The position numbers were made by a program, and so were the translations under genes. A DNA stretch of 38,970 bases from positions 1 to 38,970 of the forward strand of contig JANQNM010000107.1 of the NCBI GenBank assembly GCA_028279625.1, in the 5' to 3' direction. This document shows, in pieces, positions 1 to 38,970 of the stretch. The notes beneath the pieces were generated by a model that made no database searches, had not been told where the DNA came from, and was given only the letters and a program-made list of their open reading frames with translations. Position 1 is the stretch's first letter. Every line of letters starts with the position of its first letter. This DNA is from Candidatus Nitrosopumilus sp. (GTDB lineage: Archaea; Thermoproteota; Nitrososphaeria; Nitrososphaerales; Nitrosopumilaceae).

Positions 1-1
1 T

Positions 2-85
2 ATTTCTCAGAAAAATTTTACAGTATTGCAACCTGATCCACATCGATTTGATGGAGACATGAATGGAATAGGTTGTGAATCCTAG
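2..85 (+). CDS. 3' end of an excalibur-like protein (partial)
   Basis: An open frame runs in from the left edge and ends at TAG 83-85, leaving 27 residues. The tail contains DPHRFDGDMNGIGCES, which resembles the D-x-D-x-D-G-x-x-C-E calcium-binding signature of the excalibur domain, often found at the C-terminus of secreted nucleases and surface proteins. Only the last domain is visible, so the rest of the protein and its activity cannot be judged. The frame is too short to be conclusive, but the motif match makes a chance ORF unlikely. Confidence 0.6.
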   Translation: MSQKNFTVLQPDPHRFDGDMNGIGCES

Positions 86-107
86 TTTCTCTTTGGCAAG
101 AATGGAA

Positions 108-587
108 TTAGTTATGTGCATCTCGCTCTACTACAAACTTTTTTGAATCCAGTGCAGATTCTGAAATAATCTCCAGTCTACTAATAGGTAAAAGTTCAGT
201 CATATTCTGATAAGTAGAAGAATCTGCAGGATCTTTTGCATGTACAATCTGAACATATACTCGCATAGGATTCCACATTGAGGATTTTTTCTCAATCATT
301 GCCTTGATTTTTGCATAAGTTCCCCCTTGACTCATACCAGAGCGATAAATCCCAATGTTTTCTCCAGATTTATCAGGCTCCTCATAGATACAAATTGCAT
401 ATGTATCATCATCATTTTCAATAAAGGTAAGATGGACAAGTTTTGGATTCCATGTTTTGATAATTTTAGCAATCTTGGTAGCTTCATCTATCTTGACAAA
501 TAACGGAACTGCAATGGGATTTCCAGCATGAGTTCTCCATGCAAGTCCATAGAAATTACTCAACCATGAAAATTTTGCATCAGCCAT
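108..587 (-). CDS. Conserved hypothetical protein
   Basis: The product is about 159 residues if translation starts at the ATG at 587, which overlaps the TGA of the upstream gene by 8 nt (ATGGCTGA). This is a typical translational coupling and is preferred over an ATG 36 nt further upstream. I do not recognise the family. The composition is that of a soluble mixed alpha/beta protein with no signal peptide or membrane segment and no cysteine motif. It is the second gene of an apparent minus-strand operon with the 63-residue gene before it. It converges on the excalibur-like gene at the left edge. Confidence 0.75.
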   Translation of the reverse strand: MADAKFSWLSNFYGLAWRTHAGNPIAVPLFVKIDEATKIAKIIKTWNPKLVHLTFIENDDDTYAICIYEEPDKSGENIGIYRSGMSQGGTYAKIKAMIEKKSSMWNPMRVYVQIVHAKDPADSSTYQNMTELLPISRLEIISESALDSKKFVVERDAHN

Positions 588-771
588 GTCGCTCTTTAAT
601 GATTCGGGTAACTTCTGCAACAAGTTCTGTATCTTTTCTAACTAATTCATCTAATGCCTGGCGATACTCCTCATCACCCCATTTTGATTCAGCAAACATC
701 TGCTTTACCAAATTTACAATATCAGACTTGTTTCTTTGATGATTAATACGAGCATTTTCTAAATTATCCAT
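580..771 (-). CDS. Small helical hypothetical protein
   Basis: This 63-residue, highly charged protein is predicted to be almost wholly helical (for example KWGDEEYRQALDELVRKD). It has no signal peptide, no membrane segment and no cysteines. Its stop overlaps the start of the next minus-strand gene by 8 nt, so the two are probably co-translated. An opposite-strand ORF across this region is a shadow. The function is unknown; the size and coupling suggest an accessory subunit or regulator of its partner, which is inference only. Confidence 0.65.
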   Translation of the reverse strand: MDNLENARINHQRNKSDIVNLVKQMFAESKWGDEEYRQALDELVRKDTELVAEVTRIIKERHG

Positions 772-820
772 TCTTTGCTTTCACATCCGATTCCATCTTT
801 ATCACCATGGAATATATGAT

Positions 821-1090
821 TTAGACGTATTTTTCGTATAGCTGGTTTAGCATTGAATTGATTTTCTCATTTTCATGGTCCCCCCAGGAATCAGATTTTA
901 TCCTGATGTGAATATTGGCATCTTCAAGGTTTTTTGTGATTTTTGGATACATCATGCCTATGAAAAATGATTTTTTGTCCAGATGCATTTGTTCAGCTTT
1001 GTGCTGAAAGTAGCTCACCCATTCAGCTTCTGCATCTTGAAATGTTTCAATTACTATTCCTTGAATTTTTTCTTCAAATTCTCTATCCAA
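821..1090 (-). CDS. Hypothetical protein, 89 aa
   Basis: This is a soluble acidic protein with a helical N-terminal half (MDREFEEKIQGIVIETF) and a probable short beta region near NIHIRIKSDSWGD. No known domain is recognised. It lies 50 nt upstream of the small helical gene on the same strand, so it could head that operon. It is divergent from the helix-turn-helix gene at 1243, and the 152 bp between them contain several short repeats. Confidence 0.65.
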   Translation of the reverse strand: MDREFEEKIQGIVIETFQDAEAEWVSYFQHKAEQMHLDKKSFFIGMMYPKITKNLEDANIHIRIKSDSWGDHENEKINSMLNQLYEKYV

Positions 1091-1129
1091 TGATATGATT
1101 ATGAGGATTTGAGATTTAGATCTTTCTCT

Positions 1130-1149
1130 AACTATGCAGAACTATGCAG
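1130..1149. repeat. Tandem 10-bp direct repeat
   Basis: Two perfect, directly adjacent copies of aactatgcag sit in the intergenic region between the divergent genes starting at 1090 (minus) and 1243 (plus). Exactly one helical turn per copy would place a bound protein on the same DNA face twice. A regulatory role is inference. Confidence 0.5.
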
Positions 1150-1183
1150 TTTTTTTGAAAATTAAAAATTGATTTTATGTTGA

Positions 1184-1216
1184 CCTTAGGTTAAGGCGTA
1201 ACTAGTCAGATCTAGT
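1184..1216. promoter_or_regulatory. Two short inverted repeats, candidate operator
   Basis: CCTTA-ggt-TAAGG (1184-1196) is followed by ACTAG-tcagat-CTAGT (1201-1216), ending 27 bp before the GTG start of the helix-turn-helix gene. This spans the expected core-promoter position. A dimeric regulator, perhaps the downstream gene product itself, could bind here. That is inference from position and symmetry only. Confidence 0.4.
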
Positions 1217-1242
1217 AAATGTGAAAATAGCATAACAAAATT

Positions 1243-1788
1243 GTGGCATTAGTTCAAAAAAAGAAAGGAGGACCATATTCAAAAAATGACAAAGATAAAC
1301 GTCAAAAAGAGGTCTTTAGGTTGCATTTTGATTTAGGGTATTCGGCAGTAAAGATTTCAGAGATGATGAGTGTTAATCGAAATACAGTCAATAAGGATAT
1401 CAATTATTGGTATTCAATTTTGATGGAGGAATGGTATAATTTTAAAATCGAAGATTGGGGAGTAAAGCAGCTTCATCGTTTAGAGTCACAAAGTAGTTTA
1501 CTCAAAGAATTAGATTCTATTGAAGAACCATCAGTAAGATGTTCCATTAAAAGAATGATTATTGACATTGATTCAAGAATAATGAATTTTGTTACAAAAG
1601 TAAAATCTACTCAAAAACAAATTACAGATGAAGTAATTGATTTGTTTAATCATTTTGTAGAAAAAAAAGAAATGAAGACAAAGGTAATTGATGTAAATTC
1701 TTTGATGGAAGTAAGTCCTGAAACTGCTGAAAAGATTACAGAATTAATAAGAGAAGACAAGAAAAATAGATATAACATAACTGAATAA
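1243..1788 (+). CDS. Helix-turn-helix DNA-binding protein
   Basis: The product is 181 residues from a GTG start. Residues about 20-55 form a probable helix-turn-helix: a helix, then GYSAVKISEMMSVNRNTVNK, the pattern of a terminase-small-subunit or sigma-like HTH in which the second helix reads DNA. The N-terminus is very basic (KKKGGPYSKNDKDKRQK). The remainder is charged and helical, probably for dimerisation, with no membrane segment. It stands alone on the plus strand, divergent from small hypothetical genes and preceded by inverted repeats that could be its own operator. It may be a transcription factor; a mobile-element origin is possible, but no other mobile gene is nearby. Confidence 0.75.
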   Translation: MALVQKKKGGPYSKNDKDKRQKEVFRLHFDLGYSAVKISEMMSVNRNTVNKDINYWYSILMEEWYNFKIEDWGVKQLHRLESQSSLLKELDSIEEPSVRCSIKRMIIDIDSRIMNFVTKVKSTQKQITDEVIDLFNHFVEKKEMKTKVIDVNSLMEVSPETAEKITELIREDKKNRYNITE

Positions 1789-1858
1789 ATTATTAAAATT
1801 TATTTTTTACATTTTGAAATGCCTAAATACTTTAGTATTACCTTATGAGTTACATACT

Positions 1859-2803
1859 ATGGACCATGGAGAGATAGATGCAATTACAAAAAAAGGATTA
1901 AAAATTCTACAAGAAAGAATCAAAAAAGCAGAAATTCCTGAGACAATACTTGACAAGAACATAAAGATTGCAACATGGAACATTAGAAAACTAGCTGGAA
2001 GAAGAAAAGAAATTTCACTACATTATCTTGCTGAAATTCTATCAAACTTTAACATGATTGCAATTACTGAACTTACAACAAATACAGATGATCTTGAAGA
2101 GATAATGAAAATTTTGGGTCCTTATTGGAAGGTGCTTTATTCTGATGTTAACATGGATGCAAAAGGCAACGGAGAAAGAATTGCTTATCTTTATGATGGT
2201 AGAATCATTGAATTTACTGGATTAGCAGCTGAAGCTGATCCAATTAGACTAGAGCCTGAAAATGAAGATGATGAATGGGTTCCTGCATTGACCTGGTGGC
2301 GAAGTCCTTATCTTGCATCCTTTAAGGCTGGCAGGTTAGAATTTGTGATGTTAACTGCTCATGTAAGATGGGGTGAAAAGCACCATACTGATGAAGAAAA
2401 AGAAGAGTTTCGAAGACAGGCTCTTGACAAACTTGCTGACTGGATTGCAGAGAGAAGGAAAAAGAAGCATGTAAAGGGTAAGGACATGATTGTTCTAGGA
2501 GACTTTAACATCCCATCAATTGACAGTCCTTTGTTTGATGCAATAATAAAAAATGGACTTAAGACACATGAGGATATTCTTGGTGATAAAGGAACCAATC
2601 TTGCACGAGACAAGAGATATGATCAGATTTTTTATCACAAAAAATACGTAAAAAAGATTGAAGAAGCAGGTGCAGTTGATTTTTACGAAGGCGATTATCG
2701 GGCATTATATCCAAAAGAGGACTTTCCATCAATGACTCTTGAGAAATTCAAGTACCAAATTTCAGACCATCTCCCATTATGGATTAATATGAATTTAGAA
2801 TAA
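1859..2803 (+). CDS. Endonuclease/exonuclease/phosphatase family protein
   Basis: A 314-residue protein of the EEP (DNase I/AP endonuclease-like) fold, a Mg2+-dependent phosphodiesterase or phosphatase superfamily. The family landmarks are present in order: KIATWNIRKL at the first strand, the metal-binding glutamate in AITELT, LTAHVRWG, the GDFNIPS motif with catalytic Asp and Asn, and a terminal SDHLPLW with the Asp-His pair. No signal peptide is evident. The ATG at 1859 is preferred; a TTG at 1814 in the same frame would add 15 unremarkable residues. The substrate (DNA, phosphoinositide-like lipid or nucleotide) cannot be told from sequence. It appears monocistronic. Confidence 0.85.
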   Translation: MDHGEIDAITKKGLKILQERIKKAEIPETILDKNIKIATWNIRKLAGRRKEISLHYLAEILSNFNMIAITELTTNTDDLEEIMKILGPYWKVLYSDVNMDAKGNGERIAYLYDGRIIEFTGLAAEADPIRLEPENEDDEWVPALTWWRSPYLASFKAGRLEFVMLTAHVRWGEKHHTDEEKEEFRRQALDKLADWIAERRKKKHVKGKDMIVLGDFNIPSIDSPLFDAIIKNGLKTHEDILGDKGTNLARDKRYDQIFYHKKYVKKIEEAGAVDFYEGDYRALYPKEDFPSMTLEKFKYQISDHLPLWINMNLE

Positions 2804-2847
2804 TCAGTCTAGATCGCTGTAAAAAAGATAAATGATATTATGATGTT

Positions 2848-3009
2848 ATGAATTACCTGACAATAGAAGAATGAATTTCACAAGTTGAAGAATTTCTAGA
2901 TACAGCAACTAAAGGATTAGATCATAGTACTATTGCATGGTTAAAACAGCAATTTGAGGAGAACATAGGAGATTTCTTAGATGAGGATCCCCATAGTCTA
3001 AAAGTTACC
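2848..3009 (+). other. In-frame 5' extension of the PIN gene interrupted by TGA
   Basis: ATG 2848 opens a frame continuous with the PIN gene that starts at 3010, with a single interruption: TGA at codon 9 (2872-2874). After the TGA, 45 sense codons read like coding sequence (helical, charged, for example EEFLDTATKGLDHS) and contain no ATG, GTG or TTG until 3010. An AT-rich promoter-like stretch (aaaaaagataaatga) lies just before 2848, whereas nothing similar precedes 3010. This looks like a former N-terminal extension cut by a TGG-to-TGA change, or a sequencing error, or an unusually long leader. Confidence 0.5.
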
Positions 3010-3924
3010 ATGGTACTTGATGCAAATATAGCTATTAGTACAATTCAGAACTTCGATTCAAAACATAATTCAATTTTACATCATCTAAAAGATAATCCAA
3101 TGTTTTCCATAATTGCTCCTCCAGTCATTGAAAAAGAAGTATTGAAGTTTATTGAAGATGCTGAAGAATTTTCATTAAAAAAAGAATACAAAACAAGATG
3201 GAAGAAATTAAAAAAAGCTATACAGATTAAAGAAATTTCAGATAAACGAATTAAAGAGGCAGCATTAAAAATAACTAAAACTCGCGATCCTAAAGATAAC
3301 GATTATGTTGCATTGTACATTGAAACAAATTCTAATGCAATTCTAACTAGAGACAATGATTTTGATGATTTTTCTGTAAGAAAGTTTGATATCGATAAAT
3401 TAGATAAAATTGTGGGTACCTTTCATAGAGGTGTTTACTCTTTTTTTATTTTTCACGATACACTTCCCAGAGTTTTTGAACTGGCAGGCAAAATTGTTGT
3501 AACCATCATAAAAAATGCTTTAGGAATTTTATCTCTGATTGTTTCAATAATGAAAAATGTTGCAACGCAGTCAATTGAGAAATTAATTGAATTATTTTCA
3601 AAAATTCCTAAAAGTGCTCAAAAAACTATTGGAACTGTACTTTTGATAGGAGGATTACTTTCTTTGATAATACTTGCTTTAAAAGATGATTTACGTGCTA
3701 ATTTTAGTAAGAAAATTTCATCAATGGTTCAAAAAGTTAAAAAAATTCTTAAAAAAATTATTCACTGGATCGCAAAATCTATTGATGTCTTACTTAGTTT
3801 TACTGAAAAAGCTACTCCTTATGGAATTATATCCTTAGAAATTATTACCGCCATACAAGTTAACATAGAAGCGATTTCTAAAGAACTGGAGGAATTAAGT
3901 ATGGATCCTGCTTCTTATGCATAG
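3010..3924 (+). CDS. PIN-domain protein with membrane-spanning C-terminal region
   Basis: The product is 304 residues. Residues 1-125 form a PIN-like ribonuclease domain: MVLDANIAI with Asp4, a glutamate pair near residues 41-43, DPKDNDYVALY with the third acidic site, and ILTRDNDFDDF with the fourth. This is the usual four-acid Mg2+ site of toxin-type PIN nucleases. Residues about 161-181 are hydrophobic and 207-224 (GTVLLIGGLLSLIILA) are a clear membrane span, followed by a basic region and another helix. PIN domains tethered to a membrane are unusual. No antitoxin-like gene adjoins. The start at 3010 is the first available codon, but the frame extends upstream past one TGA to 2848. Confidence 0.75.
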   Translation: MVLDANIAISTIQNFDSKHNSILHHLKDNPMFSIIAPPVIEKEVLKFIEDAEEFSLKKEYKTRWKKLKKAIQIKEISDKRIKEAALKITKTRDPKDNDYVALYIETNSNAILTRDNDFDDFSVRKFDIDKLDKIVGTFHRGVYSFFIFHDTLPRVFELAGKIVVTIIKNALGILSLIVSIMKNVATQSIEKLIELFSKIPKSAQKTIGTVLLIGGLLSLIILALKDDLRANFSKKISSMVQKVKKILKKIIHWIAKSIDVLLSFTEKATPYGIISLEIITAIQVNIEAISKELEELSMDPASYA

Positions 3925-3958
3925 TTAAAGAATCAGAATTTCAAAAATAAAAGAAGAG

Positions 3959-5239
3959 TTAGTTTGCAGGAACTGCAATACCTCTATCAATCATCTTTAG
4001 TGCAGTATCGGCTTTGAGACACATTGCCACACCATTTGATGACTTTAAGACAAGAGAATATCCTTCACGACACTCTACTTCAGCTGCATCTACGCCTGCT
4101 GCAATCTGAGTTCGTGGAGTAATCCATGCTAGTTGCAAGTCTTTTGCCTTTTCAATGAAATCTTCTCTAAGTTGTTGCTTGTCTTCATCACTCATGCCAG
4201 ATGCCTTTTCACGGAGTTCAGCCTTGAAGGCCTTCATCTCTGCTATTCTATCATGAATCATAGAACGACGCTCATCAGACATGTTATACTTCATCTTTTT
4301 GATGTGGTCTTTGAACTTTATTTTCAGCTCTGAGTGTTTCTTGTCAAGATCACCGTGTTTTTCACGATACTTCATCTTGATTTCTTGCATTCTCTCATCT
4401 GAAATATCAGCATGTCCCATAATCATTGCCTTGAGGCGATGAGATTTGTCTGATAGTTTCATGGCTTTGATTTTGTCATGCATCTTGTCTTTCATACCAT
4501 CATGATGCTTTTTCTTGTAGTCTTCTCGCTGTTCAGGTGTCATAGAGCACCAATCGGAAATTCTATCAAGTTTAGCTACATCAGTAATTTCAGCTGCTCT
4601 GTCTGATTCAGACATTGCACATAGTCTATCATAATTCATGTGATGTTTCTTGTTTGCCATTTTGTCATGCATCTTGTCTTTCATTTTCTCTTTCATGTGA
4701 GCTTTGTACTCTTCTCTGTGTTCAGAAATAAAGTCACGTTTTCGGTCTTCATCAAGTGAGCAATATCTATCCATTTTTTCTACATGGTCTGCTGCTTTGT
4801 CATGTTTTGCAATGTATTCTTTCTTGTCTTCGTCTGTCATCTCACAGTATCTATCTAGATGTGCTCTCATGTCATGTGCATGATCTTTTCTGTAATCATT
4901 TGCATATTTTTTGATCTCATGTCGGATTCTGTCTTTATGTTCTTCAATCATCTCCTCAATCTCTTCTCGTTCATCTTCAGACATTTCACAATAGTTTAGC
5001 AATCTGTCTGCATATGGAGAGAGTCTTGGATGATTAGAGATTACTTTACGTTTCTCTTCATCTGAAAGATCACAGAATCTGTCAAGCAAATCATCAAGCT
5101 CATAATCGTCATGTTCTTCGTATTTGTCATAATCTTTGTATTCATCATGATCTTCGGATTCAGCAAATGCAGTACCTGCACTAACGCCAAACACTAGAAC
5201 CATAGATAAAACAACGCTTAGAAGTTGTACATTTTTCAT
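3959..5239 (-). CDS. Secreted Cys/His/Met-rich repeat protein
   Basis: The preprotein is 426 residues. The start ATG at 5239 is chosen because it begins a signal peptide ending GVSAGTAFA and lies 26 nt after the TATA-like element at 5261-5270; an upstream start would bury the signal. The mature protein is extremely charged and helical. It contains three repeat units of about 76 residues, each with two aromatic-Cys-x-(Met/Leu)-(Ser/Thr) motifs 28, 28 and 24 residues apart, separated by Lys/His/Met/Asp-rich helices such as MKEKMKDKMHDKM. The last 45 residues form a separate two-cysteine module (VECREGYSLVLKSS, then MCLKADTALKM) that recurs in thaumarchaeal secreted proteins. Metal (copper) binding is a plausible inference from His/Met content; the function is not established. 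Confidence 0.8.
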   Translation of the reverse strand: MKNVQLLSVVLSMVLVFGVSAGTAFAESEDHDEYKDYDKYEEHDDYELDDLLDRFCDLSDEEKRKVISNHPRLSPYADRLLNYCEMSEDEREEIEEMIEEHKDRIRHEIKKYANDYRKDHAHDMRAHLDRYCEMTDEDKKEYIAKHDKAADHVEKMDRYCSLDEDRKRDFISEHREEYKAHMKEKMKDKMHDKMANKKHHMNYDRLCAMSESDRAAEITDVAKLDRISDWCSMTPEQREDYKKKHHDGMKDKMHDKIKAMKLSDKSHRLKAMIMGHADISDERMQEIKMKYREKHGDLDKKHSELKIKFKDHIKKMKYNMSDERRSMIHDRIAEMKAFKAELREKASGMSDEDKQQLREDFIEKAKDLQLAWITPRTQIAAGVDAAEVECREGYSLVLKSSNGVAMCLKADTALKMIDRGIAVPAN

Positions 5240-5260
5240 TGAACGATTTTGAAGCTTATC

Positions 5261-5270
5261 GATATAAAGG
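5261..5270 (-). promoter_or_regulatory. TATA box of the Cys-repeat secreted protein gene
   Basis: On the minus strand CCTTTATATC is centred 26 nt upstream of ATG 5239, the spacing expected for a leaderless archaeal transcript. It supports the internal start over the longer frame. Confidence 0.6.
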
Positions 5271-5320
5271 GACGCGAAGAAAGCCGTCGTAATCATTAAA
5301 AGCAATAATGTCTGATTTGA

Positions 5321-5512
5321 TCAGTTTTCCCGAGATACATCAACCTCATCTATGATTTTACGCATGCATGCATGACAGATAACTGATTTTTCAGGCATGT
5401 TTCTAATCACATCATGGTCCTGAAATACTGAATCATATGTTGCTCCAATTACTATCTTGTTTGTCCAGACCTCAAAGTCTTCTTTTTTCTTGGAGCAAAC
5501 AAAACAGTTCAT
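5321..5512 (-). CDS. Small zinc-finger protein
   Basis: This 63-residue protein has an N-terminal CFVC pair and a C-terminal CHAC pair about 45 residues apart, the layout of a single zinc site closing a small globular domain. There is no signal peptide or membrane segment. It sits upstream of the Cys-repeat secreted protein gene on the same strand but is separated from it by that gene's own promoter. The specific family was not recognised. A structural or nucleic-acid-binding role is common for such thaumarchaeal miniproteins, which is inference. Confidence 0.7.
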   Translation of the reverse strand: MNCFVCSKKKEDFEVWTNKIVIGATYDSVFQDHDVIRNMPEKSVICHACMRKIIDEVDVSREN

Positions 5513-5580
5513 AGTATTTTTGGCGTTTTTATCTCCTTAAGGCTTTGCAGGTTAATATTGAATGAATACCAACTAGTTGT

Positions 5581-5766
5581 ATGGTTCTGCTCTTTATTGC
5601 AATTGCAGTAGGTGTTCTGATTCTAACAATACTGATTGTAAAATATTTCAAGACAAATCCAACTGAAGTTCTGGGAATGGATATGAAATGCAAAAGGTGT
5701 GGAATGAAGATAACTGGAACATATTGTCCTAAATGTGAAAAAGACAAAAAGACATTTGGGGTATGA
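5581..5766 (+). CDS. Membrane-anchored zinc-ribbon miniprotein
   Basis: The product is 61 residues. An N-terminal membrane helix (residues 2-21, VLLFIAIAVGVLILTILIV) is followed by a short linker and a zinc ribbon formed by CKRC and CPKC. A TATA-like element (taatattga, about 5551-5559) lies about 25 bp before the ATG, consistent with a leaderless transcript. A long minus-strand ORF across the same bases is rejected as a shadow. The ribbon probably faces the cytoplasm given the lysine-rich flank. The role is unknown. Confidence 0.75.
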   Translation: MVLLFIAIAVGVLILTILIVKYFKTNPTEVLGMDMKCKRCGMKITGTYCPKCEKDKKTFGV

Positions 5767-5874
5767 TCATCGTCCTGTCGTATAAAGAACATACAATATT
5801 ACAGAAACAACACTACTGATTCCAACAATTATTGCCATCTCTCGTCCAGAAAATACTCCTGCTCTAATACTCAT
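5767..5874 (-). CDS. Tiny single-span membrane protein
   Basis: A 35-codon ORF beginning MSIRAGVFSGREMAI, with a central hydrophobic stretch IIVGISSVVSVILYVLY and a short basic end. Its stop abuts the stop of the convergent zinc-ribbon gene, which ends at 5766. The positive residues before the span and the clean hydrophobic core look like a genuine small membrane protein, and it fills an otherwise empty stretch. It has no recognised family, and such short ORFs can arise by chance. Confidence 0.45.
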   Translation of the reverse strand: MSIRAGVFSGREMAIIVGISSVVSVILYVLYTTGR

Positions 5875-5970
5875 AATGTTTGAGAATGTGTGGTTCTTTT
5901 TTAAGATTAGTGAATTTCATCTTTGAGATTTGCAAGTGCCTTTAAGTTACATTCTAACAAATTCATTTCC

Positions 5971-6399
5971 ATGATAAATCCAGAATTAACTAAACTATTA
6001 GATTCTCAAGATATACTAGATGTCCTAAAAGATTCAGTTACATATCAATTCCAAAAGCTTCAAGACATTCAAAAGACAACTGAAGGAAGAGACTGGTATG
6101 GAGAACTTCCTCAAATTGTTAAAGGCAAAATTGATAGTTACATAGAAGACTATGAGAAACTAGTTGGAATTCTAAAGCAAGACCTTGATGGTATCAAAGC
6201 AGAAATGAACAAGGGGTATTACTTTTGGAGACTGGTGCGCTCTGCTTGCAAGACATACCAAACTGACATTACAGAATATGATCATCAGCTAAACCAGGAA
6301 TTCAACCTCAAAGAGACTGAAGCAATTTCAGAGAATACTGTTCTTGCTGAATGCATAAGGGTACTAGACCAGCACGCAGTAGAGAACCACCAAGAATAG
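5971..6399 (+). CDS. Hypothetical soluble helical protein
   Basis: The product is 142 residues from the ATG at 5971 (MINPELTKLLDSQDIL); a TTG 48 nt upstream gives a longer but less likely start. The protein is alpha-helical and charged with probable coiled-coil character (for example YEKLVGILKQDLDGIKAEMN), and has two isolated cysteines. No signal or membrane segment is evident. The next plus-strand gene, a two-span membrane protein, begins within about 40 nt of its stop, so they are probably co-transcribed. The family is not recognised. Confidence 0.75.
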   Translation: MINPELTKLLDSQDILDVLKDSVTYQFQKLQDIQKTTEGRDWYGELPQIVKGKIDSYIEDYEKLVGILKQDLDGIKAEMNKGYYFWRLVRSACKTYQTDITEYDHQLNQEFNLKETEAISENTVLAECIRVLDQHAVENHQE

Positions 6400-6437
6400 C
6401 AGTACCCTTTTTGTATGAAAAAGTGCAAAGAGATCTT

Positions 6438-6683
6438 GTGAATGATTCAAAGGTTATTCAACGCTCAAAAAACGGACTAGCATACATCATCATAGGAGCA
6501 TTAATCCCGGTTTTCCCATTCTACCTATTCATATCACACTATCTATCATTAGGAATGCCATTTGCCTGCATTCATTATGGATGGTTTTCTGATTGCGGTC
6601 TATATGCAGGAATTTGGCTGGTTACTGAAGCAATAGGACTTTGTATTATCACAAAGGGATTATTTCTTAAATTCAAAAACTAG
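6438..6683 (+). CDS. Small two-span membrane protein
   Basis: The product is about 81 residues if started at GTG 6438 (TTG 6411 and GTG 6423 are in-frame alternatives). It has two hydrophobic segments (YIIIGALIPVFPFYLFI and YAGIWLVTEAIGLCIIT) around a loop with two cysteines (ACIHYGWFSDCG) that could form an extracytoplasmic disulfide. The N-terminal part of the longer frame overlaps the previous gene out of phase and looks non-coding, so a later start was chosen. Its TAG overlaps the stop of the convergent zinc-ribbon gene. No family was recognised. Confidence 0.65.
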   Translation: MNDSKVIQRSKNGLAYIIIGALIPVFPFYLFISHYLSLGMPFACIHYGWFSDCGLYAGIWLVTEAIGLCIITKGLFLKFKN

Positions 6684-6913
6684 TTTACGCCTTTTCTGCG
6701 AGATAGTTTTTCAGCTGGAAAGTTTGAAGTTTTATCAAATTCTTCTAGTTTCTTTGCAACTGCCTCTCTTTCCTCGTCTGTCTGCTCACGAACGATAACG
6801 TCTTCAGCATTAGTAAAGTTCCTGCATGTTTTGCACAACCATAGAGTCTCTTTTTCTGTCTCGTGATATTCAGGATATCTCCTGTCACTGCACTGCTTGC
6901 AAAATAGAGGCAT
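6680..6913 (-). CDS. Zinc-ribbon miniprotein
   Basis: The product is 77 residues from the ATG at 6913 (MPLFCKQCSDRRYPEYHE). CKQC and CKTC pairs 19 residues apart form a zinc ribbon at residues 5-30, and the remainder is a charged helix rich in Glu and Lys. A longer frame to 6946 would add 11 hydrophobic residues before the first cysteine and is judged less likely. It ends tail to tail with the membrane protein gene on the other strand (4 nt overlap). The function is unknown; it is one of at least five such miniproteins in this window. Confidence 0.7.
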   Translation of the reverse strand: MPLFCKQCSDRRYPEYHETEKETLWLCKTCRNFTNAEDVIVREQTDEEREAVAKKLEEFDKTSNFPAEKLSRRKGVN

Positions 6914-6971
6914 GATAATCTTGAAAATAATAGGCAACTTAAACATTTGAGAATCATTTCTTCTTTGGTTT

Positions 6972-6978
6972 TTTATAC
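6972..6978 (+). promoter_or_regulatory. TATA box for the gene at 7000
   Basis: The sequence tttatac is centred about 25 bp before GTG 7000, matching the archaeal TATA-to-start spacing for leaderless mRNA and supporting the GTG as start. Confidence 0.55.
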
Positions 6979-6999
6979 CAAAAACAGCCTAGATTAGGC

Positions 7000-7284
7000 G
7001 TGACTAGATATCACAACAAAAAGTCTGTCGGCCTTACAGCTATCATGGCTCTGTTCGTTCTAATGGCGATGGGAGTCAATGATGTGTTTGGAGATAACGA
7101 ACCAGATAGACTAGTTCACGAGTTTGGAGAACTTCTAGAAGGAGTAGAGACAGAGATTCTAAAGGTCCCAGCAGACACTAGACCTCTAGCTGATACAACA
7201 GACACTATGCAAACAACAAAGATTCTCTCAGACATTGCATATGTTGCATCCTTTGATGAAGTAATTAGAACACAAATTCTCTAA
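7000..7284 (+). CDS. Small exported or membrane-anchored protein
   Basis: The product is 94 residues from a GTG start that lies about 25 bp after a TATA box. A basic N-terminus (TRYHNKKS) is followed by a hydrophobic segment at residues 11-29 (GLTAIMALFVLMAMGV) and then an acidic domain of about 60 residues (VHEFGELLEGVETEI). The segment could be a signal peptide or an anchor; there is no strong cleavage motif, though VFG-D is possible. No known family is recognised. It is followed by about 140 bp of AT-rich DNA before the next small gene. Confidence 0.65.
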   Translation: MTRYHNKKSVGLTAIMALFVLMAMGVNDVFGDNEPDRLVHEFGELLEGVETEILKVPADTRPLADTTDTMQTTKILSDIAYVASFDEVIRTQIL

Positions 7285-7400
7285 AGTACTCGTATTCCCT
7301 AGTGGAAACTAAAGAGTACAAGCATTTTATTTTTCATTAGCCTGTGCTCTGCTCCCAAATTTTTTTTTTCAGAACAAAAGATAAGTGTATAGTAATTTCT

Positions 7401-7407
7401 TTTATAG
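7401..7407 (+). promoter_or_regulatory. TATA box for the 31-codon gene
   Basis: The sequence tttatag is centred about 23 bp before ATG 7427. Correct archaeal promoter spacing in front of such a short frame is the main argument that the frame is real. Confidence 0.5.
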
Positions 7408-7426
7408 AAAATCACACAATTATTTC

Positions 7427-7522
7427 ATGTTAACACAAGAAGACAAAGAATTTGCAGAAAAGGTAGCAAAGTGGGCACAACTAATCGGAATTAATCTAGA
7501 CAGAGATCCTGAGCAGTTGTAG
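7427..7522 (+). CDS. 31-residue miniprotein
   Basis: A short frame starting MLTQEDKEFAEKVAKWAQLI and ending DRDPEQL. It reads as one amphipathic helix plus a short tail. The evidence that it is real is a well-placed TATA-like element, amphipathic rather than random composition, and the start of another short gene only 16 nt after its stop. There is no homology I can name. It could be a regulatory peptide of the downstream gene cluster, which is inference. Confidence 0.5.
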   Translation: MLTQEDKEFAEKVAKWAQLIGINLDRDPEQL

Positions 7523-7538
7523 CATTTGAACACGCATT

Positions 7539-7721
7539 TTGTTAAGTAAAAAATTTGCAAGACAAGCCATGAAATACATAGGACAAACAAAACTACCATA
7601 CGGAATAGTATTTCACTATTCTAATAGCTCTGGAAATGTAGAATCTTGTTTTATTGAAGAGGATTCTACTCAGAGTATTTTTATTGACGGCAAACAAGAA
7701 AAATTTGTTTGCCCTCAATAG
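7539..7721 (+). CDS. Small hypothetical protein upstream of the uracil-DNA glycosylase
   Basis: The product is 60 residues from TTG 7539, or 50 from ATG 7569 (MKYIGQTKLPYGIVFHY). The core looks like a small beta-sheet protein (YGIVFHYSNSSGNVESCF, then TQSIFIDGKQEKFVCP) with two cysteines. Its 3' end overlaps the start of the uracil-DNA glycosylase gene by 13 nt in another frame, indicating translational coupling and possibly a shared role in DNA repair. The family is not recognised. Confidence 0.6.
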   Translation: MLSKKFARQAMKYIGQTKLPYGIVFHYSNSSGNVESCFIEEDSTQSIFIDGKQEKFVCPQ

Positions 7722-8368
7722 TATCTCTAAACAAAAAGATTGCAAGCTGCAAAAAATGTCCAAGGCTTGCAACATACATTCGTGATGTTGCAAAAAACAA
7801 AGTTAGACGTTTCAAAGACGAAAAGTACTATGGCAAACCACTTTCAGGATTCGGAGATGTCAATGCCAAATTACTCATTGTAGGATTGGCCCCAGCTGCT
7901 CATGGAGGAAACAGAACAGGAAGAATGTTTACAGGAGATTCTTCAGGGGACTGGCTTGCAAAAGTAATGCACAAGCATGGATTTGCCTCAATTCCTACCA
8001 GCCAGACCAAAGATGATGGCTTGAGGCTCAAAAATGCCTACATTACAGCAGCAGTCAGGTGCGCACCACCCCAAAACAAGCCTACAAGAGAGGAAATGGA
8101 GACCTGTTTTGGTTATTTGGAGCAAGAAAAGACCATTCTCAAAAATGTGACAACTGTTCTGTGTCTTGGAAAGATAGCATATGATGCTGCCTGCAAACTA
8201 TACAAAGTAAAGCCAGAAAAGTTTGGACACAACAAATTATTCCGATATGATGACATACAGATTCTAACATCTTATCATCCATCAAAACAAAATACACAGA
8301 CTGGCAGACTAACTTGGAAGGATTGGTCTGCAGTATTTGCAAAAGCAAAGAAACTAAGCAATACTTAG
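7709..8368 (+). CDS. Uracil-DNA glycosylase, family 5 (UDGb-like)
   Basis: The product is 219 residues and excises uracil, and in this family other deaminated bases, from DNA in base-excision repair. Four cysteines at residues 14, 17, 118 and 133 (CKKC, VRC, ETC) have the spacing of the [4Fe-4S] ligands of families 4 and 5. Motif A reads GLAPAAHGGNRTGRMFTGD, lacking the Asp/Glu of other families and matching family 5. The C-terminal motif is SYHPSKQN. The start is a TTG overlapping the preceding small gene by 13 nt. The length agrees with family members. It is expected to act in the cytoplasm or nucleoid. Confidence 0.9.
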   Translation: MPSIVSLNKKIASCKKCPRLATYIRDVAKNKVRRFKDEKYYGKPLSGFGDVNAKLLIVGLAPAAHGGNRTGRMFTGDSSGDWLAKVMHKHGFASIPTSQTKDDGLRLKNAYITAAVRCAPPQNKPTREEMETCFGYLEQEKTILKNVTTVLCLGKIAYDAACKLYKVKPEKFGHNKLFRYDDIQILTSYHPSKQNTQTGRLTWKDWSAVFAKAKKLSNT

Positions 8369-8392
8369 ATTCATCAAACTCCTATTGATATT

Positions 8393-8578
8393 ATGAAGAA
8401 ATGTGAATGCAACATGTGTGATTGTCCAAATCAAATTGAGGAATACGGACACAGATTCGAAGAAGCAAATGCAATTGCAGAGGCCAATGCTCAAAGAGAT
8501 CCTGACAAAGTATATTCTATAATTGATAACATTTGTGAGTCATGTGAGAAAGGTCAACATTCAGGACAACCCAGTTAA
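8393..8578 (+). CDS. Small cysteine-rich protein
   Basis: The product is 61 residues. A dense N-terminal cluster (CECNMCDC) gives four cysteines in eight residues, and a C-terminal CESC pair is separated from it by a helical middle (FEEANAIAEANAQRDPD). Six cysteines are enough for a zinc site or a small metal cluster. No signal peptide is present. It follows the uracil-DNA glycosylase gene by 24 nt, so they may be co-transcribed. Its stop overlaps the stop of the convergent gene. The family is not identified. Confidence 0.7.
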   Translation: MKKCECNMCDCPNQIEEYGHRFEEANAIAEANAQRDPDKVYSIIDNICESCEKGQHSGQPS

Positions 8579-9240
8579 GCAAACTGGTATAGTGATTGTA
8601 TTCCATTATAGATTACATTTTTGAGTGTATTTGCTAGATTAACAATGACATTCATCTGTTCTTTGATTATCATGTCTTTGTTTCGAAGCTCATTTTCTAA
8701 TTCGGCAACGCGTTTTTCTAAATTCAAAACTCTATCTGAAACTATTCCATCGTTAAGAAATGAATCAGAAAGATTTGTTTGGATTGGTATGTCTAACATT
8801 ATTTCATGTAGTTTTTCTGATAGAACTTCTTGTCTATCATTATTGCTATATTCCCATAAAGGATCATTGTACAATTCAATACAACCTGAAACCATTTGAT
8901 TATTCTTTTGTAGTCTAAATGTTGCTTCATCTAAAAATTTGTAAGAAGAAAACCAATCATCACATCTCTGTAAATTTTGTATTTTGATCTTGTTCTCGTT
9001 TAGTGTTTTTGTAGTTAAGGGATTTTCAACGTATAGGCTTCGTATTTCAGATGCACATTTTCTTTGGTTTACTGTTTTTTCAGCAGCAGTCATCTCTGAA
9101 TCTTCAGCAATTTTTGCCTCACATGCCAAAATTTCCTGCCTAATTTTCTGTTCTTGATCATCCATACTGATATTTTGTGCGTAAACAGGCACAATTGAGA
9201 CTGCAAAGAATACCATCAGGAGTATAGGCAGATATCGCAT
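8575..9240 (-). CDS. Secreted protein with C-terminal coiled coil
   Basis: The product is 221 residues starting at ATG 9240, chosen because MRYLPILLMVFFAVSIVPVYAQ is a good signal peptide that a longer frame to 9321 would bury. The mature part has several cysteines (ILACEAK, QRKCASE, RCDDW, SGCIELY) and ends in a coiled coil of about 45 residues (LEKRVAELENELRNKDMI), followed by a short hydrophobic tail. No enzymatic motif is seen. It resembles the many small extracytoplasmic thaumarchaeal proteins of unknown role, and oligomerisation through the coiled coil is likely. Confidence 0.75.
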   Translation of the reverse strand: MRYLPILLMVFFAVSIVPVYAQNISMDDQEQKIRQEILACEAKIAEDSEMTAAEKTVNQRKCASEIRSLYVENPLTTKTLNENKIKIQNLQRCDDWFSSYKFLDEATFRLQKNNQMVSGCIELYNDPLWEYSNNDRQEVLSEKLHEIMLDIPIQTNLSDSFLNDGIVSDRVLNLEKRVAELENELRNKDMIIKEQMNVIVNLANTLKNVIYNGIQSLYQFA

Positions 9241-9424
9241 TGAACCTATCATAGATGCTTTGCATATAACCAACACGTAGAAATTATCAGTACGATCTAA
9301 ATACAAAATTTCCAAAATCATAACGATTGAGAGCTGTCACCAAACAACTAATCGTTGATGGTCTTAAGTTCCAATCTAAAATTTAATCAGCAACCTTTAT
9401 TCCAAAACTAGATTCATTAGAATT

Positions 9425-10891
9425 GTGAAAGAGATTATCTTTGTTTTAGCTTTGTTTTCATTATTTCCTGTTGCATTTGCTGATGTTTATCCAGAACTAG
9501 GAATCAAAGTAGAAACTGTAGTAAAGGATCTTAGCATTCCATGGAGTATTGATTGGCTTCCAGATGGAACTGCTCTATTTACTGAGAGAAATGGAAATCT
9601 AAGAATCATACAAAATGGAGAGTTGCAACACGAATCAATACTTTCACTTGGTGTTGGAGGAGTTGAAGGAGGACTGTTAGGAATTGCAGTTGATCCAAAT
9701 TATTCAGAAAATAATTACATCTATCTATACTACACTTACAATGAATTTTTATCAACAATAAACAAAGTTGTCAGATATCAATTTTCAGAGGGAGTAATCA
9801 CCGAGGATAAAGTTCTCATTGATGGAATTCCAGGTGGGCCATTCCACGATGGAGGAAGAATTCAGTTTGGACCAGACGGTAAACTCTACATCACAACTGG
9901 AGATGCAGGAGATCCTAATCTTTCACAAGACTTGAATTCAGTTGCAGGAAAAATTCTCAGAATTAATTCAGATGGAACAATTCCAGATGATAATCCATGG
10001 AATGATTCTCCGGTTTATTCCATAGGACACAGAAATCCTCAGGGAATTGATTGGGATGAGTCAGGGAATTTGGTTGCAACAGAACATGGCCCATCTGGAT
10101 GGAGAGGTTCAGCACATGATGAGGTAAATCTCATAATTCCAGGCTCAAATTACGGCTGGCCAGATGTGATTGGTGATGAAATTCTTGAAGGGGCAATCAA
10201 TCCAATTTTGCATACAGGAGATGATACATGGGCGCCATCAGGTGCAGAGTTTTATGATGGAGATAAAATCCCAGACTGGAGTGGCAAGTATTTTGTTGCA
10301 ACTCTGAGAGGCTCTCATTTGCACATGATTGATTTTGATTTAGAAAACAACAAAGTAAATTCACATGAAAAATTATTCCAAGATGATTTTGGAAGACTAC
10401 GAGATGTCCAAACAGGACCTGATGGTTATCTGTACATCTTAACTAGCAACCAAGATGGAAGAGGATTTCCAAATCCCGGTGATGATAGAATTCTAAGAAT
10501 TGTTCCATTGACTGATGTGATAGATAGTTTCGAGGATTGTGTTGCAGCTGGCAATCCTGTAATGGAGTCTTATCCACGACAATGCAGAACACAAGATGGA
10601 TTACATTTTGTGGAAATAATTTCTCAGATTCCTGAATGGGTTAGAAACAATGCAAAGTGGTGGTCACTAACACAGATTTCTGATTCAGACTTTGCATCAG
10701 TACTAGAGTATCTAATCAAACAAAACATCATAGTTCTCAAAGAAGGAATTACAGTTCAAGGAGATTCCCAATCAAGCATTCCATCATGGCTTAGAGAAAA
10801 TGCAGGTTGGTGGAGTCAAGGATTAATTTCAGATGATGAGTTTGCAAAAAGTATCCAGTGGATGATCAACAACGGATTCATCAAAATTTAG
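9425..10891 (+). CDS. Secreted PQQ-type sugar (aldose) dehydrogenase with C-terminal WW repeats
   Basis: The product is 488 residues from a GTG start with signal peptide ending PVAFA. Residues 25-370 match the soluble glucose/aldose dehydrogenase beta-propeller family: PWSIDWLPDG, the catalytic-site HDGGR (His141), TGDAGDPN, GHRNPQG and EHGPSGWRG. These enzymes oxidise sugars outside the cell using PQQ. A linker with two cysteines follows (EDCVAAGN, RQCRTQDG). Two roughly 37-residue repeats then begin IPEWVRNNAKWW (402) and IPSWLRENAGWW (452), a module common on thaumarchaeal surface proteins. The physiological sugar is unknown. No PQQ-biosynthesis gene is in the window, so cofactor supply is uncertain. 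Confidence 0.85.
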   Translation: MKEIIFVLALFSLFPVAFADVYPELGIKVETVVKDLSIPWSIDWLPDGTALFTERNGNLRIIQNGELQHESILSLGVGGVEGGLLGIAVDPNYSENNYIYLYYTYNEFLSTINKVVRYQFSEGVITEDKVLIDGIPGGPFHDGGRIQFGPDGKLYITTGDAGDPNLSQDLNSVAGKILRINSDGTIPDDNPWNDSPVYSIGHRNPQGIDWDESGNLVATEHGPSGWRGSAHDEVNLIIPGSNYGWPDVIGDEILEGAINPILHTGDDTWAPSGAEFYDGDKIPDWSGKYFVATLRGSHLHMIDFDLENNKVNSHEKLFQDDFGRLRDVQTGPDGYLYILTSNQDGRGFPNPGDDRILRIVPLTDVIDSFEDCVAAGNPVMESYPRQCRTQDGLHFVEIISQIPEWVRNNAKWWSLTQISDSDFASVLEYLIKQNIIVLKEGITVQGDSQSSIPSWLRENAGWWSQGLISDDEFAKSIQWMINNGFIKI

Positions 10892-10902
10892 TTTGTAAAA
10901 TC

Positions 10903-11694
10903 ATGGAAATAAAAGTTGGATGTACTGGTTGGAGTTATCAGGGATGGTCTGGTACATTTTATCCAAAGAAACTCAAAAGTTCTGAATGGCTCAAATACTA
11001 TTCTCAAATTTTTGACATTACTGAAATTAACTCCACATTTTACAAGATACCAACACAAGAGATGGTAAGAAAATGGAATGAAGATACCCCAAGACATTTT
11101 AGATTTACAGCCAAATTTCCATCAATTATTACGCACGAAAAGAGGCTTGAGAGGGTAAATTCTGAGGTTTTCTCTTTTTTGTCTTCACTTGTTCCTATAC
11201 ATGAAAAAGTTTCAGCACTCGTATTACAATTGCCACCATCACTATCATTTGAAGAGGCAAAGCCAAGGTTATCAGAACTCTTCGATTGTTTGCCTGATGA
11301 TTTTCTATATCCAATTGAGGGCAGACATGAATCATGGTTTTCTAGCGAGGCAATATCATTTCTCAAAGAAAATAATCATTGCCTAGTTTGGAATGATGTA
11401 GCAGGAGTAAACAATCCAATGCCAATTACTGCAAACTATCTTTACGTGAGATTGATTGGAGATCGTTCTATTCCAGATTCAGAGTTTGGAAAAGTTACAA
11501 TTGACAGAAAAGATTCGATTGTAAATTGGGCTAAAAGACTAGAAGATATTTCTGATGTGCCACTTGCAATGGTGATGACAAACAATCACTTTGAAGGATT
11601 TGGTCCTGCAACAGCAAACACTTTGAGAGTGCAGCTTGGAAAAAGAGAATTAATCTGGGATGAGAAAAAGCAAAAGACATTAGGAAATTTTTAG
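10903..11694 (+). CDS. DUF72 family protein
   Basis: The product is 263 residues from ATG 10903; the frame is open upstream into the sugar dehydrogenase gene but the ATG begins the family signature MEIKVGCTGWSYQGW. Other DUF72 landmarks are GTFYPKKLK, the EINSTFYKIP strand, FRFTAKFPS and the terminal NNHFEGFGPATA. The family has a TIM-barrel-like fold and no firmly established reaction. It begins 11 nt after the sugar dehydrogenase stop, suggesting co-transcription. It is cytoplasmic by composition. Confidence 0.9.
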   Translation: MEIKVGCTGWSYQGWSGTFYPKKLKSSEWLKYYSQIFDITEINSTFYKIPTQEMVRKWNEDTPRHFRFTAKFPSIITHEKRLERVNSEVFSFLSSLVPIHEKVSALVLQLPPSLSFEEAKPRLSELFDCLPDDFLYPIEGRHESWFSSEAISFLKENNHCLVWNDVAGVNNPMPITANYLYVRLIGDRSIPDSEFGKVTIDRKDSIVNWAKRLEDISDVPLAMVMTNNHFEGFGPATANTLRVQLGKRELIWDEKKQKTLGNF

Positions 11695-11704
11695 AAAACA
11701 GAAA

Positions 11705-11734
11705 TTCTTCAATGTGAAGGGGAGCATTGAAGAA
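11705..11734. repeat. Perfect 10-bp inverted repeat, candidate RNA hairpin
   Basis: ttcttcaatg and cattgaagaa enclose a 10-nt loop rich in G/A, beginning 10 bp after the DUF72 stop. No T-run directly follows, so it is not a classic intrinsic terminator. It could be a 3' UTR hairpin or processing site between convergent genes. Confidence 0.5.
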
Positions 11735-11793
11735 CCTCCGTGAACCATCCAGCCAAACAATAGGATGTACAGTAATTAGGTCGTTTTTGATAT

Positions 11794-12342
11794 TTAAGGC
11801 AACGGAGTAATTTGGCTAGTGCCAAGTCCAATTGCTTCACTAAAGTAATATCCTGACAAAATTGTTCCAGTAGACCAAACACAAGAACCAGCAAATGTAT
11901 ACAACAAGAATTTAGGAATCTTCATTTTCAACAATCCAGCTGGAACTGAAATCATCTCCCTCATTACTGGAACCATTCTTCCCAAGAATACTGCCTTGTC
12001 ACCATACTTTTCAAACCAGACTTCTACTCGTTCTAATTTTTTCTCTGAGATTCTAAAGTGTTTTAGATATCTAATCAGAACAGCTCGTCCTAGTTTGAGT
12101 GCAATAAAGTAAATTGATGATGTTCCAATGGTAGCACCAATTGCGCCAAGAATTATCATTGGAATCAAACCTAATACAGAAATTCCTTGCTGCGATGCCA
12201 AAAATCCAGCAGTTGGAAATACAGCCAAAGTAGGAATTGGCGGAACTACTGTCTCAAGTAGTGCTGCTAGGAAGATTCCCTCATAGAGGTGATCTCCTAG
12301 AAACTCTGTAATCCATACAATAAACGAGTCAAATGGCTCCAT
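11794..12342 (-). CDS. DedA/SNARE-associated (VTT) family membrane protein
   Basis: The product is 182 residues from ATG 12342 (MEPFDSFIVWITEFLG). It has the DedA/VTT pattern: a first re-entrant region with ALLETVVPPIPTLAVFPTAG, a small-residue-rich span GAIGATIGTSSIYFIALKLG, the central FEKYGDKAVFLGRMVPVMRE motif with conserved Gly and Arg, and a C-terminal PAGLLKMKIPKFLLYTFAG. Members are polytopic transporters or flippases linked to lipid scrambling and membrane homeostasis. The gene is convergent with the DUF72 gene. The specific substrate is not deducible. Confidence 0.88.
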   Translation of the reverse strand: MEPFDSFIVWITEFLGDHLYEGIFLAALLETVVPPIPTLAVFPTAGFLASQQGISVLGLIPMIILGAIGATIGTSSIYFIALKLGRAVLIRYLKHFRISEKKLERVEVWFEKYGDKAVFLGRMVPVMREMISVPAGLLKMKIPKFLLYTFAGSCVWSTGTILSGYYFSEAIGLGTSQITPLP

Positions 12343-12414
12343 TTGCTTCTGGCAACGAGATCTCACTAAATTAGTTTACGAGTAAAAAGTCTGGGTGTAT
12401 TTTGTGCCTAAAAA

Positions 12415-12570
12415 TTAACTTCTATTGATGATCTTGATCTTTCTGCTTCGAATTACATCTAGTTCATGCTCTAGTTTTGAAACTTCATCTGAAGATGCTC
12501 CGCTATTGATCTTGGCTCTAATTGCCTTTTCATCTGCTCTTAGTTGCTCTAACTCTTCAGAATCAGCCAC
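12415..12570 (-). CDS. Small coiled-coil protein
   Basis: The product is 51 residues from GTG 12570 (VADSEELEQLRADEKAIRAK). This start is chosen over longer frames because TTTAAATTA on the minus strand is centred about 26 nt before it, and the upstream residues look non-coding. The protein is almost entirely a two-helix charged coil with a G-A-S-S turn (NSGASSDEVSKLEHELD). The function is unknown. A plus-strand ORF over the same region is a shadow. Confidence 0.6.
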   Translation of the reverse strand: MADSEELEQLRADEKAIRAKINSGASSDEVSKLEHELDVIRSRKIKIINRS

Positions 12571-12627
12571 GAGAGTGAAAAAAACCATAGATAATTTAAA
12601 CATAATTGGTACAACCACCAAACAAAA

Positions 12628-13590
12628 TCAAGGTTTTAAAAAAACTTTGAATGTATCAGGTTTTTTTGCATGCTCTAGTGCTTCAGAGAATTTCTCCAAA
12701 GGAAATGTAGAATCGATCATAGAATCAACTGATACAATTCCAGTTGCAAGTGCATCTATTGCTGGTTTGAATAATCCACAACGAGAACCAACTATAGTGA
12801 TTTCATTTATTATTGTTGGAGTCAGATCCAAGTTCTCCCTTGATGCAATTGTTGATTTTAAAATTACAGTTCCACGAGGTCTTACTAGTTTCATAGTGTC
12901 TGAAAATCCAGAGTTGCTTCCAGTGGCTTCTACTACCAAGTCAAAGTTTTGCTCATCACTTTTTTCAATTCCAATCTTTGTTTTGATTTGAAATTTCTCC
13001 AAACTGTCAAGTTTGCTTTTGTGTCTTCCAAAACAAACTACGTCAGGACAAGACAATTTCAAGACTTGCGCAATTAGTTGTGCTAGTCTTCCATCTCCAA
13101 CTATTGCAACTCTCCAACTAGAATCTAGTTTTACTTGTTCTTTGATTTCAAATGCAGCAGCTAACGGTTCAACAAAAACTGCTTGCTCATCAGAAATAGA
13201 ATCAGGTAAGACATGAAGATTTTTTTCTGGAAGGGATAAGAATTCTGCAAATGCACCATTTCTATTCAATATTCCAAGTACGGTTCTGTGAGGACAGTGT
13301 CGCTCCATACCTTTAGAGCAAGCATCACAATTGCCACATCCAGCATTGATTTCACCTACTACTCTTTTTCCAATCAATTCAGAATTTGCAGATTTAACTA
13401 CAGTTCCAACAAATTCATGCCCCAGAATTCCATTATAGGACATGTAGCCTTGCAAAATCTCCAAATCAGTACCACATATGCCTGCCAAATTCACTCGGAT
13501 TAGAGATTCGCCAGGTTTTGGGTCTGGATAGTTTTGTTCATAAACCATCTTTTGTCCATCAAAGTAAGTGGCTTTCACAAAGTTCATCAT
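12628..13590 (-). CDS. Zinc-dependent medium-chain alcohol/polyol dehydrogenase
   Basis: The product is 320 residues of the MDR superfamily, NAD(P)-dependent oxidation of alcohols or polyols. Catalytic zinc ligands are visible as Cys39 in GICGTD and His58-Glu59 in GHEF. Structural zinc is bound by Cys85, 88, 91 and 99 (CGNCDACSKGMERHC). A Rossmann glycine motif (VGDGRLAQ) lies in the middle. The start is either of two adjacent ATGs (13590 or 13587) just after a TATA-like attttaaaat. The protein is slightly shorter than the roughly 340-350-residue norm. It overlaps no neighbour and the substrate is unknown. Confidence 0.88.
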   Translation of the reverse strand: MMNFVKATYFDGQKMVYEQNYPDPKPGESLIRVNLAGICGTDLEILQGYMSYNGILGHEFVGTVVKSANSELIGKRVVGEINAGCGNCDACSKGMERHCPHRTVLGILNRNGAFAEFLSLPEKNLHVLPDSISDEQAVFVEPLAAAFEIKEQVKLDSSWRVAIVGDGRLAQLIAQVLKLSCPDVVCFGRHKSKLDSLEKFQIKTKIGIEKSDEQNFDLVVEATGSNSGFSDTMKLVRPRGTVILKSTIASRENLDLTPTIINEITIVGSRCGLFKPAIDALATGIVSVDSMIDSTFPLEKFSEALEHAKKPDTFKVFLKP

Positions 13591-13669
13591 GATGCATCTA
13601 ATTTTAAAATAATGAAATTTCCAAAAAGCAAAAGCTTGATCTTAAATAATTTAGCAAACTAGAACCATC

Positions 13670-14035
13670 ATGCCAAGAATTTCACACTTTGATATTCCAG
13701 CTGATGATCCAGAAAGAGCACAAAAGTTCTACAAAGAAGTTTTTGATTGGAACTTTGAGAAATGGGATGGACCAATGGACTATTGGTTAGCAAAAACTGG
13801 AGCCGAAGAGCCAGGAATTGATGGAGGATTATCCAAGAGAATGCCAGGACAATTAGGAATGACAAACACGATTAATGTTCCATCAGTAGATGAATTTGCA
13901 AAAAAAATCATGGAAAAAGGTGGTCAGATGATTGTTCCAAAGATGGCACTCCCAAAAGTAGGATGGATTGCACAATGCTCTGATACTGAAGGAAATATCT
14001 TTGGAATCTTTGAGACTGACGAGAAAGCAGAGTGA
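13670..14035 (+). CDS. VOC/glyoxalase-fold protein
   Basis: The product is 121 residues with a glyoxalase/bleomycin-resistance fold: MPRISHFDIPADDPERAQKF opens the first beta-alpha-beta-beta-beta unit, and GWIAQCSDTEGNIFGIFE closes the second. A likely metal ligand is His6, paired with the C-terminal acidic residue of FGIFE. Length and pattern match the single-domain family found across bacteria and archaea, some with enzymatic and many with unknown roles. A TATA-like ttaaataa is centred about 25 bp before the ATG. It is transcribed in the same direction as the surface-protein genes but has its own promoter. Confidence 0.85.
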   Translation: MPRISHFDIPADDPERAQKFYKEVFDWNFEKWDGPMDYWLAKTGAEEPGIDGGLSKRMPGQLGMTNTINVPSVDEFAKKIMEKGGQMIVPKMALPKVGWIAQCSDTEGNIFGIFETDEKAE

Positions 14036-14116
14036 TACCATAGAGTTTTCACGAGATTCAGGCTTGAACTCTGATTTTGTAAAGAAATCTTTGCCTGATT
14101 CAAGAAGAAATTATAC

Positions 14117-15790
14117 GTGTTTTTTAAAAATCTCAAATACAAAATTACTATTGTGCGAACAATATTAGCAGCATTTACAGTATTTTCATTATTTTACATA
14201 ATGATGATTCCAGCCAATGCAGATGTTACATCATTTTCATTAGAAAAGAGCTTTTACACAACTGAAGAGTATTTCAAATTTGAAGGAATTCAAGATGGGA
14301 AAGATACGATTTATGTCATAATTCGAGATGCTGGTGGAAATTTCAAAGGTATGTTATCCGACCCTACACCTGATCAAGGTGAATTTTCAGTGATTCCAAG
14401 ACCTGTGTCAAATTTCTTTGCATCGACTGGCACCTATAATGCCACGGCATTTACAGATAAACAAAAAGAAGGAGAAGGACTAACAATAAAGATTGAATTT
14501 GATGGACAAAAAATTTTTGAGACTCCAGATTTTGTTCTTGTTCTAAAAGCAATACCAGATGTAACAATTGATGAACTCAAAACAGTATCTTTTACAGTAG
14601 GAATCACAGATAGCTCAATAACAGATGTTGTATACAGTTTAGAAAAAAATCCTCCTAGTGGTGCAACAATTAACTCAAATACAGGGAAATTTACATGGAC
14701 TCCATCAAGTTCTCATGGAAATTCACCAGGAGCAGAATACACATTTGACATTGTAGCAACAAAAAATGAGCAAGTAGATAGAGAGTCAATTACTATCACT
14801 GTAAATGAACCAACTGCATCTCCAACAAAACCACAACCAGAACCTGAACCACAACCAAAAGATGAACCAAAAGAATTAGGTCTAGCATCATTTGTTGATG
14901 AGACTAAAGATCCGCAAACTTACATTGATAGATACAACAATGAAGCAAGTTACAAGAAATGGTTTGATGATAACTATTCAGAATATGATTCAATTTATGA
15001 GGCAGTTGGATTAGAAAAGCCATTAGAGATTCCAGCTCCATTTGTGGATGAGACTAAAGATCCACAGTACTATGTTGATAGATACAATAATGAAGCAAGT
15101 TACAAGAAATGGTTTGATGATAACTATTCAGAATATGATTCAATCTACGAAGCAGTAGGACTAGAAGAACCTAAAGAAATTGCACCATTTGTTGATCCAA
15201 ATTTGGATCCACAGTATTATGTTGATAGATACAATAATGAATTGACCTACAAAGATTGGTTTGATAAAACATATCCGGACATTACAATCTTTGAAGCAGT
15301 TGGATTAGAAGAACCAGTTGTTGAGGAACCAGTTGAGGAAAGAGAGTTTGGAGAATGTGGTGAAGGAACAGAACTAATTGGTGATACGTGTATGATTATT
15401 GATAATTCTGAAGGCGGCGGTTGTCTAATTGCAACTGCAGCATATGGAACTGAAATGGCATCACAAGTTCAATTCTTAAGAGAAATTAGAGACAACACTG
15501 TAATGAGTACAGCATCAGGAGCTTCCTTTATGACAGGATTTAACCAATTGTACTATTCATTCTCACCAACAATTGCAGACTTGGAAAGAGAAAATCCAAT
15601 GTTCCAAGAAGCAGTTAGAGCCTTTATCACTCCAATGATTTCAACATTATCCATTATGACCTTGGCTGAAGATGGTTCAGAAATTGAAGTTCTTGGATTA
15701 GGAATTTCAGTAATTGCACTTAACTTGGGAATGTATATTGTAGCACCTGCAATCATAGTATTCAAAGCAAGAAAATACATTAGAATTTAA
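14117..15790 (+). CDS. Membrane-anchored surface protein: Ig-like, three 42-aa repeats, CFI-box
   Basis: The product is 557 residues from GTG 14117; GTG 14153 (VRTILAAFTVF) is an equally good signal-peptide start. In order: signal peptide ending IPANA; a beta-sandwich domain; a cadherin/putative-Ig domain (about 150-235, with NSNTGKFTWTPSSS); a proline/glutamate linker; three repeats with FVDETKDPQ and DRYNNEASYKKWFDDNY cores; a two-cysteine loop CGEGTELIGDTC; and the CFI-box C-terminal domain GGCLIATAAYG with following helices. A final membrane span (about 525-545) and short basic tail anchor it. The repeats reappear in the next gene 76 bp downstream, suggesting joint function at the cell surface. 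The function is unknown. Confidence 0.85.
   Translation: MFFKNLKYKITIVRTILAAFTVFSLFYIMMIPANADVTSFSLEKSFYTTEEYFKFEGIQDGKDTIYVIIRDAGGNFKGMLSDPTPDQGEFSVIPRPVSNFFASTGTYNATAFTDKQKEGEGLTIKIEFDGQKIFETPDFVLVLKAIPDVTIDELKTVSFTVGITDSSITDVVYSLEKNPPSGATINSNTGKFTWTPSSSHGNSPGAEYTFDIVATKNEQVDRESITITVNEPTASPTKPQPEPEPQPKDEPKELGLASFVDETKDPQTYIDRYNNEASYKKWFDDNYSEYDSIYEAVGLEKPLEIPAPFVDETKDPQYYVDRYNNEASYKKWFDDNYSEYDSIYEAVGLEEPKEIAPFVDPNLDPQYYVDRYNNELTYKDWFDKTYPDITIFEAVGLEEPVVEEPVEEREFGECGEGTELIGDTCMIIDNSEGGGCLIATAAYGTEMASQVQFLREIRDNTVMSTASGASFMTGFNQLYYSFSPTIADLERENPMFQEAVRAFITPMISTLSIMTLAEDGSEIEVLGLGISVIALNLGMYIVAPAIIVFKARKYIRI
14891..15310 (+). repeat. Three tandem copies of the 42-codon DPQ-YVDRYNNE repeat
   Basis: Copies lie at 14891-15016, 15041-15166 and 15188-15310, separated by short Pro/Glu linkers. 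Copies 1 and 2 share an uninterrupted identical DNA stretch of about 53 nt, and copy 3 is diverged and one codon shorter. A fourth copy lies in the neighbouring gene at 18240-18365. The near identity implies recent duplication or ongoing gene conversion. Confidence 0.9.
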
Positions 15791-15866
15791 CAAAAAAACT
15801 AGCTCAAGGCAATTAAGCAAAAGAGTAGTGAAATTTATTTTCTAATTTAATTATAAATCGGCACAA

Positions 15867-18515
15867 ATGAATTGTAAATTGGAAAAAAATATCATTTTTA
15901 GTATTTTATTAGTAGTAGGCATAGCCTCAATCCCTGTAGCCCATGCAGACATAGAATTTTCATTCAAGTTTGGAGAACTTGGTACTGGAGACGAGGAGTT
16001 AGATAATCCAACAGATGTCATTGTAAAAAGTAATGGAAAAAATATCTATGTTGTAGATAACAACAATAACAGAATTAATGTATTTGATGATGATGGTGAT
16101 CATGATTTTGAATATGGAACATTTTGTAACACTGCATCAATTGAAGATTGTAATGACAATGCAGATGGAGCAGACGAAGATGGAGATGGACAGTTTAACA
16201 ACCCAATCAGTATTGCATTAGATGTTTTTGGAAAATTCTTTGTAACAGATACAAACAATGAAAGAATTCAAGTCTTTGATGATGATGGTGAATTTCAATT
16301 CAAATTAGGATCATCAAATAGTGGAGACGATGAATATCTTGGAGAAGCCAAAGGAATAGTTATTCATGAGTTCTCACGAGAAATTTATGTCTCAGACATT
16401 GAAAGGGATTCTATTTCAGTTTTTAATTCCGCTGGAAGTTTCTTGTTTAAGTTTGATGAGTTTAATGGAAATGATGATTTTAAAAATCCAACAAATATGA
16501 TTATTGATAACTCTAATGATATTCTATATGTTACTGATACTGGGAATGACAGAATTGTAATCTTTGAATTAGTTACTGGTACCACTTGTCCAAGTGGAAC
16601 AGAAAAAGTAGTTGATGGAGTGTGTTTTGTAGAAGAGTTTGGTTCTACAGGTTCTGATGAAGGAGAGTTTGATGATCCAACAGGACTTGCTTTTGATGAA
16701 GACAATGATTTACTTTTTGTTGCTGATACAGATAATGATAGAATTCAAGTCTTTGAAATTGTAGATGGTATAACATGTCCAAGTGGAACAGAAGAGATAG
16801 TTGATGGAGTGTGTTTTGTAGAAGAGTTTGGTTCTGCAGGAACTGGAAATGGAGAGTTTGACTCTCCAATGGGAATTGCAATTGACCAAACAAATGATTT
16901 GCTTTTTGTTGCTGATACAGATAATGATAGAATTCAAGCATTTGATCTAGATTCAGGTCCAGCAATCCTTCTTCCAAACTCTCCTAAGAATCCTGATGCA
17001 TCACCAATTTCGCCTTCATCAGTGATACTTTCGTGGGATGAGCCTGAATTAGATGAAGAAGTTCCTGAAATATCAGGATACAAAATTGAATACAGAAAAG
17101 GTTCTGAAAGTTATCAAGTCATCACTGAAGACACAAAAAGAAAAGTTACATCATTTATCCATCAAAGTCTAGAAGAAAATGAGTTATACTCATACAAAAT
17201 TTATTCAATTAATTCAGAGGGAACAAGTACCTCTTCTCAAATTGTCTCTACAAAACCAACACATACCATTACTCCTGCTGGATTAATTGCAACTGCGATA
17301 TCTCCAAGTCAAATTAAACTTTCATGGTTTCCTCCATCAGATACATTTGGACAAATAATTGGCGGTTATGAGATTAAACGAGAAATTATTCCTAGTGTTT
17401 ATGATTCTGTTGGAAATACAAATGCAGGTACTAGAACATTTATTGTTTCAAACTTGTCTACAGACAAAACTTACACTTATGTTGTTACTGCAGAAATAGG
17501 ATTTGGCGCAACTGGGGAATCAAATCCAGCTTCTGCCACACCAAGAGAAGACTCTACAGATACATCTGAAGAACCAATTACATCGACTGCAGTAGAAGTC
17601 ACAGTATCTACACCACCAATAAAACTAAAGGCTTCAGTAGAATCTTCTACTTCAATTAATCTCACATGGAGTGAACCTGTTGATAACGGAAATTTAGAAA
17701 TTACGGGATACAAGATTGAAGTAAAGAAAGATGGCGGTTCATTTAGTACACTAGTTTCAGATACAAATGACGCAGAAAGATCATACAAGCACACAGGACT
17801 TGTAACGGATTCAAAATACACTTACAGAGTTTCAGCAATCAATGTAGCAGGAACAAGTGAGCCATCAAATGAATCATCAGCTACACCAAAGATTACTGGA
17901 TTAGAGATTAGTCCACTAGGAAAACTAACAATTGATGAGGAGAAATATCTCTCATTTACAGTCAAATTGACAAATAGTGCAATCAAAGACCCAGTTTTCA
18001 GCCTAAAAAATGCACCATCAGGCTCTAAAATTATCTCAAATACTGGATTGTTCACATGGACTCCTACAAGTTCTGAGGGAGGAAAGACATACACCTTTGA
18101 TGTAGAGGTTAGAAAAGACGGTATGTTTGATTCCCAATCAATTTCCATTACAGTAAATGATTCCGTCAAAGATTCAGAGCCAGTAAAGGGACCCGAACCA
18201 ATTACAGAACCTGAACCCGAAGAGTTAGGAATTGCATCATTTGTTGATGAAACAAAAGATCCACAGACCTATGTTGACAGATACAACAACGAGGCAAGTT
18301 ACAAGAAATGGTTTGATGATAACTATTCAGAGTACGATTCAATTTACCAGGCAGTTGGATTAAAGGAACCAACTGAAGAACCCAAAGTTGAAAAACCAAA
18401 AGAATCAGAACCAGAAAAGAAGTATGGATATTGTGGTCCTGGAACTAAACTAATTGATGGAGTATGTACAATTGTTCAAAAGCCAGTGCAAAAACCATGG
18501 TGGCACTTCTGGTAA
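15867..18515 (+). CDS. Secreted NHL-propeller/fibronectin III surface protein
   Basis: The product is 882 residues. A signal peptide ending PVAHA is followed by NHL-type propeller blades (about 30-365; repeated NPTDVIV, IYVVDNNNNRI and LLFVADTDNDRIQ strands). Three fibronectin type III domains (about 368-460, 468-560, 582-675) each start with an S-x-x-S-x-x-L-x-W core. A putative-Ig domain follows (about 676-765, SNTGLFTWTPTSS), then one 42-residue repeat (791-832) of the type in the preceding gene, and a two-cysteine loop CGPGTKLIDGVC before the end PWWHFW. There is no membrane span, so it is probably released or held by a partner. Two blades carry inserted CPSGTE...DGVC loops. The role is probably adhesion or matrix, by inference. 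Confidence 0.88.
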   Translation: MNCKLEKNIIFSILLVVGIASIPVAHADIEFSFKFGELGTGDEELDNPTDVIVKSNGKNIYVVDNNNNRINVFDDDGDHDFEYGTFCNTASIEDCNDNADGADEDGDGQFNNPISIALDVFGKFFVTDTNNERIQVFDDDGEFQFKLGSSNSGDDEYLGEAKGIVIHEFSREIYVSDIERDSISVFNSAGSFLFKFDEFNGNDDFKNPTNMIIDNSNDILYVTDTGNDRIVIFELVTGTTCPSGTEKVVDGVCFVEEFGSTGSDEGEFDDPTGLAFDEDNDLLFVADTDNDRIQVFEIVDGITCPSGTEEIVDGVCFVEEFGSAGTGNGEFDSPMGIAIDQTNDLLFVADTDNDRIQAFDLDSGPAILLPNSPKNPDASPISPSSVILSWDEPELDEEVPEISGYKIEYRKGSESYQVITEDTKRKVTSFIHQSLEENELYSYKIYSINSEGTSTSSQIVSTKPTHTITPAGLIATAISPSQIKLSWFPPSDTFGQIIGGYEIKREIIPSVYDSVGNTNAGTRTFIVSNLSTDKTYTYVVTAEIGFGATGESNPASATPREDSTDTSEEPITSTAVEVTVSTPPIKLKASVESSTSINLTWSEPVDNGNLEITGYKIEVKKDGGSFSTLVSDTNDAERSYKHTGLVTDSKYTYRVSAINVAGTSEPSNESSATPKITGLEISPLGKLTIDEEKYLSFTVKLTNSAIKDPVFSLKNAPSGSKIISNTGLFTWTPTSSEGGKTYTFDVEVRKDGMFDSQSISITVNDSVKDSEPVKGPEPITEPEPEELGIASFVDETKDPQTYVDRYNNEASYKKWFDDNYSEYDSIYQAVGLKEPTEEPKVEKPKESEPEKKYGYCGPGTKLIDGVCTIVQKPVQKPWWHFW
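16587..16964 (+). repeat. 189-bp direct repeat inside the NHL propeller
   Basis: The segment from tgtccaagtgg at 16587 recurs at 16776, a period of 189 nt (63 codons). Each period carries one propeller blade (FVADTDNDRI) plus an inserted two-cysteine loop. The DNA copies are closely similar, indicating recent blade duplication. Confidence 0.75.
18240..18365 (+). repeat. Fourth copy of the 42-codon repeat, in the neighbouring gene
   Basis: It differs from copy 1 of the upstream gene by only a few bases over 126 nt, and the protein differs mainly at Ile/Val, Glu/Gln and Glu/Lys positions. The preceding residues (EELGIASFV against KELGLASFV) are also shared, so the duplicated unit extends slightly upstream. 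Confidence 0.9.
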
Positions 18516-18553
18516 AAGGTAAGTTTTAATCACAATATTATTTCACATTCTTC

Positions 18554-18700
18554 ATGGGAAAGCTTAGCAGAAACTTGAGAATTTGTGGAGATTGTGGAAT
18601 TGTATATACTTCTGTTAGCTTTACAAAATACATCGATCAGTGTCCTATCTGCAAATCAAGAAGATTTGAGGAAATTCCAATAAAGCAAGAAGGCGACTAG
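18554..18700 (+). CDS. 48-residue zinc-ribbon protein
   Basis: The frame is MGKLSRNLRICGDCGIVY, then QCPICKSRRFEE, ending in KQEGD. CGDC and CPIC pairs separated by 15 residues form a compact zinc ribbon. A TATA-like gttttaatc lies about 27 bp before the ATG, consistent with a leaderless transcript. It sits between the NHL surface protein and the thioredoxin on the same strand. A nucleic-acid or protein-binding role is usual for such ribbons; the specific function is unknown. Confidence 0.7.
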   Translation: MGKLSRNLRICGDCGIVYTSVSFTKYIDQCPICKSRRFEEIPIKQEGD

Positions 18701-18742
18701 TTTTCAATTAGATTTTTTAGTAGAATGGATTGTTGATGATTA

Positions 18743-19147
18743 TTGTCTGACGATCCTGAGATTGAAAAGATAAAGCAAAGAAAGCTTGAAGAGATGCTCA
18801 GACAGCAAAATCAGCCTCAAATTGAGCCTGGAATTACAGATTTGAATGACTCTAATTTTGATCAGATAATTTCAGCAGAGAATCCAACGCTAGTTGATTT
18901 CTGGGCTGAATGGTGCGGACCATGCAAGATGATGCATCCAGTATTTGAGAGTCTAGACAAGAAATATCCAAAAATAAAATTTGCAAGGGTCAATGTAGAT
19001 AACAATCAAAACATAGCCATGCGTTACCAAGTTCAGTCCATTCCTACATTTATCATGTTCAAAAATGGATTAGTTGCTGATCAGATGATGGGAGCAGTAG
19101 GAGCACCTGGAATTCACATGATCTGCAAGAAATATTCAGATCAATAA
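18743..19147 (+). CDS. Thioredoxin with PDCD5-like N-terminal extension
   Basis: The product is 134 residues. The thioredoxin fold spans about 30-134 with active-site WCGPC at 57-61 and the cis-proline SIPT, so it is a dithiol-disulfide oxidoreductase. The first roughly 25 residues (SDDPEIEKIKQRKLEEMLRQ) are an extra charged helix that resembles the N-terminus of archaeal PDCD5/TFAR19 DNA-binding proteins. The start is TTG 18743; no better codon lies in frame. Its 3' end overlaps the end of infB on the other strand by 7 nt. It is likely cytoplasmic. The physiological partner is unknown, and a second, plain thioredoxin is encoded at 34900-35226. Confidence 0.88.
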   Translation: MSDDPEIEKIKQRKLEEMLRQQNQPQIEPGITDLNDSNFDQIISAENPTLVDFWAEWCGPCKMMHPVFESLDKKYPKIKFARVNVDNNQNIAMRYQVQSIPTFIMFKNGLVADQMMGAVGAPGIHMICKKYSDQ

Positions 19148-20922
19148 GCATATGCTGCTTCTTTTTCTCTTTGAATTCTAACTATATCGTTTAGAACTTC
19201 TTGTTCTTCAGTAGATAGTTTATGCATGAACTTGTTTAGTAGCATCTTTGCTTCATGTGATGGAGGAAATGTATAGTATACTTCTTCTTCAAACATCTGT
19301 CTTCCAATTGTAACATCTTGAACAGAGCATGCAACTTCTTGTCCAGTTTTAGCTTCAGATACAGTTTTTTTCTCATGTTGCAATTGATGTATGGTTCCAA
19401 CCTTTCGTCCTGACATGTTCATAAATGGAATCTTGTGTTTTAGAGTTCCAACATCAATTCTAATTCCAAATACTGCAGGATTGTTGTTACGAAATACCAT
19501 TCCTTTCAAGAATGTGAATTTTGAGATTGGTGTTAGTTCAGAAAATATTGCGTCTTCTTCATGTGCAGTGTCTTCTTCAACCCATGCGTTATAGTTGTCA
19601 ATCAAACTATAGATGACCTTGTCCTCAAAGATTTTGATGTGACTCATTTCAGATTCTTCTCTTGCATCAGGTAGAACTTTGACATTAAATGCCAGAACTA
19701 TACCCAAGTGACGGTCTTTTTCCTTGATTGCCTTTGCCTCCATGATATCACGTCTGTTTACAGGACCAATGTCGGCTTTGGCAACAGGAACTTGTGAGCG
19801 TCGAAGCATCTCAACTATTGCCTCAAGAGAGCCAATTGTATCACATTTGAGGATAATTCCATTAGTTTCAGTATCAATGAATACGGATTTCATCTCTGAC
19901 TCGATTTGCTTTGTATATTTCTCAATTTGAACATCATTTGACGCAACATAGAGTGTACTTCCTGGAAGAACTCCTTCAAGTTCTGGTGATGCAATCTTTA
20001 ATCCAGCTGCAGCTTCAACTTGAGGAACTGGTTTGAATTTGTCACGAGGATCTCGCATCTCATCAAGAGGTTTTGGTAAAAGCAGTGCCTTGGGTTTTGT
20101 AACAATGACACTGTCTCTTTTTGCAACAACAATGCTATCATCTTTTTTGATTGTCCCATCTATCAAAATGATGTTAGCAGTTTGTCCTAGTCCAACCTCA
20201 TCATTTACTTCTAGAACAATTCCACGTGGATCTTTTTCTTCCTGATCCAGTCTCTTTTGGAGATATTGTTGTGTTAATCCTACAAGGACACTTAGTAATT
20301 CAGGAATTCCTACACCAGAACGTGCAGATATTGGAACAATGGCAATTTCAGATTTGAAATCCTTTACTCTGTAAAATGCTTCAGATTGGTATCCCAAGAT
20401 TGAAAGTGTTCCAACGACATCGTAGATCTTTTGATCCAAGTCAGTTTGAATTGATGCATCTTGCTCTTTGATTGCTTTTGAGATAAATGGAGTTTCAGAT
20501 TTTCTCCATCCTGAAATCTGATCACATTTGTTTAATGCAACAACAAAAGGAACTTTTCTGCTTTGCAAAATTTTCAAGCTCTCATTTGTCTGTGGTTGGA
20601 ATCCACGATTGACATCAACTACAAGAATTGCAATGTCAGCTGCAGAACCACCACGAGAACGCAAGTTAGTAAAGACTTCGTGTCCTGGAGTATCAATAAC
20701 TAAAATTCCTGGAACTTGATTTTCAGATTTTTCAAGTTGCTTGTAAAGCTGACCACATGTCTCTTTGATTGTTTCAGTTGGAAGAAAGCTTGCACCAATG
20801 TGCTGCGTAATTCCACCTGCTTCTCTGCCTTGAACGCCTGTTCCACGAATTCTATCTAAAAGAGATGTTTTACCAGAGTCTACGTGACCTAGAACTGCCA
20901 CTATGGGCTGACGAATTTGCAA
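19141..20922 (-). CDS. infB: Translation initiation factor aIF5B (aIF-2-like GTPase)
   Basis: The product is 593 residues, a GTPase that promotes ribosomal subunit joining and initiator tRNA positioning. P-loop GHVDSGKTS is at 12-20, the switch region has GGITQHIGAS, then DTPGHE, NKCD and the SARSG motif of the G domain. Domain II follows, and the C-terminal half has the long-helix and domain IV layout of eukaryotic/archaeal IF5B rather than bacterial IF2. Length is typical of archaeal members. It is the last gene of the rpl7ae-rps28e-rpl24e-ndk-infB run; its ATG follows the ndk stop by 6 nt. Confidence 0.95.
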   Translation of the reverse strand: MQIRQPIVAVLGHVDSGKTSLLDRIRGTGVQGREAGGITQHIGASFLPTETIKETCGQLYKQLEKSENQVPGILVIDTPGHEVFTNLRSRGGSAADIAILVVDVNRGFQPQTNESLKILQSRKVPFVVALNKCDQISGWRKSETPFISKAIKEQDASIQTDLDQKIYDVVGTLSILGYQSEAFYRVKDFKSEIAIVPISARSGVGIPELLSVLVGLTQQYLQKRLDQEEKDPRGIVLEVNDEVGLGQTANIILIDGTIKKDDSIVVAKRDSVIVTKPKALLLPKPLDEMRDPRDKFKPVPQVEAAAGLKIASPELEGVLPGSTLYVASNDVQIEKYTKQIESEMKSVFIDTETNGIILKCDTIGSLEAIVEMLRRSQVPVAKADIGPVNRRDIMEAKAIKEKDRHLGIVLAFNVKVLPDAREESEMSHIKIFEDKVIYSLIDNYNAWVEEDTAHEEDAIFSELTPISKFTFLKGMVFRNNNPAVFGIRIDVGTLKHKIPFMNMSGRKVGTIHQLQHEKKTVSEAKTGQEVACSVQDVTIGRQMFEEEVYYTFPPSHEAKMLLNKFMHKLSTEEQEVLNDIVRIQREKEAAYAY

Positions 20923-20928
20923 ATCAGA

Positions 20929-21330
20929 TCACTCAAATGCTACCCTCGATTCGTGATCAAAACTTTCTTGTGAATCTGATGCGTGAATAATATTCTCACT
21001 AAATCCTAATCCAAAGTCTCCTCTAATGGAACCAGGTGCTGCTTCAAATGATTTTGTTGCACCAATCATTATTCTTGTAGTTGCAATTGCATTATTTCCT
21101 TCAATGATTGCTGCAACTACTGGACCTGATGTGATAAATGATGTCAATTCACCAAAGAATGGTTTGTCTTTGTGTACATCATAGAATTTTTCAGCTTGCT
21201 CTTGTGAGAATGTAAACATCTTTAGTTTCAAAATTTTAAATCCTTTTTGCTCAAAGCGAGTAATTACTTGTCCAGTTAGATTTCTTGCTACTGCATCTGG
21301 CTTTACAATGAATAAAGTTTGTTCAGTCAA
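20929..21330 (-). CDS. ndk: Nucleoside diphosphate kinase
   Basis: The product is 133 residues, transferring the gamma-phosphate between nucleoside di- and triphosphates through a phosphohistidine. The opening TEQTLFIVKPDAVARN, the substrate-binding GATKSFEAAPGSIRGDFG, and the catalytic His116 in NIIHASDS are all present. Length is standard. The ATG follows the L24e stop by 1 nt and infB follows by 6 nt, so it is part of the ribosomal protein operon, a conserved archaeal arrangement. Confidence 0.96.
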   Translation of the reverse strand: MTEQTLFIVKPDAVARNLTGQVITRFEQKGFKILKLKMFTFSQEQAEKFYDVHKDKPFFGELTSFITSGPVVAAIIEGNNAIATTRIMIGATKSFEAAPGSIRGDFGLGFSENIIHASDSQESFDHESRVAFE

Positions 21331-21331
21331 T

Positions 21332-21532
21332 TTAGTTTCTTCTAATTCCGCCTTTGACGTACTTTTTGGTCCACTTTAGTTTTCTTGGATCACGTTTTAG
21401 TTTCAAATAGTTTTTCTTGCATTTTGCTGAACAAAACCATAGAACGGTTCCATCATTTTTTGCAAGCATTGTACCAGAACCTTTTGGAACAGGTTCGTCA
21501 CAGAAATTACATGGTTTAACTAAAAGACTCAT
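21332..21532 (-). CDS. rpl24e: Ribosomal protein L24e
   Basis: The product is 66 residues of the large subunit. It has the L24e zinc finger CNFCDEPVPKGSGTM plus FCSAKCKKN, followed by a basic tail (KLKRDPRKLKWTKKY). Length and order agree with archaeal L24e. It is located 8 nt after rps28e and 1 nt before ndk on the minus strand. Confidence 0.95.
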   Translation of the reverse strand: MSLLVKPCNFCDEPVPKGSGTMLAKNDGTVLWFCSAKCKKNYLKLKRDPRKLKWTKKYVKGGIRRN

Positions 21533-21540
21533 TTAAACAC

Positions 21541-21753
21541 CTACTTGATCTTCTTTGCTTCTCTCTCTGTTTCTCTTAGCATGAGAATTTCTCCCATTCT
21601 AACAGAACCTTTTACGTTTCTTGTAAGAATTCTTCCTTTATCTTTTCCAGTAAGAACTTTAACTCTAACTTGAATAACTTCACCGGCAATACCAGTACGT
21701 CCTACGATTTGTATAATTTCAGACTGAATTACTTCTTCAGTTGTAGAGCTCAT
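21541..21753 (-). CDS. rps28e: Ribosomal protein S28e
   Basis: The product is 70 residues of the small subunit with the S28e OB-fold pattern: [16 protein letters not shown] in the closely related form [17 protein letters not shown], then [17 protein letters not shown] and LRETEREAK. The start ATG overlaps the stop of rpl7ae by 4 nt (ATGA), showing translational coupling. Confidence 0.95.
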
Positions 21754-22133
21754 TCAGATTTGCCACCTTTAATTTTAGAAATGGATGATACAACTTGGTC
21801 TACAATGTGCTGTGCATCACCAGCATCCAAAATTGCTGCAGCGGCAGATGTAATGTCAATTCCTAATGACTTGCCTAATTCTTGCTTGTTTGGCACAAAT
21901 GCATATGCTGCACCTTGCTCCTCACATAGAATTGGAAGATGAGCTACAACCTCTGGTGGTTCAACATCTTCGGCGATAACAATTAGTTTACTGGTACCAC
22001 GTTCGATTGCCTTTGTTGCCTCATTGGTTCCTTTCTTGACTTTGCCGCTTGTAGAAGCTACTCGGACGGCCTCTAAGATAGGATTTACGAGGTCTTCTGG
22101 CGTCTCAAATTTAACATAATATGATTTTCCCAT
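21750..22133 (-). CDS. rpl7ae: Ribosomal protein L7Ae
   Basis: The product is 127 residues of the L7Ae/L30e/S12e RNA-binding family, which recognises kink-turns in rRNA, box C/D and H/ACA guide RNAs and RNase P. Typical segments are [17 protein letters not shown] (RNA contact), [18 protein letters not shown] and [12 protein letters not shown]. It is the first gene of the operon. Unlike most genes here it has a short leader: a TATA-like element at 22183-22192 and a Shine-Dalgarno-like GGTGA at 22140-22144, six nt before the ATG. Confidence 0.95.
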
Positions 22134-22139
22134 ACTTCG

Positions 22140-22192
22140 TCACCCTAAGGTTCATTCTCCATTCCCTTCATCCTTCGGTTTGGTTTTAAAAG
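22140..22192 (-). promoter_or_regulatory. Promoter and leader of the rpl7ae operon
   Basis: The minus strand reads CTTTTAAAACC at about 22183-22192, predicting a start near 22160 and a leader of roughly 28 nt ending in GGTGA plus 6 nt before ATG 22133. GGTGA pairs with the archaeal 16S 3' end. L7Ae autoregulation through a kink-turn in its own mRNA is known in some archaea, but I could not draw a convincing kink-turn here. Confidence 0.5.
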
Positions 22193-22194
22193 TG

Positions 22195-23544
22195 TTATCT
22201 GGAGATGATTGATTTTGTTTTTTCGATGTATTTGGACATCATTTGGTCAAGTTTGTCTTGACTTTCAGCTTCGGCATAGACTCTAACTATTGGTTCAGTT
22301 CCACTAGGACGGATCATTACCCAATTTTTCTCATCAAGTGTTATCTTGATGCCATCAGTGGTATCTGAATCAGGATATTCTTCTTTTAGTGTAGAGATTA
22401 GTTTTGGAGCATTTTCAGCCGAACATACAACCTTGTCTTTTGTAGTATATGATGGAGGTAATGAAGTAATATTTTCATCAAGTGGTTTGCCAGACATTGC
22501 CAAGAGTTCAAGCATTAATGCAAGTGTCATACATCCGTCTCTTACTTGATTATGTTTTCCATACATGAAACCACCATTTTCTTCAAATCCAATTAATGCA
22601 TCAGTTGGAACCATCTTTCGTGATACTTCTACACTTCCAACTTTAGTGCGAATCACTTTGGAGTCAAATTGTTCTGCAAGTGTTTCAATGTTTGAACCAG
22701 AATTCAAACAAGTAACTACTAGTGAGTTTGGATTTTTTTGCAATATGTGTCGTGTTAAAACAAGTGCAGACTTGTCACCAGTAAGTAAATTTCCTTTGTT
22801 ATCACAAAAGATACTCCTATCACCATCTCCATCAAATGCAATTCCAAGATCACAATTGTTTTCAATTACAGTCTTTGATAGCTCAGACAAGTTTTGCGGA
22901 GTTGGTTCAGATCCTCGTCCAGGAAAACTTCCATCAATGTTTTGATTTACTAGAAATGTTTTACAGTTCAACAAAGAACAAAAGTCAGGTGCTGCTACTG
23001 CTTGAGCACCGTTTCCTAAATCCAAAGCAACCTTGAAGTTTTTTGATTCTATTAGTTTAGAATCAACTTGAGAAATAATTCCCTTCATGTAAACATCAAT
23101 TGCTCTTTCCTCTTTGGTTGTGATTCCCCAGTTCTCAGGTTTGCCAAGCCAAGATTTGTTCTTGTAGATTTCTTCAATTACTAATTCATCTTCGCGTGAA
23201 ATCTCTACGCCATCTTTTGCAGCAGGTTTGATTCCATTGTATTGAGGAGGATTGTGAGATGCTGTAATCATTATTCCACCTGAATATCCTAATGACTTTA
23301 CAGCATATTCAAGACATGGAGTAGGAACAATTCCTGCAACATTGCAATCAAGTCCAATAGAGTTTAGAGCAGAACTTACAATTTTACAAATAACTGGACT
23401 TGAATCTCTTCCGTCATATCCAATTAGAATGGGTCCTTTCTCAAAGTAAGTTCCAATAGCTAAAGTCATGTCATGAACAAACTCTAGTGTAAAGTCTTCA
23501 TCAAATACACCCCGAATACCGTTTGTTCCAAAAAATTTTGCCAC
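22195..23544 (-). CDS. glmM: Phosphoglucosamine/phosphomannomutase family protein
   Basis: The product is about 449 residues, an alpha-D-phosphohexomutase interconverting 6-phospho- and 1-phospho-sugars for nucleotide-sugar synthesis. It shows FFGTNGIRG at the N-terminus, the phosphoserine loop TASHNPPQYNG, the metal loop DGDGDR, and the C-terminal RPSGTEPIVRVYAEA phosphate-binding motif. GTG 23544 is preferred because AAATTTAT lies about 22 nt upstream; ATG 23556 is the alternative. GlmM rather than ManB specificity is a guess from the GIRG/SGTEP pattern. It is divergent from the tRNA-Leu gene. Confidence 0.88.
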   Translation of the reverse strand: MAKFFGTNGIRGVFDEDFTLEFVHDMTLAIGTYFEKGPILIGYDGRDSSPVICKIVSSALNSIGLDCNVAGIVPTPCLEYAVKSLGYSGGIMITASHNPPQYNGIKPAAKDGVEISREDELVIEEIYKNKSWLGKPENWGITTKEERAIDVYMKGIISQVDSKLIESKNFKVALDLGNGAQAVAAPDFCSLLNCKTFLVNQNIDGSFPGRGSEPTPQNLSELSKTVIENNCDLGIAFDGDGDRSIFCDNKGNLLTGDKSALVLTRHILQKNPNSLVVTCLNSGSNIETLAEQFDSKVIRTKVGSVEVSRKMVPTDALIGFEENGGFMYGKHNQVRDGCMTLALMLELLAMSGKPLDENITSLPPSYTTKDKVVCSAENAPKLISTLKEEYPDSDTTDGIKITLDEKNWVMIRPSGTEPIVRVYAEAESQDKLDQMMSKYIEKTKSIISR

Positions 23545-23591
23545 GACATTATTCAATAATAGATAAATTTGTGTTTAATGGCAGTCCCGTT

Positions 23592-23679
23592 GCGGGAGTC
23601 GCCCAGCCTGGTCAAAGGCGTAGGGCTTAGGACCCTATCTCTTAGGAGTTCGTGGGTTCAAATCCCACCTCCCGCACCA
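23592..23679 (+). tRNA. tRNA-Leu (anticodon TAG)
   Basis: The acceptor strands GCGGGAG and CTCCCGC pair fully. The D arm has GCCCAGCCTGGTCAAAGGC, the anticodon loop is CTTAGGA (anticodon TAG, reading CUA/CUN), a long variable arm follows (class II tRNA, as expected for Leu), and the T arm is GTGGGTTCAAATCCCAC. The CCA end is encoded (23677-23679). No intron is visible. Confidence 0.95.
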
Positions 23680-23694
23680 CAAAATTTTCTGTGA

Positions 23695-24570
23695 ATGATT
23701 AATAATGAGAAGATCCTCAGCAAACAAGTCATGAAAAAGACAACAGTTGGAATTACAGTAGTAGGTAAAGACAGAGAAGGAATTGTAGCTGCCTTTACAA
23801 ATTTTGCATTCTCTAAAGGTGGAAACATTGAGAAAGTAAACCAAAATGTAATCAAAGGTCTTTTTGGTATGTATCTTGAAGTTTCATTTACAAAATCAGT
23901 TGATGTAAAAAAGTTTGATTCAGACATTCAGAGTCTAGCTAAAAAAGAAAAGATGGATGTTAGTACTCATCACGAAACAAATTCACAAAAAAACATTGCA
24001 GTGTTTGTAACAAAAGAACCGCTATGTCTTGAGACTATACTAGATAATGCAAAGTCACTAAAAGGAAAGATCTCAGTTATTGTTGGTACTGAAAAGACAC
24101 TAGAACCAATTGCAAAAAAGGCAAAGATCCCATTTGTTGCAGTAGAAGAAAAGAGTCAGGATAAAGCAGAAGAGAAATTAATTCAAATCTGCAAAAAATA
24201 CAACATTGACTTGATCTCACTTGCAAGATACATGAGAATACTTACACCAAACTTTGTTTGGAGATATCCAAATAGAATTGTCAACATTCATCCATCATTG
24301 CTTCCAGCATTTCCAGGTGCATTGGCATATGCACAAGCATTTGAGAGAGGAACAAAGATCATTGGTGTTACATCTCATTACGTTACAGAAAACTTGGATC
24401 AAGGACCAATCATATTCCAAGATTCATTCAAAGTTGATCCAGATGATTCCCTAGAGGAAATAAAGAAGAAAGGACAGAAACTTGAAGCTGATACACTAGT
24501 CAAAGCAATGAAGATGCATCTAGAAAACAAACTAGATGTTCGCTGGAGAAAAGTTCACATCAAAAAGTGA
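23695..24570 (+). CDS. purU: Formyltetrahydrofolate deformylase-like protein (PurU family)
   Basis: The product is 291 residues (ATG 23695; ATG 23731 at MKKTTVGITVVG is possible). An N-terminal ACT domain (about 15-95, VGKDREGIVAAFTNFA) precedes a formyltransferase-type domain (about 100-285) with LARYMRIL, NIHPSLLPAFPG (catalytic Asn/His), GVTSHYVTE and NLDQGPII (catalytic Asp). This ACT plus formyltransferase layout defines PurU, which hydrolyses 10-formyl-tetrahydrofolate to formate, as opposed to the single-domain PurN. The next gene starts 5 nt after its stop. Whether it acts on folate in this organism is unproven. Confidence 0.87.
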   Translation: MINNEKILSKQVMKKTTVGITVVGKDREGIVAAFTNFAFSKGGNIEKVNQNVIKGLFGMYLEVSFTKSVDVKKFDSDIQSLAKKEKMDVSTHHETNSQKNIAVFVTKEPLCLETILDNAKSLKGKISVIVGTEKTLEPIAKKAKIPFVAVEEKSQDKAEEKLIQICKKYNIDLISLARYMRILTPNFVWRYPNRIVNIHPSLLPAFPGALAYAQAFERGTKIIGVTSHYVTENLDQGPIIFQDSFKVDPDDSLEEIKKKGQKLEADTLVKAMKMHLENKLDVRWRKVHIKK

Positions 24571-24575
24571 ATTAA

Positions 24576-25298
24576 ATGTCAGAAATCAAGACCCAGTTTG
24601 ATCCAGTTCTAAGAAAATCAATTAAATCAAAAAGACAAGTTGCAGTAATTCCTGTAGGCTCAATTGAGCAGCATGGACCACACTTGCCAATTTCTACGGA
24701 TTCAGATATTGTAACTGAAGTAGCAACTAGAATTGCAAAGAAGAACGGCTATTTGCTTTTGCCAACCATAACATATGGAGTATCATACGAGCATGCACCA
24801 TTTCTGAATCTCAGCATTAAAGAATCGACTTTGCGTGCAGTAATAACTGATCTTTGTACATCTCTACAGAACAACGGAATAAAAACAGTCTTTGTGATAA
24901 ATGGACATCATGGAAATCTAAAACCACTCAAAAATCTTGATTTAAAATTAAAAAAGATTTCAAAAAACAAACTCAAAGTATTTGCGTTTTCTTACTGGCA
25001 TTTTATGGAAAGAGAGTTTGATCATGCCGGATTTGCCGAAACTTCATTGATGTTAGCCATTTCAAAGAATGTCAAAATGAAATTAGCAGTTAAAGGACTA
25101 ATCACTGATGGAATGACAAAACAAGAGATCAAAAAGATTGGAAGATTAGCAAACAAGAATTTTCCAAAAGCAACCAAAAATGGAATTTGGGGCGATCCTA
25201 CAAAAGCAACAAAAAAAGACGGACAGAAGATGTTAGCTGAAATCGTCAAAAATCTTGGAAAAAAGTGTCAAACTTGCCTCACTGGGCGTAGCTCATAG
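24576..25298 (+). CDS. Creatininase-family amidohydrolase (ArfB/MftE-like)
   Basis: The product is 240 residues. Metal-site motifs of the creatininase fold are clear: Glu31 and His33 in SIEQHGPHLPI, Asp42 in STDSD, a histidine in VINGHHGN and a glutamate in HAGFAETS. In archaea the family includes ArfB, the formamidopyrimidine deformylase of riboflavin and F420 synthesis; thaumarchaea make F420, so that is a candidate role, but sequence alone does not decide. It follows purU by 5 nt, hence an operon of two putative deformylases. The C-terminus (KCQTCLTG) carries an extra CxxC. Confidence 0.85.
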   Translation: MSEIKTQFDPVLRKSIKSKRQVAVIPVGSIEQHGPHLPISTDSDIVTEVATRIAKKNGYLLLPTITYGVSYEHAPFLNLSIKESTLRAVITDLCTSLQNNGIKTVFVINGHHGNLKPLKNLDLKLKKISKNKLKVFAFSYWHFMEREFDHAGFAETSLMLAISKNVKMKLAVKGLITDGMTKQEIKKIGRLANKNFPKATKNGIWGDPTKATKKDGQKMLAEIVKNLGKKCQTCLTGRSS

Positions 25299-25354
25299 TT
25301 TCACCATTGAAATTTTAATATAATCCCTCAATATCAAAGCCAATAAGTGGTATA

Positions 25355-25591
25355 ATGTCCGTAGATATGGCAGTAAAAGTACTGGATGAGAGTATCAATC
25401 AAATCGTATTGATAAAACTCAAAGGTGGCAAAACAATTAGAGGTAATCTACTTGGTTTTGACCAACACATGAACCTGCTACTCGATTCTTCAGAGGAGAT
25501 CCCCGCTGAAGGCGAAACAAAGGCTCTTGGAACAATAGTTGTCAGAGGAGACAATGTCGTTATGATTTCTCCTCCACCAGCACAAAATTAG
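25355..25591 (+). CDS. Sm-like archaeal protein (LSm/SmAP)
   Basis: The product is 78 residues, an RNA-binding subunit of a homo-oligomeric ring. The Sm1 motif is LIKLKGGKTIRGNLLGFDQHMNLLLDSSEE (quoted parts: KGGKTIRGNLLGFDQHMNLL) and Sm2 is GTIVVRGDNVVMISP. Length fits archaeal SmAP. The next gene, L37e, begins 9 nt after its stop, an arrangement of Sm-like plus L37e conserved in many archaea and consistent with co-expression with the translation machinery. Confidence 0.94.
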   Translation: MSVDMAVKVLDESINQIVLIKLKGGKTIRGNLLGFDQHMNLLLDSSEEIPAEGETKALGTIVVRGDNVVMISPPPAQN

Positions 25592-25600
25592 GTGATTTGA

Positions 25601-25768
25601 ATGGTGAAAGGTACAACTTCAATGGGTGGTTTTACAAAAAAGAAAACTCACATCAGATGCAGAAAGTGTGGCAAGAATGCGCTTCATAAAAGAAAAGGCA
25701 GATGTGCAAGTTGTGGATTCCCAGATGCCAAAATTAGAAAATACAATTGGATTAAACGGTATACGTAG
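25601..25768 (+). CDS. rpl37e: Ribosomal protein L37e
   Basis: The product is 55 residues. It has the zinc ribbon [20 protein letters not shown] and the conserved tail [11 protein letters not shown]; the opening [19 protein letters not shown] is typical of L37e. A Shine-Dalgarno sequence GGTGAT at 25591-25596 overlaps the Sm-like gene's stop and fixes the ATG at 25601. The stop is directly followed by the ATG of the next gene (TAGATG). Confidence 0.95.
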
Positions 25769-26743
25769 ATGCAAGAGATTGCCCTTATTCTTAGTTCATT
25801 AGCAGGTGTAGCTACAGCGGCTGCTGTAAGAAAAATGCCAAGAGACAAAAATCAATTACTTTCACTTGGTGCTAGCTCACATATCAAAAATCAAATTAAT
25901 TCTCTAAAAATTGAAAAAGATATTCTAACAAAAACAATTTCAAGATTATATCAAGCAGATTCAGAATTTTCTAAAATTCAAAAAGACAAACTCTTGTTAA
26001 AGTACCAACATCAGTTGGGAATTGTTTTAGCTAAACTAGAAAAATTAGAACAAGCAAGTCACCATCCAGACTTGGGCCCAGTTGGAGATGGTTTGATTAC
26101 TTTAATGGATCAAAAACTATCAAAGCTTGATGACAGATTGTATGAGATCTCATCGAAGATGGCAAGTGCAAAAACAGAGACTTCAAAGATCAAAGAATCA
26201 GAAGTAAAGAAACAAGATGTAAAACAAAAACCAAAACCATTCGACTTTGATGTTCCAAAACCAACAACATCAAAGACTGAACCAGTTTCAATTCCTGCAA
26301 CAAAATCAAGACAATCATTTGAATTAACAACTCTAACTAGTGTTTCAAGAAAGGAACCAAAATTCCCATTATTTGAAAAAGAAGAGGCAAAACAAGTCAT
26401 AAAACCAATGCCACAACCCAAAATAATTCAGACTGAAATCCTACAATCAAAAGAGGAGATTGTAAAAGAAGTTGCTCAGCCAAAGCCCAAAGTCGAAGAC
26501 AAAATTGAGATAATTCAATCAGTTGCTCCTAAACCAGAGCCAAAATTAGAGACTAAACCAGACCTAACAAAAGAAGTTGCAAAGATTACAGAGCACAAAG
26601 CACTTCCACAACCAGAACCTAAAGAGAAACCAAAACCAACAACACTTGATGATGACTTTGATGATGATGGAGATGATTTGGATAAAATCAAAGGCGACAT
26701 CATGAAAGTTCTCTCAAAGCTTGACCAAGCTGAGGTAGAGTAA
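25769..26743 (+). CDS. Membrane-tethered coiled-coil protein with K/P/E-rich linker
   Basis: The product is 324 residues. A weak N-terminal hydrophobic segment (ALILSSLAGVATAAAV) is followed by coiled-coil helices (about 40-140, KIEKDILTKTISRLYQ), a disordered Lys/Pro/Glu region of about 150 residues with repeated PKPE/PQPK elements, an acidic patch (DDDFDDDGDDL) and a final helix KIKGDIMKVLSKLDQ. It has no cysteines and no enzyme motif. It is tightly packed between rpl37e (0 nt) and rpiA (0 nt). The layout resembles a scaffold or tethering protein; I do not recognise a family. Confidence 0.8.
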   Translation: MQEIALILSSLAGVATAAAVRKMPRDKNQLLSLGASSHIKNQINSLKIEKDILTKTISRLYQADSEFSKIQKDKLLLKYQHQLGIVLAKLEKLEQASHHPDLGPVGDGLITLMDQKLSKLDDRLYEISSKMASAKTETSKIKESEVKKQDVKQKPKPFDFDVPKPTTSKTEPVSIPATKSRQSFELTTLTSVSRKEPKFPLFEKEEAKQVIKPMPQPKIIQTEILQSKEEIVKEVAQPKPKVEDKIEIIQSVAPKPEPKLETKPDLTKEVAKITEHKALPQPEPKEKPKPTTLDDDFDDDGDDLDKIKGDIMKVLSKLDQAEVE

Positions 26744-27418
26744 TTGTCCTATGATGGTGCCATCAAGGCATTATCAAATGATGCACTAAAGTATGTCAAA
26801 GATTATTCCATAATTGGATTAGGAAGTGGAAGAGCTGCAACTGCATTAGTAAAGTCACTTTCAAAATTAATTGAAGTAAAAGATTATCACATTGTTGCAA
26901 TTCCAACATCATTGCAAATCAAACTAACTGCAGAAGAAGGAGGAATTCCTCTTGTAGAAGCTGATCAAGTTGGTCACATCGATGTTGTCTTTGATGGTGC
27001 AGACCAAATTGATTCACAAAAATATGTTATCAAAGGTGGTGGAGGAGCTTTGCTTCGTGAAAATATTTTGTTTGGTATGGCAAAAAAAATTGTAGTGATA
27101 GCAGACAAAACAAAATTTGTAAAAAACTTTACAAGAACTGTTCCAGTTGAGATTCATCCACTAGCTAGAACAGTAGTTACAAATACAATTGTAAAATTAG
27201 GAGGCAAAGTGAAAGTCAGAACACTTGACAGAGGTTATCCATTTTTTACTGAAAATGGGAACATTATCTTAGATTGTGATTTTGGAACAATAAAAAATCC
27301 TAAAGCATTAACTCAGAAAATCAAAGCAATCCCTGGAGTTTTAGAATCAGGAATATTCTTGAGAAAGCCTGATGTCATTTACAAGGCTAAAACAGGCGGA
27401 AAATTCGATATTTTATAG
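26744..27418 (+). CDS. rpiA: Ribose-5-phosphate isomerase A
   Basis: The product is 224 residues, interconverting ribose 5-phosphate and ribulose 5-phosphate. Landmarks are GLGSGRAAT (phosphate-binding loop, 25-33), DVVFDGADQID (catalytic Asp region) and KGGGGALLREN (with the catalytic Glu and Lys), and the C-terminal GVLESGIFLRKPDVIY. The start is a TTG immediately after the preceding stop (TAATTG), indicating translational coupling. Length is standard for RpiA. It supplies ribose for nucleotide synthesis. Confidence 0.96.
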   Translation: MSYDGAIKALSNDALKYVKDYSIIGLGSGRAATALVKSLSKLIEVKDYHIVAIPTSLQIKLTAEEGGIPLVEADQVGHIDVVFDGADQIDSQKYVIKGGGGALLRENILFGMAKKIVVIADKTKFVKNFTRTVPVEIHPLARTVVTNTIVKLGGKVKVRTLDRGYPFFTENGNIILDCDFGTIKNPKALTQKIKAIPGVLESGIFLRKPDVIYKAKTGGKFDIL

Positions 27419-27426
27419 AAATTTAG

Positions 27427-27636
27427 TCACAATCTGATTAACGGAATTGTTTTTTCCTTTAGTTTGACGTATCGAGAAGAGCTCCTTAACTGTGTTTTAC
27501 AGCATGGACAGTGTGACCCATCATAAACAAGGAAGACCTCGCATATTGAACATCTTTTTTGGCCATTCTCATAACGTCCTCCATTGGAGGGCTTTGTTGC
27601 TTTGTAATTTTGACAAATGGCACAACTGCATGGCAT
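27427..27636 (-). CDS. Zinc-ribbon protein with three CxxC-type motifs
   Basis: The product is 69 residues. It contains CSCAIC near the start, then GQKRCSICEVFLVYDG and CPCCKTQLRSSSRY, forming a probable double zinc site with a basic end. This RCSICEVFL...CPCC pattern recurs among thaumarchaeal small proteins, and I infer it to be a lineage-specific family. It is convergent with rpiA. The role is unknown; nucleic-acid binding is plausible. Confidence 0.75.
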   Translation of the reverse strand: MPCSCAICQNYKATKPSNGGRYENGQKRCSICEVFLVYDGSHCPCCKTQLRSSSRYVKLKEKTIPLIRL

Positions 27637-27755
27637 TGTATTTCAAAAAAATTCTACATAGATCATTTTTAAATATTGATGAAGTGATGATATGATGAAA
27701 TTCTTATAAATTATTGTATGATCCGGTTTAAATTTGAGTTGCGAATACGAAAGTA

Positions 27756-28307
27756 ATGCAGAAAACATTTGCAATAACATTACTTGCAATATCACTAATT
27801 GCAGTAATGATGGTCGGAATGCAAATTGAACCTGTTGAAGCAAAAAAAGCACAAGGAACTTCTCAACAACAATATGGAAGCGCAACAAAACACATTGTTT
27901 GCGGAGATAGATTATGTTCTGAAGTAGGAAAGGATGTAGCTCTAAATGTTTCAGGAGATACAAAACATCTGAGACAATCAACTCATGATGACACTATGAA
28001 GGAGCATGGTGAGAAGAAACACAGTGATTCTATGAAGAGTTATAGTGACAAAAAATACAGTGCTTTATCTGAATCTATAACAGGTGCTGTTCTCAAAAGC
28101 AATAATTTTGATAGAACATCTGGTACAGTTACAGTTGTAATTGACGCATATGAAGATGGAAAAATCAAGATTGACATACCACAAATTAACACTGTAGACA
28201 TGGTAATTGTCGATGGTGAGGAGTGGGATGATGCTTATGTTTATGGTGACACAGTCAAAGTGTATTTCTACGCAGGTACTGAAAAAATTGAAATCATTGG
28301 AAATTAA
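27756..28307 (+). CDS. Secreted small protein with HIVCGDRLCSE motif
   Basis: The product is 183 residues. A signal peptide (MQKTFAITLLAISLIAVMMV, cleavage near VEA) is followed by QYGSATKHIVCGDRLCSEVG, a two-cysteine segment that recurs at the N-terminus of thaumarchaeal exported proteins. Next comes a His/Lys/Asp-rich helix (KEHGEKKHSDSMKSYSDK) and then a beta-rich domain (about 110-183, GTVTVVIDAYEDGKIKIDI). TATA-like gtttaaatt lies about 27 bp before the ATG. The localisation is extracytoplasmic. The function is unknown; the His-rich stretch could bind metal, which is inference. Confidence 0.78.
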   Translation: MQKTFAITLLAISLIAVMMVGMQIEPVEAKKAQGTSQQQYGSATKHIVCGDRLCSEVGKDVALNVSGDTKHLRQSTHDDTMKEHGEKKHSDSMKSYSDKKYSALSESITGAVLKSNNFDRTSGTVTVVIDAYEDGKIKIDIPQINTVDMVIVDGEEWDDAYVYGDTVKVYFYAGTEKIEIIGN

Positions 28308-28383
28308 TTTTCCAAATTTTTAATTTTTCTTTTAATAATTTTTGTAACTAATACTAGAAATATACTTGAGTAATTAATGCAAT

Positions 28384-28710
28384 ATGGGAAAAATAGTTCT
28401 TTACAGTGATAAACACATTCAGGTTTTTGATGACAAGATTAGATTCAAGTCTTGGGTTTTACCATGGGGCAAAAAAGATGTAAAGTTAAAACACATTCGA
28501 AAAGTTTCAGAAAAAAAGATGGGACTGTTTACAGGAAGATTAAGAATTTCAGGTTCCAATAATTTCCGAGATTGGTTTCATTTTGATGCCACTAGACCTG
28601 CAAAGAATAAAGCCATAGTTTTAGAAACTGACTTTAAAATTTACAAAAGATTATGGATTACACCAGAAAAGCATAGTACAGCATTAAGCATTCTAAAAAA
28701 ACTAGTCTAG
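28384..28710 (+). CDS. PH-like-fold hypothetical protein
   Basis: The product is 108 residues with alternating beta strands and a single C-terminal helix: VLYSDKHIQVFDDKIRFKSW, HIRKVSEKKMGLF, RLRISGSNNFRDWFHFD, AIVLETDFKIYKRLWITPE and a closing helix STALSILKKLV. That order is suggestive of a pleckstrin-homology-like fold, but I could not confirm the family. No signal peptide or membrane segment is present. It lies between AT-rich DNA and a convergent small gene. Confidence 0.68.
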   Translation: MGKIVLYSDKHIQVFDDKIRFKSWVLPWGKKDVKLKHIRKVSEKKMGLFTGRLRISGSNNFRDWFHFDATRPAKNKAIVLETDFKIYKRLWITPEKHSTALSILKKLV

Positions 28711-28714
28711 AGAA

Positions 28715-28945
28715 TCACATATTTCTTGACAATCTTCTAATGTGACTCTTGTCGTTATTTACTGCATAGTTTAGTGCTTGTTCCATTTCTTCTTTGTATT
28801 CTTGAACATTTTTTTGATTTTTCTTGATTACCTCACACTCTTTAATGATTGGCAGTTCTCGAAAATTTTTGTATTGTTGATACGTAACCGTACATGTATA
28901 GTATTTTTTATCATCTTTGAACTTGTATTTGATTTTAAATGGCAA
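28715..28945 (-). CDS. Small conserved hypothetical protein
   Basis: The product is 76 residues from TTG 28945. A beta-rich N-terminal half (FKIKYKFKDDKKYYTCTVTY) is followed by a helical, charged C-terminal half (EYKEEMEQALNYAVNNDKS) and a basic end (HIRRLSRNM). The plus-strand ORF covering the same bases is phenylalanine-rich and is judged a shadow. No domain was identified. It is convergent with the PH-like gene. Confidence 0.65.
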   Translation of the reverse strand: MPFKIKYKFKDDKKYYTCTVTYQQYKNFRELPIIKECEVIKKNQKNVQEYKEEMEQALNYAVNNDKSHIRRLSRNM

Positions 28946-28955
28946 TTATTATACA

Positions 28956-28983
28956 CATAAGGTATGAAAGTGGGATACTTATG
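28956..28983. repeat. Imperfect inverted repeat upstream of small gene
   Basis: CATAAG-G-TAT and ATACTTATG pair over nine bases with one bulge around a 9-nt loop, 11 bp upstream of the TTG start at 28945. It could be an operator or RNA hairpin, on weak evidence. Confidence 0.3.
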
Positions 28984-29046
28984 TAAATGTAATTTAGAAT
29001 TCAAACATCCATTTTTCTAAAATTCCCAAATCAGGGAAATCTCAAA

Positions 29047-30117
29047 TCATGAGACAAATTGAAACCTGTCTTCTTTGTATCCTTCTTGTAGTTTTCCCTC
29101 AATAGGAATTCGTTTTCCGCAGAAATTGCAGCAATTATTCTTATCAAGATGCCATTCTCTAATGTTAAAACCAAATCTATTCACAACAATCTTGTTGCAT
29201 CCAGAGCAGTAAGTGTGCTCCCACTTGTGTCCTGGAACGTTTCCTAGGTAGACATACTCTAGTCCAACATCTTTTGCAATCTGATAGTGTTTCTCCAAAG
29301 TCTCAACAGGAGTGCTAGGATAATCCATCATTTTGTAGTCAGGATGAAATCTTAGAAAGTGAATTGGCATCTCTGGTCCAAACTCATCTAAAATGAATTT
29401 GGAAAGTTTTTTTGCATGTTCCAAATCATCGCCAACCTTTGGAACAATCAAGTCAGTTATTTCTACATGGATTTTTGTTTTGTCTCTAATTTCCAATAGT
29501 GTATCAAATATTGGTTGGGGATCTGGAACTCCAATAAATTTTCGAGTAAACTCTTTTTCTGCACTTCCCTTAAAATCAACAGTTATGCCATCAAGAAATT
29601 GATTCATCATCGAAACGGATTCTGGAGTATCATATCCATTTGAAACAAATACGTTAAACAATCCTTTTTTTCTTGCAGCAATTCCACAGTCTTTTGCAAA
29701 TTCAATGAAAATGGAAGGTTCGTTGTACGTGTATGCAATTCCATGTGAACCATACTTTATTGCAGTATTGACAACTTCATCAGGAGTCATGTCAATTCCT
29801 TGAACTTCACGTCTCTGACTGATATCAGAATTCTGACAGTATCTACAAAGCCAATTACAACCAGTTGTTGCAATAGAGTAAACTTTACTTCCAGGATAGT
29901 AATGAATCAAGGGTTTTTTCTCAATTGGATCAACATGACCAGAAATTACTTTTCCATAGGCGTAAAGTTGTAGTTTACCATCTTCATTTCCTCTAATTCC
30001 ACATAATCCAATCTGTCCTTTTCCAATCTCACAGTAACGTGCACAAGCTGTGCACTTTACTTTGTCATCAGGAAGTTTTTCATAAAGTTCAGCTTCTTTT
30101 CCGAGAATTGCAGTCAC
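29047..30117 (-). CDS. amrS: AmmeMemoRadiSam system radical SAM enzyme
   Basis: The product is 356 residues from GTG 30117. The radical SAM cluster motif CNWLCRYC has cysteines at 87, 91 and 94. An N-terminal cysteine group (CTACARYC and GLCG, residues 22-39) and a C-terminal CSGC/CNFC pair are characteristic of AmrS, a relative of pyruvate formate-lyase activating enzymes. Segments ISGHVDPIEKKPLIHYYPGS and AYTYNEPSIFIEF match the family. The substrate is unknown. It is divergent from the AMMECR1 and Memo genes with only 33 bp between start codons, completing the three-component system. Confidence 0.92.
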   Translation of the reverse strand: MTAILGKEAELYEKLPDDKVKCTACARYCEIGKGQIGLCGIRGNEDGKLQLYAYGKVISGHVDPIEKKPLIHYYPGSKVYSIATTGCNWLCRYCQNSDISQRREVQGIDMTPDEVVNTAIKYGSHGIAYTYNEPSIFIEFAKDCGIAARKKGLFNVFVSNGYDTPESVSMMNQFLDGITVDFKGSAEKEFTRKFIGVPDPQPIFDTLLEIRDKTKIHVEITDLIVPKVGDDLEHAKKLSKFILDEFGPEMPIHFLRFHPDYKMMDYPSTPVETLEKHYQIAKDVGLEYVYLGNVPGHKWEHTYCSGCNKIVVNRFGFNIREWHLDKNNCCNFCGKRIPIEGKLQEGYKEDRFQFVS

Positions 30118-30150
30118 GCTTTTTATGGCAATTTTATGTATTTAACAGGT
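30118..30150. promoter_or_regulatory. Divergent promoter of the AmmeMemoRadiSam genes
   Basis: The 33 bp between GTG 30117 (minus) and ATG 30151 (plus) hold two overlapping TATA-like elements: ttttatgg (30121-30128), about 26 bp before ATG 30151, and, on the minus strand, TTAAATACAT centred near 30142, about 25 nt before GTG 30117. Both transcripts would be leaderless, and polymerase binding in one direction should exclude the other. Confidence 0.55.
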
Positions 30151-30768
30151 ATGACAAAATCTCAGATTTCAGATTCAGATGGAATAGAACTAGTCAAGAT
30201 GGCAAGAAAAGCAGTTACCGAGTTTCTAAACAAAGAAGCAAAAATTTCAGATTCAGAATTTAATTCTAAATTTGATTTTAGTTCAGGAGTTTTTGTTACA
30301 TTAAACAAAGAAAATGACCTTAGAGGGTGTATTGGTTATCCAGTTCCAGTAAAGAAATTGTATGATGGTTTGATTGATGCGGCAATCTCTGCAGCAACAA
30401 GAGATCCAAGATTCCCGTCAGTTACTTTTGAAGAATTAGACAAGATAACATTTGAGGTAACTGTCCTTACACCACCTGAAGAAATCAAAGTCAAAGAACA
30501 TTTGGAATATCTCTCACAGATCAAAGTTGGAAGAGATGGATTAATTGTTGAAAATGCATTCACATCAGGATTGTTGCTACCTCAAGTTCCAAAAGAATAT
30601 GGATGGAATGAAGAAGAATTCCTAGAGTACACATGTCAAAAGGCGGGTCTTGAAAAAGATGCATGGAAAGATGATTCTACAAAAATTTCAAAATTTCAAG
30701 GAGTGATTTTCAAAGAAGAAGCACCAAACGGAAATATCATCAGAGAATCATCTGATGATCTTTTATAA
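30151..30768 (+). CDS. amrA: AMMECR1 domain protein
   Basis: The product is 205 residues from ATG 30151, chosen over ATG 30136 because of its TATA spacing. The hallmark LRGCIGYPVP (Cys at residue 60) and DPRFPSVTFEELD, EVTVLTPPEEI and LLPQVPKEYGW are those of the AMMECR1 family. It is one of three proteins that almost always occur together with a radical SAM enzyme and a Memo-like protein; the joint reaction is not established. The Memo gene follows by 20 nt. Confidence 0.93.
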   Translation: MTKSQISDSDGIELVKMARKAVTEFLNKEAKISDSEFNSKFDFSSGVFVTLNKENDLRGCIGYPVPVKKLYDGLIDAAISAATRDPRFPSVTFEELDKITFEVTVLTPPEEIKVKEHLEYLSQIKVGRDGLIVENAFTSGLLLPQVPKEYGWNEEEFLEYTCQKAGLEKDAWKDDSTKISKFQGVIFKEEAPNGNIIRESSDDLL

Positions 30769-30788
30769 AATAAAATGCAAGATGAGTT

Positions 30789-31619
30789 GTGATTAGAAAA
30801 CCAGTTGTTGCAGGACAATTTTATCCAGGAACAAAAGATGAACTTGAAGCGAGAATAAATCATTGTATTTCGCACAAATATGGCCCTGGAATTGAACAAT
30901 TGCAAACCGATGAGAAAGTTTACGGAATAATCTGTCCTCATGCAGGCTATGTTTACTCTGGTCCTACTGCATGTCATTCTTACAAAGCAATATCATCTCA
31001 AAACCCTGAACTTGCAATAATTCTTGGACCAAATCACTTTGGAGTCGGTCAAGACGTAGCAACTATGGTTGATGCTCAGTGGGAGACTCCTCTAGGATTA
31101 GTCGAAGTTGATTCAGATGCTGCAAAAGAAATCTCTGAAATTTCAAATTACATCGAGGTTGATGAGTTTTCTCATTCACGAGATCACAGTCTAGAGGTCC
31201 AAGTTCCTATGTTGCAATCAATGCTTTCAAATGAGTTTAAGATTCTTCCAATAATTTTACTAGAACAAGGCTATGAAATTGCAAGAGATGTTGGTAATGC
31301 AGTTGCTGAAATTGCAAAAACACGAAATGCAATCATTGTTGCATCATCTGATTTTACTCATTATGAAGAAAATTCGTTTGCACACAGTCAAGACAAAGCA
31401 CTGATTGAACCAATCTTAGATCTGGATGTAGAAAGGTTCTATGAGGTTTTAGTGGAGAGGAGAGTTACTGCATGTGGGTATGGCGCAATGGCATCAGCAA
31501 TGATTGCATGCAAAAAACTAGGTGCAACTAGAGGAGAGTTGTTAAGTTATGCAACTAGTGGAGATGTTCAAGGAGATACATCATCGGTTGTAGGATATGG
31601 CGCAATAAAATTCGTATAA
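30789..31619 (+). CDS. amrB: Memo-like protein of the AmmeMemoRadiSam system
   Basis: The product is 276 residues from GTG 30789. Memo residues are conserved in order: His51 in CPHAGYVYSGP, His83 in GPNHFG, His191 in SSDFTHY and Cys229 in ACGYGAM, corresponding to the metal-site residues of human MEMO1, an extradiol-dioxygenase-like fold. The opening RKPVVAGQFYPG is also typical. It is the second gene after amrA. Its exact reaction is unknown. It ends 3 nt before the stop of convergent pcm. Confidence 0.93.
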   Translation: MIRKPVVAGQFYPGTKDELEARINHCISHKYGPGIEQLQTDEKVYGIICPHAGYVYSGPTACHSYKAISSQNPELAIILGPNHFGVGQDVATMVDAQWETPLGLVEVDSDAAKEISEISNYIEVDEFSHSRDHSLEVQVPMLQSMLSNEFKILPIILLEQGYEIARDVGNAVAEIAKTRNAIIVASSDFTHYEENSFAHSQDKALIEPILDLDVERFYEVLVERRVTACGYGAMASAMIACKKLGATRGELLSYATSGDVQGDTSSVVGYGAIKFV

Positions 31620-31622
31620 TGA

Positions 31623-32279
31623 TTATTTTTTCCCAAACTTTCCACGCAATGGAACAAAGACATAGTTTGGTTGATTTTTAATTTCAACAATTCCATTTGG
31701 AGTCTTTTGTAGTAATACAAGCGATTGAATGGAATCTCCTACTGGTGCAACAACTAGTCCATCATCAGCTAGATGATCAAGGATAGGTTTAGGAATTTCA
31801 GAGCATGCCGCAGTGATAATTATTCTATCATATGGGGATTTTTGTGCGTATCCCTGGCTCCCATCATCTAAAATTACTTGAACATTTTTGATTCCTAATT
31901 TTTCAAGATTATCTTTAGTAAATTCTACAAGTTCAGGATGTCTCTCTACAGAATAGACTGTTCCGCTTCCAACCAAATACGAAAGAATTGCTGTCTGCCA
32001 CCCAGAGCCAGAGCCAATCTCTAAAATTTTCTGACCCTCTTTGACATCAAGCCATTCAGTCATTCTAGTTACAACTCCTGGTTGAGAAATTGTTTGGCCA
32101 TTCATTATAAACACCGGTTCATTGTTGTATGCTCTATCTATTTCAGATTCAGGGACAAACTCATGTCTAGGGATATGTCTTAGTGCAGATTCTACTTTAT
32201 TGTCAGTGAGAAACCCAGATAGTTTTATGACAGAAATTAATTCATCTAGTTTTATCTGAAATTTTTTGATGTTTTTCAT
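31623..32279 (-). CDS. pcm: Protein-L-isoaspartate O-methyltransferase
   Basis: The product is 218 residues, using SAM to methylate L-isoaspartyl residues for repair of aged proteins. SAM motif I is LEIGSGSGWQTAIL. The PIMT-specific ISQPGVVTRMTEWL and preceding RHIPRHEFVP are present, as are YDRIIITAACSEIP and APVGD later. Length is standard. A TATA-like gtttaaatc lies about 29 nt before the ATG on the minus strand. It is convergent with amrB. Confidence 0.94.
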   Translation of the reverse strand: MKNIKKFQIKLDELISVIKLSGFLTDNKVESALRHIPRHEFVPESEIDRAYNNEPVFIMNGQTISQPGVVTRMTEWLDVKEGQKILEIGSGSGWQTAILSYLVGSGTVYSVERHPELVEFTKDNLEKLGIKNVQVILDDGSQGYAQKSPYDRIIITAACSEIPKPILDHLADDGLVVAPVGDSIQSLVLLQKTPNGIVEIKNQPNYVFVPLRGKFGKK

Positions 32280-32318
32280 CAGTGTGAATGGCAGTTTTTG
32301 TGATTTAAACCCAATTTG

Positions 32319-33725
32319 TTATTTTAAAAACAAGTTGATTTCTCTTTCTACTAATTTTCCGTGTCCTAGTTTTCCAACTACTTCAAAGTCTTCAGCAACT
32401 AGTTCTCCTCTAACAATTGTTTTAACAGGCCATCCCTTGAGAACTCTTCCGTCATATACACAATAGTCTGAATTGCCACCAAACAAATCAAATGAAACCT
32501 TTTTTTCTTTTTTCAAGTCAATCATCGTCACATCAGCATCAGAACGTGCCTCAAGGGTTCCTTTTCGAGGATACATTCCAAAAATTTGCGATGCATTAAA
32601 ACTAGTAATTTTTACAAATTGCTCAAGAGAGATTCTGTTTTGGTTTACGCCATCATTTAGGAGAATTGGCAGATTGGTTGAAATTCCAGGAAATCCTGCA
32701 AGGGCATCCCATACATCATCTCCTCCAAGTTTCAAGTCCAGTTGGTTGGCTACATGATCTGTGCCAATTGTATCAATCTGGTTGTTGGATAATCCATTCC
32801 ATACAGCTTTTTGGTCTTCATGTGATCTAATTGGAGGCATGACTTTGGCAAGGTATCCTTGCTGGTCCTCATAGGATAGTGTAAGGTAGTGAGGACAAGT
32901 CTCAACAAAGATTTTGGTGCCAAGTTTTCTTTCCTCCTCAATTTGTGCAAGAGCTTTTGCTGAACCAATATGAACAAAGTAAATTACACAATCATAATCA
33001 CGTCCAAACTTTGAAACTGTCTTGATGGCTTTTGCTTCATATTCTGGAGAACGACTCTCTGACCAAACTGATAAACCATCTTGATGTTTTTCTTGTGCAG
33101 TTTTCATTGCACATCCACAGGATTCGTAATCTTCTGCATGGACTAATACAGGACAACCAAGTGAAGCTGCAGTCTTTACAGTTTGTTCTACAATTTCATC
33201 TGTTACATTGACATTTGCAGCAACTAATGCGGATGAATTTGGTGGCATATCCATGTAAACATGACCAACTTCTCCGCCAAGATTCATGTAAATTTTAAAT
33301 GATGTAACTCCCTTCTCAACGCAGAGATTCATCTCTTCAATTTGTTCTGGAGTAAAAACAGATGCATGGATTGCATAATCAATATAGTGATTGGCAGCTG
33401 ATGCATCAAGCTGTTCTTGTAATGAATTAGAAAATGGATCACCTAGTCTTAGCATTCTCATCATAGTAGTAATTCCACCAATTGAAGCTGCATGAGATTC
33501 AGTTTTTGCTGCATAATTAATTGGAGAGTAAACTCCATAGTGAACATGAGGATCCATTGCACCAGGAACTGAAATCAAACCATTACCATTGATTTTATGA
33601 TCACAAGCAGGAACATCAGTTGTAAGGCTGACAATTTTACCTTCATCAATTACAATATTTTTGTCCACCATTCCTTGTGGTAAAATAACATGTGAATCAG
33701 TGATTATGGTATCATAGGTCATCAA
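32319..33725 (-). CDS. Dihydropyrimidinase/dihydroorotase-like cyclic amidohydrolase
   Basis: The product is 468 residues (ATG 33725 or 33722). The full binuclear metal site of the family is visible: His60 and His62 in DPHVHYG, carboxylated Lys144 in SFKIYMN, His196 in VHAED, His252 in FVHIGSA and Asp323 in GTDHVA. Length and order fit hydantoinase/dihydropyrimidinase better than the shorter dihydroorotases, but substrate choice cannot be read from these motifs. A TATA-like cataatagtc on the minus strand lies about 27 nt upstream. It is divergent from tRNA-Ala. Confidence 0.88.
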   Translation of the reverse strand: MMTYDTIITDSHVILPQGMVDKNIVIDEGKIVSLTTDVPACDHKINGNGLISVPGAMDPHVHYGVYSPINYAAKTESHAASIGGITTMMRMLRLGDPFSNSLQEQLDASAANHYIDYAIHASVFTPEQIEEMNLCVEKGVTSFKIYMNLGGEVGHVYMDMPPNSSALVAANVNVTDEIVEQTVKTAASLGCPVLVHAEDYESCGCAMKTAQEKHQDGLSVWSESRSPEYEAKAIKTVSKFGRDYDCVIYFVHIGSAKALAQIEEERKLGTKIFVETCPHYLTLSYEDQQGYLAKVMPPIRSHEDQKAVWNGLSNNQIDTIGTDHVANQLDLKLGGDDVWDALAGFPGISTNLPILLNDGVNQNRISLEQFVKITSFNASQIFGMYPRKGTLEARSDADVTMIDLKKEKKVSFDLFGGNSDYCVYDGRVLKGWPVKTIVRGELVAEDFEVVGKLGHGKLVEREINLFLK

Positions 33726-33798
33726 AAAATCCGATACGTTTCAGACTATTATGCGTTGAGAAAATGAATAAAAATACAACTCCAAGAGGTAAATGTGA

Positions 33799-33870
33799 GG
33801 GCCGGTGGTTTAGGGGTATAATGCCTCGTTCGCAACGAGGATGTCAAGGGTTCGATTCCCTTCCGGTCCA
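33799..33870 (+). tRNA. tRNA-Ala (anticodon CGC)
   Basis: The acceptor GGGCCGG pairs with CCGGTCC and includes the G3-U70 wobble that identifies alanine tRNA. The anticodon stem is CCTCG/CGAGG around loop TTCGCAA (anticodon CGC). The T arm is AAGGG TTCGATT CCCTT and the D arm has TTTAGGGGTATAA. The discriminator is A; CCA is not encoded. It is 72 nt and has no intron. Confidence 0.95.
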
Positions 33871-33912
33871 CTTTCCAGAAACTATTATAGAGTAAAACAA
33901 AATATTGATTCC

Positions 33913-34272
33913 ATGGAAGTATTTGACGGCAAAAAAGCTGCACAGGAATACATGTCAAAACATACACTTGCTTTCTCAACACCAGAACTTACTCTAATGA
34001 GATTTGCATTTTGGTTAGGTGATTCTGTTCCAGATCCAAACAACAAAGGAGAAGGAATTCCAAGAATGATGACGTTTATGACAGAACAAGACTTTGAGCC
34101 AGTTTTGATTGATGATGAAAAATATGAACCATCAGGAGCTGTCTTGAGTTCTGCTACTTATGGTAATGCATACAAAGAAGAGAAGACAGACGGAAAGTTT
34201 TGTTCAGAATGCGGTGCAAGTCTTTCAGCTACTGCAAAGTTTTGTCCCGAATGCGGTGCAATGCAAGAATAA
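33913..34272 (+). CDS. Hypothetical protein with C-terminal zinc ribbon
   Basis: The product is 119 residues from ATG 33913; the longer frame runs back into tRNA-Ala and is rejected. An N-terminal domain (MEVFDGKKAAQEYMSKHTLA, then RFAFWLGDSVPDPN) of unknown family is followed by a flexible linker and a zinc ribbon FCSECGASLSATAKFCPECG. The same ribbon type ends the next two non-thioredoxin genes in this neighbourhood. It follows the tRNA by 42 bp. The ribbon may bind protein or nucleic acid, but no function is known. Confidence 0.78.
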   Translation: MEVFDGKKAAQEYMSKHTLAFSTPELTLMRFAFWLGDSVPDPNNKGEGIPRMMTFMTEQDFEPVLIDDEKYEPSGAVLSSATYGNAYKEEKTDGKFCSECGASLSATAKFCPECGAMQE

Positions 34273-34286
34273 ATTATTTTTAATTT

Positions 34287-34835
34287 CTATTTTTGAACCT
34301 TAGCTCCACACTTTGTGCAGAACTTTGCATTAGGTCGAAGTTCAGCTCCACATTCAGAACATACATTTTCACTTTGTGGTGCAACAGTTCTTCTTGGCAT
34401 AAGTGACGGATCCGGTGATGGTAATGTTCCAACATCATTAAATGCTTCTTGTGCTGAAACAATTCCTGGTGGACCACCAACTGGATTTTGTGCAGTTCCA
34501 GAACGAGGTGGCATTCCCATTCCGCCTGCCATGCCTCCGGCCATCATTCCAGGTTGTCCCATTCCAGGCATCAATCCAGGTGATTGTGTATTGCCCGAAC
34601 CAGAGCCAACAGCTTTTCTTAATTCAAAGATTACTTTAATTGCTAGAAATTCTAGAGCAGAATATGCAACAACATAATCACCAAGTTTTTGGAAAAATTC
34701 TTTGTCGCTTAATTTACCTTGTTTGTACATGTTGTTTGTATCTAAAAATTGTTCATAGTATCCTTGTGATTCGTTAAACAAGCTATCAAGCTTGTCAAAT
34801 AACATGTTTAGTGTATCTACTTCACCAAATGACAT
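34287..34835 (-). CDS. Hypothetical protein: helical domain, Gly/Met/Pro linker, zinc ribbon
   Basis: The product is 182 residues. A helical N-terminal domain (about 1-75, LFDKLDSLFNESQGYYEQF) is joined by a Gly/Met/Pro-rich low-complexity linker (PGMGQPGMMAGGMAGG) to a C-terminal zinc ribbon VCSECGAELRPNAKFCTKCG. There is no signal peptide. It is convergent with the preceding zinc-ribbon gene, its start facing away, and precedes a thioredoxin gene on the same strand by 64 bp. The function is unknown. Confidence 0.78.
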   Translation of the reverse strand: MSFGEVDTLNMLFDKLDSLFNESQGYYEQFLDTNNMYKQGKLSDKEFFQKLGDYVVAYSALEFLAIKVIFELRKAVGSGSGNTQSPGLMPGMGQPGMMAGGMAGGMGMPPRSGTAQNPVGGPPGIVSAQEAFNDVGTLPSPDPSLMPRRTVAPQSENVCSECGAELRPNAKFCTKCGAKVQK

Positions 34836-34899
34836 GATCTATGTCGATTTTTGGAATATTAATTACTTTAGGAGTAAAAAAGAGGAAAAACTTTGGAGT

Positions 34900-35226
34900 T
34901 TATGCAAGTGCTCTGTCAATCATGCCTTTGTATGATTCTTTAGATGCAGCACCTACTTGTTGGCTAACTATTTCTCCTTTGTTAAGAAGAATTAAGGTTG
35001 GAATACTAAAGACGTTGTATTTTGATGCCAGTTCATTGGCCTCATCTACATTAACCTTGACAAATTTTACTTTGCCTTCATAGTCATTTGCCAGTTCTTC
35101 AACTACTGGACCTACCATTCTACATGGACCACACCATTCGGCCCAAAAGTCAACAAATACAGGAATGTCAGAATTTATGACATCTACTTCCCATGATTTT
35201 GCATCTGAAACTTGTGTGATTCCCAT
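34900..35226 (-). CDS. trxA: Thioredoxin
   Basis: The product is 108 residues, a canonical cytoplasmic thioredoxin: FVDFWAEWCGPCRMVGP with active-site Cys32/Cys35, then KVNVDEANELASKYN and the cis-Pro FSIPTLILL. Length is standard, unlike the extended thioredoxin at 18743-19147. The ATG at 35226 follows a GATTAATC element by about 24 nt on the minus strand. It is divergent from the PRC-barrel gene across 114 bp. It reduces protein disulfides; no thioredoxin reductase gene is in the window. Confidence 0.95.
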   Translation of the reverse strand: MGITQVSDAKSWEVDVINSDIPVFVDFWAEWCGPCRMVGPVVEELANDYEGKVKFVKVNVDEANELASKYNVFSIPTLILLNKGEIVSQQVGAASKESYKGMIDRALA

Positions 35227-35340
35227 TATACAGTTGCTTGATTAATCATCCCTAAAAACGTTCACCAGAATTACACCATATTTTTTGGGGGAAATTAATT
35301 TTTGATATATACTTAAATGACGTTCGATCAAATCTGAGAT

Positions 35341-36099
35341 ATGAGTTCAGAGCTTAGACTAAAAAAATTAAGAGGTTCTGGCGGCTATGTTATGGCTAAT
35401 GTTACTGATGAACAACAGATGAAAGGCAATTTGGGTGGACCTGATCTGTTTTTAGCACCTATAGGCAGATTAGATTCTGAAAAAATTACTAAACATTTTT
35501 GCAATACTTGTGAAAAAGAAATCGAAGGAGCCCCAAAGATAGAGTTTGAGAATCCTAATGAAGAAGTTGCAGAGAATTTAATTTTAGCAGAAAGAGGACA
35601 ATACATCTGTACTACTTGTAATGCAACAATTGCAGAATATAGAGAATTTAAGAAACAAGATGAAGCAGGAGACATTGGAGTTGCAAAACCATTAGAACCT
35701 GCTGTTGAGAGCACACCGCAACCAGCAGAGCCAACACCACAAGTACAATCACCTCCAGCTGCAGAACCAGTTCAAGAAACCACACAACCAGGGCCTGCAA
35801 CTTCTGTTAGTTCAATTGAAGGAAGGGCAGTTTATGATGAAAGTGCAAACAAGATTGGTATTGCAAAACAAGTGGGAATTGATTCTAATCAATCAATGGT
35901 TCTAGTTATCACTAAAAATGATGGAACAGAAGGAAGTATTCCTTGGAGTAACATCAAAAAAGTTGGAGAAGTCGTTCTTTTAGGAAGTCCTGAAGTAGAT
36001 GCAACACCTGAAAGTCAACCAGGAAAGTGTCCTGAATGTGGATTTGTAAATAAAGAAGGTTCCAAGTTCTGTGAAGAATGTGGAGCTAAACTCCAATAG
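35341..36099 (+). CDS. PRC-barrel protein with N-terminal cysteine domain and zinc ribbon
   Basis: The product is 252 residues. The N-terminal domain (about 1-110) has two CxxC pairs (FCNTCEKE and YICTTCNAT) that probably bind one zinc. A Pro/Gln-rich linker leads to a PRC-barrel-like domain (about 160-215, IEGRAVYDESANKIGIAKQV and GSIPWSNIKKVGEVVLLG), and the protein ends in a zinc ribbon KCPECGFVNKEGSKFCEECG. PRC-barrels take part in ribosome maturation and in archaeal cell-division proteins. A TATA-like acttaaat is about 26 bp upstream. The function is unknown. Confidence 0.8.
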   Translation: MSSELRLKKLRGSGGYVMANVTDEQQMKGNLGGPDLFLAPIGRLDSEKITKHFCNTCEKEIEGAPKIEFENPNEEVAENLILAERGQYICTTCNATIAEYREFKKQDEAGDIGVAKPLEPAVESTPQPAEPTPQVQSPPAAEPVQETTQPGPATSVSSIEGRAVYDESANKIGIAKQVGIDSNQSMVLVITKNDGTEGSIPWSNIKKVGEVVLLGSPEVDATPESQPGKCPECGFVNKEGSKFCEECGAKLQ

Positions 36100-36139
36100 T
36101 TAGCAAATTTAATCAATAACACTATAGGCGATAAAATAA

Positions 36140-36877
36140 TTGGCAAAAAAATCCATCTCAAAGGGAGTCATTAAAGATATTGTTATTGTAGGAATCGGTG
36201 TTTTAGTTATTTGGATTGGTCTTCAAGTAGCGTTTGGGACACAAAATCCATTTTATGTTGTAGCAAGTGGAAGTATGATTCCAGTTTTAGAAGTATATGA
36301 TGTGTTGATAGTCCAAGGACATGAGCCGTTTGAAGATATTCAAATAGGAGATATCATTGTGTTTGATCGGCCTTCAGATCATAATAGAGTGATTGTTCAC
36401 AGGGTTGTGTCCATAATTGATGAAGACCCAAAGACAATTAGGACAAAAGGAGATGCAAATCCAGCCTCAATTCCAGGTACTGACTTTCCAATTACAGAAG
36501 AAGAATACATTGGAAAAGTTGTATACATTATGCCACAAGTTGGATACATAACACAGTTACTAAAACCGCCCATAAACTATGTCATAATTGCAATTGTAAT
36601 TGGAATAATGATTGTAAAACAAATGTCAAAGAGGAAAAATGAAAAAGAGTTGCCATTCTCTGATCCTTTAGATTCTGATAATCCAGGTACAATTGACGAG
36701 TTTTCAGATCTTGATAAAATCAAAGAAGATACTGAATATTCTGAGGATTTAGAAAAGTCTGCCATAAATGATGAAGAGAAAGTCATTGAAGAACAAAAAG
36801 ACGAATCTATTGAAGAAAAAAAGGATGAATCTGTCAACGATGACAAGACAGATGAAAAAAAATCTGAAGACAAATAA
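36140..36877 (+). CDS. Signal peptidase I, archaeal type, with acidic tail
   Basis: The product is 245 residues from TTG 36140. An N-terminal membrane anchor (about 11-30, IKDIVIVGIGVLVIWIGLQV) precedes the catalytic domain: Ser45 in VASGSMIPVL, His87 in IVHRVVS and an aspartate in TKGDANPASIPGTD. The Ser-His-Asp layout is that of archaeal/ER S26B enzymes rather than bacterial Ser-Lys. A second span (about 147-163) leads to an 80-residue, very acidic cytoplasmic tail with repeated KDES/EEKKDES units, not usual for the family. It removes signal peptides from exported proteins such as those encoded in this window. TATA-like tttaatca lies about 28 bp upstream. Confidence 0.9.
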   Translation: MAKKSISKGVIKDIVIVGIGVLVIWIGLQVAFGTQNPFYVVASGSMIPVLEVYDVLIVQGHEPFEDIQIGDIIVFDRPSDHNRVIVHRVVSIIDEDPKTIRTKGDANPASIPGTDFPITEEEYIGKVVYIMPQVGYITQLLKPPINYVIIAIVIGIMIVKQMSKRKNEKELPFSDPLDSDNPGTIDEFSDLDKIKEDTEYSEDLEKSAINDEEKVIEEQKDESIEEKKDESVNDDKTDEKKSEDK

Positions 36878-36891
36878 TCGCTAAAATTCAG

Positions 36892-36943
36892 GCAAACAGG
36901 TTCACATTATGCTTAAGACAAAGCAATAGATCGTCCTGTTTGC
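36892..36943. repeat. 9-bp inverted repeat after the signal peptidase gene
   Basis: gcaaacagg (36892-36900) and cctgtttgc (36935-36943) flank a 34-nt spacer in the roughly 155-bp region between convergent genes. Otherwise this region holds no ORF or RNA gene I can support. It may be a 3' end structure. Confidence 0.35.
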
Positions 36944-37033
36944 TTGGTAGTATAATTACGTCAATTTTACTAAAAAAGGATCCTCAGAAATTATCAGTTC
37001 TAAGAGTAGTATCACTTATGAAGAAGAAATTTT

Positions 37034-38560
37034 CTAAAGAACAGAATCTTTAGTTTTGAATACTCGTTTAAAGTATTCATCTGATTCAACAGGTTCTTCA
37101 ATGTCATTTTTGATTCCAGCAAGATTCTTTGCCAAGTTTTTCTTGTAACCTATTTGCATCTGTCTTTGAATCTGGATTCTCTGTGCTTGTGGAGAACCTG
37201 CACCATGCATTGATTCAGTAAGATAACCAACTGCATTTCTTCCAAGAGTCATGTTTTCAATTAATCTAAGAATTCTCATTCTATTTTCAACATCAGCACC
37301 TTTTCTTCCTGCCAAGTATTTTTTGAGAAGGGGTCCTGCTTCTGGATGTCTAAAGTCTTTTTCTGATGGAAGAGTAACTACTAACCCACCAGCAATATCT
37401 TGTGCAAGTCGACTAATTTCATATGGGAATCTAGTAACATTATGTTTGCAAACTTGTGCAAGCATATCATCATTTAGATAAACGCCTGATTTCATTTTCT
37501 GTCCTTGATGAGAAGATGCAATTCCTGCTGCAAAGATTGTTTCATTGAGATGAGTCATTTCAATAATTTTGTCTTTAATGTGAGAAACTTTTGGAACGCC
37601 ATTGTAATCTGCAACTGTTGCTGCAGCTCCAATTAGTACATCACCCAATCCTGTTTTGCAGACATAACTTCTTCTATGATAACAAGTAAAACGTTCAACT
37701 AACATTGATGCAAATTCGTATTCTCCATGCATGAATACCATATCCCATGGAATGAAGACTCTATCTAAGATGATTAGTGCTTCTTGGCCTCCAAATTTTG
37801 CATTTCCATCATCAATGTCGCCTTCTTCCATACTTCTAGTATCACAAGATTGTCTTCCGTAGATGTAGGTAACACCCTTTGCATCAGCTGGAATTGCCCC
37901 AACAATTGCCCAGTCTTTATCTTGTTCTGTTAATCTAATAGTTGGCATTAAGATAATCCAGTGAGAATTGATACAACCGGTTTGATGTGCTTTTGCTCCA
38001 GAAACATAAACTCCCTTGTCATCTGAATCGACAATTCGAGTAAACAAATCAGGGTCTTCTTGTTCAGCAGGACCTTTACTTCTGTCACCCTTTGGATCAG
38101 TCATTGCTCCACCAATGACAAGATTTTCTTTTTGAACCATCTTGACAAATTCTAAGAATCTTTGGTGGTAGTTAGTGCCATGTTTTTCATCGATTTCAAA
38201 CGTTGTTGAATGTAAAGCATTCATTGCATCCATACCAACACACCTTTGGAAACATGTTCCAGTGTTTTGACCAAGTTTTCTTTGCATTTTATTTTGTAAA
38301 ACTAAATCTTCTGCACTTTCAGCAATGTGCAAGAATCTGTTAACTTGAAGACCGGTAATTGAGGAATTTGCAGAAGCAAGTTCTTCTTCACGCAATGCTA
38401 AATCATAAGTTTCTGCAACTGCATTAATTGAAGGTCTAATAATTGGGTGATCGACTGGTTCTTTTACTAATTCTCCAAAGAGGTAAACTTTGAGATCTCT
38501 CCCTCTAAGGCTTTCAATATAGTCATCACCAGATCTAATAGTCTTTAAGACATTAGCCAT
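37034..38560 (-). CDS. 4-hydroxybutyryl-CoA dehydratase
   Basis: The product is 508 residues, converting 4-hydroxybutyryl-CoA to crotonyl-CoA with FAD and a [4Fe-4S] cluster, a key step of the 3-hydroxypropionate/4-hydroxybutyrate cycle. Cluster ligands are seen as TCFQRC (Cys103 and Cys107) and His295 with Cys301 in YHRRSYVCKTG; FAD/substrate regions include MTDPKGDRSKGP, GAKAHQTGCINSH, YGRQSCDTR and HGAGSPQAQR. ATG 38560 is chosen over 38566 because a TATA box sits 26 nt upstream. The His-Cys spacing is one residue shorter than in the clostridial enzyme. It is next to an ADP-forming acyl-CoA synthetase, as in Nitrosopumilus maritimus. Confidence 0.93.
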   Translation of the reverse strand: MANVLKTIRSGDDYIESLRGRDLKVYLFGELVKEPVDHPIIRPSINAVAETYDLALREEELASANSSITGLQVNRFLHIAESAEDLVLQNKMQRKLGQNTGTCFQRCVGMDAMNALHSTTFEIDEKHGTNYHQRFLEFVKMVQKENLVIGGAMTDPKGDRSKGPAEQEDPDLFTRIVDSDDKGVYVSGAKAHQTGCINSHWIILMPTIRLTEQDKDWAIVGAIPADAKGVTYIYGRQSCDTRSMEEGDIDDGNAKFGGQEALIILDRVFIPWDMVFMHGEYEFASMLVERFTCYHRRSYVCKTGLGDVLIGAAATVADYNGVPKVSHIKDKIIEMTHLNETIFAAGIASSHQGQKMKSGVYLNDDMLAQVCKHNVTRFPYEISRLAQDIAGGLVVTLPSEKDFRHPEAGPLLKKYLAGRKGADVENRMRILRLIENMTLGRNAVGYLTESMHGAGSPQAQRIQIQRQMQIGYKKNLAKNLAGIKNDIEEPVESDEYFKRVFKTKDSVL

Positions 38561-38580
38561 TAACAATATTGGATTTCATG

Positions 38581-38589
38581 TTGTATAAA
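38581..38589 (-). promoter_or_regulatory. TATA box of the dehydratase gene
   Basis: On the minus strand TTTATACAA is centred 26 nt before ATG 38560, matching a leaderless transcript. It indicates the dehydratase is transcribed from its own promoter rather than only with the upstream synthetase. Confidence 0.6.
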
Positions 38590-38635
38590 TATTCTAAATA
38601 GGCACAACTAATTTTTTAGGAACGAATTTTTGCGA

Positions 38636-38970
38636 TCAGAGTCCGATTCGGACATCAAGAATTCTGCAACCCTTTCCTTTTTCCATGACTAGTACAGGGT
38701 TCATATCTAATTCCTTGATCTCTTTGAAATCAGAAACTAATTGAGATAACCTCTGAATACATTCAGATAGTTTTACAATATCAGATGGTTTTTCACCTCT
38801 AACACCTTGCAATAATTTTTGTGTCTTAATTGATGCAATCATATCATCTGCTTCTTTGTCAGTTACAGGAGCAAGTTTGAATGTGACATCTTTTAGAACT
38901 TCTACATAGATTCCTCCCATTCCCAACATGATAACTGGACCAAATCCAGGTTCAAGTTTTGAGCCTATGA
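38636..38970 (-). CDS. ADP-forming acyl-CoA synthetase, C-terminal ATP-grasp domain (partial)
   Basis: The frame is open to the right edge, so the gene is cut; only the last 111 or so residues are present. The stretch KLEPGFGPVIMLGMGG is the conserved ATP-grasp segment of NDP-forming acetyl-CoA synthetases, and the end KELDMNPVLVMEKGKGCRI is the usual C-terminus. An internal ATG at 38929 is not the start. With the adjacent dehydratase and the known N. maritimus gene order, this is probably the 4-hydroxybutyrate (or 3-hydroxypropionate)-CoA ligase of the carbon-fixation cycle, activating the acid with CoA and ATP to give ADP and Pi. Confidence 0.85.
   Translation of the reverse strand, partial: IGSKLEPGFGPVIMLGMGGIYVEVLKDVTFKLAPVTDKEADDMIASIKTQKLLQGVRGEKPSDIVKLSECIQRLSQLVSDFKEIKELDMNPVLVMEKGKGCRILDVRIGL

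Follow-up and report, generated by a model that had tools for sequence, protein, structure and literature searches.

The gene at positions 3959–5239 on the minus strand of the window (the whole stretch of 38,970 nt from a Candidatus Nitrosopumilus sp. that was analysed) encodes a protein, P0001, which is best read, with a probability of roughly 45%, as a secreted, modular and mostly helical envelope protein; disulfide-stapled modules would form an acidic arm of variable length, followed by a neutral tail and by a WING-49 domain that would hold or target the arm. From the N-terminus, P0001 starts with a signal-like segment and an acidic stretch, which are followed by two modules whose cysteines are 28 residues apart (28-type), one module with a distance of 24 (24-type), a Cys-free tail, and the WING-49 domain. 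The respective features of the window are the following.

3959–5239, minus strand: coding sequence of P0001, 426 residues plus stop, with the ATG at 5239.
5262–5269, minus strand: TATA-like box, CTTTATAT, 22 nt ahead of the ATG.
5162–5239, minus strand: signal-peptide-like segment, residues 1–26, from reading of the sequence and the similar N-termini of orthologues.
4943–5101, minus strand: module 1, 28-type, Cys 56 and Cys 84 (E = 2.5e-21 with the 57-module profile, which includes module 1).
4712–4873, minus strand: module 2, 28-type, Cys 132 and Cys 160 (E = 2.8e-23 with the 57-module profile, which includes module 2).
4658–4696, minus strand: 12-nt tandem DNA repeat of 3.2 copies, with an (MKDK)-like run (Tandem Repeats Finder).
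4502–4633, minus strand: module 3, 24-type, Cys 207 and Cys 231, with a WC.MTPEQR signature (32-copy alignment of the 24-type).
4127–4501, minus strand: Cys-free, Lys/Met/His-rich, probably helical tail, approximately residues 247–371 (low-confidence helix prediction, composition and net charge).
3974–4117, minus strand: C-terminal WING-49 domain with Cys 390 and Cys 407 (NF058652, E = 1.9e-17).

Orthologues were sought in 151 genomes of the family, 112 of which gave a match at E ≤ 0.001, many via the C-terminal domain only. The comparison set consists of the best 30 loci plus two named loci (from N. salaria BD31 and a Nitrosopumilus MAG); with a duplicated protein counted once, this gives 31 distinct orthologues of 320 to 594 residues, all from Nitrosopumilaceae and leaning to close relatives. 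The mechanically called open reading frame of P0001 begins further upstream, at a TTG; the ATG at 5239 is taken as the start because the TATA-like box lies at a near-fixed distance in the orthologues, 21–23 nt ahead of the aligned ATG in 27 of the 30 that have upstream sequence (it is missing in L032, L033, and L034; L017 has no upstream sequence). In the window's own genome the box pattern with its exact spacer occurs once, which is here, and a reversed control pattern also occurs once. The spacing between box and ATG suggests a leaderless transcript. As judged by eye, several Nitrosopumilus orthologues have stretches of the type AGGC.TGAA and others like ATTTGTAATAA in common, approximately 30–100 nt before the ATG; these may be a regulatory site and were not seen ahead of the window copy. 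The N-terminus is signal-like, which makes the protein secreted-looking and supports its designation as secreted in the initial annotation.

Cysteines are found at residues 56, 84, 132, 160, 207, 231, 390, and 407 of P0001, with successive spacings of 28, 48, 28, 47, 24, 159, and 17. The initial annotation had given the first five of these correctly and had taken them as signs of three regular units of about 76 residues; the last two were absent from it. One pair of equal spacings alone arises in 19.6% of 20,000 shuffles and is, hence, unsurprising; an alternating pattern (a, b, a, b ± 1, with a ≥ 15) arises in 0.055% of shuffles. The segments around the first and second Cys pairs are alike (shuffle Z 13.9), and the third resembles the first (Z 9.3) and the second (Z 4.7). 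The third unit is a module of a distinct type. A repeat period of 76 residues is ruled out by the 72 linkers between adjacent modules of the 31 orthologues, which vary from 30 to 70 residues, while the distance between the cysteines within a module is fixed: 28 in 57 cases, 24 in 32, 27 in 15, and 29 in two. The period looked regular because the linkers of the window protein (48 and 47) happen to be similar; the earlier observation is, therefore, real but misparsed. Every one of the 31 orthologues has an even number of cysteines, as expected if they come and go in pairs, and with a mean conservation of 0.99 the cysteines of the module region are the best conserved module residues.

A module comprises about 54 residues. 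The 28-type profile matches the area of module 3 weakly (E = 0.021 and 0.18), and the 24-type carries its own signature, WC.MTPEER, in 32 aligned copies. The alignment of 57 modules of the 28-type was built on the two cysteines, which are therefore present throughout; position C+2 is Met or Leu, C+7 is Lys or Arg, and C+14 is His in 73% of the modules and otherwise mostly Tyr (15%) or Asn (7%). A C2H2-like metal site made up of the cysteines and the C+14 His, considered as a candidate, is weakened by that frequency of 73% among the 57 modules. An AlphaFold2 model of module 2, made with five other modules aligned, has four short helices (pLDDT 85.5, pTM 0.66), in agreement with the helical hairpins proposed earlier. 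It places the two cysteines (15 and 43 of the module) at the ends of helices 1 and 3, where they flank the hairpin of helices 2 and 3; judged by the model, the pair most likely forms a disulfide that staples this hairpin, but a metal site is a possible alternative. Modelling of the full length gave a poor result (mean pLDDT 53.3, pTM 0.25), which lends no support to an extended arm. Fold searches with the full model and with the module are of little help in judging novelty: for the module alone, none of five chains compared reached Z ≥ 2, Foldseek returned one PDB match for it at E = 8.7, which leaves room for a relation, and the matches of the (poor) full model are mainly generic helical hairpins at residues 319–372, with a best Z of 5.7. 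Among the seven proteins for which scores were obtained, no Pfam or NCBIfam model above its cut-off spans a 28-type module.

The fourth Cys pair (390/407) belongs to the WING-49 domain and not to the modules. Residues 375–422 of P0001 score 63.1 bits against NF058652, which passes the curated cut-off of 22, and all 31 orthologues match this model at E ≤ 0.1. The full alignment contains 19 invariant columns, 17 of which fall between residues 339 and 420; the other two are M1 and A26. Conservation, hence, centres on the end of the tail and on WING-49, which make up the core, and variation on the modules: an orthologue has zero to four modules of the 27–29 type and zero to two of the 24-type, and L035 has neither, with a Cys pair 36 apart. 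Up to the last module the protein is acidic in all 31 orthologues (−8.7 to −26.3 net per 100 residues), and the tail is near neutral in the same set (−5 to +8 in total). With a net charge of −15 over 400 residues, 53 of which are Lys, the window member belongs to the least acidic ones. In the predicted tail helices, Met, His, and Lys tend to share a face with the hydrophobic residues, and Asp and Glu tend to lie on the opposite one, which is not decisive. One orthologue, that of genome G046 (L084, 7499–9085, minus strand), starts with approximately nine DDDDRY repeats; antisense to it, 8713–9132 of L084 form an open frame of 139 codons.

WING-49 is found at nine places in the window's own genome, the target gene included. 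Eight of these proteins were compared, P0001 among them; one is rhodanese-like, one metallo-beta-lactamase-like (named by eye), and two resemble each other (L090 and L092). The domain lies near the N-terminus in L089 and L096 and is internal in L091 and L095. Given such positions away from the C-terminus in several proteins, it is to be regarded as an extracellular domain common to them and not as a tag of the C-terminus, which also lowers the confidence in the reading given at the outset. It might serve attachment, targeting, or a common extracellular interaction.

The range of the module is narrow. In a profile search at the level of the class, 50 of 300 sampled genomes matched (E ≤ 0.001), from four of 69 genera, and at the level of the phylum 27 of 398 (E ≤ 1e-5), from three of 163 genera; all of them are Nitrosopumilaceae, and among the genomes sampled at both levels no match was obtained outside this family. 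Ten further loci with the module were inspected. Two (L078 and L081) belong to the family of the target protein; the other eight carry a single module in three other architectures. In L074, L075, L076, L080, and L082 it is followed by a region of about 220 residues without assignment, in L079 by 22-residue LTPEER-like repeats, and in L073 (own genome) and L077 it lies between an extracellular-looking N-terminal region and a different kind of C-terminal end. L073 (2459–3319, minus strand, contig C109) has one C-X27-C module and an IPAWV-type C-terminus. At somewhat less than even odds, the C-X27-C module may be an uncatalogued small domain confined to Nitrosopumilaceae, a disulfide-stapled helical building block that these archaea would have distributed over four or more kinds of secreted protein; its tandem multiplication would determine how long an acidic arm at the ammonia oxidizers' surface becomes.

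Within the genus the gene is patchy. A match over the full alignment at E ≤ 1e-30, a cut-off at which more divergent copies could be missed, is present in 41 of 95 genomes; when only genomes with a completeness of 90% or more and a contamination of 5% or less are considered, 31 of 56 match and 25 do not. Three single-contig genomes (G059, G086, and G119) have neither a full-alignment match (E ≤ 1e-30) nor a module match (E ≤ 0.001), so the absence of the gene is not just a matter of assembly gaps. The median genome size of carriers among the 56 genomes is 1.7 Mb, versus 1.4 Mb for non-carriers (Mann-Whitney p = 0.008, from rounded sizes and ignoring relatedness). No paper naming the gene in N. 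maritimus was identified among the published locus tags considered: Nmar_0328–0331 are cation transporters, and Nmar_0373 occurs in 29 of 30 thaumarchaeal genomes, a distribution at odds with a patchy gene. The target protein was not found in the accessible portions of the literature on WING-49, on copper and secreted proteins of ammonia-oxidizing archaea, on Nitrosopumilus, on DUF3106, and on helical or disulfide-containing secreted proteins, which does not establish its absence from print; likewise, the available parts of PMC9723733, PMC12153357, PMC6593220, and PMC11153153 contain nothing on it.

If the protein is built as proposed, each C-X27-C module would be a compact helical unit whose Cys pair, close to one and the same end of a hairpin, staples it by a disulfide. 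Modules and charged helical linkers would together make up the acidic N-terminal arm, the length of which would change by gain and loss of modules, and the neutral helical tail with WING-49 would attach this arm to the cell surface, or to a partner located there, or direct it to either of them. The arm's purpose could, as a guess, be that of a spacer, a matrix component, or a cation-rich brush. The envelope-protein model leaves the unusual Met and His content unexplained. Ammonium and copper reach marine ammonia oxidizers at their outer envelope, of which, in our assessment, few proteins are understood besides the S-layer; a small lineage-specific domain with clear boundaries, which folds well by prediction, provides a handle on that envelope.

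The Met and His content had led to the initial proposal of an extracellular metal buffer, and the richness itself is borne out: Met makes up 6.5% and His 5.4% of P0001, versus medians of 1.9% for each among 38 mechanically chosen open reading frames of the window, and P0001 has the highest Met+His sum of these 38. In the comparison with the 31 orthologues the sum is 12.2% for P0001 and ranges from 7.6 to 13.4% among them. In such a buffer Met, His, and perhaps Cys of linkers and tail would serve as loose ligands for Cu(I), Cu(II), or Zn(II), in the manner of the silver sponge SilE, so that composition would count more than exact position. Conservation, taken as the mean share of orthologues having the P0001 residue (residues 45–374, columns containing 20 letters or more), amounts to 0.57 for Met and 0.45 for His, no better than 0.57 for Lys, 0.59 for Asp, and 0.60 for Glu; Met is replaced mostly by Leu, Ala, and Ile, and His mostly by Lys, Tyr, and Arg. 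Thus, most of the positions are not kept, but not all of them can be dismissed because some are well kept (M335 in 29 of the 31, H312 in 28, H70 in 26, and H295 in 25). The ligand-like motifs claimed earlier fared unevenly. MxxxM is enriched in P0001 (5 observed, 1.62 expected, p = 0.02), where part of the run overlaps the 12-nt tandem DNA repeat at 4658–4696, but it is near chance in the family (56 versus 51.4); HxxM is near expectation in P0001 (2 versus 1.6) and occurs 40 times versus 29.3 expected in the 31 orthologues, which favours a buffer. MxxH (24 versus 29.0) and MxxM (35 versus 51.7) are not enriched, and taken singly, with 200 shuffles each, two of the 31 orthologues reach p < 0.05 for HxxM, one for MxxH, and three for MxxxM. 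P0001 has no CxxC or CxxxC.

In the neighbourhood, none of ten chosen window ORFs matches a copper or metal-resistance family at E ≤ 0.001, and four of the ten match nothing; those that do encode an exonuclease/phosphatase-fold protein, a PIN domain, a uracil-DNA glycosylase, and a glucose/sorbosone dehydrogenase, besides a small zinc-finger-like protein whose score barely exceeds the cut-off and a match to sigma-70 region 4 that stays below its own. No family of the metal-resistance kind was recognized among eight neighbours tested in L084 and L036 either; one neighbour in L084 has a putative zinc/iron-chelating CxxCxxCC domain. A copper island was, hence, not found among the ORFs tested at these three loci. 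The gene for the uracil-DNA glycosylase is likewise found close to the orthologue in L036, L037, L083, L084, and L086, and not in L085; the locus is partly syntenic and gives no functional hint. The genes for the sigma-70 region 4 match, the exonuclease/phosphatase fold, and the PIN domain occupy 1243–3924 (plus strand), between a gene of 89 residues and the target; in L036, the corresponding interval contains an aldo/keto reductase. Further away on the plus strand, two adjacent secreted-looking proteins (14117–15790 and 15867–18515) have repeats of about 50 residues in common which start FVDETKDPQ.YVDRYNNE, the former also having a putative Ig domain, and another secreted-looking protein (27756–28307), which is rich in His, Lys, and Met over one stretch, matches no Pfam family at E ≤ 0.001. 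The glucose/sorbosone dehydrogenase-like protein (9425–10891, plus strand) contains a C-X14-C segment (CVAAGNPVMESYPRQC) and two C-terminal tryptophan-rich repeats. A Cys pair 15 apart also occurs in five target orthologues (L007, L009, L023, L025, and L027), and the three of these compared in full have a segment similar to CVAAGNPVMESYPRQC.

All members of the genus are thought to be ammonia oxidizers. A gene missing from many ammonia oxidizers is unlikely to be essential for the copper supply of ammonia oxidation, and 25 of the 56 good-quality genomes of the genus are without a match at E ≤ 1e-30. Together with the poorly kept positions, the lack of family-wide enrichment of MxxxM, MxxH, and MxxM, the absence of CxxC and CxxxC, and the ten neighbours, this makes the extracellular copper or zinc buffer an unlikely explanation; weak or composition-driven binding of metal is possible, and the copper-buffer reading is unproven and not favoured. 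What endures of the initial interpretation is a secreted-looking protein with helical hairpins. Evolution keeps the pairing of the cysteines and the C-terminal domain and not most of the Met and His positions suggestive of copper, which redirects the effort to the former. The same patchiness speaks against an acidic cation brush, by which the module arm would add negative charge to the envelope and help to hold ammonium or Ca2+ near the cell. The module half is net negative in all 31 orthologues, as it should be for such a role, but the low net charge and the many Lys residues of the window member speak against it, and the idea appears rather improbable. The S-layer of N. maritimus has been proposed to be a negatively charged trap for ammonium (PMC11153153); an acidic arm at the surface is plausible in this light, which is no proof as regards the target protein.

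It is also possible, though unlikely, that the protein is an extracytoplasmic chaperone, whose charged, Met-lined amphipathic helices (similar to those of Spy/CpxP/ZraP or DUF3106) would bind unfolded or hydrophobic surfaces under the S-layer. Helix starts such as LSDEEK and LTDEQK recur in modules and tail, and the tail has the Met/His/Lys face and the opposite acidic one mentioned above. Over the 31 members, 26 Pfam families were matched at E ≤ 0.1; DUF3106 is among them, with 20 of the 31 members, and its cut-off of 24.3 bits is passed by the orthologue L011 (31.4) and by the module protein L079 (28.6). However, P0001 itself stays at 16.5 bits, and in a genome search DUF3106 matched one of seven genomes (E ≤ 0.01), that of L079, and not the target orthologues. 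For LTXXQ, an orthologue's tail gives a single weak hit (E = 0.32, 12.3 bits), but this family stays below its cut-off in the seven genomes searched and at E ≤ 10 also matches nine of 14 control genomes, so that the value of 0.32 means little; Metal_resist reaches E = 0.044 at best, in one of the 31. Chance matches come easily with charged helices, as presumably did that of one member to an apolipoprotein (E = 0.00026, 21.2 bits, cut-off 90; one of 31), and no stress gene was recognized among the ten neighbours.

The WING-49 model (NF058652) covers the C-terminal 48 residues of P0001 only and not the repeated modules. DUF3106 (PF11304) is characterized by helices that start with [LM][ST]PEER-type motifs after a Trp, and the target family likewise has short charged helices starting in this way; the matches above the cut-off lie in the 24-type region of L011 and at residues 87–163 of L079, mainly in its repeats. 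L022 (21.8 bits) stays below the cut-off like P0001, and no passing match covers a whole 28-type module. Spy, CpxP, and ZraP are all-helical, extracytoplasmic proteins; the target resembles them (LTXXQ, PF07813) in being all-helical by prediction and in its LTxxQ-like helix starts, but differs in that no hit exceeds the 24.3 bits of PF07813, the best one being that of the G032 orthologue, in one of seven genomes, and in the window's own genome nothing matches at E ≤ 10.

Metal sponges of the SilE/PcoE type are defined by HxxM and MxxH as ligand motifs. The target is, like them, secreted-looking and rich in Met and His. According to PMC5008109, SilE is disordered until it binds silver, and its His/Met motifs are important. 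The target, in contrast, has predicted helical modules and paired cysteines, and such motifs are mostly not enriched across its family. The arrangement of α-hairpinins and CHCH proteins, in which paired CX3C or CX9C motifs on both helices hold a hairpin, comes close in that the Cys pairs of the target are also predicted to bracket a helical hairpin. It differs in the spacing, since none in P0001 is 4 or 10; instead, a single cysteine stands at each end, with 27 residues between them.
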